A stretch of 49,059 nt of DNA from Desulfobulbaceae bacterium (GTDB lineage Bacteria; Desulfobacterota; Desulfobulbia; Desulfobulbales; SURF-16). The notes under the pieces were generated by a model, which worked only from the letters and a program-made list of their open reading frames with translations, made no database searches and was not told where the DNA came from. The DNA lies in the NCBI GenBank assembly GCA_020444175.1, contig JAHLLM010000041.1:1-49059 (forward strand), in the 5' to 3' direction. Made by a program: the position numbers and the translations under genes. Shown one piece after another: positions 1-49,059 of the stretch; position 1 is the stretch's first letter, and every line of letters begins with the position of its first letter.

Positions 1-5
1 TTTTT

Positions 6-40
6 AGCCCTCATTGCCTCAGGTAATGAGGGCTTTTTTT
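6..40 (+). terminator. intrinsic terminator of an upstream gene
   Basis: A 10-bp perfect stem (AGCCCTCATT at 6-15 pairing with AATGAGGGCT at 25-34) with a 9-nt loop is followed by a run of seven T (34-40). It is also preceded by five T, so it could act on both strands. It separates rsmI from whatever gene lies before the window. Confidence 0.85.
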
Positions 41-75
41 GTCCCGATCTGATTTAATGGCGGCGGAGGGTATAT

Positions 76-951
76 ATGTCAGATCCGCAGGAATGTAAAT
101 ACGGACAGCTTTACGTCCTCGCCACACCTATTGGCAATCTTGAGGATATTACTTTGCGGGCAATCCGCATTCTTGGCGAGGTTGATCTCGTTGCGGCCGA
201 AGACACCAGGCATACCCGAAAATTGTTATCCCACCTTGGCCTGAGCAAGCCTCTGATCAGTTATTACAAGGATCGTGAAATTGCCCGCTCCGAAAAAATA
301 ATTGAGGAACTCATGAACGGCCATAATGTGGCTCTTGTTTCTGATGCAGGCACACCCTGTATTTCCGATCCAGGAGCTGTTCTCGTTCGGCTGTGCAGGG
401 AAGCTGGGATACACGTTGTCCCTGTTCCAGGTCCTTCAGCAGTAACAACATTTCTTAGCGTTTCCGGTCTGCCTCATTCTTCCTTTACCTTTATCGGTTT
501 CATTCCTTCAAAAAAATCCCAGTGCCGCCATACCTTAACAGCCCACGCCCAGGATGATTCAATTCTCGTTTTTTATGATTCCCCCCGTCGTATACGTAAA
601 ACACTTGCTGAATGTAAACATGTTCTGGGTGATCGCCATGTTTGCCTTGGACGTGAGCTTACAAAAATTTATGAAGAGATTTTTTCAGGTTCACTGACTG
701 AAATTATTTCTCTTCTTGATAATCGAGATCAAATCAAAGGGGAGTTTGTTGTTGCGATTTCGCCTTCTGATGAACTTCCTGCAACGTCTCCCGGAACTCA
801 AAATGAAGAAGATCTGGATGACATGTTGCGCTGGTACCGCGATGAATCAGGACTTTCTCTGAAAGATTCAGTCAAAAAAATAGCCAAAGATTTAAACCTG
901 TCACGCTCAAACGTCTATAAGACAGCCTTGCTTATCTGGCAGGAGAAGTAG
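76..951 (+). CDS. rsmI: 16S rRNA (cytidine1402-2'-O)-methyltransferase RsmI
   Basis: This is a 291-residue SAM-dependent methyltransferase of the tetrapyrrole-methylase fold. The family methylates the 2'-OH of C1402 in the 30S decoding centre. Visible motifs are TPIGNLEDIT (17-26), AEDTRHT (41-47), SDAGTPCISDPG (89-100) and GPSA (119-122), all typical of RsmI/YraL. The C-terminal 60 residues form the usual helical tail with an HTH-like end (LSLKDSVKKIAKDLNLSRSNVYK). GGAGG lies a few bases before the ATG, which fixes the start. It follows a terminator, so it begins a new unit. Length is normal for the family. Confidence 0.96.
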   Translation: MSDPQECKYGQLYVLATPIGNLEDITLRAIRILGEVDLVAAEDTRHTRKLLSHLGLSKPLISYYKDREIARSEKIIEELMNGHNVALVSDAGTPCISDPGAVLVRLCREAGIHVVPVPGPSAVTTFLSVSGLPHSSFTFIGFIPSKKSQCRHTLTAHAQDDSILVFYDSPRRIRKTLAECKHVLGDRHVCLGRELTKIYEEIFSGSLTEIISLLDNRDQIKGEFVVAISPSDELPATSPGTQNEEDLDDMLRWYRDESGLSLKDSVKKIAKDLNLSRSNVYKTALLIWQEK

Positions 952-1057
952 CAGGTCGGGAGGCTCAATTCCCTTGTTTTTGCTGGTCAAATACGCTACT
1001 TTCCTAGTACAAATTCTTCCATTAACTTTAACGGTATCAAAGAGACTCTGATTCATT

Positions 1058-1663
1058 GTGAAAAAAGTTCAGGATTACTATTTTAAAAAAGCAAAAAAGG
1101 AAAATTATCCGGCCCGTTCGGTTTTTAAACTTGAAGAGGCTCAGAAAAAATATAGTTTTTTGCGTAAGAATGACAGAGTTCTTGATTTAGGATGTCACCC
1201 CGGCAGTTGGGCTCTCTATGCTGCAAAAGTTATAGGCCGCCAGGGAATTGTTGTAGGTGTTGATCTGCATAGCAGTAAAAATGTTGCGAATGCCGGATCA
1301 GCGCCAATAGAATTTTTAAAAGCAGATATTTTTGATCCTGAGTTTGTTTCTTATATTACCGGGCAAAACAAGTTTCAAGTTGTCGTAAGTGATTTAGCCC
1401 CGAAAACAACCGGTCATAAGTATTCCGACCACCTGAAATCCATCGAGTTATCAAGACAGGCTCTTTTAATAGCTTCAAAGGTGCTTGTTGACGGAGGACA
1501 TTTTTATTGTAAGGTTTTTCAGGGTGAAGATTTCCCTGACTTTGTCAATGAGGTACGGGCCTTGTTTAAAAAGGCAAAGACTGTGAAACCAAAGAGCTCG
1601 CGTACTGAAAGCAGGGAGGTTTTTGTACTTGGTACTGATTTTAGATCATACTCCACGCTTTAA
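1058..1663 (+). CDS. rlmE: RlmE/FtsJ-family rRNA 2'-O-methyltransferase
   Basis: This 201-residue protein belongs to the RrmJ/FtsJ family, which methylates U2552 of 23S rRNA in the 50S A loop. The SAM site is visible as VLDLGCHPGSWALYAA (41-56) and the catalytic K-D-K-E tetrad as K24, D112 (VVSDLAP), K152 (CKVFQGED) and E187 (SRTESREVFV). The start is GTG at 1058 with no strong Shine-Dalgarno sequence. It lies 106 bp after rsmI, and both genes act on rRNA. Length fits E. coli RlmE (209 aa). It could be a family paralogue with another rRNA target, but the tetrad supports an active 2'-O-methyltransferase. Confidence 0.92.
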   Translation: MKKVQDYYFKKAKKENYPARSVFKLEEAQKKYSFLRKNDRVLDLGCHPGSWALYAAKVIGRQGIVVGVDLHSSKNVANAGSAPIEFLKADIFDPEFVSYITGQNKFQVVVSDLAPKTTGHKYSDHLKSIELSRQALLIASKVLVDGGHFYCKVFQGEDFPDFVNEVRALFKKAKTVKPKSSRTESREVFVLGTDFRSYSTL

Positions 1664-1760
1664 TTTCCCATTTTACTGTAACATGCCTCTCCGGGTATCT
1701 CGTTAAAAGAAAAATAAATTTTATCCCTATATACGCACAAATCAAGACAAGGAGGAAAAC

Positions 1761-2510
1761 GTGTCTGGACATTCGAAATGGAGCACTATTAAAAGAAAGA
1801 AAGGTGCAGTTGATGCCAAACGCGGTAAGATATTTACCAGGTTAATCAAAGAAATCACCGTTGCTGCCAGAATGGGTGGCGGCGATCCTGACGGCAACCC
1901 GAGGTTGCGCTCAGCTATTGCTACAGCTAAAACTGAAAATATGCCCAAGGATAACATAGACAGGGCTATCAAAAAAGGTACCGGCGAGCTTGAGGGCGCA
2001 GTGTATGAAGAGGTAACCTATGAAGGCTACGGTCCTGGCGGGGTAGCTGTTCTGGTCGACTGTATGACTGATAACAGAAACCGCACAGTGGCAGATGTTC
2101 GACATGCCTTTACTAAAAGCGGCGGCAATCTTGGTGAAACAGGTTGCGTTAACTATATGTTTGACAAGAAAGGTTCCATTCTGGTTGATAAAGACTCCAT
2201 TGATGAAGAAAAACTGATGGATATGGCCCTCGAAGCCGGAGCGGAAGATGTGCTTGAGGAGGAGAGTGAGTTTCAGGTTATCACCGCTCCCGAAGATTTT
2301 GATGCCGTTCGGGAAGCCCTTGAGAGTGAAGAAGTCTCTTTTTTAGAGGCTTCTGTGTCCATGATTCCTCAAAATGTGGTTGAAGTGACGGAAGAAGGAG
2401 CTGTGAAACGTCTTTTGAGATTAATGGAAACCCTGGAAGATAATGACGATGTACAGAATGTTCATTCCAACTTTGATATCCCTGATGAGATAATGGAGAG
2501 CCTCTCCTAA
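1761..2510 (+). CDS. yebC: YebC/PmpR-family DNA-binding regulator
   Basis: The 249-residue protein begins [22 protein letters not shown], the hallmark N-terminus of the YebC/TACO1 family. The [14 protein letters not shown] and [14 protein letters not shown] segments are also family-typical. Family members bind DNA in some bacteria (PmpR), and recent work links them to translation of difficult sequences. The GTG start at 1761 has a strong AAGGAGG seven bases upstream. It ends one base before ruvC, and yebC-ruvCAB is a widespread conserved order. Length is normal. Confidence 0.95.
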
Positions 2511-3017
2511 GTGAGTGAATCTGTTCGCATTCTCGGTATTGATCCCGGTTCCAGGACCACTGGCTACGGTGTCATAGACCAGTGTGGTTTTCATCTTAAT
2601 TTCATTGGCTGTGGAGTGATCAAGTCCACGGTTTCTCTTCCCATGCACGAGAGGCTGAAAGAAATTTACGACGGCATTTGTGCAGTAATCGACAAGTATG
2701 AGCCGCAACAGGCATCAATTGAAAATGTATTTGTTGCCCGCAATCCCAGTTCTGCTTTAAAACTTGGTCAGGCAAGAGGAGTCCTTCTGCTGGCCGTCAG
2801 TCAGTCAAAAATGCCAATTCAGGAGTTTTCAGCCAAGGCAGTTAAGCAGGCTGTTGTTGGGTATGGACAGGCTGCCAAAGGGCAGATTCAGCAAGCAGTC
2901 AGAGCCATGCTGAAGCTTTCGGCAACCCCGAGTTCCGATGCTGCTGACGCGCTGGCAATTGCCATGTGTTGTGCAAACCATCTCGCTGTTTCTCGAGCTG
3001 CGACAAAGAGGATGTAA
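2511..3017 (+). CDS. ruvC: Holliday junction resolvase RuvC
   Basis: RuvC is the endonuclease that cuts four-way junctions after RuvAB branch migration. The protein has 168 residues, close to the family norm. The acidic catalytic residues are visible: D11 in ILGIDPGSR, E71 in SIENVFVA, and D143/D146 in SSDAADALA. The start is GTG immediately after the yebC stop, so the two are probably translationally coupled. ruvA follows with no gap. Confidence 0.97.
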   Translation: MSESVRILGIDPGSRTTGYGVIDQCGFHLNFIGCGVIKSTVSLPMHERLKEIYDGICAVIDKYEPQQASIENVFVARNPSSALKLGQARGVLLLAVSQSKMPIQEFSAKAVKQAVVGYGQAAKGQIQQAVRAMLKLSATPSSDAADALAIAMCCANHLAVSRAATKRM

Positions 3018-3623
3018 ATGATTGCTTGCCTGCAGGGTGAACTTTTTTATAAATCGGATGAAAAGCTGATAGTCATGGCGGGTGGTGTAGGGTATGAGGT
3101 TCATGCTACCGCTGCCTGCCTGGGTGGGCTGCCTGAGACAGGACACCAGGTTTTTGTGCATATACATACCCATGTCAGGGAAGATGCCCTTTTACTTTAC
3201 GGATTTTTTTCTGAAGATGAAAAAGAGACATTTCTTTTACTGCTTACCGTTTCAGGGGTAGGTCCGAAGCTCGCGCTTGCCATTTTGTCCGGAATTTCCC
3301 CGGGTGAACTCGGCAGAGCCATCCGTACTGATGACCTTCACCGTTTGACCAAGCTTTCAGGGGTGGGCAAGAAAACTGCTGAGCGGCTTTGTCTTGAGCT
3401 GAAAGATAAAGTAAAATGGATTCCCGACCATGCAGAGCGGAAGAGCCTTCCGCAAAAAAATATCCAGGATGAACTTGCCCGGGATACGGTTTCAGCATTG
3501 GTGAATCTTGGCTATACTCAAATGAACGCAGAAAGCGCTGTTCAGAAAGTGATTTCTGCTGCTGAAGACACCACACTCACCCTTGAAGATCTTTTTAAAC
3601 AGGCATTGAGGCAACTGACATGA
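3018..3623 (+). CDS. ruvA: Holliday junction branch migration protein RuvA
   Basis: This 201-residue protein binds the four-way junction and loads RuvB. An N-terminal OB-fold ([28 protein letters not shown]) is followed by two helix-hairpin-helix motifs ([16 protein letters not shown] and [15 protein letters not shown]), then a flexible linker and a C-terminal domain III that contacts RuvB. It starts directly after the ruvC stop and overlaps ruvB by four bases (ATGA), which indicates tight coupling. Confidence 0.97.
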
Positions 3624-4669
3624 ATTTTGAGGAACGAATTGTCAGTACCGATACCGTGACACCCCGTGAGGAAATTGAAGAAGGGGATCTGCGACCGAAG
3701 AAATTAGAGCATTATATTGGACAGAATCAACTGAAGGCAAATCTGGAAATCACCCTTCAGGCTGCAGTTGCAAGGGGCGAGGCTCTGGATCATGTTCTTT
3801 TCCACGGTTTTCCCGGATTGGGTAAAACGACACTGGCATATATCATTGCCAATGAAATGCAGGCCAATATAAAGGTGACATCCGGGCCGGTTATCGAAAG
3901 AGCAGGTGATCTTGCCGCCATTCTCACCAGTCTCCAGCAGGGTGATGTCCTTTTTATCGATGAGATTCATCGTTTGAATCATGTTGTTGAAGAGATTCTT
4001 TATCCGGCTATGGAGGATTTTCAGCTCGATCTTGTTATTGGACAGGGGCCTGGTGCAAAAACCGTAAAAATGGATCTCCCCCGCTTTACTCTCGTTGGTG
4101 CCACCACGAGAACCGGACTGCTGACCCCGCCTCTTCGCGACCGGTTCGGGGTTATTCTTCGCCTTGATTTTTATTCTCCCCAGGAACTTGTATCCATTAT
4201 AAAACGTTCCGCTTCCCTGCTGGGAATCCCCATTGATGAAGAGGGAGCCCTTGAAATGGGTAAAAGATCCCGCGGAACCCCTCGTATTGCCAACAGGTTA
4301 CTCAAAAGAGTTCGTGATTTTGCACAAGTAAAGGCCGAGGGCAAAATAACGGCCCAGGTGGCTGACGACGCTCTCAATATGCTCGCTGTCGACCGCATGG
4401 GGCTGGATGAGATGGACCGAAGAATCTTACTCACCATGATAGATAAGTTCCAGGGAGGGCCTGTGGGTCTAGATACGATGGCGACTGCAGTGTGCGAGGA
4501 GAAAAATACCCTTGAAGACGTCTATGAACCCTTCCTGATTCAATCCGGTTTTTTGATGCGCACGCCGCGAGGACGTGTGGTGACAATGGCCGCCTATGAA
4601 CATTTCGGCAGATCTGTTGATTATTGCCGTCAGACGGAGATCAGTGAATTTACAGGCCCTTTGAAATAG
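3620..4669 (+). CDS. ruvB: Holliday junction branch migration ATPase RuvB
   Basis: RuvB is the hexameric AAA+ motor that drives branch migration. In this 349-residue protein the Walker A is GFPGLGKTT (63-71), Walker B is LFIDEIH (111-117) and sensor/arginine-finger elements appear in [18 protein letters not shown]. The C-terminal winged-helix domain ([21 protein letters not shown]...) is present. It is the last gene of the yebC-ruvCAB unit. A 383-bp gap containing a mobile repeat follows. Confidence 0.97.
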
Positions 4670-4690
4670 GCTTTTCAATGTTCCAAGTTT

Positions 4691-4791
4691 GACGGTTTCG
4701 TAAAAAACCCCTCAACCGCCGCCGACAAGTATGTAACTTGTTGATATTGCGTTGGCGGATGGTCAGCTTGAGAGCTATTTGCGAGACCATC
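4691..4791 (+). mobile_element. 101-bp MITE-like foldback element, copy A
   Basis: This 101-bp element is bounded by the perfect direct repeat AAGTTT (4685-4690 and 4792-4797). Its ends are imperfect inverted repeats, GACGGTTTCGTAAA at the left and the complement of GATGGTCTCGCAAA at the right. Internal dyads include ACAAGT/ACTTGT around ATGTA and CCGCC/GGCGG. It is 97/101 identical to copy B (23549-23649) in the opposite orientation. It has no coding capacity and sits between ruvB and panB. Boundaries could shift by one base because of the flanking A/T. Confidence 0.82.
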
Positions 4792-5052
4792 AAGTTTCAA
4801 GTTCAATGTTTTTGTTTTAAATTGCTGTCTTGGAATTGACGGCTGCTCCTATTCATGGAACGACTTTTGTCGTTACGGAATCCATTGATGTCAGAAAAAT
4901 CGAAATGAAATTCTTTCTTCATTCTTGAATTTTGAGCTTTTTGTTTGGTAAAAGAAGATATTTGAAGTCATTTTAGATAGTTTTGTTCGTTTTCCTCACT
5001 TTTCCCTTTGTGTCTCCGCATCCTTTGCGCTAAAATTATTTCTGGTGCTTAT
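4792..5052 (+). other. panB upstream region, no gene
   Basis: The remainder of the ruvB-panB gap is AT-rich and has no convincing ORF. It holds a small perfect hairpin (AACGAC-TTTT-GTCGTT, 4859-4874). The promoter for panB-motAB should lie here, but no -35/-10 pair is good enough to mark. Confidence 0.5.
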
Positions 5053-5892
5053 ATGAAAAAACTCACAATTCCCGATATCATAAAAAGAAAGGGCGGTGAA
5101 AAGCTGACAATGCTCACCGCTTATGATGCCAGTTTTGCCCGTTTGCTCGATTCCGCTGGAGTTGACATGATTCTGGTGGGTGATTCGCTGGGCAACGTGC
5201 TGCTGGGTTACGAATCAACAGTGCCCGTCACCATGGATGAAATGATTCACCATGCCAGTGCTGTGCGCAGAGGGACTTCGGCTTTTGTTGTTGGCGATAT
5301 GCCTTTTCTTTCCTATCAAGTAAGTGTCCAGGATACCATTAAAAATGCCGGTCGTTTTTTCAAGGAAGCGGGCTGTGATGCAGTCAAGCTGGAAGGTGGC
5401 CCGGAAATTTGCGAGGCGGTGCGGGCTCTTGTGGCTGCAGGAATGCCGGTTATGGGGCATATCGGCTTAACTCCACAGACTGCGAGCAGTTTGGGCGGAT
5501 ATAAGGTGCAGGGAAAAGACGCCAAATCAGCCCAAAAGCTGCTTGCTGATGCTCGTGCCCTTGCAGAAGCAGGAGTTTTTGCCATTGTCATGGAATGCAT
5601 TCCCGACAAGTTGGCCAAGGTCATAACTGAAAATGTTGCCGTGCCGACCATTGGTATTGGGGCAGGAGTCTTCTGCGATGGTCAGGTGCTTGTGACCCAT
5701 GACCTTCTCGGTATGTTTGATAAGTTCGTGCCCTCCTTTGTCAAAGGGTATGTGAACCTTTCACCCCAGATAAAAGATGCGATAGCCGCTTTTAGTCAGG
5801 AAGTAAAGTCCGGCAGTTTTCCTGACGAAAAACACAGCTTTACAATTCAGGTTGACGTCGATCAGCTTGTTACGGATGACGGAGATGCATAA
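5053..5892 (+). CDS. panB: 3-methyl-2-oxobutanoate hydroxymethyltransferase PanB
   Basis: PanB makes ketopantoate from alpha-ketoisovalerate and methylenetetrahydrofolate, the first committed step of pantothenate and CoA synthesis. The 279-residue protein starts [25 protein letters not shown]. Metal-site aspartates appear in GDSLG (D44) and VVGDMPF (D82), and GHIGLTPQ and GIGAG motifs are present. The first ATG in frame is used here. An upstream TTG at 5008 would add 15 residues unlike the family and has no ribosome site. The chosen ATG also lacks a clear Shine-Dalgarno sequence. The stop lies three bases before motA, so a biosynthetic gene appears to be co-transcribed with the flagellar stator. 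Confidence 0.95.
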
Positions 5893-5895
5893 CGT

Positions 5896-6657
5896 ATGGA
5901 TTTAGCCACTATTATAGGTCTGGTCGGTGGTGGAAGTATCATCTTGCTGGCGATTATTCTTGGTGGCTCCGCCGGCATCTTTTTTAATGTACCTTCCCTA
6001 TTGATTGTTTTCGGGGGGACCTTTGCCACGGCGTTTATCCGTTTTGGCATGGGTGATGTCCTTAATTCCATAAAGGTCGCTAATAATGTTTTTGCCTCAA
6101 AATTGAGCGTGCCGGAGCAGGTGATTAAAGAAATAGTCAATCTTGCCAACATTGCCAGAAAAAACGGACTCATTGTTCTTGAGCAACAACCCATAGAAGA
6201 TCCGTTTCTGAAAAAAGCCATCATGTATTGTGTTGATGGGCATGAAGCTGAATTTATAGAGGAAGTTCTGAAAAAAGAGGTCAGTCTCACCGTGGAGCGT
6301 CATGATGTGGGGCGGAAGGTTTTTGCCGGCATGGGAGACGCCGCACCGGCCTTTGGCATGATCGGAACCCTGATCGGGTTGGTCCAGATGCTGGCCAATA
6401 TGAGCGATCCTGCTTCCATTGGACCTTCTATGGCTGTTGCCTTGCTGACAACCCTGTACGGAGCGGCAATAGCCAATCTCTTCATGCTGCCCATTGCCGA
6501 CAAGCTTGCCTTGCGCAGCCAGGAGGAAGAACGTAATCGAAAACTGATTATCGAAGGTGTGCTGGGAATTTTGAAAGGTCTGAATCCCAGAGTTATGGAA
6601 GAATTTCTTGAAACGTTTCTCCCTCCAAAGGAGCGCTCCTCTGGAGATGAAAGATAA
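5896..6657 (+). CDS. motA: flagellar stator protein MotA
   Basis: MotA forms the proton or sodium channel of the flagellar motor with MotB. This 253-residue protein shows four membrane segments: about residues 3-28, 32-50, 148-168 and 178-200. The large cytoplasmic loop between segments 2 and 3 carries the charged residues that contact FliG. Segment 3 (PAFGMIGTLIGLVQML) and segment 4 (VALLTTLYGAAIANLF) match the MotA/PomA family. It follows panB by three bases and precedes motB. Confidence 0.95.
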   Translation: MDLATIIGLVGGGSIILLAIILGGSAGIFFNVPSLLIVFGGTFATAFIRFGMGDVLNSIKVANNVFASKLSVPEQVIKEIVNLANIARKNGLIVLEQQPIEDPFLKKAIMYCVDGHEAEFIEEVLKKEVSLTVERHDVGRKVFAGMGDAAPAFGMIGTLIGLVQMLANMSDPASIGPSMAVALLTTLYGAAIANLFMLPIADKLALRSQEEERNRKLIIEGVLGILKGLNPRVMEEFLETFLPPKERSSGDER

Positions 6658-6794
6658 GCTGATACTTGATGACTTTGAAACAAGCCCCTTTAGAGCCGTT
6701 TTCTTGTGTGTCGCTGATTGGAGGTGACAAATAGGCGGGGCCATTTTTTTGATTTCGCAAAAAAATTCAAGTTTCGTTTAAAGGATGGAAGAGC

Positions 6795-7559
6795 ATGGCC
6801 GACGATGAAAAAAAACAGGAATGTCCACCTGGTGCTCCGATCTGGATGTGCACATTTGCCGACCTTATGTCGCTTTTGCTCTGCTTCTTTGTTCTGCTCC
6901 TTTCTTTTTCCGTCATGGATGCCCAGCAGTATTATAAGGTTGCCGGTTCCATGAAAGATGCTTTTGGTGTTCAGCGAGACGTCATCAAGCCTGTGCCCAT
7001 GCAGGGCGAAAAAATGATTTCAGCGACTTTTGAGTCTGTTCCCCTTCATGTGCAGATTCAAGTTGCCAGGTCATTGTCGGAAGATATAAGCCAGCATGAC
7101 ATTGAGGCTGATTATACGGAAAATGGTTTGATTCTCAGGGTCAAGGGCGGGATTGCCTTTGATTCGGGCCGGGCCACAATTAAAAAAGATTTTCTGCCTT
7201 TTCTTGATAAGCTGGGGAAACTGGCTGTGGAAAAAGATCTGGCCATTGAGGTGAGCGGTCATACCGACAATGTGCCGCTGAAAAAAGGGCAAAGTTCCTA
7301 TCGTACGAATTGGAGTCTTTCCTCTGCAAGGGCGGTGGGGGTAGTTGAATACTGGCTTGAGAAAATGAAGATCCCGCCGCAAAAATTGTCCGCTGTTGCT
7401 TATGCTGACGGCAGACCCCTTGCCTCAAATGATTCTGCAGAGGGGCGAGCCGCAAACAGGCGGGTGGAATTCAAAATACGGCCTGCAAATCCGAAAGTTA
7501 TCGTTACCGGAATCGAGTTGGAACAAAATCCGGTCAAGGAAGTTATTCCAGACAAATAG
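6795..7559 (+). CDS. motB: flagellar motor protein MotB (OmpA-domain stator subunit)
   Basis: MotB anchors the stator to peptidoglycan. The 254-residue protein has a short cytoplasmic start, one membrane helix (about 15-42) beginning PIWMCTFADLMSLLLCFFV with the ion-binding aspartate D23, and a periplasmic OmpA-like domain. In that domain, VSGHTDNVPL and SSARAVGVVEYW...GRAANRRVEFKI are the peptidoglycan-binding signatures. The ATG at 6795 has weak upstream purines. A 137-bp gap separates it from motA, longer than usual for this pair. Confidence 0.94.
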   Translation: MADDEKKQECPPGAPIWMCTFADLMSLLLCFFVLLLSFSVMDAQQYYKVAGSMKDAFGVQRDVIKPVPMQGEKMISATFESVPLHVQIQVARSLSEDISQHDIEADYTENGLILRVKGGIAFDSGRATIKKDFLPFLDKLGKLAVEKDLAIEVSGHTDNVPLKKGQSSYRTNWSLSSARAVGVVEYWLEKMKIPPQKLSAVAYADGRPLASNDSAEGRAANRRVEFKIRPANPKVIVTGIELEQNPVKEVIPDK

Positions 7560-7569
7560 AGCTGATCCT

Positions 7570-8172
7570 ATGACAGATAAATATCAAGATGGTCCTGATA
7601 GACGACAATCAGTCAGAGTTGTCGGGCGCAATCTCTTTCATTTTCAACGAATTTCCCCTGAAAAATTCGCTCACATTTACAAAGATTTTGAAGCCGGTAT
7701 TCCTCCCCACAGCCAGGAGGGACTTGCCGACATTCAGATGTTTATTGGGGCACAAAGCGCTCTGACACGTATAGGTGAGCGAGATAAAGATCTTGGCGAT
7801 TTTCTTGCTCACCTTGATACGAAAATTAATCTCCTCTTGAAAAAAGCAACAGAAGGGCAGACCATTTTTGATAAACTCAAGCTCAGCGACCTGAATCTAA
7901 GCGGCAAGGGCATTTCTTTTATCGCCACGGAAGAAGTTAAGCTTGGTGATATTCTTGAACTCCATATTGCGCTGCTTCCTGCCTACACGTATGTATATTG
8001 CTTTGGAAAGGTAATGGCCTGCAAGGTCCTTGCCTCGCAAGGTGACGAACCTCGCATGGAGGTGGCGGCTGAATTTGTTCTTATCATGGAGGAAGATCAG
8101 GAAAAACTGATTCAGCATAATTTCAAGCAGCAGAGTCTGGCTCTCCGGAACAGGCGGCTGAATAAGGGATGA
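7570..8172 (+). CDS. PilZ-like domain protein downstream of motAB
   Basis: The 200-residue protein probably binds c-di-GMP or descends from a PilZ receptor. It has an N-terminal mostly helical part (about 25-100) and a C-terminal beta domain (105-190) with the N-x-S-x-x-G motif at N109-S111-G114 (DLNLSGKGISF). An R-x-x-x-R motif occurs at R12-R16. It lies about 95 residues before the second motif instead of the usual 20-35, so the pair may not form one site. The ATG at 7570 is ten bases after the motB stop. The position suggests a role like YcgR (slowing or steering the motor), which is inference. Confidence 0.72.
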   Translation: MTDKYQDGPDRRQSVRVVGRNLFHFQRISPEKFAHIYKDFEAGIPPHSQEGLADIQMFIGAQSALTRIGERDKDLGDFLAHLDTKINLLLKKATEGQTIFDKLKLSDLNLSGKGISFIATEEVKLGDILELHIALLPAYTYVYCFGKVMACKVLASQGDEPRMEVAAEFVLIMEEDQEKLIQHNFKQQSLALRNRRLNKG

Positions 8173-8191
8173 TGGTTACGGGTAAATTAAA

Positions 8192-9028
8192 ATGCGGGAA
8201 ATAGAATCTGCTGCAATAACTGAAGCCGTAAAAAATATCACAATGGCGGCGGGATGCGATCTTGAGCCGGATATTCTTGAAGGCCTTCTCAAGGCAAGGG
8301 ACCGGGAAACATCTCCTCTGGCCAGAAATATACTTGAACTTTTTCTGCTCAATGCGGATGTGGCAAGCCGGGAAAAAATTCCGGTGTGCCAGGATACCGG
8401 CGTGGCTGTTGTTTTTGTCGAACTCGGTCAGGATGTTCATGTTGTTGGAGACCTGAACGACGCTATTCAAAAGGGTATCAAGGAAGGCTATGGGGAAGGG
8501 TATCTGAGAAAATCTGTCTGCGATCCCATAACCAGGGTCAACACCGGCACAAATACGCCGGCTGTTATTCATTTTGAGCTTGTTCCGGGAAGCAAGATAA
8601 AGATTTTTATGCTTCCCAAGGGATGCGGCAGCGAGAATATGAGCGGCCTGACCATGCTGCCGCCATCCGCCGGTTTGAAGGGAATGGTTGATTTTGTCGT
8701 GAACCAGGCTGTCAATGCCGGACCCAATCCATGTCCGCCGATTCTTGTCGGAGTCGGAATGGGGGGCACCTTTGAAAAAGCCGCGATTCTCGCCAAGAAG
8801 GCGCTGACCCGCTCACTCGGCAAAGCCAGTCCCAGACAGGATGTTGCTGCGCTTGAAGAGGAAATTTTAGATAAAATCAATGAGATGGGACAGGGTGTGC
8901 AGGGACTGGGAGGAGTGAACACGGCCCTTGCCGTTCACATTGAATCTTTTCCCTCACACATTGCCAGTTTGCCTGTGGCTGTCAATATTCAGTGTCATGC
9001 CCATCGACATAAAGAGATTACTATCTGA
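8192..9028 (+). CDS. class I fumarate hydratase, alpha subunit
   Basis: This 278-residue protein corresponds to the N-terminal, iron-sulfur domain of class I fumarases, which interconvert fumarate and malate. Cluster-ligand candidates are the cysteines in PVCQDTG, GCGSEN and PCPPILVGVG. Two-gene versions are typical of strict anaerobes and archaea. The ATG at 8192 follows the PilZ-like gene by 19 bases, and the beta subunit starts nine bases downstream. The related L(+)-tartrate dehydratase TtdA has the same architecture and cannot be excluded by eye, but fumarase is the more common role in this setting. Confidence 0.88.
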   Translation: MREIESAAITEAVKNITMAAGCDLEPDILEGLLKARDRETSPLARNILELFLLNADVASREKIPVCQDTGVAVVFVELGQDVHVVGDLNDAIQKGIKEGYGEGYLRKSVCDPITRVNTGTNTPAVIHFELVPGSKIKIFMLPKGCGSENMSGLTMLPPSAGLKGMVDFVVNQAVNAGPNPCPPILVGVGMGGTFEKAAILAKKALTRSLGKASPRQDVAALEEEILDKINEMGQGVQGLGGVNTALAVHIESFPSHIASLPVAVNIQCHAHRHKEITI

Positions 9029-9037
9029 GGTATTACG

Positions 9038-9619
9038 ATGTCTTTGCTCCGCAGTAAGACGGCTTTTATGGAAGATTTAAAAGAGGTTGAAATTCCTTTT
9101 AAACAAGGTGTTGTTGAGTCCTTGAATGCCGGAGACCTGATCAGCCTCAGTGGAACTCTTTTTACCGGCAGGGACCAGACCCATAGGCGTATGATTGATT
9201 TACTTGATCAAGGCCAACCTTTACCTGTCGATCTGGCCGGACAGCTCCTTTACTATGTCGGGCCAAGCCCGGCCAAGCCGGGGCAGGTTATTGGTGCCGC
9301 CGGTCCCACAACCAGTTATCGGATGGACACCTACACCCCCAGACTGCTTGAACTTGGCTTGAAGGCTACCATGGGAAAAGGGTCACGTTCCATGCCGGTG
9401 CGCGAGGCAATGAAAGAAAGAGGGGCTATCTATCTTGCTGCATTCGGCGGTGCCGGGGCCTATTTGTCGAAATGCATCGTCAGTGCCGAACTCGTGGCTT
9501 TTGAGGATGCCGGCCCGGAGGCGCTTTTCAAGTTTGTTGTGAAAGGGTTTCCAGCCGTTGTTATCAATGATGTCCACGGTGTGGACTATTATGAAGTGGT
9601 TAAAGGGCAGGGTAAATAA
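9038..9619 (+). CDS. class I fumarate hydratase, beta subunit
   Basis: The 193-residue protein is the C-terminal domain of split class I fumarase. It shows the family motifs GTLFTGRDQTHRRM, GQLLYYVGP, GAAGPTTSYRMD and MGKGS, and the late GGAGAYLSKCI. It completes the active site together with the alpha subunit encoded immediately upstream. Length is normal for the separate beta chain. It converges on dgkA, whose stop lies 34 bp downstream on the other strand. Confidence 0.88.
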   Translation: MSLLRSKTAFMEDLKEVEIPFKQGVVESLNAGDLISLSGTLFTGRDQTHRRMIDLLDQGQPLPVDLAGQLLYYVGPSPAKPGQVIGAAGPTTSYRMDTYTPRLLELGLKATMGKGSRSMPVREAMKERGAIYLAAFGGAGAYLSKCIVSAELVAFEDAGPEALFKFVVKGFPAVVINDVHGVDYYEVVKGQGK

Positions 9620-9653
9620 GGCCCGAATAATTTGGGTTCATCTCGGATTGTAT

Positions 9654-10025
9654 TTAAAATATAACGAGAAACCATACCACCACCACGTTGATCAGTGAAA
9701 TAAGAACAGCAGCAGATCCCATGTCCTTCGCCCTTCCGGACAGGACGTGAGTTTCAGGACCAATTCTGTCCACCACGGCTTCCACCGCGCTGTTGAAAAG
9801 CTCTGCCATAAGAACCAGCATAAGAGTGCCCAGCAGAAGGGCTCGTTCTATTCCGTTTTCTCCGAGCCATAAGGCAAGCGGACTCAGGAAAAGGCATAAG
9901 AGGGTTTCCTGTCTGAAAGCAGATTCATTTTTCAGAGCTGAGCCGAATCCGGCAACTGAACAGTTAAAAGCTCGGAAAAGGCGCGTTAGGCCACTGCCGT
10001 TTATCGGTGTTTTTTCTCCACTCAT
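9654..10025 (-). CDS. dgkA: diacylglycerol kinase (DgkA family)
   Basis: DgkA phosphorylates diacylglycerol or undecaprenol in the inner membrane. This 123-residue protein begins MSGEKTPINGSGLTRLFRAFNCS and has the family core: the cytoplasmic helix with NESAFRQE, two to three membrane helices, and LMAELFNSAVEAVVDRIG carrying the catalytic glutamates. I chose the ATG at 10025 because GGGAGGA stands just before it on the minus strand. An in-frame ATG 13 codons upstream has no such site. It appears to be a single-gene unit. Confidence 0.93.
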   Translation of the reverse strand: MSGEKTPINGSGLTRLFRAFNCSVAGFGSALKNESAFRQETLLCLFLSPLALWLGENGIERALLLGTLMLVLMAELFNSAVEAVVDRIGPETHVLSGRAKDMGSAAVLISLINVVVVWFLVIF

Positions 10026-10269
10026 GCTTATCCTCCCTCTTTTGAAAGCAGTAAAAGATACCATAATTTTTAAGCCCTATACAAAGGATTTTCTTGTTCC
10101 ATTCAGACTGATCTCCATGTAATGAGGGCAGCTAGGGATTTGAAAAATGTGGGACGTTTTTGGCGCTAGAAAGTCGGAAACGTTGAAAGGGCTTGGGGAG
10201 ATAATTTAATAGGCACAGCTGGATGGAAGTGTCTTTACGGGCTTTTTCGTAACAGGGCATGAACGAAAA
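10026..10269. other. dgkA-ctpA intergenic region, no gene
   Basis: No convincing ORF lies here. The dgkA promoter should be in the part next to 10026 on the minus strand. I see no riboswitch consensus and no good -35/-10 pair. The ctpA terminator ends the region. Confidence 0.5.
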
Positions 10270-10299
10270 CAGCTCCTGGACAAACCTGTCCAGGAGCTG
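10270..10299 (-). terminator. intrinsic terminator after ctpA
   Basis: A perfect 13-bp stem (CAGCTCCTGGACA at 10270-10282, complement at 10287-10299) with a 4-nt loop lies 30 bp beyond the ctpA stop. Read on the minus strand, it is followed by TTTTCGTTC. The T run is short, but the stem is strong. Confidence 0.7.
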
Positions 10300-10329
10300 T
10301 GATTGCCAATGAAAATGGCGGAAACCTTC

Positions 10330-11679
10330 TTAAAGAGACAAGTTTAATTTACCGAACACAGCAAGACCTTTCAACAGCATCAAGGCCTGTTTCAGCTGGT
10401 TGTCCCTGGAGATCTCTTCGCTTAATTTGTCATCTTCTTCGCTTTCCTCTACAGCCTGGTCCGACTCTGATTCCTGTTCAGTCTCACCGTTTTTCATGTG
10501 GTGTTTCAGATCTTTTTCTCTGAGGAAGTGAGGTTTTTTCTTGTCTTTGTCTTCAGTTTTCGGATCTGCAAACTCGGTGGCAACCATAATATCAGGGGTA
10601 ATGCCCGTTGCCTGGATTGATCTTTCATTTGGCGTGTAGTAGCGTGCGGTAGTCAATCGCAGACCGGCTCCATTGTTCATCGGAATGATGGTTTGTACTG
10701 AGCCCTTGCCAAAGGTCTGGGCTCCAAGGATAAGGGCACGTTTGTGATCCTGCAGGGCACCTGCCACGATCTCCGAGGCACTGGCACTTCCTTCATTTAC
10801 CAGCACGATAATAGGAAAAGCATATTTTTTACCGTTTGGATGGGCCTTGAACTCCATGTTCTGCTCTTTCATCCGGCCCTTGGTGGAAACGATCATCCCT
10901 TCATCAAGAAAGATATCGGAAATCTTGACTGCCTGGTCGAGCAGGCCGCCGGGATTGTTTCGCAGATCAATAATTAAGCCGTGCAGTTTCCCTTCCTTGT
11001 CTTCAAGTTTGTCCAGTCCATCTTTGAACTCCTTGGTGGTTTTGGACTGAAAGCTGCGAATCCGCAAATAGCCATAACCGGGTTCGAGAACTTTTGACTT
11101 GACGCTGATAAGAGGGATAACGTTGCGGACAATGGTAATGTCTTTCAGTTCCGTGAGGCCTTCTCTGTGGACGGAGATGGTTACTTCCGTGCCTTTTGGT
11201 CCACGCAGTTTCTTGACTGCTTCCATGAGGCTCATATCTTTTGTGGACTCCCCGTCAATTTTCAAAATTTTATCCTGGGCTTTCACGCCCTCTTCAAAGG
11301 CGGGAGTCCCTTCGATAGGTGAGACAACGGTGAGAATGGAGTCTTTCATGGTAATTTCGATACCAATGCCGGAAAAGCTGCCTTTGGTTTCGATTTTCAA
11401 CTCCTGGAAATCATCAGGCTTCATAAAAGAGGAGTGCGGATCAAGAGTTGCCAGCATTCCTTTTATGGCGCCTTCAATAACTGCATTTGTATCTATCTCT
11501 TCAACATAATTTTTCTGCAGCAGGCTGAGAACCGCGGAAAACGTCTCCAGATTCTTGTAAATGTCCTGAGTCTTTGCCTGCACCCCTGAAGTACGTTCCC
11601 ACAGAAAAAGGGAGAAAATAGGAAGACAGATTACGGCAATGAGGATTATTTTTTTTACGGTATTTTTTTCTTTTTTCAT
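10330..11679 (-). CDS. ctpA: S41-family C-terminal processing peptidase (CtpA/Prc type)
   Basis: This 449-residue periplasmic serine protease trims or degrades proteins from their C-termini. It has an N-terminal membrane anchor or signal (about 9-26), a PDZ domain (about 100-185) and the S41 catalytic core with serine S300 in NEGSASASE and lysine K325 in FGKGSVQ. The C-terminus is a highly acidic tail (EQESESDQAVEESEEDDK) followed by a short hydrophobic end. It is the last gene of the minus-strand envelope cluster and is followed by a terminator. In related bacteria it commonly sits next to the envC-like gene. Here a multicopper oxidase lies between them. Confidence 0.95.
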   Translation of the reverse strand: MKKEKNTVKKIILIAVICLPIFSLFLWERTSGVQAKTQDIYKNLETFSAVLSLLQKNYVEEIDTNAVIEGAIKGMLATLDPHSSFMKPDDFQELKIETKGSFSGIGIEITMKDSILTVVSPIEGTPAFEEGVKAQDKILKIDGESTKDMSLMEAVKKLRGPKGTEVTISVHREGLTELKDITIVRNVIPLISVKSKVLEPGYGYLRIRSFQSKTTKEFKDGLDKLEDKEGKLHGLIIDLRNNPGGLLDQAVKISDIFLDEGMIVSTKGRMKEQNMEFKAHPNGKKYAFPIIVLVNEGSASASEIVAGALQDHKRALILGAQTFGKGSVQTIIPMNNGAGLRLTTARYYTPNERSIQATGITPDIMVATEFADPKTEDKDKKKPHFLREKDLKHHMKNGETEQESESDQAVEESEEDDKLSEEISRDNQLKQALMLLKGLAVFGKLNLSL

Positions 11680-11817
11680 GGGGATACCAATATGGAGTTC
11701 AACAGTGAGAAAATATGATAGTCAAAACAGAGTACATTTTAAGAGTGTATCACGTTCAATTCGTTCCGACAATGTCAAAACAAATTTCTTTACGATAAGG
11801 TTTGTCTTCGATCTGTA

Positions 11818-14250
11818 TCAAAAAAGGAAAATAATTCCAGCGCCCCATTGAAACTCGGAATGCCAGCTTACCGCCAGGGAAAGGTCTTTGTTGAGCATAT
11901 AGGACAGCTCGGCTCCCCCTTCCCACTGGTCATGACTGTCATATTCCGTTTCCCCGCCAAGATGAAGGCGGGGTGTCAAAGGCAGTTCTTTTTCCAGCTT
12001 GAAACGGGTGCCGCCGTCTGAGTCAAGCCAGAGCCGGGATTCAATGTTTAACGGCAGAAGATAATGCAATCCGGCAACGGCACGGGTTTTCTCTGTCTCA
12101 CTTGCCTCACCAAGCATGTCGCCGCCCATGAAAATGGAGAAAAAGCGATTGAAGTAATGTTCCCAGGTCAGGATGCCTTCCCAGTCATTTTTTTCCACCT
12201 CCTCCCAGCCGACTTCCCATTGCAGTGAGATCGAATTAAGGCTGCTTGACAGGGATAAGGAACCGTCAGTCATTTGACTCAGTATGTGGGTTTCTCCGGC
12301 AAAATACCAGCTTTCCTCGTAAAGTTTGTCACGTACCGCGGCAACTTCAGCAGACGGCGCAAAATTTTCATAGTGGACAACTCGTGCCATGCCGCTTTTC
12401 ATATGGTACAGCAGGTGGCAGTGGAAAAACCAGTCGCCGATCTCGTTGGCATCAAATTCAATTACGGTCGTTGACATCGGTGCCACGTCCACTGTGTGTT
12501 TCAGCGGCGCATACTCTCCCTGCCTGTTGAGTACCCGGAAAAAGTGGCCGTGAAGATGCATGGGATGATGCATCATGGTGCGGTTGATCATATGGAATCG
12601 GACCACCTCTCCTTCATGGATGCGGATTGTATCTTGTGCCGAAAGAGGTTTGTTATTTAAAAACCAGACATAGCGCTCCATGTCGCCGTCAAGGGTGAGC
12701 CTGATGTCTCTGATTTTTCTGTCGGCGCTGAAATTTGTAGGGCTTAAGGCCCGCAGTTCATCGTATGGTGACCAGGGGCGCATTGTGTCCATTCCATCCA
12801 TAGCCGTCTTCTCTGCATTGGCAATATCCGGTCCCAAAAAAGTGAAATCCTTTCCGTGTTTTTTGCCGCTTCTGTTTATTGCCGGATTTTCTGCTTCAGG
12901 GGAATGGCTCATGTTTTTCATAGGGGAGCCGGTGGATTCCATGGGCTTGCCGGGCGAATGTTCCATGCTGCCGTTATGCATGTCGTGCCCCATGTTCGAT
13001 TCGCCATGGTTCATGGCATGATCCATATTGGGCTCACCATGCTGCATGCTGTGGTCCATGACTGGTGCGTCATGATGCATATTTTCGTGCCCCATCATGC
13101 TTCCCATGTCCATGGAATTCATTGCCGCCATGCCAGGCTGGTCGAATTTTCCGGCTTCTACATCCTTATCCGGCATGCCCATAGAGCCTGCCGGAGTGAG
13201 AGCAAAGACGCGTTTGAAATCAAGCTCTCCCATTGAGTGGTAGACATTCGGTTTGGGAATGTCAGGAGCGTACTGTTTTTTGCCCGAGCCAAACCAGGTC
13301 GAAGAAAAAGCGGATGAGTCGTGTGCTGTGGCGCGAAATTCATAGGAGCCGGAAGAAGGGGTTTTGATGAGGAGGTCATAGGTCTCAGCCACTCCAATGA
13401 GCAGGCGTTGTTTTTCGAGTGGTTCAACCGCAATGCCGTCGGCGCTGACGATTGTCATCGGACCGCCGGCAAATTCCACCAGAAAAAATGTCGTTGCAGA
13501 GCCGTTTATGAGGCGCAGCCGAATCGTTTCACCAGGATGAGCTTTTAGAGTTGTTTCAGGACTGCCATTGGCAAGAAAGCGGTCATAGGCAACATCAGAG
13601 ATATCCATGGGAGGCATACGCTGCAGCTCGCGTATGAAAAAGTCGTCAAGCATACCCATTTTCAGAGCACCGAACACACTTTGGGCGCTGCCTTTTTCAA
13701 GTGCGTACCACTCACTGCCGCGTTTTAAGGTTCGTAAAACAGTGTGCGGGTCTTCATCGGTCCAGTCGGAAAGGACGATGACATGCTGCCGATCTGAGGC
13801 GTTGTGATGCTGATCGCCTTCAATAACGATGGAACCGTATACCCCGCGCTGTTCCTGGAGGCGTGTGTGGGAATGATACCAGTAGGTCCCGCTCTGTCGG
13901 ATCGGAAATTCATAGGTAAAGGTCGCGCCCGGGGCAATTGGAGGAAACGTGATATACGGGACACCATCCATGTCCGGGGGAAGCAGGATGCCATGCCAGT
14001 GAATGGATGAATCGACATCCATTTTATTATGAACATGGATACGGGCTCTGTCTCCTTCGTTGAAGCGAAGCGTGGGGCCGGGGATTGTCCCGTTTATGGT
14101 CATGGCCTGCACGGCTGTGCCTGTGAAATTGACTTTTTGTTTTTTTATAACAAGATCATAGTCAACCGTTTCTGCCCAGGCCGAAGACATGAATAGAGGA
14201 GTGAAAAAAAACGACAGGATAGAGAGAGTGGTGAAAATTCGATTCTTCAT
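11818..14250 (-). CDS. CopA-type multicopper oxidase fused to a CopB-like beta-barrel domain
   Basis: The 810-residue exported protein starts with a Sec-type signal peptide (cleavage near residue 26, no twin arginine). Cupredoxin domains carry the copper motifs HWHG (84-87), HSH (126-128), HPMHLHGHF (about 562-570) and HCHLLYH (about 610-616). Between them lies a Met/His-rich segment with repeated MDHxMxHGE-like units, as in copper-resistance CopA/PcoA. After about residue 640, some 170 residues of alternating polar/aromatic strands end in IIFLF and resemble the CopB/PcoB outer-membrane barrel. This implies an oxidase tethered to the outer membrane. The start has AAGGAGGAAGC before the ATG. 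Its likely role is Cu(I) oxidation and tolerance; the location within the ftsEX cluster is unusual. Confidence 0.88.
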   Translation of the reverse strand: MKNRIFTTLSILSFFFTPLFMSSAWAETVDYDLVIKKQKVNFTGTAVQAMTINGTIPGPTLRFNEGDRARIHVHNKMDVDSSIHWHGILLPPDMDGVPYITFPPIAPGATFTYEFPIRQSGTYWYHSHTRLQEQRGVYGSIVIEGDQHHNASDRQHVIVLSDWTDEDPHTVLRTLKRGSEWYALEKGSAQSVFGALKMGMLDDFFIRELQRMPPMDISDVAYDRFLANGSPETTLKAHPGETIRLRLINGSATTFFLVEFAGGPMTIVSADGIAVEPLEKQRLLIGVAETYDLLIKTPSSGSYEFRATAHDSSAFSSTWFGSGKKQYAPDIPKPNVYHSMGELDFKRVFALTPAGSMGMPDKDVEAGKFDQPGMAAMNSMDMGSMMGHENMHHDAPVMDHSMQHGEPNMDHAMNHGESNMGHDMHNGSMEHSPGKPMESTGSPMKNMSHSPEAENPAINRSGKKHGKDFTFLGPDIANAEKTAMDGMDTMRPWSPYDELRALSPTNFSADRKIRDIRLTLDGDMERYVWFLNNKPLSAQDTIRIHEGEVVRFHMINRTMMHHPMHLHGHFFRVLNRQGEYAPLKHTVDVAPMSTTVIEFDANEIGDWFFHCHLLYHMKSGMARVVHYENFAPSAEVAAVRDKLYEESWYFAGETHILSQMTDGSLSLSSSLNSISLQWEVGWEEVEKNDWEGILTWEHYFNRFFSIFMGGDMLGEASETEKTRAVAGLHYLLPLNIESRLWLDSDGGTRFKLEKELPLTPRLHLGGETEYDSHDQWEGGAELSYMLNKDLSLAVSWHSEFQWGAGIIFLF

Positions 14251-14285
14251 GCTTCCTCCTTAATTTGTTTTGATCGTTTCATTCC

Positions 14286-15605
14286 TCACTCTTGAATCTG
14301 CTCACCAACATTTTTAAACGAAAGGAACGATGGGTCGAGCCACTCAAGAGGATCAAGTGCCTCGGTGTTATGGCGTATTTCAAAATGAAGCCCTTCCTGT
14401 AACAGCCCGGTGTGACGGCTGGATACAGCAATTTTTTCATTTTCTTCAACAAAATCACCTACTTTTTTCAGAATCTCGCCGACACCGCTCATCAGCGTGA
14501 AATAATGGTTGCCATGGTCAATAATCACCAGTTGGCCGTAGCCGCGTAATGCCCCGGCATAAACGACTTTGCCTTCGAAAACGGCAACAACATCCGCGCC
14601 TGGAGCTGATTCGATGTCAATGCCGTTTGTAAAGGATGTGACGCCGAAGGTTGCATCCGTCTTTTCTCCAAATTTTTGCAAAATGGATCCTGTTGTCGGC
14701 AGGGGGAGTTTGCCCTTGAGGCTTGCAAAACCACGGGCTGCAGCCGGTTTTCTCTTTTTGAAGGCCTTTAAAGGGTAGTCCCTGATTCGTTGTAATTCCC
14801 GTTCTTCTTTAGCGGTTGTCGCTTTTTCTTCCAGGTTCGCCAGGGTTTTCTTCAGATCATCAGCAGCTTTTTCCATCTCCCTGATGGCCTGCTGGTAGAG
14901 TTTTTTCTCTGTTTTGGTGCGTTCCAGCAGTTTCCTGCGTTCGAGTTTGACGGCAGCCAGTGATTTCTGCTGTTCCATAACTTGATCCGCGGCCTGTTTC
15001 AGTTTGATCTTTTCCGCCTCATGGGCAAGCCGTGCGGCTTCCAGTTCGATCATTTTATCTTTGTAGGAGGCAATGACCTGATAATCGTATTTAAGCATCA
15101 GGTGAAAATATTCCTGAAAGGTCAACAGTTCCGGCAGAGAAGAGGCTGAAAAGATAACGTTCATGATGCCTATGTCGCCCATTCGATAATAGGCGGCAAG
15201 CCTTTTTTTCATGTGTTCGCCCAGTTTCTTTTTTTCCTGGGAGATCTTTTCCATTTCCTGCTTTTTTTCAAGAAAGAGTTCGTCCTGCTTGTCCATTTCT
15301 TCCTGGAGATCTGAAAGCTTACGGCTTTCAGCAAGTATTTTTTCATTGAGCTTTTCCAGCTCGGCAAGCAGATCTATCTCCTTGGACTTTGATTGGGCAA
15401 CTTTACTCTCATGGCTACGAATCCCTTTTTTTACGCGATCTATCTTCTTTTTCTGCTCAAATACCTCTTTGTCATATTGCTTGATATCTTCCAGGTCTAT
15501 GTCTGTTGCGGCAGCAGGACGGCTGTGACACAGCACGGCAACGCAGCCCATGGCTATGGTGACGTAAAAAAAGAGTCTATGCAAAAGGTTGAGGCAATAT
15601 TTCAT
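14286..15605 (-). CDS. envC: EnvC-like murein hydrolase activator (coiled coil plus degenerate LytM/M23 domain)
   Basis: The 439-residue exported protein has an N-terminal hydrophobic signal (about 10-32), a long coiled coil (about 38-265) and a C-terminal LytM domain (about 315-425). In active M23 peptidases the zinc ligands are HxxxD and HxH. Here the first site reads NGIDIE and the usual HLSS region reads TLMSGV, so the site is degenerate, as in E. coli EnvC, which activates amidases and does not cut. It lies 17 bp after ftsX, the gene for its membrane partner. This order supports the FtsEX-EnvC septal hydrolysis pathway. Confidence 0.9.
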   Translation of the reverse strand: MKYCLNLLHRLFFYVTIAMGCVAVLCHSRPAAATDIDLEDIKQYDKEVFEQKKKIDRVKKGIRSHESKVAQSKSKEIDLLAELEKLNEKILAESRKLSDLQEEMDKQDELFLEKKQEMEKISQEKKKLGEHMKKRLAAYYRMGDIGIMNVIFSASSLPELLTFQEYFHLMLKYDYQVIASYKDKMIELEAARLAHEAEKIKLKQAADQVMEQQKSLAAVKLERRKLLERTKTEKKLYQQAIREMEKAADDLKKTLANLEEKATTAKEERELQRIRDYPLKAFKKRKPAAARGFASLKGKLPLPTTGSILQKFGEKTDATFGVTSFTNGIDIESAPGADVVAVFEGKVVYAGALRGYGQLVIIDHGNHYFTLMSGVGEILKKVGDFVEENEKIAVSSRHTGLLQEGLHFEIRHNTEALDPLEWLDPSFLSFKNVGEQIQE

Positions 15606-15622
15606 TTCCGGACAGGTACTGT

Positions 15623-16510
15623 CTAAATTTTTAAAAATTTTCGAATTGAAAGAAGGCTTCCCAATACGCAGAGAAGAACACTACAGAGCAGAATAGCGGT
15701 GCAGTGGGACCAGGGAAGAAAATTCAGTTTAAAAAGGTTCACCAGGCTCGGTCCTGCAAAATGACTTTTGATCCACTGAAAAAGAGAAAAAAGAGAGAGC
15801 AAACCTATTCCCGCACCCACAAAACCGAGGAGAAAACCTTCAATAAGTACTGGCCCCTTGATATAGCTGTTTGTGGCGCCAAGGTAACGAAGAACCTTGA
15901 GTTCTTTTTGACGGGCGTACAGGCTCAGGCGGAGCGTGTTTGATACCATGAACATAGTTGTAAGGATGAGAAGGGAGCCGCTGATTATCACAATAAATCG
16001 GAGCAGCTTGGTGAAATACTCAAAGCGTTCGACCCAGCCATGTCCGTACTGGACTTTTGCGGTGCCGGGGAGGTTCTCCAGATAATCGGAAAAATCCTTT
16101 ATTCTGCTCAGGTTCTTAAGGTCTTTGTGCGGGTATATCTCAACAGAATAGGGCAGGAAGGAGGAGTCGAGATCCTCAAGCACATCCCGGTCATTGCCGA
16201 GCTGGTCGCGTAACTGTGCAAAGGCCTCATCCGGAGTGATAAAGACTACCTTGTCTACTTTGCTGAAGCTTTCTACTTTTTTTGTGAAAAGTATCTGTTC
16301 ATCTGCTGTTAATCCTGAGTCCAGATAGACTATGAGTCGCAGTTCTTCCCCGAGTCTCACTCCTGTCTGAACCATATTGACATAAATAAGATAAAAGAAA
16401 GAAAAAATAAGAACGGACAGGGTGACAGTAAGCAGGGTCATCAACTGAAGACCCCAGGACTGGAGGACATTCCTGCCTGTTTGTGTGAAGATAAATGTAA
16501 GAAGTCTCAT
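15623..16510 (-). CDS. ftsX: cell division permease-like protein FtsX
   Basis: FtsX is the membrane half of the FtsEX complex, which passes ATP-driven conformational signals to periplasmic hydrolase activators. The 295-residue protein has the expected four membrane helices: about 22-44, 168-192, 217-240 and 268-288. A large periplasmic domain (about 48-160) lies between the first two. The sequence FMVSNTLRLSLYARQKELKVLRYLGATNSYIKGP is the family signature. ftsE lies upstream, but a 192-bp gap separates them. That gap is mostly a 153-bp inserted element. Confidence 0.94.
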   Translation of the reverse strand: MRLLTFIFTQTGRNVLQSWGLQLMTLLTVTLSVLIFSFFYLIYVNMVQTGVRLGEELRLIVYLDSGLTADEQILFTKKVESFSKVDKVVFITPDEAFAQLRDQLGNDRDVLEDLDSSFLPYSVEIYPHKDLKNLSRIKDFSDYLENLPGTAKVQYGHGWVERFEYFTKLLRFIVIISGSLLILTTMFMVSNTLRLSLYARQKELKVLRYLGATNSYIKGPVLIEGFLLGFVGAGIGLLSLFSLFQWIKSHFAGPSLVNLFKLNFLPWSHCTAILLCSVLLCVLGSLLSIRKFLKI

Positions 16511-16539
16511 GGGAGAAAATTATTTTTCTTTGTTGTTAA

Positions 16540-16692
16540 GTAACTATTCAGCTGCACCTCATCTTTGAACGATCAGGCCTGCTCACATAGACGGGCTATA
16601 GCCTCGCAGGCCTGCTTGTCCAAATCTAAGGCACATCTGAATAGTTACGGCCTGGAGTTGAGGCCCATTTCGAGCCCTCGCTGAATAGATAC
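16540..16692 (+). mobile_element. 153-bp MITE-like element, copy 1 (between ftsE and ftsX)
   Basis: The element is bounded by the perfect 8-bp direct repeat GTTGTTAA (16532-16539 and 16693-16700). Its outer ends are near-perfect inverted repeats: GTAACTATTCAGC at the left and the complement of GTATCTATTCAGC at the right. A second inverted copy of the left end (CTGAATAGTTAC, 16637-16648) closes an internal 109-bp foldback. Inside this are CAGGCCTGC/GCAGGCCTG and the palindrome GGCTATAGCC. It has no ORF. Copy 2 (29872-30024) differs at only two positions. From general knowledge, GTAA ends and 8-bp duplications fit IS66-family mobilisation. Confidence 0.9.
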
Positions 16693-16702
16693 GTTGTTAA
16701 TA

Positions 16703-17500
16703 TCATGAATTTACCCTCTGTAATTCACCCTGCTGTAATTCGAACTGCTGATGATGGGTTCCCTGGTAGATTGATTTATCGTGGGTAGCGATGATGATTG
16801 CAGAACCACTTTCATTCAGTTCATGGAAAAGGTCCATCACCTGGCTGGTGGTCTGCGGATCCAGGTTGCCGGTGGGTTCGTCGGCAAGTATGAGGGGAGG
16901 AACGTTGGCCGCAGCCCTTGCAATGGCAACCCTCTGTTGCTCTCCCCTGGAGAGTTTGCCGGCCGGTTTGTGTATTTTTTCCGACAGCGAGAGTTTTTCG
17001 AGCAATTCAAGGACCCGTTGCTTGATTTCTTTTTTGTTTTTAAACTGTACTTCCATTGCCATGGCAATATTCTGGTAAACGGATTGTCTTGGCAGCAGCC
17101 TGAAATCCTGGTAGGCAACGCCGATACGCTGTCTGAGTTTCTGGGTGGCGTTGGAGTTGAGTTTGTTCAGGTCGTTCCCGCCGATCTCAATGAGACCTTT
17201 TGTGGGGCGTTCGAGGCGGCAGAGGAGTTTCAGGAGAGTTGTTTTTCCAGCCCCGCTGGCACCGGTCAGGAAGACGATTTCTCCTTTGCGGGCTGTAAAA
17301 GAAACATTACGGAGGGCCACAACATCAGGAGGGTAGATTTTTGTTACTTTAACAAGTTCCACAATGATACTTTTCTCGTCACCCTCTGAATGATCCTCCA
17401 TGGACGGTTGAAAAGTAAACGTTGGTCTGTCTTCGGTATGTTCTTGCATGATTTCAAATTTTGATTTCAATAAATTGTTCTTTGGGTGCTTCGTGGGCAA
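16703..17500 (-). CDS. ftsE: cell division ATP-binding protein FtsE
   Basis: FtsE is the cytoplasmic ABC ATPase of the FtsEX complex. Motifs are Walker A TGASGAGKTTLLKLL, Q-loop YQDFRLL, ABC signature LSRGEQQRVAIARA and Walker B LILADEPTGNLD. The ATP-binding domain starts with VELVKVTKIYPPDVVALRNVSF. The 265-residue version uses a TTG at 17500. An in-frame ATG at 17449 gives 248 residues. Neither has a strong Shine-Dalgarno sequence, so the start is uncertain, and the extra 40-45 residues before the domain are not typical. ftsX follows across an inserted element. Confidence 0.93.
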   Translation of the reverse strand: MPTKHPKNNLLKSKFEIMQEHTEDRPTFTFQPSMEDHSEGDEKSIIVELVKVTKIYPPDVVALRNVSFTARKGEIVFLTGASGAGKTTLLKLLCRLERPTKGLIEIGGNDLNKLNSNATQKLRQRIGVAYQDFRLLPRQSVYQNIAMAMEVQFKNKKEIKQRVLELLEKLSLSEKIHKPAGKLSRGEQQRVAIARAAANVPPLILADEPTGNLDPQTTSQVMDLFHELNESGSAIIIATHDKSIYQGTHHQQFELQQGELQRVNS

Positions 17501-17559
17501 CAGCCTATTTAAAGATGAGCTTTGACGTTATCCTCACCTTAAACTGTTTTTAAAAGAAA

Positions 17560-17589
17560 TTGACACCTTTTTCGTGTATATTGTATATC
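17560..17589 (+). promoter_or_regulatory. candidate sigma-70-type promoter and adjacent dyad
   Basis: TTGACA at 17560-17565 is a perfect -35 hexamer. Weak -10 candidates follow at 17-18 bp (GTATAT or TATATC). A 7-bp dyad TTGAAAT-TT-ATTTCAA lies just beyond, at 17605-17620, and could be an operator. The region is shared by the divergent ftsE and the sigma-54 regulator gene. The orientation fits the regulator, but copy 3 of the 153-bp element lies between this site and the gene. Confidence 0.35.
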
Positions 17590-17628
17590 AAAAGTACGTA
17601 ATAATTGAAATTTATTTCAAATACAACC

Positions 17629-17780
17629 GTAACTGTCCATCTGCACCCCATCTTCGTGCGATCTGGCCTGCTCACATAGGCCACTATAGATTCGCAGTCC
17701 CGCTTACACGAATCTGGGCCACATCTGCACAGTTACAGGCCGGAGCTAGGGCACGTTTTGTGTTTTAGCTGAATTAGTAC
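17629..17780 (+). mobile_element. 152-bp diverged copy 3 of the 153-bp MITE-like family
   Basis: It is bounded by the perfect 8-bp direct repeat ATACAACC (17621-17628 and 17781-17788). It starts GTAACTGTCC, has an internal inverted partner ACAGTTAC (17729-17736) and ends GCTGAATTAGTAC. The sequence is clearly diverged from copies 1 and 2 but keeps CTGCTCACATAG, CTATAG and the stem pattern. Several stem differences are pair-preserving. It lies between ftsE and the following regulator and has no gene. Confidence 0.85.
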
Positions 17781-17914
17781 ATACAACCAATCTTAAGCGG
17801 TTTGTTCCGAGTTGAAGCACCATAAGTCAATTGCGTTGAGTCAAAGAGTTATGATGTTTTATCAGAGCGAAGCCTGTTAGCGCGAAACCGTGAACCGAAA
17901 TAAGCGAGAGTCCA

Positions 17915-18934
17915 TTGGCTGAACCTCTAACCGCAGAAAATAACTCCCCGGAAGCGCCTTCAACGAAACCTTTCCCTCGTATCATCGGGCAGAGTAAGCC
18001 ATTGCTTGAGGTTTTTCAAATTGTTGAAAAGGTTTGTGATACCAATACCACTGTATTAATTCAGGGTGAGAGCGGTACAGGGAAAGAACTTATTGCCCAG
18101 GCTCTCCATTATAGAAGTGAGAGAAGAGATGCGCCTTTTGTTCCTGTGAACTGCGGGGCCATACCGGGGGAGCTCCTTGAAAGCGAACTCTTTGGCCATG
18201 AGAAAGGTGCCTTTACCCATGCCGTCCGAACCCGTCTCGGACGTTTTGAACTGGCCCATGGGGGAACGGTTTTTCTGGATGAAATTGCCGAAATGAGTCC
18301 CATGCTCCAGGTTAAACTTCTGAGAGTACTCCAGGAAAAACAGTTTGAGAGAATTGGCGGCACAAAGACGATTACGTCTGATTTCCGAGTGATTGCCGCT
18401 ACAAACAGGGACCTTGAGGAGGAAGTGGCGAACGGCGGTTTCAGAGAGGATCTTTATTACCGTCTGACTGTCGTGCCCATTCAAGCTCCGCCCCTGCGGA
18501 CCAGAAGTTCGGATATTCCCCTTCTGGTGGAAAGTTTTATCGAAAAATTCAATAGTTCCAAAAAAAGATCGATTAAAGGAATATCTGATGAGGCCATGAA
18601 TTTTCTGCTTCACTATTCCTGGCCTGGAAATGTACGTGAACTTGAGAATGTCATTGAAAGAATGGTGATTCTTGCTTTAGACGACGATACTCTCACTGTT
18701 GACGATTTACCGCAGCGTATTCTTGACCCGGAACATCGGGTCGATCATACTGGAGAAATCCCGGCCCAGGGCTTATGTCTGAGTGAAGAGGTGGCTGAGT
18801 TTGAAAAACGATTAATTATCCAGGCCCTGGATCAAACCGACTGGGTGAAAAATCGTGCTGCAAATCTCCTGCAGGTTAACCGGACGACGCTTCTTGAAAA
18901 GATGAAAAGGTATGGAATTGTTAAAGGAAATTGA
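17915..18934 (+). CDS. sigma-54-dependent activator without receiver domain
   Basis: The 339-residue protein consists of a short N-terminus, an AAA+ activator domain and a Fis-type HTH. Walker A is GESGTGKE (51-58) and Walker B is GGTVFLDEIAE (116-126). The sigma-54 contact loop, normally GAFTGA, reads GAFTHA at 98-103. The HTH (KNRAANLLQVNRTTLLEKMKRYGI) ends the protein. The start is TTG at 17915 after the purine stretch AAGCGAGAG. It has no receiver or GAF domain, so it may be constitutively active or controlled by a partner. It overlaps the next gene by 23 bp and lies near the flagellar cluster. A flagellar or envelope role is inferred. Confidence 0.9.
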   Translation: MAEPLTAENNSPEAPSTKPFPRIIGQSKPLLEVFQIVEKVCDTNTTVLIQGESGTGKELIAQALHYRSERRDAPFVPVNCGAIPGELLESELFGHEKGAFTHAVRTRLGRFELAHGGTVFLDEIAEMSPMLQVKLLRVLQEKQFERIGGTKTITSDFRVIAATNRDLEEEVANGGFREDLYYRLTVVPIQAPPLRTRSSDIPLLVESFIEKFNSSKKRSIKGISDEAMNFLLHYSWPGNVRELENVIERMVILALDDDTLTVDDLPQRILDPEHRVDHTGEIPAQGLCLSEEVAEFEKRLIIQALDQTDWVKNRAANLLQVNRTTLLEKMKRYGIVKGN

Positions 18935-21017
18935 TTGTCATATTTCTTTTCAAAGGACCTCCTTTGCCTCCCTGTTTTTCCTTCTGTTTTTTCTGCTGTG
19001 CAATTTCTCGGTTTTTTTCGCCTCCGTTCCCAATACTTTTGCTGGGGAAGATAAAACCGAAGAAGAAGCTTTGCAGGAGATTTTAAAAAAGCGTGAGGAA
19101 AAACTCTGGAAAGCAGCCAATGAGGCTTTCCTTACCGGTGAAGACAAAGAGGCTGCCGATCTTTATCGTCAATATTACCGGAAATATCCGGACTCCCCCA
19201 ATGCGGAAGAAGCCTTGTGGAGTACGGCAAACCTCCACATGAATCTTGCCCTGGCTGATCCGGAAGCCGATTGGGGAAAGGTAAAAGATCTTTTCAGGAC
19301 TTTTACCCTTGATTTTCCCCAGTCTCCTCATCTTGGGGATGCCTATTTTTTCGTTGGCAGAAGTTTTTACCACATGCGTTATTACCGGGAGGCATTGACC
19401 TATTGGGGGCTTTTTCTCAAACGATTTCCCGATTCAGAAAAAGTAAATGAGGCCAGGTACATGAAGGCGCGGGCTCTGCTTGATATTGGCCGGACCTCAG
19501 AGGCCAAAGCCGCTTTCAGAGAGTTAAGCCAGAGCCCTGATCCGATTTACAGCCTGAGGGGGCAAAGTGGTGAAGCGCATATTCATTTTGCCAACAATGA
19601 ATACCATGATGCTTTGGCCATTTATCTTAAAATTCTTCGCAAAAATCCGTCCTTTTATATCAATGATCCTGATATGCTCAGAAACAAAGGAATTGCTAAT
19701 CTGAGAGTCGGCAATAGGGAAGAGGGGCGGCAAGATTTATTCAAGTACCTCAATTTGACCGGATTGACCGCTTCGCGCCCTGAAATTCTTTTTGAACTTG
19801 CGGAGAGCTATGTGGATGAAGGAAAAAATGATACTGCCAGACGGCTTTTTGAACAGATAATTGATGAAGGCGCAGACGAGGACAGAGTCGTTGTTTTAAG
19901 CCGTTTTCGAATTGCCCATATGGAAGAAACGCAGGATAATCCAGAGGAAGAGGAGAAGATCCTTTCCCCTGAGGGAGACGAGCCGTTTCATGATGTGCTG
20001 GACCGTCATTATACTGACCCCTTGAGCCAGGATGCCCGGTTTGATCTGGTTAAACGATTTTGGGAACGGCAGGAATACGATAACGCCTATGATATGGGGA
20101 AAGCCTATCTGCGTTATGAAACCGTTGAAAAAGAAAAAAAAGAAATCCTGGATATCATGGGCAAGGTACTTTACGTGCGCATGGAAAAGTTGTTTCAGGA
20201 AAAAAAATATGAGCAGATCTATTCCCTTTATCAGGATGAGTATACGTATCTGAAGGAATACACCGGAGGGGAACTGCTCTACCTGGTTGGCCGTGCTCTG
20301 GAGGAAATGGCACTCTACCGGCAGGCTGGAGTTGTTTATTATCGGGCTCTGGGACTTACATTGAGTGATGCGAGAAAACTGGACCTCTATATCCATCGGG
20401 CTCAGTCATATCTGGCGGATAATGATATTAAATCTGCCCAGAGACTTTTGAAATACCTGCGCAAGATTTATGCAGATAATCCGGCCATGGGGGAGATCTG
20501 TTCTTTAAGCGGTCGTTTGCGGGAAATTCAAAAAAGAAATTCCGATGCCTTGAAATTTTATCGGATTGCTGTAGAAAACCCGACTTTTGCCGAAAAGAAA
20601 AAGCAATATGCCGGTGATTATCTCCGTCTGCTGCTTGACCAGGATGAACTCCTCGAAAATGCGGCTATTCTTGAGACCTTCCATGGGGAAAAGTGGCTTG
20701 ATCCCGGGCAGCTCCAGTATTGGTATGGAAAACTCGGCCAGGAGTATGAAGCACAAAATAACTTTGATAAGGCTATAGAAGCCTATCGTTCAGCCTTAGC
20801 TGATGACATGCCCCAGGGAGATGAGACTGCCCAGTTGATGCATATTCACCTGGGAGATGCCTTGTTGCTTCAAGGCGTGACAAAAGAGGGAATTGACAAT
20901 TACCAAAAAGCGCTTGACGGGAAAAGTGAGCTTGTTAAAAAAATGGCGCAACAGAGATTGGATCAGGAAGATATTAAAAAGGCCATGTCTGAAACAGAAG
21001 CGGTCCTGAAGAATTAA
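18912..21017 (+). CDS. exported TPR-repeat protein
   Basis: The 701-residue protein has an N-terminal hydrophobic segment (about 18-40) that looks like a signal peptide or anchor ending near NTFAGEDK. Many tetratricopeptide-like helix pairs cover the rest. Units such as ADLYRQYYRKYPDSPNAEEALW and GDAYFFVGRSFYHMRYYREALTYW resemble YbgF/BamD-like outer-membrane lipoproteins, although no lipobox is visible. The ATG at 18912 lies inside the end of the regulator gene and is preceded by GATGAAAAGG. I do not recognise a named orthologue. The context suggests an envelope scaffold co-expressed with the sigma-54 regulator. Confidence 0.8.
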   Translation: MELLKEIDCHISFQRTSFASLFFLLFFLLCNFSVFFASVPNTFAGEDKTEEEALQEILKKREEKLWKAANEAFLTGEDKEAADLYRQYYRKYPDSPNAEEALWSTANLHMNLALADPEADWGKVKDLFRTFTLDFPQSPHLGDAYFFVGRSFYHMRYYREALTYWGLFLKRFPDSEKVNEARYMKARALLDIGRTSEAKAAFRELSQSPDPIYSLRGQSGEAHIHFANNEYHDALAIYLKILRKNPSFYINDPDMLRNKGIANLRVGNREEGRQDLFKYLNLTGLTASRPEILFELAESYVDEGKNDTARRLFEQIIDEGADEDRVVVLSRFRIAHMEETQDNPEEEEKILSPEGDEPFHDVLDRHYTDPLSQDARFDLVKRFWERQEYDNAYDMGKAYLRYETVEKEKKEILDIMGKVLYVRMEKLFQEKKYEQIYSLYQDEYTYLKEYTGGELLYLVGRALEEMALYRQAGVVYYRALGLTLSDARKLDLYIHRAQSYLADNDIKSAQRLLKYLRKIYADNPAMGEICSLSGRLREIQKRNSDALKFYRIAVENPTFAEKKKQYAGDYLRLLLDQDELLENAAILETFHGEKWLDPGQLQYWYGKLGQEYEAQNNFDKAIEAYRSALADDMPQGDETAQLMHIHLGDALLLQGVTKEGIDNYQKALDGKSELVKKMAQQRLDQEDIKKAMSETEAVLKN

Positions 21018-21139
21018 TAATGGATAATGGATAATGGATAAGTTGGAAATGATATATCCGGCCGCCAACCAGCAAAACAACCCAATTAACCAATTAACCA
21101 ATTAACCAATTAACCAATTAAACCAATTAAACCAATCAA
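21017..21139 (+). repeat. tandem short repeats upstream of the response regulator
   Basis: Directly after the TPR gene come three ATGGATA-type units (21018-21040). Then CCAATTAA repeats five times without interruption (21082-21121), followed by two more units spaced by an extra A, the last reading CCAATCAA. The array ends seven bases before the next ATG and replaces any Shine-Dalgarno sequence. Tandem octamers of this kind are prone to slippage. Confidence 0.9.
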
Positions 21140-21146
21140 CAACCAC

Positions 21147-22571
21147 ATGTCTGAACAGTCCGGTAAAATTCTGATAGTTGATGATGAGCGGGACCTGCGC
21201 ATGAGTCTTTACGAGGCTCTCAATCGCCAGGGGTATATGGTGAGTGTCGCCGAAAATGGCGCCATGGCCCTGGAGATGATGAAGAAAAATCCCGCAGATC
21301 TGATCATTAGTGATATCAACATGCCGGAAATGGATGGGCTCGATCTCTTGCAGGCCATCCGTATAACATATTCCGATCTCCCTGTTGTAATCATCACCGG
21401 CCATGCCACTGTCGAAACAGCTGTTACCGCCATGAAGCTCGGGGCCTTTGATTATCTCCTTAAACCGTTTCCCGTGGAGATTATTGTCGAAACAGCGGCC
21501 AGGGCCTTTGCCGGCAATGGTACACCCAAGGAAAAGTCAGCTGGTCAGGTGCGACAGGAAAAACCGGGAGCCGGCCGGAGAAAATCAATAATCGGCAATG
21601 ACACAAAGCTTTCTCGGATTCTGCAGAAGGCAAAAAGCGTGGCTTCAAGCAAGGCGACGGTACTCATCCTTGGAGAATCAGGTACGGGTAAAGAGATGAT
21701 TGCCCGGTATATACATGAGGAGAGCAACAGGAATGAAGGGCCGTTTGTCGCCTTAAACTGTGCCGCATTACCCGAAGGGCTGCTTGAAAGTGAGCTTTTT
21801 GGGCATGAAAAGGGGTCTTTTACCGGGGCTGTGTATACGAAGAAAGGCAGATTCGAACTTGCTGATTGCGGGACCCTGCTTCTTGATGAAATAGGTGAAA
21901 TTCCCCTGCATCTGCAGGCCAAGCTGCTTAGAGTTTTGCAGGAAGAGGAGGTTGACCGCCTTGGTGGGAAAGGACCGGTAAAGGTCGATGTGCACGTCGT
22001 CGCCACCACGAACCGCAATCTTGAGGAGGCGGTTAAGAATGGAGAATTTCGCCAGGATCTCTATTATCGTCTTAATGTCATTCCGTTGACACTTCCTCCC
22101 TTGCGGGAAAGGAAGGAGGATATTTTTTTACTGGCCCAGTATTTTATCCAGAGTTATTCCGAGCAGTATGACAAACAGGAAAAAAAGATGTCCGCCGAGT
22201 CCCGCCGCCGTTTTTTTGAGTATTCCTGGCCCGGAAATATCCGGGAAATGGAAAATCTTGTTGAGCGAGCCGTGCTGCTCAGTTTAAGCGATGAACTGGA
22301 ACCCTGGGATTTCTGGGATGAAGAGACGGATGGGGCTGACCTGGATATTTATACCCTTACTGACAATGATCAGAATCGTGACCCGAGTTTTTTTCATGAA
22401 ACAGGCAATGGGGAGATGGCGAGCCTGAAAGATGTTGAGCGTCAAATGATCCTGCAGGCCCTTCAAAAAACTGACGATAATCGCACCCATGCCGCCAAGA
22501 TGCTTGGCATCAGTGTCCGTACCTTGCGCAACAAACTTAACGAGTATCGAAATCAAGGTCTAATTACTTGA
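21147..22571 (+). CDS. NtrC-family sigma-54 response regulator, probable flagellar activator (FlrC/FleR-like)
   Basis: The 474-residue protein has three domains. A receiver (1-120) carries D12, D13, phosphoacceptor D56 in IISDINMP and K106. The AAA+ domain has Walker A GESGTGKE (176-183), GSFTGA (223-228) and GTLLLDEIGEI. A Fis-type HTH ends the protein (HAAKMLGISVRTLRNKLNEYRNQG). The GSFTGA loop is a common active variant. The gene stands directly before flgB and its sigma-54 promoter, which supports control of the hook-basal-body genes. No cognate histidine kinase is in the window. The ATG has no ribosome site, only the CCAATTAA array upstream. Confidence 0.9.
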   Translation: MSEQSGKILIVDDERDLRMSLYEALNRQGYMVSVAENGAMALEMMKKNPADLIISDINMPEMDGLDLLQAIRITYSDLPVVIITGHATVETAVTAMKLGAFDYLLKPFPVEIIVETAARAFAGNGTPKEKSAGQVRQEKPGAGRRKSIIGNDTKLSRILQKAKSVASSKATVLILGESGTGKEMIARYIHEESNRNEGPFVALNCAALPEGLLESELFGHEKGSFTGAVYTKKGRFELADCGTLLLDEIGEIPLHLQAKLLRVLQEEEVDRLGGKGPVKVDVHVVATTNRNLEEAVKNGEFRQDLYYRLNVIPLTLPPLRERKEDIFLLAQYFIQSYSEQYDKQEKKMSAESRRRFFEYSWPGNIREMENLVERAVLLSLSDELEPWDFWDEETDGADLDIYTLTDNDQNRDPSFFHETGNGEMASLKDVERQMILQALQKTDDNRTHAAKMLGISVRTLRNKLNEYRNQGLIT

Positions 22572-22648
22572 TATCATAGTTTTTTCTTTTTTCTTTCCTT
22601 CTTTGTTTTCCTTGCTTTTTCTCCCCTTGAAAGAGGCCTTTTTTGGTA

Positions 22649-22665
22649 AAGGCATAATAATTGCA
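22649..22665 (+). promoter_or_regulatory. sigma-54 promoter for flgB
   Basis: AAGGCATAATAATTGCA has GG at 22651-22652 and GC at 22663-22664, with exactly ten bases between them. This is the -24/-12 spacing, and GGCA and TTGCA match the consensus. The predicted start of transcription is near 22676, about 34 bp before the flgB ATG. A sigma-54 response regulator gene lies immediately upstream. Confidence 0.8.
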
Positions 22666-22709
22666 AATTTCTCCGGAAAAGAATCATTTTGTCCAAAGAG
22701 GAGAAAATT

Positions 22710-23093
22710 ATGCCCATTAATAAACTGTTTGGTGGCCTTAATCATCTGGAGCAGGCTCTGAACCTCCGTTATGAGAGACAGGGGCTTATCCAGTCAAATA
22801 TCGCAAACCTGGAAACCCCGGGTTATACAGTTCAGGATTTTTCCTTTGAAAAAGCCATGGAAACAGCCAAATTGAGCGAAGGGACCTTGAGTCGTACCAA
22901 TCAGAAGCATATTGACCTTGATCCCGTTTCCGTGAGCCGGAGTCTTCAGTTTTCAAAGGAAAAACGTCCCGTTGATATTGATGAAGAGATGGTCAAACTC
23001 TCTGAAAACCAGCTTATGTATGAGATCGTCACGCGAATTGTCGGGAAAAAATTCGATGGTATAAAATACGCCATTGATGAAGGAGGAAAATAG
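22710..23093 (+). CDS. flgB: flagellar basal-body rod protein FlgB
   Basis: FlgB is a proximal rod subunit of the flagellar basal body. The 127-residue protein has the rod-family N-terminus (LEQALNLRYERQGLIQSNIANLETPGYT) and the C-terminal coiled-coil end VKLSENQLMYEIVTRIVGKKFDGIKYAI. The ATG at 22710 has AAAGAGGAG ahead of it. An in-frame TTG seven codons earlier is less likely because that ribosome site lies inside the extension. It is the first gene of the flagellar cluster and follows the sigma-54 promoter. Confidence 0.96.
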   Translation: MPINKLFGGLNHLEQALNLRYERQGLIQSNIANLETPGYTVQDFSFEKAMETAKLSEGTLSRTNQKHIDLDPVSVSRSLQFSKEKRPVDIDEEMVKLSENQLMYEIVTRIVGKKFDGIKYAIDEGGK

Positions 23094-23095
23094 GT

Positions 23096-23530
23096 ATGGA
23101 TATTTTGAAAGCCTTTGAAATAAGCGGTTCCGGTCTGAAGGCCGAGCGGGAGCGTCTTAATGTGACATCCATGAATCTGGCCAATGCCAATACCACCAGA
23201 ACCATTGAGGGCGGTCCTTACAGGGCGAAATCAGTGGTTTTCGGCGCCAGGCGGCTGGATAATTTTCAGGAAGCGCTTAACTCCAGCGAAGCCAAATTGC
23301 GTAAGGTTGAGGTGGTGGAAGTCGTTGAGGATAATAAGGAATTTAAATCAGTTTATGACCCGTCCCATCCTGATGCGGATGAAAATGGCGTGGTTCTTTT
23401 CCCAAATGTTGATGTGCCTGAGCAAATGGTGGACATGATAAGCGCCAAGCGAGGATATGAGGCCAATGTCACAGCTATTGAGGCGGTGAAAAGTATGGCC
23501 CTGAAGGCACTGGATATCGGCAGAAGATAA
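23096..23530 (+). CDS. flgC: flagellar basal-body rod protein FlgC
   Basis: FlgC is another proximal rod subunit. It has 144 residues with the N-terminal family segment FEISGSGLKAERERLNVTSMNLANANTTRT and the C-terminal VPEQMVDMISAKRGYEANVTAIEAVKSMALKALDIGR. It starts two bases after the flgB stop, so the two genes are coupled. A 101-bp mobile repeat lies between it and fliE. Confidence 0.97.
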   Translation: MDILKAFEISGSGLKAERERLNVTSMNLANANTTRTIEGGPYRAKSVVFGARRLDNFQEALNSSEAKLRKVEVVEVVEDNKEFKSVYDPSHPDADENGVVLFPNVDVPEQMVDMISAKRGYEANVTAIEAVKSMALKALDIGRR

Positions 23531-23548
23531 TTAAGGACAATGAATCAT

Positions 23549-23649
23549 GATGGTCTCGCAAAAAGCTCTCAAGCTGACCATCCGCCAACGAAATATCAAC
23601 AAGTTACATACTTGTCGGCGGCGGTTGAGGGGGGTTTTACGAAACCGTC
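23549..23649 (-). mobile_element. 101-bp MITE-like foldback element, copy B (between flgC and fliE)
   Basis: The element is inverted relative to copy A and flanked by the perfect 6-bp direct repeat AATCAT (23543-23548 and 23650-23655). It has the same length as copy A, with four base differences. The homopolymer junction is A4C6 here and A6C4 in copy A, with total length kept. It occupies more than half of the 193-bp flgC-fliE gap. Confidence 0.85.
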
Positions 23650-23723
23650 AATCATTATCCGTTCTACGAGTTTGGATGCAATCGTAGCTCTGGATTGACA
23701 TGTGAGAGTGAGGGTTAAAAAAA

Positions 23724-24026
23724 ATGAAAACTTTACCAATGCAGTCGGTCAGGTTTGGAGAACCGGTAACCGCAGGGAAGTTGGAAAAAGAGCAGAAAAT
23801 ATCAGGAACCGGCTTTGGCGATGTTCTCAAGAAATCTCTGGAAACAGTCAATTCCAGGATGGAGGAGGCGAGTGCCCTCAGCGAGGGGCTCATTGCCGGC
23901 GAGCATGGAAACATCCATGAAACAATGATTGCCATGGAAAAGGCGGGAATCTCCTTCAGGCTGCTGACAAAAGTGCAGCAGAAGGCAATACAGGCATACC
24001 AGGATACAATGCGTATTCAGTTATAA
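23724..24026 (+). CDS. fliE: flagellar hook-basal body complex protein FliE
   Basis: FliE joins the MS ring to the rod. The 100-residue protein has the family C-terminal pattern HETMIAMEKAGISFRLLTKVQQKAIQAYQDTMRIQL and the typical length. The ATG at 23724 is preceded by GAGGGT. Its position between flgC and fliF is the conserved flgBC-fliEFGHIJ order. Confidence 0.95.
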   Translation: MKTLPMQSVRFGEPVTAGKLEKEQKISGTGFGDVLKKSLETVNSRMEEASALSEGLIAGEHGNIHETMIAMEKAGISFRLLTKVQQKAIQAYQDTMRIQL

Positions 24027-24030
24027 GCCT

Positions 24031-24151
24031 GTTAATTGGTTTTGTTGGTTCGATGGGTTCGTTGGTTGAAAGCCCGCAACCAATAAAACCAACCAACCAA
24101 CCAACCAATAAAACCAACGAAATTAATAAAACTAATAAAACCAACAAAACG
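24031..24151. repeat. AACCAAC/GTTGGTT word-repeat array before fliF
   Basis: The fliE-fliF gap is almost entirely built from variants of AACCAA. The left part (24032-24068) is in GGTT orientation and the right part (24078-24150) in AACC orientation, with four consecutive ACCA units near 24088-24106. The two parts can pair as a long imperfect hairpin. It resembles, but does not match, the CCAATTAA array at 21082. Confidence 0.85.
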
Positions 24152-24159
24152 GAAATCAT

Positions 24160-25755
24160 ATGGCACCTGTGAAAGATATTGTCGGACAAGGACTCTCGGT
24201 ACTCAAAAACTTGACCATGTTGCAGAAGGTTATTGCAGGGGCAATTGTTGTCGTTGTACTGGGCGGAATGATATCCTTGACTATGATGGGAAGCAAGACG
24301 GAGTATAATGTCCTGTTCAGCGGCCTGTCGCCCGAAGACGCCGCCGGAGTGGTTGCCAAACTGAAAGAACAGAGAATTGAATATCAGTTGGCCGAAAGCG
24401 GCACCGCTGTTCTTGTTCCGTCAGGCAGTGTTTATGAGACTCGGTTGAGCCTTGCTGCCGAAGGTCTGCCACGGGGGGGAGGGGTTGGTTTTGAACTTTT
24501 TGACAAAAGCAGTCTCGGCACCACGGATTTTGTACAACGTTTGAATTATCAGCGCGCCGTTCAGGGTGAGCTTGCCCGCACCATACGTCAATTCAAACAG
24601 GTTCGTGATGCAAGGGTGCATATTGCCACGCCTAAAGAATCCGTTTTTGTGGAAGACACGAAGCCTGTCAGCGCCTCGGTGAGTCTTACCATGGCTGGAC
24701 AAGAAAAACTGGCCAAAAGCGAAATCATGGCTATAGTTCATTTAGTGACCAGTGCTGTTCCGGGTTTGCTAACGGAAAACATCACCGTGGTCGACACCGT
24801 AGGGCGTCTCCTGTTTCGCAAGGAAGGGGATGAGGCAACCATGCTTTCCGCTACCCAGCTTGAATACCAGATTAAGATTGAAAATGGCTTGCGTAGAAAA
24901 GTGGAAAGCATGCTCGAAGAAGTGGTAGGCGTTAACAAGGCCCTGGCACGGGTAACCGTGGACATGGATTTTAATCAGGTTGATGTTACGGAGGAGAGTT
25001 TTGATCCGGAAGGCCAGGTTGTCCGCAGTGAACAGCTCTTGCTTGAGCAGGAAGGGGCCGGGGACGAAGCAAGCGGTATTCCCGGCGTCAAAGGACAACT
25101 GGCCACCTTCACTGAAACCGGGGATGTGGCAGGAGAATCCGGAAACTTTCGCAGAAAGAATTTTACAAGAAATTATGAAATTACCCGAAAAACCCGCCGC
25201 ATTCAGGAAACCGGAGGTTCCATAAAAAGACTGTCCGTGGCGGTCATGGTTGACGGGGTATATGAGGAAAAGAAGGATAAAGACGGAAAGAAATCACTTG
25301 TCTACAAACCACGGAATGAAGAAGAACTTGCTCATTTTGTGAAAATGACACAAAATGCTATTGGGTATGATCCGGAGCGGGGTGATCAGGTGGAAGTGGT
25401 GGCCATGCCCTTTTATCTTTCTTCCATTGTTGAGCCCGGTCCCGACCCAATGGAAAAATGGCGCACCCTGGTTGAAAACCTGGCAGTACCGGTTGTCCTG
25501 CTCCTTATTGCTCTCGGCTTCCTTTTCTTTGTTGTTCGGCCGTTTCTGCGGCTCCTTCACAATCAGCAGGCTGAAGCGAAAAGGCAGGCCGATCTTGCTG
25601 AACAGGCTGCACTGGCCGCAGAGCAGCAGGAGTTGGAGGATGATGCCCTGAGGCCGCTTGGTATGTCTGACAGGGAGCGTATTTACAAACTGGCACAGAG
25701 TGATCCGGAACGGGCCGCAGATCTTGTAAGGCGCTGGTTGCGCGAGGAGATGTAA
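24160..25755 (+). CDS. fliF: flagellar MS-ring protein FliF
   Basis: FliF forms the membrane-embedded MS ring. The 531-residue protein has a first membrane helix at about 22-46, periplasmic ring-building domains (RBM1-3, including NVLFSGLSPEDAAGVVAKLKEQRIEYQL and LARTIRQFKQVRDARVHIATPKESVF), a second membrane helix at about 442-464, and a C-terminal cytoplasmic tail that binds FliG. Length is normal. The ATG follows a weak ACGGAAAT site after the AACC repeat array. fliG begins four bases after the stop. Confidence 0.96.
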   Translation: MAPVKDIVGQGLSVLKNLTMLQKVIAGAIVVVVLGGMISLTMMGSKTEYNVLFSGLSPEDAAGVVAKLKEQRIEYQLAESGTAVLVPSGSVYETRLSLAAEGLPRGGGVGFELFDKSSLGTTDFVQRLNYQRAVQGELARTIRQFKQVRDARVHIATPKESVFVEDTKPVSASVSLTMAGQEKLAKSEIMAIVHLVTSAVPGLLTENITVVDTVGRLLFRKEGDEATMLSATQLEYQIKIENGLRRKVESMLEEVVGVNKALARVTVDMDFNQVDVTEESFDPEGQVVRSEQLLLEQEGAGDEASGIPGVKGQLATFTETGDVAGESGNFRRKNFTRNYEITRKTRRIQETGGSIKRLSVAVMVDGVYEEKKDKDGKKSLVYKPRNEEELAHFVKMTQNAIGYDPERGDQVEVVAMPFYLSSIVEPGPDPMEKWRTLVENLAVPVVLLLIALGFLFFVVRPFLRLLHNQQAEAKRQADLAEQAALAAEQQELEDDALRPLGMSDRERIYKLAQSDPERAADLVRRWLREEM

Positions 25756-25759
25756 GAAA

Positions 25760-26785
25760 TTGGTCAAGAAAAAAGACCCTTCAGCAGACACCCTGACCGG
25801 GGCGGAAAAAGCCGCGGTCTTTCTGTTGACTCTTGGTGAAGATTTTGCCAGTGAAGTTTTTAAACGTCTTGAAGAAGATGAAATCAAGATGGTTGGCCGG
25901 CAGATGTCCAAAATGGACAAGGTCGACCGTGAGGACATTGCCGCACTTCTGCGGGAATTCAAGACGGATGAAGGCGGGGATGAAATTTATCTTTCCGGCG
26001 ATGATCTGCTTGAAACAGCTTTGAAAAGGGCTTTGAATACGGATAAGGCTTCTGAGATTCTGGATGATATCCGTTCCGACTGGCGTTTGACGCTTTTCCA
26101 GAAAGCACGAAAACTTGAGCCGAAAATTCTGGTCAACTTTTTGCGTAATGAACATCCCCAGACGGTTGCCCTCGTTCTGGCAGTACTTGAACACAGTCAG
26201 GCCGCAGCTATCCTTTCCGAGCTGAAAGAGGAGACTCAGATCGAGGTTGTCATGCGCATGGCCGAACTCGACAAAGTCAGCCCTGAAATCCTTGTTGATG
26301 TGGATCGTGTCCTGCAGGAGGAGCTGCTTTCTGTTGAAGGCATGGAAGGACAGCGCCTTGGCGGTGTGGAGGCGGTTGCCGAGATTCTGAATAACGCTGA
26401 CCGTGCCCTGGAAACCCAGGTGCTCGAAGGAGTTGAGGAGCAGCGGGAAACTCTGGCCGAGGATATCCGACGCCTGATGTTCGTTTTTGAGGACTTGCTT
26501 GGTGTGGATGACCGAGGCATTATGGCCATTCTTAAGGAGGTTTCAACAGATGACCTCAAACTGGCCCTGAAAACTGCTTCTGAAGATCTTAAAGAAAAAA
26601 TCTTTCAGAATATGTCTTCCAGAGCGGTGGAAATGCTCAAGGAAGATATGGAAATTATGGGGCCGACTCGCTTGAAGGATGTCGAGGCTGCCCAGCAGTC
26701 TGTTATCAAGATTGCCAAACGTCTGGAGCAGGAAGGAAAGATTCAACTCATGTCCGGTGGCGGCGGAGAGGACGAATTTGTCTAA
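25760..26785 (+). CDS. fliG: flagellar motor switch protein FliG
   Basis: FliG is the switch-complex subunit that contacts MotA and generates torque. The 341-residue protein shows the N-terminal FliF-binding domain (LTGAEKAAVFLLTLGEDFASEVFKRLEEDEI), the middle domain with the EHPQT motif (LRNEHPQTVALVLA) and the C-terminal domain with charged torque residues (FVFEDLLGVDDRGIMAILKEV). The start is TTG, with GAGGAG of the fliF end about ten bases upstream. It overlaps fliH by eight bases. Confidence 0.96.
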   Translation: MVKKKDPSADTLTGAEKAAVFLLTLGEDFASEVFKRLEEDEIKMVGRQMSKMDKVDREDIAALLREFKTDEGGDEIYLSGDDLLETALKRALNTDKASEILDDIRSDWRLTLFQKARKLEPKILVNFLRNEHPQTVALVLAVLEHSQAAAILSELKEETQIEVVMRMAELDKVSPEILVDVDRVLQEELLSVEGMEGQRLGGVEAVAEILNNADRALETQVLEGVEEQRETLAEDIRRLMFVFEDLLGVDDRGIMAILKEVSTDDLKLALKTASEDLKEKIFQNMSSRAVEMLKEDMEIMGPTRLKDVEAAQQSVIKIAKRLEQEGKIQLMSGGGGEDEFV

Positions 26786-27500
26786 TATTATTGAATTTTC
26801 TGAAAAAATCGGCAAGGACAAAGGCGAAACCTTTGTCTCTTTCGAGAGCATGATGCCTCCTCCCAAAGGCAAGGAAAAGGTCGTTGACCCCCTTGAAGAG
26901 GTGAGAAGGCAGCAGGAAGAGATCCGCAAGGAATCGGAAGCCATGATTGCCAATGCCAATGCCGAAAAGGAACGCATTGAGCAAGAGGCTTACGGAAAGG
27001 GTTTCCAGCGCGGAGAGGAAGAGGGGCGGTCTGTCGGCCAGAAGGCGCTGGATGAAAAAATTGCCCAGGCCGTGCAGCTCATTGCAGCTCTGGAGCAGGA
27101 AAGAACATCGGTTCACAAGGAATATGAAGGGGATCTGTTAGCCCTTGTTAAAGTTATGGTTGACCGGCTTGTCGGGCATGAGGTTTCTGTTAATCCCCTT
27201 GTTATTGAGAGCTGCCTGCGTAAGGCCCTTGAGCATGTAGTGGAGGACTCCGCGGTTATGGTGCATCTCCATTTTGACGACCTGCAGCGCCTCAAGGAGA
27301 TGAGTCTTGAGGACCCGTCCCTTCTTGAAGGGAAGAACCGGATTGAGCTGGTCGAAGACCCCACTGTTTCTCCCGGAGGGTGCCTTCTCAAAACAGATTT
27401 TGGGGAGATTGACGCCAGGCTCGAAAATTGCCGGGAAAAGCTTTTTGAGATCGTTGACAGGTCTTTTCTGGCGGCACTTTCCGAGGAATCGACGCCTTAA
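26778..27500 (+). CDS. fliH: flagellar export stalk protein FliH
   Basis: FliH regulates the export ATPase FliI. The 240-residue protein begins with TTG at 26778 (MSNIIEFSEKIG), preceded by GGAGAGG at a six-base spacing inside the fliG end. A charged coiled coil (about 40-115) contains the GxxxG-like AYGKGFQRGEEEG segment, and the C-terminal FliI-binding domain resembles V-type ATPase subunit E. A longer reading from 26679 is unlikely because it would run deep into fliG without a ribosome site. It overlaps fliI by one base. Confidence 0.93.
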   Translation: MSNIIEFSEKIGKDKGETFVSFESMMPPPKGKEKVVDPLEEVRRQQEEIRKESEAMIANANAEKERIEQEAYGKGFQRGEEEGRSVGQKALDEKIAQAVQLIAALEQERTSVHKEYEGDLLALVKVMVDRLVGHEVSVNPLVIESCLRKALEHVVEDSAVMVHLHFDDLQRLKEMSLEDPSLLEGKNRIELVEDPTVSPGGCLLKTDFGEIDARLENCREKLFEIVDRSFLAALSEESTP

Positions 27501-28828
27501 TGAATCTGGCCAACTGTATTCAACAGGCATCGGACCAGCCACTTATTTCCATACGGGGCCGGGTGAACCAGGTGATCGGTATGGTCATCGAAAGCAAGGG
27601 ACCCGGCATACCGGTGGGCAGTATTTGCGAGGTCGATGTTTTTAAGGGAAAAGGGCGCATTCCCGCCGAAGTTGTCGGCTTCAGGGAGGGTCGCGTTCTT
27701 CTTATGCCGCTTGGAGAAATGAGAGGTGTGGAGCCTGGCAGCGCCATCCGACTTGTTGGCGGTCAGGCAAGGGTGGCAGTTGCTTCTTCTCTCCTGGGCC
27801 GCGTTATTGACGGCCTGGGAAACCCCATGGACGACAAGGGCCCTTTAGAGGAAGGAGCTGACTATCCCCTTTATGCCGAGCCGCTTAATCCCATGAAACG
27901 GGAACGCATTACCGAGCCGGTGGATGTAGGTGTACGGGCAATAAATGGCCTGCTCACCCTTGGTAAGGGACAGCGTATTGGTATTCTGGCAGGTTCGGGA
28001 GTGGGAAAAAGCACCCTTATGGGCATGGTTGCCCGTCATACCGCCGCCGATATCAGCGTTATCGCCCTGATCGGCGAGCGCGGGCGTGAGTTAAAGGATT
28101 TTATTGAGAGGGATCTCGGGCCGGAGGGGCTGGCCCGTTCCGTTGTTGTTGTTGCCACCTCTGATCAGCCGCCTCTGGTGAGAATGCGAGGTGCCTATCT
28201 TGCCACTGCCATTGCTGAATTTTTTCGGGATCAGGGGCGCGATGTCATCATGATGATGGATTCCGTAACCCGCTTTGCCATGTCAAGTCGGGAAGTGGGT
28301 CTGGCAATTGGCGAACCGCCGACTTCCAGGGGCTATACGCCTTCTGTTTTTGCCCAACTGCCAAAACTGCTTGAAAGGGCCGGCACCTGCGAGGGGAAGG
28401 GCAGCATCACCGGAATCTATACGGTTCTGGTGGAAGGCGATGACATGAACGAGCCCATTGCCGATGCAGTCCGGTCCATTGTTGACGGGCATATTATTCT
28501 CAGTCGTGAACTGGCAAGCCGGGGGCATTATCCTTCCATAGAAATTATGGGAAGCGTCAGCCGCTGTATGAGTGATGTTGTGGTTAAGGAGCAGGTTGCC
28601 GCATCCCATAGATTTTTGGAAACCCTGGCTACCTACAGGCGGTCTGAGGATCTTATTAATATCGGTGCTTATGCTGCCGGGACGAATCCAAAGATCGATA
28701 CGGCCATCAACATGATTGATAAGATCAATGGCTACCTGCAGCAAAACGTGGAAGAAAAATGCACAGCAGACGAAAGCCGTCAGCAGCTCCTCGCACTCTT
28801 TCGGGAAACACAAAACGCAAAACGCTAA
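27500..28828 (+). CDS. fliI: flagellum-specific export ATPase FliI
   Basis: FliI is the ATPase of the flagellar type III export apparatus. The 442-residue protein has Walker A GSGVGKSTLMG, Walker B VIMMMDSVTRFA and the family sequences GLGNPMD, RELKDFIERDLG and EPPTSRGYTPSVFAQLPKLLERAG. It starts on the TAATG overlap with fliH. Length is typical. Confidence 0.97.
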   Translation: MNLANCIQQASDQPLISIRGRVNQVIGMVIESKGPGIPVGSICEVDVFKGKGRIPAEVVGFREGRVLLMPLGEMRGVEPGSAIRLVGGQARVAVASSLLGRVIDGLGNPMDDKGPLEEGADYPLYAEPLNPMKRERITEPVDVGVRAINGLLTLGKGQRIGILAGSGVGKSTLMGMVARHTAADISVIALIGERGRELKDFIERDLGPEGLARSVVVVATSDQPPLVRMRGAYLATAIAEFFRDQGRDVIMMMDSVTRFAMSSREVGLAIGEPPTSRGYTPSVFAQLPKLLERAGTCEGKGSITGIYTVLVEGDDMNEPIADAVRSIVDGHIILSRELASRGHYPSIEIMGSVSRCMSDVVVKEQVAASHRFLETLATYRRSEDLINIGAYAAGTNPKIDTAINMIDKINGYLQQNVEEKCTADESRQQLLALFRETQNAKR

Positions 28829-28868
28829 ACTCAGAACTTAGAACGCAAAACATGGACCCTGAATAGCT

Positions 28869-29315
28869 ATGGCCTTCCATTTTAAACTTGAGCCCGTCCT
28901 GACGGTCAGGAGAAATATTGAGGAACAGGTTCAACTTGAGCTTGCCCGGGAACAGATGGTTTTGAATAATTATCAGCGTCGGCTTGCCGATCTGAACCAA
29001 AAACGGTTGCAGCTCAGTCGTGATATGGAAATGCGCAAGAAGAAAACCATGGGCGCTTCGATGTATCTTTTTTATATGGAAGGCCTGCGAGTGCTGGAGC
29101 TGCAGATTCATATCCTGCAGAACGGCATTGAGTCCCAGAAGCAGGTTGTTGAAAAGGTTCGTTCCAGGCTTGCCGAGGCAATGAAGGAGAGAAAGGTAAT
29201 TGATGTCCTGCGTGAAAAGGATTTACAGGATTACCTCGCCGACATGCGCCGCAAAGAGCAGAATGAAAGCGATGAACAGGCTCTGCTTCGTTATGGTCGC
29301 GGGGTGCTTTTTTAA
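28869..29315 (+). CDS. fliJ: flagellar export chaperone FliJ
   Basis: The 148-residue protein is almost entirely coiled coil, as expected for FliJ, which sits in the FliI hexamer like the gamma subunit of F1-ATPase. It starts MAFHFKLEPVLTVRRNIEEQVQLELA, matching the FliJ N-terminal pattern FxLexvLxxR. The ATG has no strong ribosome site. The 40-bp gap before it holds word-like repeats (AACTCAGAACTTAGAACGC). Identification rests on coiled-coil pattern and position. Confidence 0.9.
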   Translation: MAFHFKLEPVLTVRRNIEEQVQLELAREQMVLNNYQRRLADLNQKRLQLSRDMEMRKKKTMGASMYLFYMEGLRVLELQIHILQNGIESQKQVVEKVRSRLAEAMKERKVIDVLREKDLQDYLADMRRKEQNESDEQALLRYGRGVLF

Positions 29316-29371
29316 GTTATGTGTTGCACGTTCCGGGTTTAGCAGCAACTGTTGAAAAAACTGAAAAATAA

Positions 29372-29860
29372 ATGATATCAAAGTATAAAAAAATATCCTG
29401 CTTCACCCTTGGACTCATTTTTATGGGTGTTTCCTGTGCGTATTGTGAAGACAAGCCTGTCACAGTTAACGAGAAGGAAATAGAAAAAGCCATTTCCCTT
29501 AAAAGCAGAGAAGAAGCTCTCGCCTCCAGGGAAAAGGATTTGGCTGCGCGGGAAAAAAATATCTACACCCTGCAAAAAGAGGTTGATGAGAAGCTTGAAC
29601 AGATCTCCCGTCTTCAAAAGGATATTGAAAGCAAGCTTGAAGAAATAAAGCAGGAGCAGGATCAGAGCTTTCGTAATCTCATCAAGGTGTACAGCTCAAT
29701 GAGTGCCACCAAGCTGGCCCCGCTCCTCAACCAGATGACCGATGAGAATGTGGCCCGTATCCTGCGTGCCATGAAAACCGATCAGGTTGCTCAGATTATG
29801 CCGAAAATCGACAGCGACAAAGCCGTCAGGGTCAGTCGGTTGCTCGGACGTTTCCAATAA
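29372..29860 (+). CDS. MotE/YlxF-like exported coiled-coil protein
   Basis: The 162-residue protein has a signal peptide (about 7-26), a coiled coil (35-105) with SREEALASREKDLAAREKNI, and a C-terminal MgtE-N-like domain (VYSSMSATKLAPLLNQMTDENVARILRAMKTDQVAQIMPKID...). This architecture is that of MotE, a MotC chaperone in rhizobia, and of the YlxF proteins encoded next to fliJ in many bacteria. It probably acts in the periplasm on stator or rod assembly. The next 562 bp contain two inserted elements before fliK. Confidence 0.85.
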   Translation: MISKYKKISCFTLGLIFMGVSCAYCEDKPVTVNEKEIEKAISLKSREEALASREKDLAAREKNIYTLQKEVDEKLEQISRLQKDIESKLEEIKQEQDQSFRNLIKVYSSMSATKLAPLLNQMTDENVARILRAMKTDQVAQIMPKIDSDKAVRVSRLLGRFQ

Positions 29861-29871
29861 CTCCCCTTCCT

Positions 29872-30024
29872 GTAACCATTCAGCTGCACCTCATCTTTGA
29901 ACGATCAGGCCTGCTCACATAGACGGGCTATAGCTTCGCAGGCCTGCTTGTCCAAATCTAAGGCACATCTGAATAGTTACGGCCTGGAGTTGAGGCCCAT
30001 TTCGAGCCCTCGCTGAATAGATAC
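29872..30024 (+). mobile_element. 153-bp MITE-like element, copy 2 (in the flagellar cluster)
   Basis: It is bounded by the perfect 8-bp direct repeat CCCTTCCT (29864-29871 and 30025-30032). The sequence differs from copy 1 at two of 153 positions: T/C at base 6, in the terminal arm, and C/T in the central palindrome. It is in the same orientation, 12 bp after the motE-like stop. Near-identity to copy 1 and an intact duplication indicate recent movement. Confidence 0.9.
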
Positions 30025-30278
30025 CCCTTCCTTTATATTTTATCCTTTCTTCCAGGTTCCTCTTCCGGGAAAATCTTTCCTAGCCCCTCTGTCTTTACTG
30101 GTCAAAACCTGCCAGTTGTCTCCCCTGTTTGGATATTGCCGTCTTTTTCGCGAATGCGTTAATATGTGCTAATGTGCTGAAATTAAATAAGTATTTAAGA
30201 AAATGTTTTTCTTTGATGTGCCGTGGTTTTTTCTGGCATCTCAATTGCACTTATGGTCCTGCAAGAAAAACTTTATTT

Positions 30279-30400
30279 GACTGGTTCGCATTTATGCCCT
30301 TCAGGGTAAAAAAAACCGCTTAACCGCCGACGACACGTATGTAACTTGGTGATATTACTTTGGCGGATGGTCAGCTTCAGAGCTTTTTGCGATATTGTCA
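30279..30400 (+). mobile_element. diverged 122-bp copy C of the 101-bp MITE-like family
   Basis: From about 30305 the sequence follows copy A (AACCGCCGACGACACGTATGTAACTTGGTGATATTACTTTGGCGGATGGTCAGCTT in pattern, with substitutions). The left end GACTGGTTCGCA is separated from the body by about 18 extra bases. The repeat TTATTT flanks it (30273-30278 and 30401-30406). The left boundary is inferred. It ends just before the fliK ribosome site GAGGAGGGAG. Confidence 0.6.
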
Positions 30401-30422
30401 TTATTTGAGGAGGGAGATTCAC

Positions 30423-32255
30423 ATGTCACTTATGATGAATCCTGTATTACCTGTACCCGGCGTAGATGTTTCAGCAAAAAGAATGGAAAGGAATTCCGGA
30501 AGTGACAATTCTTTTGCAGGACATCTTGATAGGCATCTGGATAATAAATACTACTCTGACAGGGACAAGCTTGGCGTCAGGAGCCGGAGTGAAAGTCAGT
30601 CGCAGGCAGAAGCTAACCGGAAGGCACGATCAAAGGGAAATAATGACGAGAATATCTCTGTAAAGAAAAATGAAAAGACAAACGAGGAGAACAGCGAAAC
30701 CATTGCATCGTTTCTGAGTCAGTTTATGAGCGAACTGGAAGAAGTTGCCGAGCAGAACGTCTCCTCTCCCGGTGAGTGGAATGTCGAACTCCCTGATCTC
30801 GAAACAATAAAGCAACTTGCTGAAGATGCCGGGATGAGCAGTGCTGAAATTGCCCAATTCCTCCAGCAGCTTGATGCCTCTGATCATAAAGTTGATTTGA
30901 CTGAGTTTTTTACTCTTTTAAGCCAGCATTTTGAGCAGATTAATGAAGGTTCTGAAGTAACGGTTCCGGAGGCGGAACTGCCGTTGTTGGAGTCGTTTCT
31001 TGCCAAAATGGGAATTCCCGAACAGGATATAACACGGATAGCTCAGGAGGCGGTGACACGGGATGGCGTGCTTGACCTTGCCAAATTTTTGCAGGGACTT
31101 CAAAGTTTACAAACCGGCGCTCAAGCAGAAAGCAATAATGGTGAACAGGTGTCTGCGCAGATCACCCTGACCGATTGGGAGGCGGAGCAGCTGCAAAGTA
31201 TTCTTGCCCAGGCGGGGGTTACCCTTGAAGAACAGAATGAGCTGCTCCCGGAGCGATTCTTAAATCAGGTTCTGGGGAACGGTGAGGCGGGAAAACCGGT
31301 AGAGCTGACTCTGGACAGGCTTGAGAGTATTCTTGCGCAGGGGATTAGCGATGCGCAGAAGCAGCAGCCCCAGGTTGATCTCCCTTCCTTTCTTACTGAT
31401 CTGCAACACATTGTTTCACAGTCAAACTTTGAAAATAATTCCGTGGGCTGGACGCCGGTTGTCCAGGAAACAGTCACAGCTCTTTTCCAAAAGATCCAGG
31501 AGCTTGCCGACCTGGCCCGTGCCAAAGTGGAAGAGGGCAGGTTTTTTGAGGAGCAAGACCTTGATGAAGATTTTGTCAAGTGGCTCAATGGGCTTGAGAA
31601 AAAGTTTGCCCAGCAGGCGGGTCAGGAAGGGGGGGCAAATTTTTCCCAGGACTCTTCAACTAACCAATCCGGTCAGGAAATGACCACTGTAAATCAACCT
31701 CTGGTAAATCAGTCATCCCAGGAAACTCCCACTGTTTTTACCGTGCCGGAAAGCGGGCAGGGTGGTGCGGTAACAGCGGATAGCGCCAGGCTGGCTGAAA
31801 TGCCGAGAATTCCGCCCCAGCAGCTTCAGCAACAGGTTGTTCAGCAGCTTTCCACCGGAGTTATGCGCGGGCTGCAAAATCAGGAGCATCATCTTGTCCT
31901 TCGTCTCTATCCCCAGGACCTCGGGGAAGTAAAAGTCAATCTGGTGGTGCATGACGATCAGGTGTCCGTTTCTTTCAAGATGGAGAACTCCAGGGTCAAG
32001 GAGATGCTGGAAAGTAATATGCAGGAGTTTAAAGACAGCATGGGGCAGAAGGGTTTCCAGATAGGTGAATGTTCTGTGTCCGTGGGGCAGCAGGATGACA
32101 ACGGACAGGAGCTGTGGCAGCGCTTCGAGCAGGCAAGAAAAACTATAGGGGCAGCAAGAAAAACCCTGGAGGATCTGCCGGATGATGTTCTTTATCATCG
32201 CGTAACATCAATGGGTGCGGATGGACGCGAGAACGGTGTCAGTATTTTTGTTTAG
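30423..32255 (+). CDS. fliK: flagellar hook-length control protein FliK
   Basis: FliK measures hook length and switches export specificity. The 610-residue protein has a disordered N-terminus, a central region with about four helical repeats ending in VDLxxFLxxLxxx (residues about 122-170, 181-229, 250-305 and 317-332), a Gln/Ser-rich linker, and the conserved C-terminal Flg_hook domain (about 490-570) with LVLRLYPQDLGEVKVNLVV and a following long helix. The ATG at 30423 has GAGGAGGGAG upstream. A TTG 21 codons earlier lies in the mobile repeat and was rejected. Long FliK proteins are common in this group. Confidence 0.92.
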   Translation: MSLMMNPVLPVPGVDVSAKRMERNSGSDNSFAGHLDRHLDNKYYSDRDKLGVRSRSESQSQAEANRKARSKGNNDENISVKKNEKTNEENSETIASFLSQFMSELEEVAEQNVSSPGEWNVELPDLETIKQLAEDAGMSSAEIAQFLQQLDASDHKVDLTEFFTLLSQHFEQINEGSEVTVPEAELPLLESFLAKMGIPEQDITRIAQEAVTRDGVLDLAKFLQGLQSLQTGAQAESNNGEQVSAQITLTDWEAEQLQSILAQAGVTLEEQNELLPERFLNQVLGNGEAGKPVELTLDRLESILAQGISDAQKQQPQVDLPSFLTDLQHIVSQSNFENNSVGWTPVVQETVTALFQKIQELADLARAKVEEGRFFEEQDLDEDFVKWLNGLEKKFAQQAGQEGGANFSQDSSTNQSGQEMTTVNQPLVNQSSQETPTVFTVPESGQGGAVTADSARLAEMPRIPPQQLQQQVVQQLSTGVMRGLQNQEHHLVLRLYPQDLGEVKVNLVVHDDQVSVSFKMENSRVKEMLESNMQEFKDSMGQKGFQIGECSVSVGQQDDNGQELWQRFEQARKTIGAARKTLEDLPDDVLYHRVTSMGADGRENGVSIFV

Positions 32256-32300
32256 CTCTGAAAATGAGATTTAAAACAGTTAACACAGTGAGGCAAGTTG

Positions 32301-32978
32301 ATGAGTGTTGATAGCGTGACTGCAGGTTCTGCCGGTTATACCCTGGCTGAACAGGAATCACTGTTCGAGCCGGTGGGCAAGAGTGAGATGGATCAGAAGG
32401 ATTTCATGAACCTCTTTATTACCCAGCTTCAGTATCAGGACCCAATGAAACCCATGGACACCAACGAAATGGCAGCCCAGCTTGCTCAGTTCAGCAATAT
32501 GGATGCAATGCTGAAAATGTCCAACAGTGTGGACAAGCTGCTGGAATACCAGATGTCGGAGAGCAACCTGCAGCTTCTTACACTTCTCGATAAGGATGTC
32601 CAGGTGCTCGGCAATACCGTGGGGGTCAATGATGGCGTTGCCGGCAATGGCGAGTATGTTCTGCCCCAGGAAACGGACACCTGTGTCATTGAGATTTATG
32701 ACGCAGGCGAGCATCTAATAAAGGTCATCGATATGGGGCCGATGTCTGCCGGGGACTATGATCTTGACTGGGACGGGCTTGATATGCAGGATGAAGCTGT
32801 CGAAGATGGAGCCTATACCTATTTTGTCAAAGCATATGATCAGGCCGGGCAGCGGCTCGATGTCGAATATAGCGTCATGGGCAAGGTTACAGGGATAGAA
32901 TTTGACAGCGGTGCGGCGCTCCTGACCCTGGATAAGCATGTGAGTGCGGATGTCGGGTCAGTGGTGAGTGTTTTGTGA
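32301..32978 (+). CDS. flgD: flagellar hook assembly (cap) protein FlgD
   Basis: FlgD is the scaffold cap for hook polymerisation. The 225-residue protein has the export-associated N-terminal domain (MDQKDFMNLFITQLQYQDPMKPMDTNEMAAQLAQFS, the strongest signature) followed by FlgD Ig-like and Tudor-like domains (CVIEIYDAGEHLIKVIDMGPMSAGDYDLDWDG...). The ATG at 32301 has GAGGCAAG before it. It lies between fliK and flgE, as usual. Confidence 0.95.
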   Translation: MSVDSVTAGSAGYTLAEQESLFEPVGKSEMDQKDFMNLFITQLQYQDPMKPMDTNEMAAQLAQFSNMDAMLKMSNSVDKLLEYQMSESNLQLLTLLDKDVQVLGNTVGVNDGVAGNGEYVLPQETDTCVIEIYDAGEHLIKVIDMGPMSAGDYDLDWDGLDMQDEAVEDGAYTYFVKAYDQAGQRLDVEYSVMGKVTGIEFDSGAALLTLDKHVSADVGSVVSVL

Positions 32979-33176
32979 AAAAAGGGCTGAGGACTAAGGG
33001 CTAAGGACTGAGAACTTAGCCGCGATGACAGAGGTGTGAAGGTTAGAGATTGGAAGAACTCGTTATTGAGTACGGATAAATAAAAAAGATAAATTTTTTG
33101 AAATTAAAGACCCTGGGGGTCTTATAAAAAAGCTCGTTTCAGGCTTTCGGAACAGCTGGTTAGGGAGGAAAACAGA
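32979..33176 (+). other. flgD-flgE spacer with word repeats and a small hairpin
   Basis: Just after flgD lie near-repeats of GGACTAAGGGCTAAGGACT (32984-33020). A 7-bp hairpin AAGACCC-TGG-GGGTCTT stands at 33107-33123, with no T run after it on the plus strand. A weak TTGAGT/ATAAAT pair exists near 33067-33095. No GG-N10-GC sigma-54 site of good quality is present. The flgE ribosome site is GGGAGGA. Confidence 0.6.
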
Positions 33177-35609
33177 ATGGCAATTGCAAGTTCACTCTAT
33201 TCAAGCATCAGCGGCATCAACACCATGGGAAATGCCATGGCGGTTTTGGGCGATAACGTGGCCAACGTTAACACACTGTCCTTTAAGTCAAGCCGCAGTA
33301 TCTTTCAGGATGTGTTGTCACAATCGGTTTCCACGGCTTCCGGTTCCAGGCAGGTTGGTCGCGGTGTAACCCTGAGTACGGTTGATGCTCTTTTTGCCCA
33401 GGGTTCCTTCCAGAGTTCCTCCATATCCACGGACATGGCCATTGGCGGTCAGGGCTTTTTCATGCTGCGCTCCGCCGAGGCCTCCGAGGCCAATCTCTAC
33501 ACTCGGGCCGGTGAGTTTCGTTTTGACCAGGAAGGCTACCTGATTTCACCGGTGGGCCACTTTGTCCAGGGCTGGAGCATCGACCAGGTGACCGAGGAGA
33601 GAGCCGGAACAATCGGCGATATCCTCATTGATAAAACAACTCCCCCTGTTGAAACGACACTCATTGAGGTTATTACCAACGTTGATTCAAGGGAAGATAA
33701 TGAACTCAATGAAGTGCGGCTTTTTGATTCCTGGGACGGCAGAAACGCTGCAGCAGTCAAACCGTCTCCTCCCATCGACGCCAATCTCTATGACTATATC
33801 ACCACCATTAAGGTTTATGATTCAAAAGGCGCCAGCCACGATCTGACTGTCTATTTCGACCGTACCACCGAAGACAATGAGTGGGAATATATGATCACCT
33901 GCGACCCTTCCGAGGACCTGCGTAATCTTGATACCCGTGAGCAGGCTATTTACGCGCCAAACACCCGTTATAATTATGAGGATCACAAGGGAGCCGGAGC
34001 CCTGCTCTATGGCACCATTGAATTTGATACGTCGGGAAATATCAATGGTATTACCTCCTATAATGTGCCGCCCGACGGCAAGGTTGATCCTGCCCTGGAT
34101 GTCAATCGTAACACTTTAACAAATACGGATAGTTATTACACGCTTGAGTGTAACTTTACAGGCGACCTGCAGGCTAATCAGGAAATAGAGATCAACTTCG
34201 GGGCTCAATATACCGGCATTGTAACCCCGATCAAACAGACCCTGGTCAGTGAGCTGGGAGCCCTGGACAGCAATCTCTCCGGAGCAAGTTATATCACCGG
34301 GGAAACATACTGGCGTGATGTCTATGATAGAAATGGTCTGCAACTCTCCGGTGATGGAGGAGCAGGAACAAGCGACACTATAGCCTTAACGGGTTTTACC
34401 AATGATGGCACAGCGACATCTGTCACATATAACGTAAATTCAGATGCCAAGGTTCAGGAGTTTCTGGATGCGGTGGGAACAGCCTTTGATGCCACGGCCA
34501 CCATCGATGCCGTGGGGCGTCTGAAACTTGCCGATCTCACCTCCGGTGACAGCGGCATGTATGTCACCAGCATTGTATGTGACGGAACCATTGACAATCC
34601 AGGCACCAATGACGATGCAAACCCGTTCGGTGAAACCGGAACCAATGGGGACACGGTTCTGAATATTACTACTTCAAAGCGTAAAATCTATTCCCCGGGT
34701 CAGGGGCTCGGGGTGGGCGGCATCCCGCCGGTCGTCACCGCCAATACGCCCTGGGAGCAGGTTTTTGATTCAGGCGGCACGGCCCTGGATGGAACCCTGC
34801 CGGGGCAGGACGATCTGACCTTTGTCGGTTTTGACGCTGACGGCAATGCCGTGAACGCTAACTATACGGTAGATGCCGTGGAAACGCCGACAAATACCGG
34901 CACGGTGCAGGATCTCCTTGACTGGCTGGAAACCACCTTTATTGCCGACGCGGAAATAGATCATGCCGGACGTATTGTCCTCACCGATCGCAAAGCTGAT
35001 GAGGCCCAGACAGGTGGCTATACCAGTAAGCTGGCAATTACCTCGGTCAGTCCTGGGTCAGTGAGCGGTGCCGACCCATGGGGCAGTGGCGGCGCAGCAC
35101 CGTTTCTCACTGTGGAAGCCGATACCAGCGGTGAGGATTCCAGTCAACTTGGCGACAACGTCAGCGTCAGTTTCGCCCCCGAGGCCCTGGCGACAACCCA
35201 GTATGCCAACAGCTCAACCACTATTTTTCAGGACCAGAACGGCTTCTCCTCCGGCTTCCTGCAGGCCGTGGCCGTGGATACCGAAGGTGTCATGACCGGC
35301 AACTATTCCAATGGTCAGGTTTTGAAAAAAGCTCAGGTGGCCCTGGCAAATTTTGCAAGCCTTGAAGGCCTTTTCAAGCAGGGCGGTAATATTTTCTCGG
35401 AAACCACGGAATCAGGCGCACCTGTAACCGGTATTCCCGGCAGCAACGGTCTGGGAACCATTGCTCCAAACGCCCTGGAACAGTCAAACGTGGATATCGG
35501 TACCGAGTTTGTTAATCTCGTTACCATCCAGAGGGGCTTTCAGGCCAATACCAAAATCGTTACCACCACAGATGAGATGATTGCCGATGTTATTAATATG
35601 AAGAGGTAG
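33177..35609 (+). CDS. flgE: flagellar hook protein FlgE (long form)
   Basis: FlgE builds the flagellar hook. The 810-residue protein has the conserved N-terminus (SLYSSISGINTMGNAMAVLGDNVANVNTLSFKSSR) and C-terminus (NVDIGTEFVNLVTIQRGFQANTKIVTTTDEMIADVINMKR) that form the core coiled coil. It is about twice as long as E. coli FlgE (402). The extra length is in the outer variable region, where a unit of about 125 residues appears twice (about 372-505 and 522-648). Each unit begins WRDVYDRNG/WEQVFDSGG, contains a TFxGFxxDGxA-like stretch, and ends with a PFG/PFL..V segment. It is the last flagellar gene before a strong hairpin. Confidence 0.93.
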   Translation: MAIASSLYSSISGINTMGNAMAVLGDNVANVNTLSFKSSRSIFQDVLSQSVSTASGSRQVGRGVTLSTVDALFAQGSFQSSSISTDMAIGGQGFFMLRSAEASEANLYTRAGEFRFDQEGYLISPVGHFVQGWSIDQVTEERAGTIGDILIDKTTPPVETTLIEVITNVDSREDNELNEVRLFDSWDGRNAAAVKPSPPIDANLYDYITTIKVYDSKGASHDLTVYFDRTTEDNEWEYMITCDPSEDLRNLDTREQAIYAPNTRYNYEDHKGAGALLYGTIEFDTSGNINGITSYNVPPDGKVDPALDVNRNTLTNTDSYYTLECNFTGDLQANQEIEINFGAQYTGIVTPIKQTLVSELGALDSNLSGASYITGETYWRDVYDRNGLQLSGDGGAGTSDTIALTGFTNDGTATSVTYNVNSDAKVQEFLDAVGTAFDATATIDAVGRLKLADLTSGDSGMYVTSIVCDGTIDNPGTNDDANPFGETGTNGDTVLNITTSKRKIYSPGQGLGVGGIPPVVTANTPWEQVFDSGGTALDGTLPGQDDLTFVGFDADGNAVNANYTVDAVETPTNTGTVQDLLDWLETTFIADAEIDHAGRIVLTDRKADEAQTGGYTSKLAITSVSPGSVSGADPWGSGGAAPFLTVEADTSGEDSSQLGDNVSVSFAPEALATTQYANSSTTIFQDQNGFSSGFLQAVAVDTEGVMTGNYSNGQVLKKAQVALANFASLEGLFKQGGNIFSETTESGAPVTGIPGSNGLGTIAPNALEQSNVDIGTEFVNLVTIQRGFQANTKIVTTTDEMIADVINMKR

Positions 35610-35683
35610 GAGAGTCGGAAAGTCGGCAGAGCTAATAAGCTGATTACCATTCCTGGGAATCCAGGGAGCAAAAGTGTTTTTCT

Positions 35684-35772
35684 ACCACGAAGAGCACGAA
35701 GCACACGAAGAAAAGCCTTAAATTTTTTTCAAAACTTCGTGTGCTTCGTGCTCTTCGTGGTTTATTTTTTTG
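35684..35772 (+). terminator. 27-bp perfect inverted repeat after flgE (terminator)
   Basis: ACCACGAAGAGCACGAAGCA and seven further bases (35684-35710) pair perfectly with 35735-35761 across a 24-bp spacer. TTTATTTTTTTG follows on the plus strand, so it should terminate the flagellar transcript. Each arm is itself built from CACGAAG units. The minus-strand side has no T run, so it is a weaker terminator for cooC. Confidence 0.8.
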
Positions 35773-35785
35773 TTCTTTTTTGCGG

Positions 35786-36547
35786 TCAACTGAAGATTTT
35801 ATCAAATGCTGCAAAGGCCTCCTTTACCACCGGAACATCATCGGCCAGTTTCAGATAAGACCCACCGGTGATTTCCTGTTTGATAAGGTCGTCGCTTGAC
35901 GGAAAGATTCCGCCCAGGGGCAGGTCGCTCTCCTGAACCGCTTCTTTGATTTTGGCATCAAGCTCAGGCGTCATTGGTTCCGGGGCGCGGTTGACGATGA
36001 GGTGTTTGTTTTTGATTTCAAGTCCCAGCGGTCCGGTGAGTTCGGCTATGCGGCGGGCGGTCAATATGCCTCGGGCCGAGGGGTCGGAGACAATGAGGAG
36101 ATAATCGATGGAACGCAGGTTCATGCGGCTCAAATGTTCCATGCCCGCCTCATTATCCACCAGGATGTAGCGGTAGTTTGAAGCCAGATGGTCCATGGTC
36201 ATGGCAAGGTATTGGTTTGCCGAGCAGTAGCAGCCAGGGCCGTCCGGCTGTCCCATGACCAGAAGATCAAAGCCGCTTTCCTCAATAATGGCCTGCTGAA
36301 TTTTCATGTTCATAAACTGATCACGGGTCATGCCCGGCGGCATATCGCCTTTCAGGTCCTTTCGTATCTCTCCGATGGTCATATCCACAGGCAGCTCAAG
36401 AAGCTCGTTCAGGTTGCAGTTCGAGTCCGCATCAACGGCAAGAACCGGAGTGAGTTTTTTCTGCAGCAGGTATTTGATGAGCAGGGCGGAAGTTGTGGTT
36501 TTCCCTGTGCCGCCCTTGCCGGCCAGGGCTATTACTTTAGGTGTCAT
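35786..36547 (-). CDS. cooC: CooC-type ATPase (CO dehydrogenase nickel-insertion family)
   Basis: The 253-residue P-loop ATPase of the MinD/SIMIBI class has the deviant Walker A GKGGTGKTT (10-18), VDADSNCNLN, and the CxC motif in GPGCYCSAN (C106, C108) that binds metal at the dimer interface of CooC. Known CooC proteins insert nickel into the C-cluster of CO dehydrogenase or help acetyl-CoA synthase maturation. No CO dehydrogenase gene is in this window, so the client must be encoded elsewhere or the protein serves another nickel enzyme. It is a single minus-strand gene facing flgE. Confidence 0.87.
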   Translation of the reverse strand: MTPKVIALAGKGGTGKTTTSALLIKYLLQKKLTPVLAVDADSNCNLNELLELPVDMTIGEIRKDLKGDMPPGMTRDQFMNMKIQQAIIEESGFDLLVMGQPDGPGCYCSANQYLAMTMDHLASNYRYILVDNEAGMEHLSRMNLRSIDYLLIVSDPSARGILTARRIAELTGPLGLEIKNKHLIVNRAPEPMTPELDAKIKEAVQESDLPLGGIFPSSDDLIKQEITGGSYLKLADDVPVVKEAFAAFDKIFS

Positions 36548-36899
36548 GGGCTACTCCACTATTTACTTTTATATTATTCGGTAATGATTTTTAATCTGAG
36601 TTAATACAGATAAAACATAAACCGCAGAATGTCGAACAGGGAATGTCGAATGTTTAAGTTTTTTCATTCCTTCTGAGCCTCGAAATTTTCTGTTTTTTAT
36701 TCGACATTCTCTTTCAACCTGACATTGCCACCCTTCTTTATGGCCAATTGCTCCAGGTTCATCTCTTTTCCAGCAGATACCGCCATTAATCCCTTGCATC
36801 TTATAACTGAGTTGGTATTCTGTACCGTTTGATACCAGTCAAAGGCCGGATCACCACACGAAATACATAAAACTCTAAACTCAAATTTTGGGATACGAT
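36548..36899. other. cooC-ileS intergenic region with GAATGTCGAA repeats
   Basis: The region contains no convincing gene. GAATGTCGAACA (36628-36639) and GAATGTCGAAT (36641-36651) are followed by an inverted partner ATTCGACATTC (36699-36709), an 11-bp perfect stem. AAACTCTAAACTC lies just before ileS. Promoters for both divergent genes should be here, but none is clear. No T-box features were found. Confidence 0.6.
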
Positions 36900-39707
36900 A
36901 TGACAATGGATTACAGGGCCACGCTGAACCTGCCCAAGACAAAATTTAAAATGAAGGCAAACCTTGCCCAGAAAGAGCCTGAGCTGCTTAAGGTCTGGGA
37001 AAAAGAAGGACTGTACCAGCAGGTGCAGAAAATGACCGAAGGCAGACCTGTTTTTCTCCTGCATGACGGTCCTCCCTACGCAAATGGTTTTATCCATCTG
37101 GGAACCGCTTTTAACAAGGTTTTGAAAGACATCATTCTCAGATCAAAACGGATGTCCGGCTTTCATTGTGTCTATATCCCCGGCTGGGATTGCCACGGTC
37201 TTCCCATAGAACATAATGTTGACAAGGAACTGGGAAGCAAGAAGAAGGAGATCAGCACGCTTGCCTTTCGCGGTGCCTGCCGTAAATATGCCAAGAAGTG
37301 GATTGACAAGCAGAGGGCGGATTTTAAACGCCTCGGTGTGCTTGGCGACTGGGAGAATCCCTATCTGACAATTAATTATGACTATGAGGCCACCATTGCC
37401 AGGGAGTTTAACAGCTTCCTGTTAAACGGCTCTGTAACCCGCAGTAAAAAACCTGTCTACTGGTGTTCGTCCTGTACCACCGCCCTGGCTGAGGCAGAGG
37501 TGGAGTATGAAGATCACTCCTCGCCGTCCATCTATGTGAAATTTCCGGTGGAGAGCGATCTGAGTGAAGTTGTGCCCGAGCTTGCCGGAAAAAATGTTTC
37601 TGCCGTCATCTGGACCACCACTCCCTGGACTCTGCCCGCCAACCTGGCTGTGGCCATGCATCCGGCATTTACCTATGCTGCAGTGGAAACAGGGGAAGAC
37701 GTTTTTCTCATGGCTGAAGGCCTTGTGGAAAAGGCGTGCTCTGACTGCGGTATAACGGATTACAAGATTATTGCCACATTTTCAGCAGGTTCGCTTGAAG
37801 GGAAAAAATGCAAACATCCCTTTCTTGAGCGCGAATCACTGATCGTGCTGGCGGATTATGTCACCCTGGAAAGCGGAACAGGTTGCGTTCATACCGCCCC
37901 CGGCCATGGCCGGGAGGATTATCTGACCGGAATCAGATATGGCCTGCCCGTCTTGTCCCCGGTTGATAACCATGGCGCCTTCACCGATGAGGCGGGGCCG
38001 TACGTTGGAATGAATATTATGGAAGCCAATCCGCTGATCTGCGATGATTTGCGCAAGGGCGGATTCCTGCTTGAGAAGAAGGAGCTCTCCCACAGTTACC
38101 CCCATTGCTGGCGCTGCAAAAAACCGGTTATCTTCCGGGCAACGGAGCAGTGGTTTATTGGTATGGAAAACAATGACCTGCGGGAAAAGGCCCTTGCCGC
38201 CATTAAAAAAGTAAACTGGACACCCTCCTGGGGCATGGAACGCATTTACGGCATGGTTGAGAACCGTCCGGACTGGTGTCTTTCCAGGCAGCGCGCCTGG
38301 GGAGTCCCCATCACCGCCATTATGTGTGAAAAGTGCGGCGAAATCATGAACGACGAGGAGATAAACGAACGTATTGATGCCCTTTTTCGCAAGGAGGGCG
38401 CTGATGCCTGGTTCTCCCATGAACTGGAAGATTTTCTTGGCGCGGATAAGGTATGCCCCAAGTGCGGCTCCACGGATTTTTTCAAAGAGAATGATATTCT
38501 TGATGTCTGGTTTGACAGTGGGGTGAGCTATGCCGCCGTACTTGAAGGCCGGGGACTCACCACACCAGCGGATCTCTACCTTGAGGGAAGCGATCAGCAT
38601 CGCGGCTGGTTCCAGAGTTCACTTTTGGCCTCAGTGGGAACAAGGGGTGAGGCTCCTTACAAGGGGGTATTGACCCACGGCTTCGTGGTCGACGGTCAGG
38701 GGCGGAAGATGTCAAAAAGTGTGGGCAACGTTATCGCCCCTGGTGAAATTATCAAGGACTATGGGGCCGATATCCTCCGCCTCTGGGTTTCCTCAGAGGA
38801 TTACCGGGATGATATCAAAATTTCCGATGAAATCCTCAGACGTCTTTCCGATGCCTATCGCAAAATTCGAAACACAATTCGTTATATGCTGGGGAACTTG
38901 AGTGATTTCTCTCCGGCACAGGATTCGATTGCCCTGCAGGACATGCCGGAGCTGGACAGGTGGGCCCTGTCCCGCTTTGAGGTCTTGAAGCGCAAGGTCA
39001 TGAAGGCATATGAGGATTTTGAGTTTCATACTGTCTATCATACTGTTTACCAGTTCTGTACAGTGACAATGAGTTCGCTGTACCTTGATATACTCAAAGA
39101 CCGGCTTTATACGGAACTTGCCGACTCTCTGGAAAGGCGGGCCGCGCAAACGGTTCTTTATGAGATTCTTGACGGTCTTATCAGACTGATGAGTCCTGTT
39201 CTCTCCTTCACCGCTCCCGAGGTGTGGAAAAATTTGCCGGATGCTCCTGGAAGGGAAGAGAGTGTCTTTATGGCAAGTTTCCCTGCTCTTAAAGACGAGA
39301 ATCTGGATGAGGAGTTGAATCAGGTTTGGGAAAGGCTTGGTGACGTCCGGGCCGAGATAACCAAGGTGCTGGAGAAAGCAAGACAGGAGAAGGTAATCGG
39401 CCATTCCCTTGAGGCGGAGGTGTGGATCTGCGCCACCGGGGAGTTGGCAGATTTTATGGCGGATAAATGGGGCACTTTGGAAACCATAACCATTGTCTCA
39501 AAACTGCATAGAACCGAGAGCCCGGAGGATGGAGCCGTGACAGGCGAAGTATTGCCTGAACTATCCGTGCTGGTCAAGTCTGCTTCATCAGAGAAGTGCG
39601 AACGATGCTGGTTGCGCAGCGAAACCGTAGGCCAGAATCCGGATCATCCGACAATCTGCTCCCGCTGTTCCTCTGTTGTTGCCAAGCTTGGAGCTCAGGA
39701 GGATTAA
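36900..39707 (+). CDS. ileS: isoleucyl-tRNA synthetase
   Basis: IleRS charges tRNA-Ile and edits valine. The protein of 935 residues begins MTMDYRATLNLPKTKFKMKANLAQKEP, as in E. coli-type IleRS. The HIGH motif reads HLGT (66-69) in PPYANGFIHLGTAFNK, and KMSKS is at 603-607. The CP1 editing domain contains IWTTTPWTLPANLA, and a C-terminal zinc motif CERCW...CSRC is present. The ATG at 36900 is preferred. ATG 36906 is possible, and a TTG at 36888 gives a longer version. It overlaps lspA by one base. Confidence 0.96.
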   Translation: MTMDYRATLNLPKTKFKMKANLAQKEPELLKVWEKEGLYQQVQKMTEGRPVFLLHDGPPYANGFIHLGTAFNKVLKDIILRSKRMSGFHCVYIPGWDCHGLPIEHNVDKELGSKKKEISTLAFRGACRKYAKKWIDKQRADFKRLGVLGDWENPYLTINYDYEATIAREFNSFLLNGSVTRSKKPVYWCSSCTTALAEAEVEYEDHSSPSIYVKFPVESDLSEVVPELAGKNVSAVIWTTTPWTLPANLAVAMHPAFTYAAVETGEDVFLMAEGLVEKACSDCGITDYKIIATFSAGSLEGKKCKHPFLERESLIVLADYVTLESGTGCVHTAPGHGREDYLTGIRYGLPVLSPVDNHGAFTDEAGPYVGMNIMEANPLICDDLRKGGFLLEKKELSHSYPHCWRCKKPVIFRATEQWFIGMENNDLREKALAAIKKVNWTPSWGMERIYGMVENRPDWCLSRQRAWGVPITAIMCEKCGEIMNDEEINERIDALFRKEGADAWFSHELEDFLGADKVCPKCGSTDFFKENDILDVWFDSGVSYAAVLEGRGLTTPADLYLEGSDQHRGWFQSSLLASVGTRGEAPYKGVLTHGFVVDGQGRKMSKSVGNVIAPGEIIKDYGADILRLWVSSEDYRDDIKISDEILRRLSDAYRKIRNTIRYMLGNLSDFSPAQDSIALQDMPELDRWALSRFEVLKRKVMKAYEDFEFHTVYHTVYQFCTVTMSSLYLDILKDRLYTELADSLERRAAQTVLYEILDGLIRLMSPVLSFTAPEVWKNLPDAPGREESVFMASFPALKDENLDEELNQVWERLGDVRAEITKVLEKARQEKVIGHSLEAEVWICATGELADFMADKWGTLETITIVSKLHRTESPEDGAVTGEVLPELSVLVKSASSEKCERCWLRSETVGQNPDHPTICSRCSSVVAKLGAQED

Positions 39708-40216
39708 TGAAGAAAAAAAAGGGATGCCCGTTTTCCTTTCTGCTGGTTGTCGGTGGACTGGTTGTTGTGCTTGACCAGTATACCAAATGGCTTGTTCAGG
39801 AACATTTTTCTCTTTATGAGATAAAAAGGGTGATCCCCGGTTTTTTTAATCTGACCTACCTGCACAATAAAGGTGCTGCGTTTGGGCTGCTGGCTGATGC
39901 CAATCCTGCCTGGCGCGCTTATTTTTTTATATGTGTCGCCTGTATTGCCCTGATTTTTGTTTTTTTTGCTTTCTGCCACTACCAGGATAAGGGGCTGGGT
40001 TATGCATTGGCCTTTTCTTTTATTGCCGGTGGGGCGGTGGGCAACCTGATTGACCGGATCAGGTACGGCTCGGTGGTTGATTTTCTTGATTTTTATGTCA
40101 AATCATACCATTGGCCGGCGTTTAACGTAGCAGATTCCGCCATTGTCGTGGGTGTCTGTTTTTTCATACTGGCCGGTTTTTTTGAAAAAGAAGATAAACG
40201 CCTGGCTCTGCCCTGA
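39707..40216 (+). CDS. lspA: prolipoprotein signal peptidase LspA
   Basis: LspA cleaves lipoprotein signal peptides after lipidation. The 169-residue protein has four membrane helices and the catalytic aspartates in GNLIDRIRYGSVVDFLDF and FNVADSAI. NLTYLHNKGAAFG is the other conserved block. The ATG at 39707 is preceded by CAGGAGG inside ileS. ileS-lspA is a conserved pair. Confidence 0.97.
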   Translation: MKKKKGCPFSFLLVVGGLVVVLDQYTKWLVQEHFSLYEIKRVIPGFFNLTYLHNKGAAFGLLADANPAWRAYFFICVACIALIFVFFAFCHYQDKGLGYALAFSFIAGGAVGNLIDRIRYGSVVDFLDFYVKSYHWPAFNVADSAIVVGVCFFILAGFFEKEDKRLALP

Positions 40217-40286
40217 CATTGATTGGGGTGATGTGTGGGGCGTTATAGTGTGAAGTGAGTTAAAATATTGAATAAGGATTTTTTGA

Positions 40287-41249
40287 ATGACTCAGTATGT
40301 AAATAATGCGGCAAAAACCGCTTTTCTCTTTCCCGGACAGGGATCGCAGTTTGTCGGCATGGGACAGGGGTTTCTTGAGCAAAGTGACAAGGCCCGGGAT
40401 TTGATGGAAATGGCTGAAAAAATCAGTGGTTTTCCGCTCAAACGTTTTTGCCTTGAGGGGTCGATGGAAGAGCTGACCCGTACCGTTCATCTGCAGCCTG
40501 CCATGACGGTGCTGAATCTGATCTGCCTGCAGGCCGTGGTTGATGCAGGAGTTGGAGCGCAGTTTTTCGCGGGTCACAGCCTTGGCGAATATTCGGCACT
40601 GGCGGCGGCCGGAGTGCTGAGCGCCGAGGATACCATTGCCCTGGTAACCGAAAGGGGCAAATTAATGGAAAGGGAGAGCGCTGCTCATCCCGGGACTATG
40701 AGTGCCATCCTGAAGCTGGGCATTAAAGATGTTGAGGATATCGTCACAAAGGCGAAGGAGAAGGGTATTGTTGTCGCTGCCAATCACAATTCTGAAAAAC
40801 AGATTGTTATTTCAGGAGAGCGCGCAGGGGTGGAGGCCGCTTCGGCGCTTGCTGCCGAGAAAAAAGGTCGCGCCATAGCCTTGCCTGTGAGTGGTGCCTG
40901 GCATAGTCCCCTTGTTGCTGATGCTGTCCCAGATTTTGAAAAAGCCATGTCCCGGGCAACATTCTGTAAACCCGAGGGCCGCGTTTATTTCAATGTGACC
41001 GCTCAACCTGAAATGGATCCGCTGGAAATTCAGTCAATCATGAGCCGGCAGATTGCTTCTATGGTCAAGTGGTATGATACAATTGTGGCCATGCAGGAGC
41101 AGGGTGTCACGACGTTTATCGAAGTCGGGCCCAAGAAGGTGTTGACCGGCCTGCTGAAAAAAATATTGCCCAAGGATTACGATTGTAAGTGCCTGCAGGT
41201 TGAAGATCCTGCTTCTCTTCAGGAATGTCTGGATGTGATCGGGGATTAA
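40287..41249 (+). CDS. fabD: malonyl-CoA:ACP transacylase FabD
   Basis: FabD transfers malonyl groups from CoA to acyl carrier protein for fatty-acid synthesis. The 320-residue protein shows FPGQGSQ (15-21), the nucleophile motif GHSLGE with S98, the catalytic histidine in GAWHSPLV, and VGPKKVL near the end. It lies 70 bp after lspA with AAGGA before the ATG. The usual fabH/fabG/acpP neighbours are absent, so it is an isolated fab gene. Confidence 0.96.
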   Translation: MTQYVNNAAKTAFLFPGQGSQFVGMGQGFLEQSDKARDLMEMAEKISGFPLKRFCLEGSMEELTRTVHLQPAMTVLNLICLQAVVDAGVGAQFFAGHSLGEYSALAAAGVLSAEDTIALVTERGKLMERESAAHPGTMSAILKLGIKDVEDIVTKAKEKGIVVAANHNSEKQIVISGERAGVEAASALAAEKKGRAIALPVSGAWHSPLVADAVPDFEKAMSRATFCKPEGRVYFNVTAQPEMDPLEIQSIMSRQIASMVKWYDTIVAMQEQGVTTFIEVGPKKVLTGLLKKILPKDYDCKCLQVEDPASLQECLDVIGD

Positions 41250-41386
41250 ATTCTTTTTTCTATTTCTTGACTTTCTTGTCATATCCAATTATTTTTCCCC
41301 GTTTACTTGTGAATATTGATGGAGATGCAAAAGTCTCAGGACGAGCCGGAGCAAGGCGGCAAATCGACAACGTAAGAAGCCTGGAT

Positions 41387-41420
41387 CTGCTCACATCGTA
41401 TTTTTTTACAATGTGAGCAG
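41387..41420. repeat. foldback CTGCTCACAT...ATGTGAGCAG before ffh
   Basis: CTGCTCACAT (41387-41396) pairs perfectly with ATGTGAGCAG (41411-41420). The stem extends to 14 bp with one mismatch, closing on a loop of seven T. No T run follows on either side, so it is not a normal terminator. The word CTGCTCACAT also occurs inside the 153-bp elements, which may be chance or a remnant. Confidence 0.7.
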
Positions 41421-41470
41421 GTTTGCCATGTTCGTTGAAAATGAAAGCCCCCCGGCCAGAGTGATATTAT

Positions 41471-42835
41471 ATGTTTGACAATCTTTCCGATCGCCTAAAT
41501 AAAGTTTTTAAAGACCTGCGCGGCCACGGGAAACTTTCTGAAAAGAATATTCAGGAAGCTTTGCGTGAGGTACGCATGGCTCTTCTTGAAGCTGACGTTA
41601 ACTTCACGGTTGTGAAACAATTTGTTTCCGCCATCCAGGAGAAGGCGGTCGGGCATGAGGTTCTGGAGAGTCTTTCTCCCGGTCAGCAGGTTATTAAAAT
41701 TGTCCACGAGGAACTGATTGGTCTTCTCGGGGGGGCAACAGCAGGCCTTGATCTGCAAGGCAAAACACCGGCCATTATTATGATGGTTGGTCTCCAGGGT
41801 TCAGGAAAGACCACAACCTCGGGCAAGCTTGCCAAGATGCTGAAAAAGCAGGGCCGGAGACCCTATCTGGTTCCTGCTGATGTTTATCGGCCTGCTGCTA
41901 TTGAGCAGCTGAATGTGCTGGGTAAGTCCATTGACGTACCGGTTCATCCGTCCCAGAGCGATCAGGACCCGGTAACCATTTGTAACAATGCCGTGTCCGT
42001 GGCCCAGCTCAGTAATTATGATACATTGCTGATTGATACTGCCGGACGTCTGCATATTGACGAAACGCTGATGGGAGAGCTCGGCAATATCAAAGCTGCC
42101 GTTGCTCCTGCTGAAATCCTTTTCGTGGCAGATGCCATGACCGGGCAGGATGCAGTTACTGTTGCCGATAAGTTCAATAAGGATCTATCAATAACCGGTG
42201 TCGTTCTCTCCAAGATGGAGGGTGATGCCCGGGGCGGTGCGGCATTGTCCATTGCCAGGGTTGCCCAGCGGCCGATAAAGTTCATCGGTACTGGTGAAGA
42301 TCTTGATGCCATTGAGATCTTCCATCCCGACCGTATGGCTTCCCGTATCCTCGGTATGGGTGATGTTCTTACCCTGATTGAAAAAGCCGAGGAGGTTGTT
42401 GACAAGAAAAAAGCGGAAAAGCTTGCCAAGAAGATCAGCAAGAGCACCTTTTCCCTTGAGGATTTTCTTGATCAGATTCAGCAGATTAAAAAGATGGGCA
42501 GTCTTGAGCAGATTATGGGTATGATTCCGGGACTCAGCCGGATGAAGCAGATGAAAGACATGCCTAAACCCGATGAAAAGGAATTAGGTAAGATCGAGGC
42601 TATTATTCGCTCCATGACTGCCCAGGAGAGGCGTAAATATCAAATTATCAACTCCAGCCGCAGGCAGAGAATAGCCAAAGGCAGCGGCACCTCTGTCCAG
42701 GATGTTAATAAGGTTATTAAAAGCTACAGCGAAATGCTGAAGATGATGAAGAAGATGAAAGGCAAAATGGGTGGCGCCGGACCTTTGGCCAAAGGGAAAA
42801 AACGTCGGAAGAAGCCAAAAGGATTGTTTCGCTAG
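41471..42835 (+). CDS. ffh: signal recognition particle GTPase Ffh
   Basis: Ffh binds 4.5S RNA and signal sequences for co-translational targeting. The 454-residue protein has the N domain, G domain (G1 GLQGSGKTT at 107-115, DTAGRLHID, and SKMEGDARGGAALS) and the Met-rich M domain (about 325-454) with GMIPGLSRMKQMKDMP and the RNA-binding SSRRQRIAKGSGTSVQDVN. It ends in a Lys/Gly-rich tail. The ATG has no clear ribosome site. It starts the translation cluster. Confidence 0.97.
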   Translation: MFDNLSDRLNKVFKDLRGHGKLSEKNIQEALREVRMALLEADVNFTVVKQFVSAIQEKAVGHEVLESLSPGQQVIKIVHEELIGLLGGATAGLDLQGKTPAIIMMVGLQGSGKTTTSGKLAKMLKKQGRRPYLVPADVYRPAAIEQLNVLGKSIDVPVHPSQSDQDPVTICNNAVSVAQLSNYDTLLIDTAGRLHIDETLMGELGNIKAAVAPAEILFVADAMTGQDAVTVADKFNKDLSITGVVLSKMEGDARGGAALSIARVAQRPIKFIGTGEDLDAIEIFHPDRMASRILGMGDVLTLIEKAEEVVDKKKAEKLAKKISKSTFSLEDFLDQIQQIKKMGSLEQIMGMIPGLSRMKQMKDMPKPDEKELGKIEAIIRSMTAQERRKYQIINSSRRQRIAKGSGTSVQDVNKVIKSYSEMLKMMKKMKGKMGGAGPLAKGKKRRKKPKGLFR

Positions 42836-42928
42836 TAAGAGCGGAAGTTTGAGCAGAAAGAGAAACCGCGGAAGTTACAGAATATAAAGAAGTCAGAGAA
42901 GTTAAAGAATATATTGGAGGAAAAACAC

Positions 42929-43177
42929 ATGGCTGTAAAAATTAGACTCACCAGAATGGGAAGAAAGAAAAAACCTTTCTACCGGATTGTGGTTGCAAAT
43001 TCAGAAGCTCCCCGTGATGGTAAGTTTTTGGAAGTTGTTGGTACATATGACCCGATGCAGGAGCCGGCAGCAATTACTCTGCATCAGGAGAAGCTGCAGA
43101 GCTGGCTTGATCAGGGTGCTACACCTACTACCACAGTAAAAAGTCTGCTCAAAAAAGCAGCAGCTGTTGCTGCCTAA
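42929..43177 (+). CDS. rpsP: 30S ribosomal protein S16
   Basis: S16 is an assembly protein of the small ribosomal subunit. The 82-residue protein begins [31 protein letters not shown], the family signature. The ATG at 42929 is set by TTGGAGG upstream. The 93-bp gap before it contains GAAGTTA/AGAGAAGT word repeats. The ffh-rpsP-khpA-rimM-trmD-rplS order is conserved in many bacteria. Confidence 0.98.
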
Positions 43178-43201
43178 TTTGATCGTCTGCTGGTTATCTT
43201 T

Positions 43202-43432
43202 ATGAAAGAGCTTGTCCATTTTATTGCCTCTTCCCTGGTTGATCAACCCTCTGCCGTGGATGTTAACGAGTCTGATCAGGATGATGTTATCCTGGTTGAG
43301 CTTCGTGTGGCAAAGGAAGACCTGGGAAAAGTAATAGGCAAACAGGGACGGACGGCACGTGCCATCAGGGCTCTGCTCAGCGCTGCTGCAGGCAAGGAAA
43401 ACAAGAGATCAAGGTTGGAAATTCTTGAGTAA
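43202..43432 (+). CDS. khpA: KH-domain RNA-binding protein KhpA
   Basis: This 76-residue protein is a single KH domain ([57 protein letters not shown]) with the GKxGR loop as GKQGR. KhpA forms a dimer or pairs with KhpB and binds many RNAs, affecting cell division in streptococci. Its position between rpsP and rimM is conserved. It overlaps rimM by eight bases. Confidence 0.95.
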
Positions 43433-43970
43433 ATCCTGTTCCCCGGAAGGATGCAGTGAAGTAGCAATCGGAAAAATAACCAAACCCCATGGTATTAAAG
43501 GGGAGTTGAAGGTTTTTCCCTATTCCGGCAGTGCTGAAAATTTTGCATTTTACACTCGTTTTTTTCTCTTCTGTTCTGGCGAAGAGAACGGACGCTGGTT
43601 TGATATTCATAAAGTTCGCAGTCAGGGACGATTTGCCGTGGTTTCCCTGGAAGGCGTAAAAGACCGCAATGCCTCGGAGTCCTTAACCGGCTGTGAGGTC
43701 TGGGTTGCCCGGCATGAAATGCCGGAACTTCCGGAAGATGAATTTTACTGGCAAGACCTGCTGGGACTTGATGTGCTTACTGTTGACGGCGAGCAGCTGG
43801 GGAAAGTAAGTGATCTGCTTTCCACCGGAGCCCATGATATTCTCGTTGTCAAAGGAGCCGGTCGGGAGTATATGATACCGGCCCTTGATGAGTTTGTAGT
43901 GGAGATTGATGAAGAATCCGGAACCATTCAGGTTGATCTCCCTGACGGATTGCTGGAAATGAACAGCTGA
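43425..43970 (+). CDS. rimM: ribosome maturation factor RimM
   Basis: RimM assists assembly of the 30S head by binding S19. The 181-residue protein starts with TTG at 43425 ([30 protein letters not shown]). The N-terminal beta barrel has the family motif [12 protein letters not shown], and the C-terminal PRC-barrel has [12 protein letters not shown] and AHDILVVKG...[11 protein letters not shown]. The start inside khpA follows AAGGTTGG. Longer in-frame readings do not match the family. It overlaps trmD by one base. Confidence 0.95.
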
Positions 43971-44734
43971 TGCGCTTTCATGTACTGACAATTTTCCCGG
44001 AATTTCTTGAATCGCCTCTTAAAGAGGGGATCATTCGTCGGGCACTGCAAGGCGGCAGTATTGAAGTGCATTTGAGCAATATCAGAGATTTTGCTCTTGA
44101 TAAACATTCCATGACCGATGACCGTCCTTTTGGCGGTGGAGAGGGGATGGTCATGAAACCTGAGCCATTGGCGGCGGCAATCCGCAAGGCCAGAGCGCAA
44201 TGTGCTGATAGCCATGTGGTATTACTCTCCCCCCAGGGAAGAAAATACGATCAGGACGTGGCCGCTGAACTTGCCCGGAGCGAAAAGGATTTAATTCTGG
44301 TCTGCGGCCGCTATGAAGGCGTTGATGAGCGCATCAGGCAAAATTTTATTGATGAAGAAATCTCCATAGGGGATTATATCCTTACCGGCGGTGAACTGGC
44401 GGCAATGGTCATTATTGATTCTGTTACCCGCCTGCTCCCCGGAGTTCTTGGCTGCGCCGGTTCTGCGGAATATGACACCTTCAGCCGAGGGGGCTTGAAG
44501 TTTCCCCAATATACCAGGCCGAGTGTTTTTGAAGGACATCCGGTTCCCGAGGTACTGCTGTCAGGGGATCATGAAAAAATTTCAAATTGGCGTTTTGCAG
44601 CTGCCGTGCAGATGACCAAGGAAAAGAGACCTGATTTGTTGGCGGATATGGCTTTTAGCAACGAGCAATTACAGGTACTTGCCGATCACGGTGTGTTTCT
44701 GGGCTACACTGGAACAGGCAAAGAGAAAAACTGA
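43970..44734 (+). CDS. trmD: tRNA (guanine37-N1)-methyltransferase TrmD
   Basis: TrmD makes m1G37 in tRNAs to prevent frameshifting. The 254-residue protein has the SPOUT knot features: DDRPFGGGEGMVMKPEPL, ILVCGRYEGVDERI and the catalytic/SAM loop SIGDYILTGGELAAMVIIDSVTRLLPGVLG. The C-terminal helical domain is present. TGATG links it to rimM, and its stop lies one base before the next gene. Confidence 0.97.
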   Translation: MRFHVLTIFPEFLESPLKEGIIRRALQGGSIEVHLSNIRDFALDKHSMTDDRPFGGGEGMVMKPEPLAAAIRKARAQCADSHVVLLSPQGRKYDQDVAAELARSEKDLILVCGRYEGVDERIRQNFIDEEISIGDYILTGGELAAMVIIDSVTRLLPGVLGCAGSAEYDTFSRGGLKFPQYTRPSVFEGHPVPEVLLSGDHEKISNWRFAAAVQMTKEKRPDLLADMAFSNEQLQVLADHGVFLGYTGTGKEKN

Positions 44735-44735
44735 C

Positions 44736-45320
44736 TTGTCTGCCTCAACTGAGTCGATTTTTAATGTGGATCTTGCCTTGATCCACTATCCTGTTTGCAA
44801 TAAAAATCAGGAGCTGATAGGGTCTGCGGTAACAAATCTCGATATCCATGATATCGCCAGGGCTGGAAGGACATTTGGAGTCGGCAGTTACTATATTGTC
44901 ACTCCGTATAAAGACCAGCAGAAGCTTGTTGAAGAGATTGTCAGCCACTGGCAGGACGGATACGGAGCCACTTATAACAGTGATCGCAAGGAGGCTCTGA
45001 CACGAGTTCGGATCTGTGATGATCTGCAAAGTTTATATGGCGTGGTGACAGAAACAGGGACACGGCCTCTGGTTGTTGCCACCAGTGCTAAAAAAACGGA
45101 TAAATCCGTTTCTTATAAAGAGATGCGGGAAAAAATATTCAGAGGGGAGCATGTGCTGCTGCTCTTTGGGACGGCTTGGGGCCTTGCCGAAGAGGCCCTT
45201 GCTGAAGTTGATGCCATGCTGCCGCCCATAAGCGGCTATGGCGATTACAACCATCTTTCCGTGCGGTCAGCGGTATCGGTTATCCTGGACAGGCTGCTTG
45301 GAAAACATGAACAAGAGTGA
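44736..45320 (+). CDS. SPOUT-type RNA methyltransferase-like protein (PF09936-like)
   Basis: The 194-residue protein resembles the SAM-dependent RNA methyltransferase domain that occurs next to, or fused with, TrmD in Desulfobacterota and some other lineages. Recognisable segments are LIHYPVCNKNQELIGSAVTNLDIHDIARAGRTFGVGSYYIVTP at the start and HVLLLFGTAWGLAEEAL with PPISGYGDYNHLSVRSAVSVILDRL at the end, the latter forming the knot. The start is TTG at 44736, one base after the trmD stop. Its RNA target is unknown. Confidence 0.85.
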   Translation: MSASTESIFNVDLALIHYPVCNKNQELIGSAVTNLDIHDIARAGRTFGVGSYYIVTPYKDQQKLVEEIVSHWQDGYGATYNSDRKEALTRVRICDDLQSLYGVVTETGTRPLVVATSAKKTDKSVSYKEMREKIFRGEHVLLLFGTAWGLAEEALAEVDAMLPPISGYGDYNHLSVRSAVSVILDRLLGKHEQE

Positions 45321-45363
45321 GAATAAAACTTAAATTATAGGATTTGGACCTTTTATATTAATG

Positions 45364-45470
45364 TCGTGTCAAATATCATTTGTCGTTTCCCTTAGGTCGG
45401 AAGCCTCTGCCCGGCGCACATGAGTCGCCACGGGGATACTGTCCTGTATAACGGTCCAAAATTGGCAAGA
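45364..45470 (+). promoter_or_regulatory. possible structured leader of rplS
   Basis: The 171-bp gap before rplS contains a GC-rich hairpin: CCCGGCG pairs with CGCCACGGG across CACATGAGT, with a two-base bulge. It is followed by GATACTGTCC and GGTCC. Outer complements GTGTC and GACAC may close a larger domain. It matches no riboswitch consensus I know. It could be a ribosomal-protein leader. Confidence 0.35.
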
Positions 45471-45491
45471 CACTAACAGTGAGTGAAGATT

Positions 45492-45839
45492 ATGAATGTG
45501 TTAGAACAGATTGAAAAAGAAAATATGCGTTATGATGTCCCTGAATTTCGTTCAGGAGATACGGTAAGTGTACATATCCGTATTGTCGAGGGAGCCAAAG
45601 AAAGGGTCCAGATATTCAAAGGTGTGGTAATCGGCCGCAAAAACGGCACCATGGGTGCTCATTTTACCGTGCGGAAAATTTCACACGGAGTTGGCGTTGA
45701 AAAAACTTTTCCCTGCCATTCCCCCCGTATTGAAAAAATCGAAGTGGAGAGCAGGGGACGGGTTCGTCGTTCTAAACTCTACTATCTCCGCAAACTGCGC
45801 GGCAAAGCGGCACGTATTAAAGAGAGACGTGTTAACTAA
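45492..45839 (+). CDS. rplS: 50S ribosomal protein L19
   Basis: L19 sits at the 30S-50S interface. The 115-residue protein begins [34 protein letters not shown] and has [42 protein letters not shown], the family core. The ATG at 45492 follows GAGTGAAG. A GTG three codons upstream is less likely. It is separated from the SPOUT gene by a possible regulatory leader. Confidence 0.98.
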
Positions 45840-45840
45840 A

Positions 45841-45970
45841 GAAGTTAAAGGAGTTAGAGAAGTAAAAGGATGCAGGACGTCAACTAGGTTGCCTGGAAAT
45901 GTTCTGCTGATCAAGGCCTATATTTTTACCTTCTCTGTCTTCTCTAACTTCTTTTACTTCTCGAACTTCC
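45841..45970. repeat. inverted pair of GAAGTTAGAGAAG word repeats
   Basis: Immediately after rplS, purine-rich GAAGTTAAAGGAGTTAGAG with its continuation (45841-45869) faces the complementary pyrimidine-rich stretch at 45928-45970. The 11-bp core AGTTAGAGAAG (45852-45862) pairs perfectly with 45939-45949 or neighbouring registers. About 60 bp lie between. Similar words occur upstream of rpsP (42875-42910). Confidence 0.8.
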
Positions 45971-45979
45971 AATTGCGAA

Positions 45980-46585
45980 ATGGACACCTTTTCCTTTGAA
46001 AGAAAGCTGTCAGGGGAGGGTTTCCGTTGTGTTGCAGGTGTGGACGAAGCAGGCAGGGGACCGCTGGCCGGACCTGTTGTTGCTGGTTCTGTTGTTCTGC
46101 CTCTTGACTGTGATTATTCCCCATTTCTTGATTCCAAGAAACTGACAGCAAAAAAGCGCGAGAAGTTATTTGCGACCCTGAATGACCTGGGAATTCCTTA
46201 TGGCGTCGGGGTCGCAAGTGCTGCGGAAATTGAAGACATCAATATTTTGCAGGCCTCTCTTCTGGCCATGAAACGAGCTGTTCTCGCTTTACCCGCTATG
46301 CCGGATTATCTTCTTGTTGACGGTAAATTTACCGTTCCTTTCGATGACCTTCCCCAACAGGCTCTTATCAAGGGCGAGTCAAAAAGCGCCTCTATTGCTG
46401 CGGCTTCCATTGTGGCAAAAGTAACCCGTGATCGAATCATGATGGAATATCATGAGAAATTCCCGCAGTATGGATTTGACAGGCACAAGGGATATCCCAC
46501 CAAGGAACATAAGCGTCTTCTCATTGAATTCGGTCCTTCTGATATCCATAGAAAAACCTTCAGCGGTGTGAAGGAACTGCTCTGA
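45980..46585 (+). CDS. rnhB: ribonuclease HII
   Basis: RNase HII removes ribonucleotides from DNA. The 201-residue protein has the DE metal site in AGVDEAGRGPLAGPVVAGSVVL (D22, E23), LLVDGKF, and SIAAASIVAKVTRDRIM with KGYPTKEHKRLLIEFGPSDIHRKTF, the GRG-type class II pattern. The position after rplS is conserved. There is no strong ribosome site before the ATG. Confidence 0.96.
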   Translation: MDTFSFERKLSGEGFRCVAGVDEAGRGPLAGPVVAGSVVLPLDCDYSPFLDSKKLTAKKREKLFATLNDLGIPYGVGVASAAEIEDINILQASLLAMKRAVLALPAMPDYLLVDGKFTVPFDDLPQQALIKGESKSASIAAASIVAKVTRDRIMMEYHEKFPQYGFDRHKGYPTKEHKRLLIEFGPSDIHRKTFSGVKELL

Positions 46586-46654
46586 TTTGTTTGGATGCGA
46601 GAAAGTTCTCTTGTCGTTGTTTGATAAATTTGCAATAACCTGGAAAACATTCCC

Positions 46655-47023
46655 ATGACCTTTAAGCGGCAGAGCCTTGGAAAAAAGGGCGAGGAAATAG
46701 CCCGTTCTTACCTGGAAAAACAAGGATATACGATTATCATCTCAAATTTTCGAACAAAGAGCGGCGAAATTGATCTCATCGCCAAAGATGGAGAGGTTTT
46801 GGTCTTTGTTGAAGTAAAAACCAGGACAAGTGAACAGTTCGGTTCGCCCTTTGATGCCGTGACGTCGAGAAAACGCGGCCAGATTTCCAGGGTTGCCATG
46901 GAATATATGGTAAATAACGGCGGAATGGATCAGCCGGCCAGATTTGATGTTGTTGCCGTACGGATGACTGAGAATAAGCCCTTCGTTGAAATCGTTAAGA
47001 ATGCTTTTGAATTAAGCTGGTAA
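46655..47023 (+). CDS. YraN/UPF0102-family nuclease-like protein
   Basis: The 122-residue protein has the YraN pattern: KKGEEIARSYLEKQGYTIIISNFRTKSGEIDLIAKDGEVLVFVEVKTRTSEQFGSPFDAV. The GEIDLI and FVEVKTR parts form a PD-(D/E)xK-like nuclease site. The biochemical role is not settled. It commonly follows rnhB. Confidence 0.93.
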   Translation: MTFKRQSLGKKGEEIARSYLEKQGYTIIISNFRTKSGEIDLIAKDGEVLVFVEVKTRTSEQFGSPFDAVTSRKRGQISRVAMEYMVNNGGMDQPARFDVVAVRMTENKPFVEIVKNAFELSW

Positions 47024-47037
47024 ACACGTAAAAATTG

Positions 47038-48039
47038 ATGAAACCACTTGCCATTACGATGGGATGCCCGGTTGGTATCGGCCCGGAGATCATCCTGAAA
47101 TATTTTGCTTCAAAACCTGCTTTTCCTGCCGGAATGACGCCTGTTGTTGTCGGTGATCCCAAGATATTAAGCCGGTGCAGCGAGTCTCTTAATATCCCTG
47201 CCACCATTTCGTTATGGACACCGGGGGAGAGGTTGAAAAATGGCGTTGTTTCGGTTTTTGCTCCTGAAAATTTGCCGGCACTCGACCCGGACTGCCTGGG
47301 CTGGGGAAAACCTGACGTGCAAACCGGGAAGGCAATGGCCGGTTATATCGAGACAGCTGTCAGTCTTATTCAAGCTGGACAGTGCAGCGGTATGGTTACA
47401 TGTCCCATTACCAAAAAAGCGTTAAATGAAGCTGGGTACAATTTCCCAGGACATACTGAAATGCTTGCATCTCTCTGTCAAACGGACGATTATGCCATGA
47501 TGATGGCCGGAGAGAAACTCCGGGTAACGCTGGTTACCATCCATACGCCGCTGGGCAGGGTGCCGGCGGTATTGAGTTCCGACAAGATTTTTCATCTCAT
47601 CGAAATGACAGCTCTGTCGCTTAAAAATGATTTCGGTATCTCCGCTCCCTGTCTTGCCGTTGCAGCCTTGAATCCCCATGCCGGAGAAGACGGTCTCTTT
47701 GGCGATGAAGAGGACCGGCTGATCCGACCGGCAATACAGCAGGCCACCGAGGCCAGCATAGACGTGAGTGGTCCATTCCCGCCTGATACTGTTTTTTATA
47801 AGGCGGCAGCCGGAAATTATGATGCCGTTGTCTGCATGTACCATGACCAGGGACTTATTCCCTTTAAACTGCTTCATTTTGCCGATGGGGTCAATGTAAC
47901 CATCGGGCTGCCCATTGTCAGGACATCCGTTGATCATGGGACGGCCTATGACATTGCGGGACAGGGCAAGGCTGACCCATCCAGTCTTGCTGCCGCAGTG
48001 GCAATGGCCGGAGAAATTGCCGCCAATCGCCTGCAATAA
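47038..48039 (+). CDS. pdxA: 4-hydroxythreonine-4-phosphate dehydrogenase PdxA
   Basis: PdxA oxidises 4-phosphohydroxy-L-threonine in the DXP-dependent pyridoxal phosphate pathway. The 333-residue protein shows the metal-ligand histidines in FPGHTEML, LNPHAGEDGLFGDEE and MYHDQGLIPFK, and an N-terminal ITMGCPVGIGPEI. The ATG at 47038 is preferred over an adjoining TTG. It lies 14 bp after the yraN-like gene. Confidence 0.96.
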   Translation: MKPLAITMGCPVGIGPEIILKYFASKPAFPAGMTPVVVGDPKILSRCSESLNIPATISLWTPGERLKNGVVSVFAPENLPALDPDCLGWGKPDVQTGKAMAGYIETAVSLIQAGQCSGMVTCPITKKALNEAGYNFPGHTEMLASLCQTDDYAMMMAGEKLRVTLVTIHTPLGRVPAVLSSDKIFHLIEMTALSLKNDFGISAPCLAVAALNPHAGEDGLFGDEEDRLIRPAIQQATEASIDVSGPFPPDTVFYKAAAGNYDAVVCMYHDQGLIPFKLLHFADGVNVTIGLPIVRTSVDHGTAYDIAGQGKADPSSLAAAVAMAGEIAANRLQ

Positions 48040-48163
48040 ATTTACGAACAATTGCCGGTGCTCTCGCGGGGAGCTTAAATCGGTTTTAGCAGAACAGCAC
48101 ACGTTAACTGCCCCTTATGAACAAGGACTCGACCTCAGGTCCAGTAAATCAAGTTATTTTGTT

Positions 48164-48724
48164 ATGCTTAAGAAAATAGGACTTTGCGGAAGCCATAGAA
48201 CAGGAAAAACCACTCTGGCCAGGGTCATTGCCGAGCGGACCGGAATGGAATTTCTGCAGACAACGACAAGCGATGTTTTTGCCGGTAACGGGTTGAATCC
48301 CTCTGAGCCGATGGATTTTACCACCCGGATCTGGATTCAGCAGAAAGTCGTAGATGCTGCCGAGGAAGTTTGGCAGGGGGCGGTCGGTTCTTTTATCACT
48401 GACAGAACGCCCATTGATATGATGGCCTATACTCTGGCTGATATTCAAGGAAAAACAGAAGTCGATTTTGCAGCCCTTGAAGAGTATCTGGATCGTTGTT
48501 TTGCTGCAACGAACAAATTTTTTTCTGATCTTGTGATCGTGCAGCCGGCAATACCTCTTATTCATGAAGAGGGAAAGGCTGCCTTGAATAAAGCGTATAT
48601 GGAACATCTGAACATTCTTGTAAAAGGTTTGTGTTTTGATGAACGACTGGACCTGTCGGTTCGTATCATGGAGAGAAAGGTTGTTGACCTGGATGAGCGG
48701 GTGCAGGATGTGCTCATGGCATGA
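48164..48724 (+). CDS. P-loop NTPase, AAA_28/NadR-like kinase family
   Basis: The 186-residue protein starts MLKKIGLCGSHRTGKTTLARVIAERTGM, with Walker A GSHRTGKTT (9-17). A second conserved segment, FITDRTPIDMMAYTLADI, resembles nucleoside or nucleotide kinases, where the DR pair contacts substrate. No other domain is visible. The ATG at 48164 has no good ribosome site, and the longer reading through the pdxA end is not credible. The substrate is unknown. It ends the translation cluster. Confidence 0.75.
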   Translation: MLKKIGLCGSHRTGKTTLARVIAERTGMEFLQTTTSDVFAGNGLNPSEPMDFTTRIWIQQKVVDAAEEVWQGAVGSFITDRTPIDMMAYTLADIQGKTEVDFAALEEYLDRCFAATNKFFSDLVIVQPAIPLIHEEGKAALNKAYMEHLNILVKGLCFDERLDLSVRIMERKVVDLDERVQDVLMA

Positions 48725-48935
48725 GTGCATTTAGTGAACATGGGCCATCCCGAAAGGGTGCTTCACGTGCAGGGAAAAGAAAATCAAAAATCACAGGGCA
48801 ACAGGGAGAAAATTTGCTGTTTTCGAAAGGCATATTTTGAGCAGAGTGGCCCGGCCAGGGAATATCGCTGAACATAAAAGTCCCAGGGGTGTCATTAAAT
48901 AATATGATTACCACTCATTTTCAGCCTTTTTATAC
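48725..48935. other. intergenic region after the P-loop gene, no gene
   Basis: There is no convincing ORF, terminator or promoter here. The only open frame (minus strand, about 66 codons) has no family resemblance and no ribosome site. Confidence 0.5.
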
Positions 48936-49007
48936 GTCATTCCCGCGAAAGCGGGAATCTAGGCGGATTAGCCAACTACTCTGGATTCCCGCTTTCGCGG
49001 GAATGAC
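48936..49007. repeat. paired ATTCCCGC palindromes (dRS3-like repeat)
   Basis: GTCATTCCCGCGAAAGCGGG and four further bases (48936-48959) are repeated as a perfect 24-bp inverted copy at 48984-49007 across a 24-bp spacer. Each arm is also a hairpin: TTCCCGC, loop GAAA or TTTC, GCGGGAA. The core resembles dRS3-type repeats scattered in many bacterial genomes. Confidence 0.9.
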
Positions 49008-49011
49008 TTTT

Positions 49012-49059
49012 GACGGTTTCGTAAAAACCCCCTCAACCGCCGCCGACAAGTATGTAACT
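49012..49059 (+). mobile_element. 101-bp MITE-like family, copy D (cut by window end)
   Basis: The first 48 bases of the element are present from GACGGTTTCGTAAAAACCCC onward, with an A5C5 junction intermediate between copies A and B. It begins four bases after the paired palindromes. The right end and flanking duplication lie outside the window. Confidence 0.8.

Follow-up and report, generated by a model that had tools for sequence, protein, structure and literature searches.

Introduction

Mobile palindromes that occupy intergenic space are well known from the REPIN/RAYT system, which has a Y1 transposase and is not known to leave target duplications of the kind described below. Miniature elements with stable stem-loops are also already known, among them the 127-bp enterobacterial repeats ERIC (or IRU) and other small bacterial miniature inverted-repeat transposable elements (MITEs) such as NEMIS, RUP and CIR; according to the part of the source accessible to us, elements of the ERIC/NEMIS type mostly carry TA at their termini and the RNA structures of CIR are called phylogenetically conserved (PMC2229807). 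Concerning insertion sequences, the accessible part of PMC11946415 gives GTAAGCG as the start of the classical IS66 inverted repeats.

The element described here, from the genome of a Desulfobulbaceae bacterium, is like REPINs a mobile intergenic palindrome, but it has target duplications, of either 8 or 5 bp. ERIC, NEMIS, RUP and CIR have the same size (ca. 100-200 bp) and stable stem-loops, some of them in several genera; the element differs from these in its 8-bp duplications and IS66 ends, and in a hairpin core that is found across two carriers and covaries across the phylum. The TA termini of the ERIC/NEMIS type are not present, the ends being GTAAC...GATAC with 8-bp duplications of varied sequence. 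With IS66-family elements that have one transposase and GTAAC ends (loci L102, L414, L415, L416 and L117) it shares the same or near-identical 13-bp ends and the duplication length, whereas it has no transposase gene and carries a hairpin which, except for a 31-nt match at E 0.014, is absent from 33 IS66 loci.

No description of this family was found in the literature on MITEs, IS66, palindromic repeats and structured RNAs of Deltaproteobacteria, of which few subscription journals were covered. None of PMC11946415, PMC3189936 and PMC2229807 describes it in their accessible parts, PMC2267715 contains no occurrence of 'Desulf', and what the literature yielded on MITEs together with structured RNA and covariation concerns plant retrozymes. 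A core conserved in the phylum and common to two end types is, to our knowledge, new. This conserved hairpin, missed by an earlier sequence-only reading of the same DNA, is the main point of the present work.

Results

Three copies in the window

The window, i.e. the whole stretch of 49,059 nucleotides analyzed, harbors three copies of the element, each with its hairpin on the minus strand. The sequence-only reading had reported their positions, their ends and perfect 8-bp duplications that differ each time, and all of this was re-found, with the ends inverted. Copy 1 (16540..16692, 153 bp) lies between ftsE and ftsX, co-directional with ftsEX (FtsE scores above its NCBIfam cut-off, the best FtsX match just below its own), and is flanked by GTTGTTAA at 16532..16539 and 16693..16700. 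Its larger part is a 109-nt hairpin module (16540..16648, minus strand), supported by the fold and by the covariance model R1 (118.2 bits, E 1.4e-25, as a member of the training set); its base is formed by two outward-facing ends that resemble terminal repeats. Without the terminal repeats there remains an 83-nt hairpin core (16553..16635, minus strand; 93.2 bits with the core-only model R2, again as a training-set member). The 44-bp tail (16649..16692, unstranded), closed by the distal terminal repeat GTATCTATTCAGC (minus strand), is a leader if the minus strand is read.

Copy 2 (17629..17780, 152 bp) separates the ftsE start (minus) from a sigma-54-type regulator gene that diverges from it (17915, plus), with ATACAACC at 17621..17628 and 17781..17788 and a hairpin module at 17629..17736 on the minus strand (R1 94.9 bits, training-set member). 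In copy 3 (29872..30024, 153 bp) the hairpin strand is opposite to the adjoining genes; its duplication CCCTTCCT occupies 29864..29871, starting a few bp beyond the stop of the ORF at 29372-29860, and 30025..30032, and the module spans 29872..29980 on the minus strand (R1 116.1 bits). The ends are GTAACTATTCAGC and GCTGAATAGATAC in copy 1, GTAACCATTCAGC and GCTGAATAGATAC in copy 3, and GTAACTGTCCATC and GCTGAATTAGTAC in copy 2. Copies 1 and 3 are 99% identical, and copy 2 represents a diverged subfamily (84% identity over the first 51 nt).

At one fixed boundary pair, flanks matching in 8 of 8 positions are expected by chance with a probability of ca. 1.6e-5, given this base composition. Two statements of the sequence-only reading need qualification. 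A unit of 153 bp is indeed the main size class, but the same genome contains copies of 79, 147, 152, 154, 159, 163, 176/177, 180 and 204/205 bp with 7-8/8 duplications; and the absence of ORFs holds for gene-sized frames only, the longest complete ORFs in copies 1 to 3 having 39, 12 and 39 aa.

Repeats of other kinds are also found in the window. A dispersed repeat of ca. 111 nt (TTTGACGGTTTCGTAAAAA...) is present in four copies, at 4688-4799, 23541-23651 (inverted), 30296-30405 and 49009-49059 (cut by the window end), and 27-nt inverted repeats, perfect or near-perfect, at 35684-35761 and 48936-49007 (ACCACGAAGAGCACGAAG..., GTCATTCCCGCGAAAGCGGGAAT...).

Copy number and transposition

The genome that contains the window is a 5.42-Mb draft of 90 contigs. 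BLASTN with the 153-bp query, including reverse-strand matches of the palindrome, gave at least 61 matches at no fewer than 40 distinct places (40 of 171 first-look candidates scored), and R1, with 150 of 1198 candidates scored, located hairpins at a minimum of 73 distinct places (E <=0.01). The 13-base end pattern with up to 2 mismatches occurs 722 times on both strands, compared with 322 for the reversed control; allowing up to three ends per element, this excess suggests some 150-200 elements, which is an estimate only. Many of these copies are 97-100% identical to each other, and two are 100% identical across the 153 bp, a sign of recent activity. All 28 own copies examined for placement are intergenic (crude ORF calls, >=100 aa).

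Flanking 8-mers were tabulated for 50 of the 73 hairpin places, leaving the other 23 outside the counts, and both here and for the named contigs below the distal end was chosen by its terminal-repeat match alone. A distal end was recognizable in 49 places, with 8/8 matches in 31, 7/8 in 12 and at most 6/8 in 6. Hence 43/49 match in 7-8 of 8 positions, against 1.15% when left flanks are paired with right flanks of other copies (8/8 0.13%, 7/8 1.02%), which demonstrates the transposition that the sequence-only reading had proposed. One of the six misses, C78, becomes 8/8 under an alternative boundary reading. The target sites of the 43 copies are 78.5% A+T; read on the hairpin strand, their duplications lean to A at positions 1-3 and to T at positions 4-8, so that a T-run often lies a few bases past the hairpin.

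Among the matches listed for named contigs (with titles Desulfobulbaceae, Desulfobulbus, Desulfobia, Deltaproteobacteria and a few Proteobacteria/Pseudomonadota MAGs) there are 51 copies. Of these 50 were placed, yielding 8/8 duplications in 29 and 7/8 in 7, i.e. 36/50 (7/8 null 0.45%). The loci used comprise 47 of 50 named ones, three with edge matches being left out, plus two viral ones. Copies without a 7/8 duplication are thus 14/50 of those among the matches listed and 6/49 of the own ones. A count of 86/138 loci with 7-8/8 duplications was obtained by selecting the best-matching end pair; it is not relied on, and the end-blind 43/49 and 36/50 are preferred. The 36/50 set is not independent of the 86/138 one, as some of its contigs equal in length those already sampled in the latter (L256 and G056:C40, L302 and G011:C138, and L275 and G011:C93).

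To look for an empty site of copy 1, 23 relatives were compared, of which 22 yielded FtsE and 21 an FtsX match (the short locus L409 has FtsE and no FtsX match). These 21 have ftsE-ftsX gaps of about -7 to 249 bp, against 192 bp in the own genome, and R2 detects no hairpin in the gaps of the relatives; G011 has two hairpins upstream of ftsE, not in the gap. Removal of 161 bp (element plus one duplication) would leave an own gap of 31 bp. The comparison consists of gap lengths and hairpin absence, and the single-copy 8-mer is not part of it.

Short copies give some indication of which parts are needed for movement. In two copies of 79 bp the core is missing but the duplications are 8/8; the core may thus be dispensable for movement, unless it was lost after insertion via the short repeat CATCT. 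L144 (107 bp) and L179 (109 bp) show 8/8 duplications at the hairpin base, hence the internal end can act as a transposon end, albeit rarely; used as boundary, it reaches 7/8 in 0/50 of the named-contig copies among the matches listed. Contig ends inside elements might have pointed to a hidden autonomous copy; this was rejected, because the contig-end loci viewed have the sequence of the short elements right up to the break. L055 and L036 were also discarded as autonomous copies, having no transposase-like ORF by eye. Integron attC sites were rejected by reasoning only, given that the duplications show transposition.

Relation to IS66

The resemblance of the ends and duplications to IS66, which the sequence-only reading had pointed out, is supported, as IS66-family elements with identical 13-bp ends and 8-bp duplications are present in the same order. 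L414 (genome G479) and L415 (G566) have exactly GTAACTATTCAGC at both ends and L416 (G540) has GTAACTATTCAGC/GTAACCATTCAGC, all with 8/8 duplications. L102 (G043), of 1729 bp with ends GTAACTATCCAGC and an 8/8 duplication, codes for a 475-aa transposase. GTAAC ends with perfect 8-bp duplications are also displayed by the IS66 element L117 (G025) and by L424, L425, L427 and L431. Ends were checked in 30 loci with relatives of the L102 transposase, and 21/30 gave no end pair. The L102 and L414 transposases match Pfam PF03050 (L414 with E 3.6e-43), L102 matches the NCBIfam IS66 model NF033517 (289.7 bits, cut-off 180), and Pfam IS66 transposases occur in 26/58 genomes, the own one included. It should be noted that in L117 (2689-3576) the second gene matches the Pfam family DruA, named for the Druantia protein DruA, with 110.2 bits (cut-off 27).

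In G043 the element and the partner IS66 reside in one genome, and 19 bp at the distal end of the element are identical to the IS66 end; G047 has no more than a transposase fragment, with a single end of this kind. G479 contains six equally similar IS66 transposase copies, the best match to L102 after L102's own, and no R2 hairpin match despite them. Candidates for the full-length partner that had been anticipated exist in other genomes of the order, but none was found in the own assembly, where no match to the L102 transposase was obtained at 1e-30; in a 90-contig draft this is a weak absence, and the partner may have been lost. GTATCTATTCAGCGAGG or GTAACTATTCAGC would be the end sequences of an IS66 that may be hidden in this genome.

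The own assembly does contain one complete classical IS66 (L031, 142-2558, with GTAAGCG ends and duplication AGCAGTTC) and one 78-position fragment. L031 was rejected as partner on account of its ends, GTAAGCGACAAATAA. The own-genome element ends start with GTAAC or GTATC, not GTAAGCG, and the element was not filed as a derivative of the classical three-gene IS66 for lack of this start. By our own reading, the host gene of L031 resembles a REP-associated transposase, and a longer copy starts ca. 580 bp away.

Relatives of the L102 transposase occur in 30 genomes, of which 21 have an R2 match (70%, the same as overall), and G051 would be the 22nd by R1 match only. The presence of the partner transposase does not predict that of the element. 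Judged from sequence, we have little doubt that the element would be non-autonomous with IS66-type mobility, mobilization itself being inferred from the identical ends: both the 8-bp target duplication and ends shared with a transposase-coding IS66 element are there, and what is missing is an IS66 partner in the own assembly searched.

Fold and covariation of the hairpin

The layout of a 109-bp palindrome followed by a 44-bp tail recurs across genera, with the length kept and the ends varying by lineage; 62 of the 86 copies with 7-8/8 duplications, own copies included, measure 150-156 bp. In alignment A1 (43 copies) the between-genome identity is 0.645 for the core and 0.41 for the tail interior.

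RNA folding shows a marked strand preference. The strand corresponding to the window-minus one is more stable than its complement in 34/34 non-redundant modules (median z -8.45 vs -4.73), in 63/64 cores and in 13/13 non-GTAA cores of family f76. DNA energy parameters favor the same strand (34/34 modules, 61/64 cores). Paired cells of the 34 modules contain 204 G-T vs 24 A-C, a count that uses the structure predicted on the hairpin strand, which favors G-T. Restricting the analysis to the 25 pairs predicted on both strands of the 64 cores gives 127 G-T vs 35 A-C, and pairs predicted on the other strand still give 147 vs 82. At a tandem U-G/G-U step, 52 and 53 of the 64 sequences retain wobble pairs. 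In A2 and A4 we read the symmetric positions A-G-A-U / A-G-A-U and C-G-A-R / Y-G-A-G as resembling tandem G-A pairs.

Covariation exceeds that of shuffled alignments. In the 34 modules 92.3% of the cells are paired vs 81.0% in shuffled alignments, with 163 double-change cells vs 46.8, and in the 64 cores without terminal repeats 89.6% vs 73.9%, with 294 vs 93.3; in both sets 0/500 shuffles are as high. Related sequences can exceed shuffles without any structure; slid controls drop to 25-45% paired. In L196, a 79-bp copy without core, matching changes occur in both arms of an end, which suggests that DNA-level copying between arms may also create paired changes. What is expected of a structured RNA, i.e. 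covariation beyond shuffles and strand-specific wobble pairs, is observed, and we consider it very likely that selection acts on the single-strand fold. That the folded form is RNA seems probable; there are no expression data and single-strand DNA is not excluded.

No Rfam 15 family exceeds its gathering threshold in window positions 16300-18000 or in 8 loci of other genomes, the sub-threshold matches being SCARNA18 (18.2 bits, threshold 40) and MIR1846 (28.4 bits, threshold 77.5); the scan of L238 returned one neighboring tRNA. No promoter for the hairpin was recognized by eye. Tandem co-directional and opposed orientations with respect to adjoining genes number 9 vs 10 among the 28 own copies and 5 vs 9 among 24 other loci, so no cis effect on neighboring messages is visible.

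Distribution of the element and hairpin

BLASTN finds the element in 27/58 genomes, own included. R2 matches 179/257 genomes of the order, own included, and 56/69 genera; as 17 candidates were scored per genome, copy numbers per genome are lower bounds. In the phylum draw, where the filters were stricter and 9 candidates of each genome were scored, R1 matches 16/395 genomes, again including the own one. All listed R1 matches span the whole model except C33 of the own genome (positions 14-96). Outside the order, R2 matches 23/36 genomes of family f76. This count is not independent, since two f76 sequences (L240 and L249) are in the R2 training set; R1, built only from GTAA-type copies of the order, is independent. 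Carriage by phages was considered as well: in viral contigs the GTAA-type pattern gave 0 stretches and the type-b pattern 2.

Genus g33 shows a single R2 match in each of G054 and G607. The one in G054 (L239, 1501-1607) has the hairpin base GGAAATGTTCAGC...GCTGGACATTTCC, lacks GTAAC ends and overlaps with a called ORF; it is possibly a fixed, non-mobile copy.

A second carrier with different ends

Many f76 cores are enclosed by another element, of ca. 197-209 bp, whose ends are CCTAAATTGAGCG / CGCTCAATTTAGG. When near-exact matches to these are required, both ends are present in 17/52 loci of the f76 set and a 5/5 duplication in 15 rows, or 14/16 distinct places, given that L240 and L350 are one place; the remaining rows have one 4/5 and one 2/5, and 5/5 matches occur in 6/272 cross-pairs. 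Lenient ends yield both ends in 26/54 loci, with 5/5 in 21 (20/25 distinct places), two 4/5 and three of 1-2/5, two of these being short, doubtful pairs. The other 28/54 loci have no CC-type end pair: at least four of them are of GTAA type (L340, L341, L354 and L357), and others include copies cut by contig ends or reduced to the hairpin base. Transposition with 5-bp duplications is hence demonstrated for this carrier as well.

R1, untrained on f76, found three second-form cores (E 5.2e-8, 4.0e-6 and 4.8e-9 per genome), namely L240, L253 and the similar L249, for which no right end was found. G380 has the GTAA-type copy L340 and L249 in one genome. The two carriers have the same core, whereas their ends and duplication lengths (5 vs 8 bp) differ; what stays constant is the core rather than the ends, and the hairpin is therefore not tied to one transposase. 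In a contig of a viral collection, L443 (222-430) is a CC-ended copy of the hairpin element with the 5-bp duplication TTTGA.

IS1380 elements have CC ends and 4-5-bp duplications, and the second carrier resembles them. An IS1380 transposase as the second partner was nevertheless rejected, as PF13701 was found in neither G187 nor G380; matches to it exist in G050 and G125, only one of which, in G050, passes the curated cut-off by itself.

Discussion

In our reading the hairpin is a structured RNA, or else single-strand DNA, that two types of transposon carry as cargo; its expression and function are unproven. The fold could alternatively work as single-stranded DNA, for example on a strand exposed in replication or transposition and bound by a host or transposase protein, thereby aiding movement. 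In the GTAA type the hairpin base does coincide with the transposon ends, DNA parameters also give the stabler hairpin on the same strand, and most tested copies sit between transposon ends. Tandem conserved wobble pairs, though, favor RNA over DNA, and the tandem step is kept as wobble in 52-53/64 sequences; moreover, the core is common to two carriers with different ends and duplication lengths, and the 79-bp copies appear to have inserted without it. We regard a role as DNA as unlikely. Acting as an RNA in cis, the hairpin might be co-transcribed with its neighbors and alter message stability or termination. Such a role, known from ERIC hairpins, which act on co-transcribed messages in an orientation-dependent manner (accessible part of PMC2229807), would suit the intergenic placement of all 28 own copies, within the limits of the crude ORF calls, and the location of copy 1 inside the ftsEX operon in the same direction, but it should favor one direction, and the lack of orientation bias in own copies and other loci makes it distinctly improbable.

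The palindrome might also be a chance product of IS66 ends in an ordinary miniature element, spread by recent horizontal transfer, with arm-to-arm copying making the matched changes. Long stem-loops are formed by known small bacterial repeats (PMC2229807, as far as accessible), L196 has matched changes in both arms, and many copies within a genome are 97-100% identical. Copying between arms, however, gives perfect pairs and cannot explain the G-T over A-C excess (127/35 or 204/24); apart from the 31-nt match, the core is absent from the IS66 loci, and it keeps its shape at ca. 64% identity between genomes, where the tail interior falls to 41%. This explanation is largely refuted and retains only a slight chance.

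The reading of the hairpin as cargo could then be put as follows. The repeat would be a non-autonomous IS66-type transposon, of the branch with one transposase of ca. 475 aa and GTAAC ends, and this enzyme, as inferred from the shared ends, would act in trans on the two 13-bp ends and leave an 8-bp duplication at A/T-rich sites. The cargo would be a hairpin of ca. 82-109 nt on one strand rather than a decayed transposase gene, kept by selection as a folded single strand, presumably RNA, whose function for itself or for the host is likewise inferred. Independent of the transposase and carried by two transposon types, it would most likely be a small structured RNA, with genes that increase in number and disperse by making use of any transposase at hand. 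We consider the whole, an IS66-type non-autonomous carrier with a structured RNA cargo of inferred function and unproven expression, a reasonably probable explanation. Only tentatively, and with the balance against it, do we suggest a mobile RNA gene family, in which the RNA is the unit of selection, is present in tens of copies per genome and switches transposon ends across part of the Desulfobacterota, the transposon serving merely as vehicle for an RNA that benefits itself or its host.

Should expression be shown, the RNA family would in itself be new. Short repeats in bacteria are commonly regarded as inert insertion-sequence debris, and here the interior of one gives strong and strand-specific evidence of a selected fold, in much of an order and also in a second carrier whose ends differ. 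The question whether bacterial miniature elements carry functional RNA thus becomes testable, with a defined model, many natural variants, 79-bp core deletions and a candidate transposase at hand.
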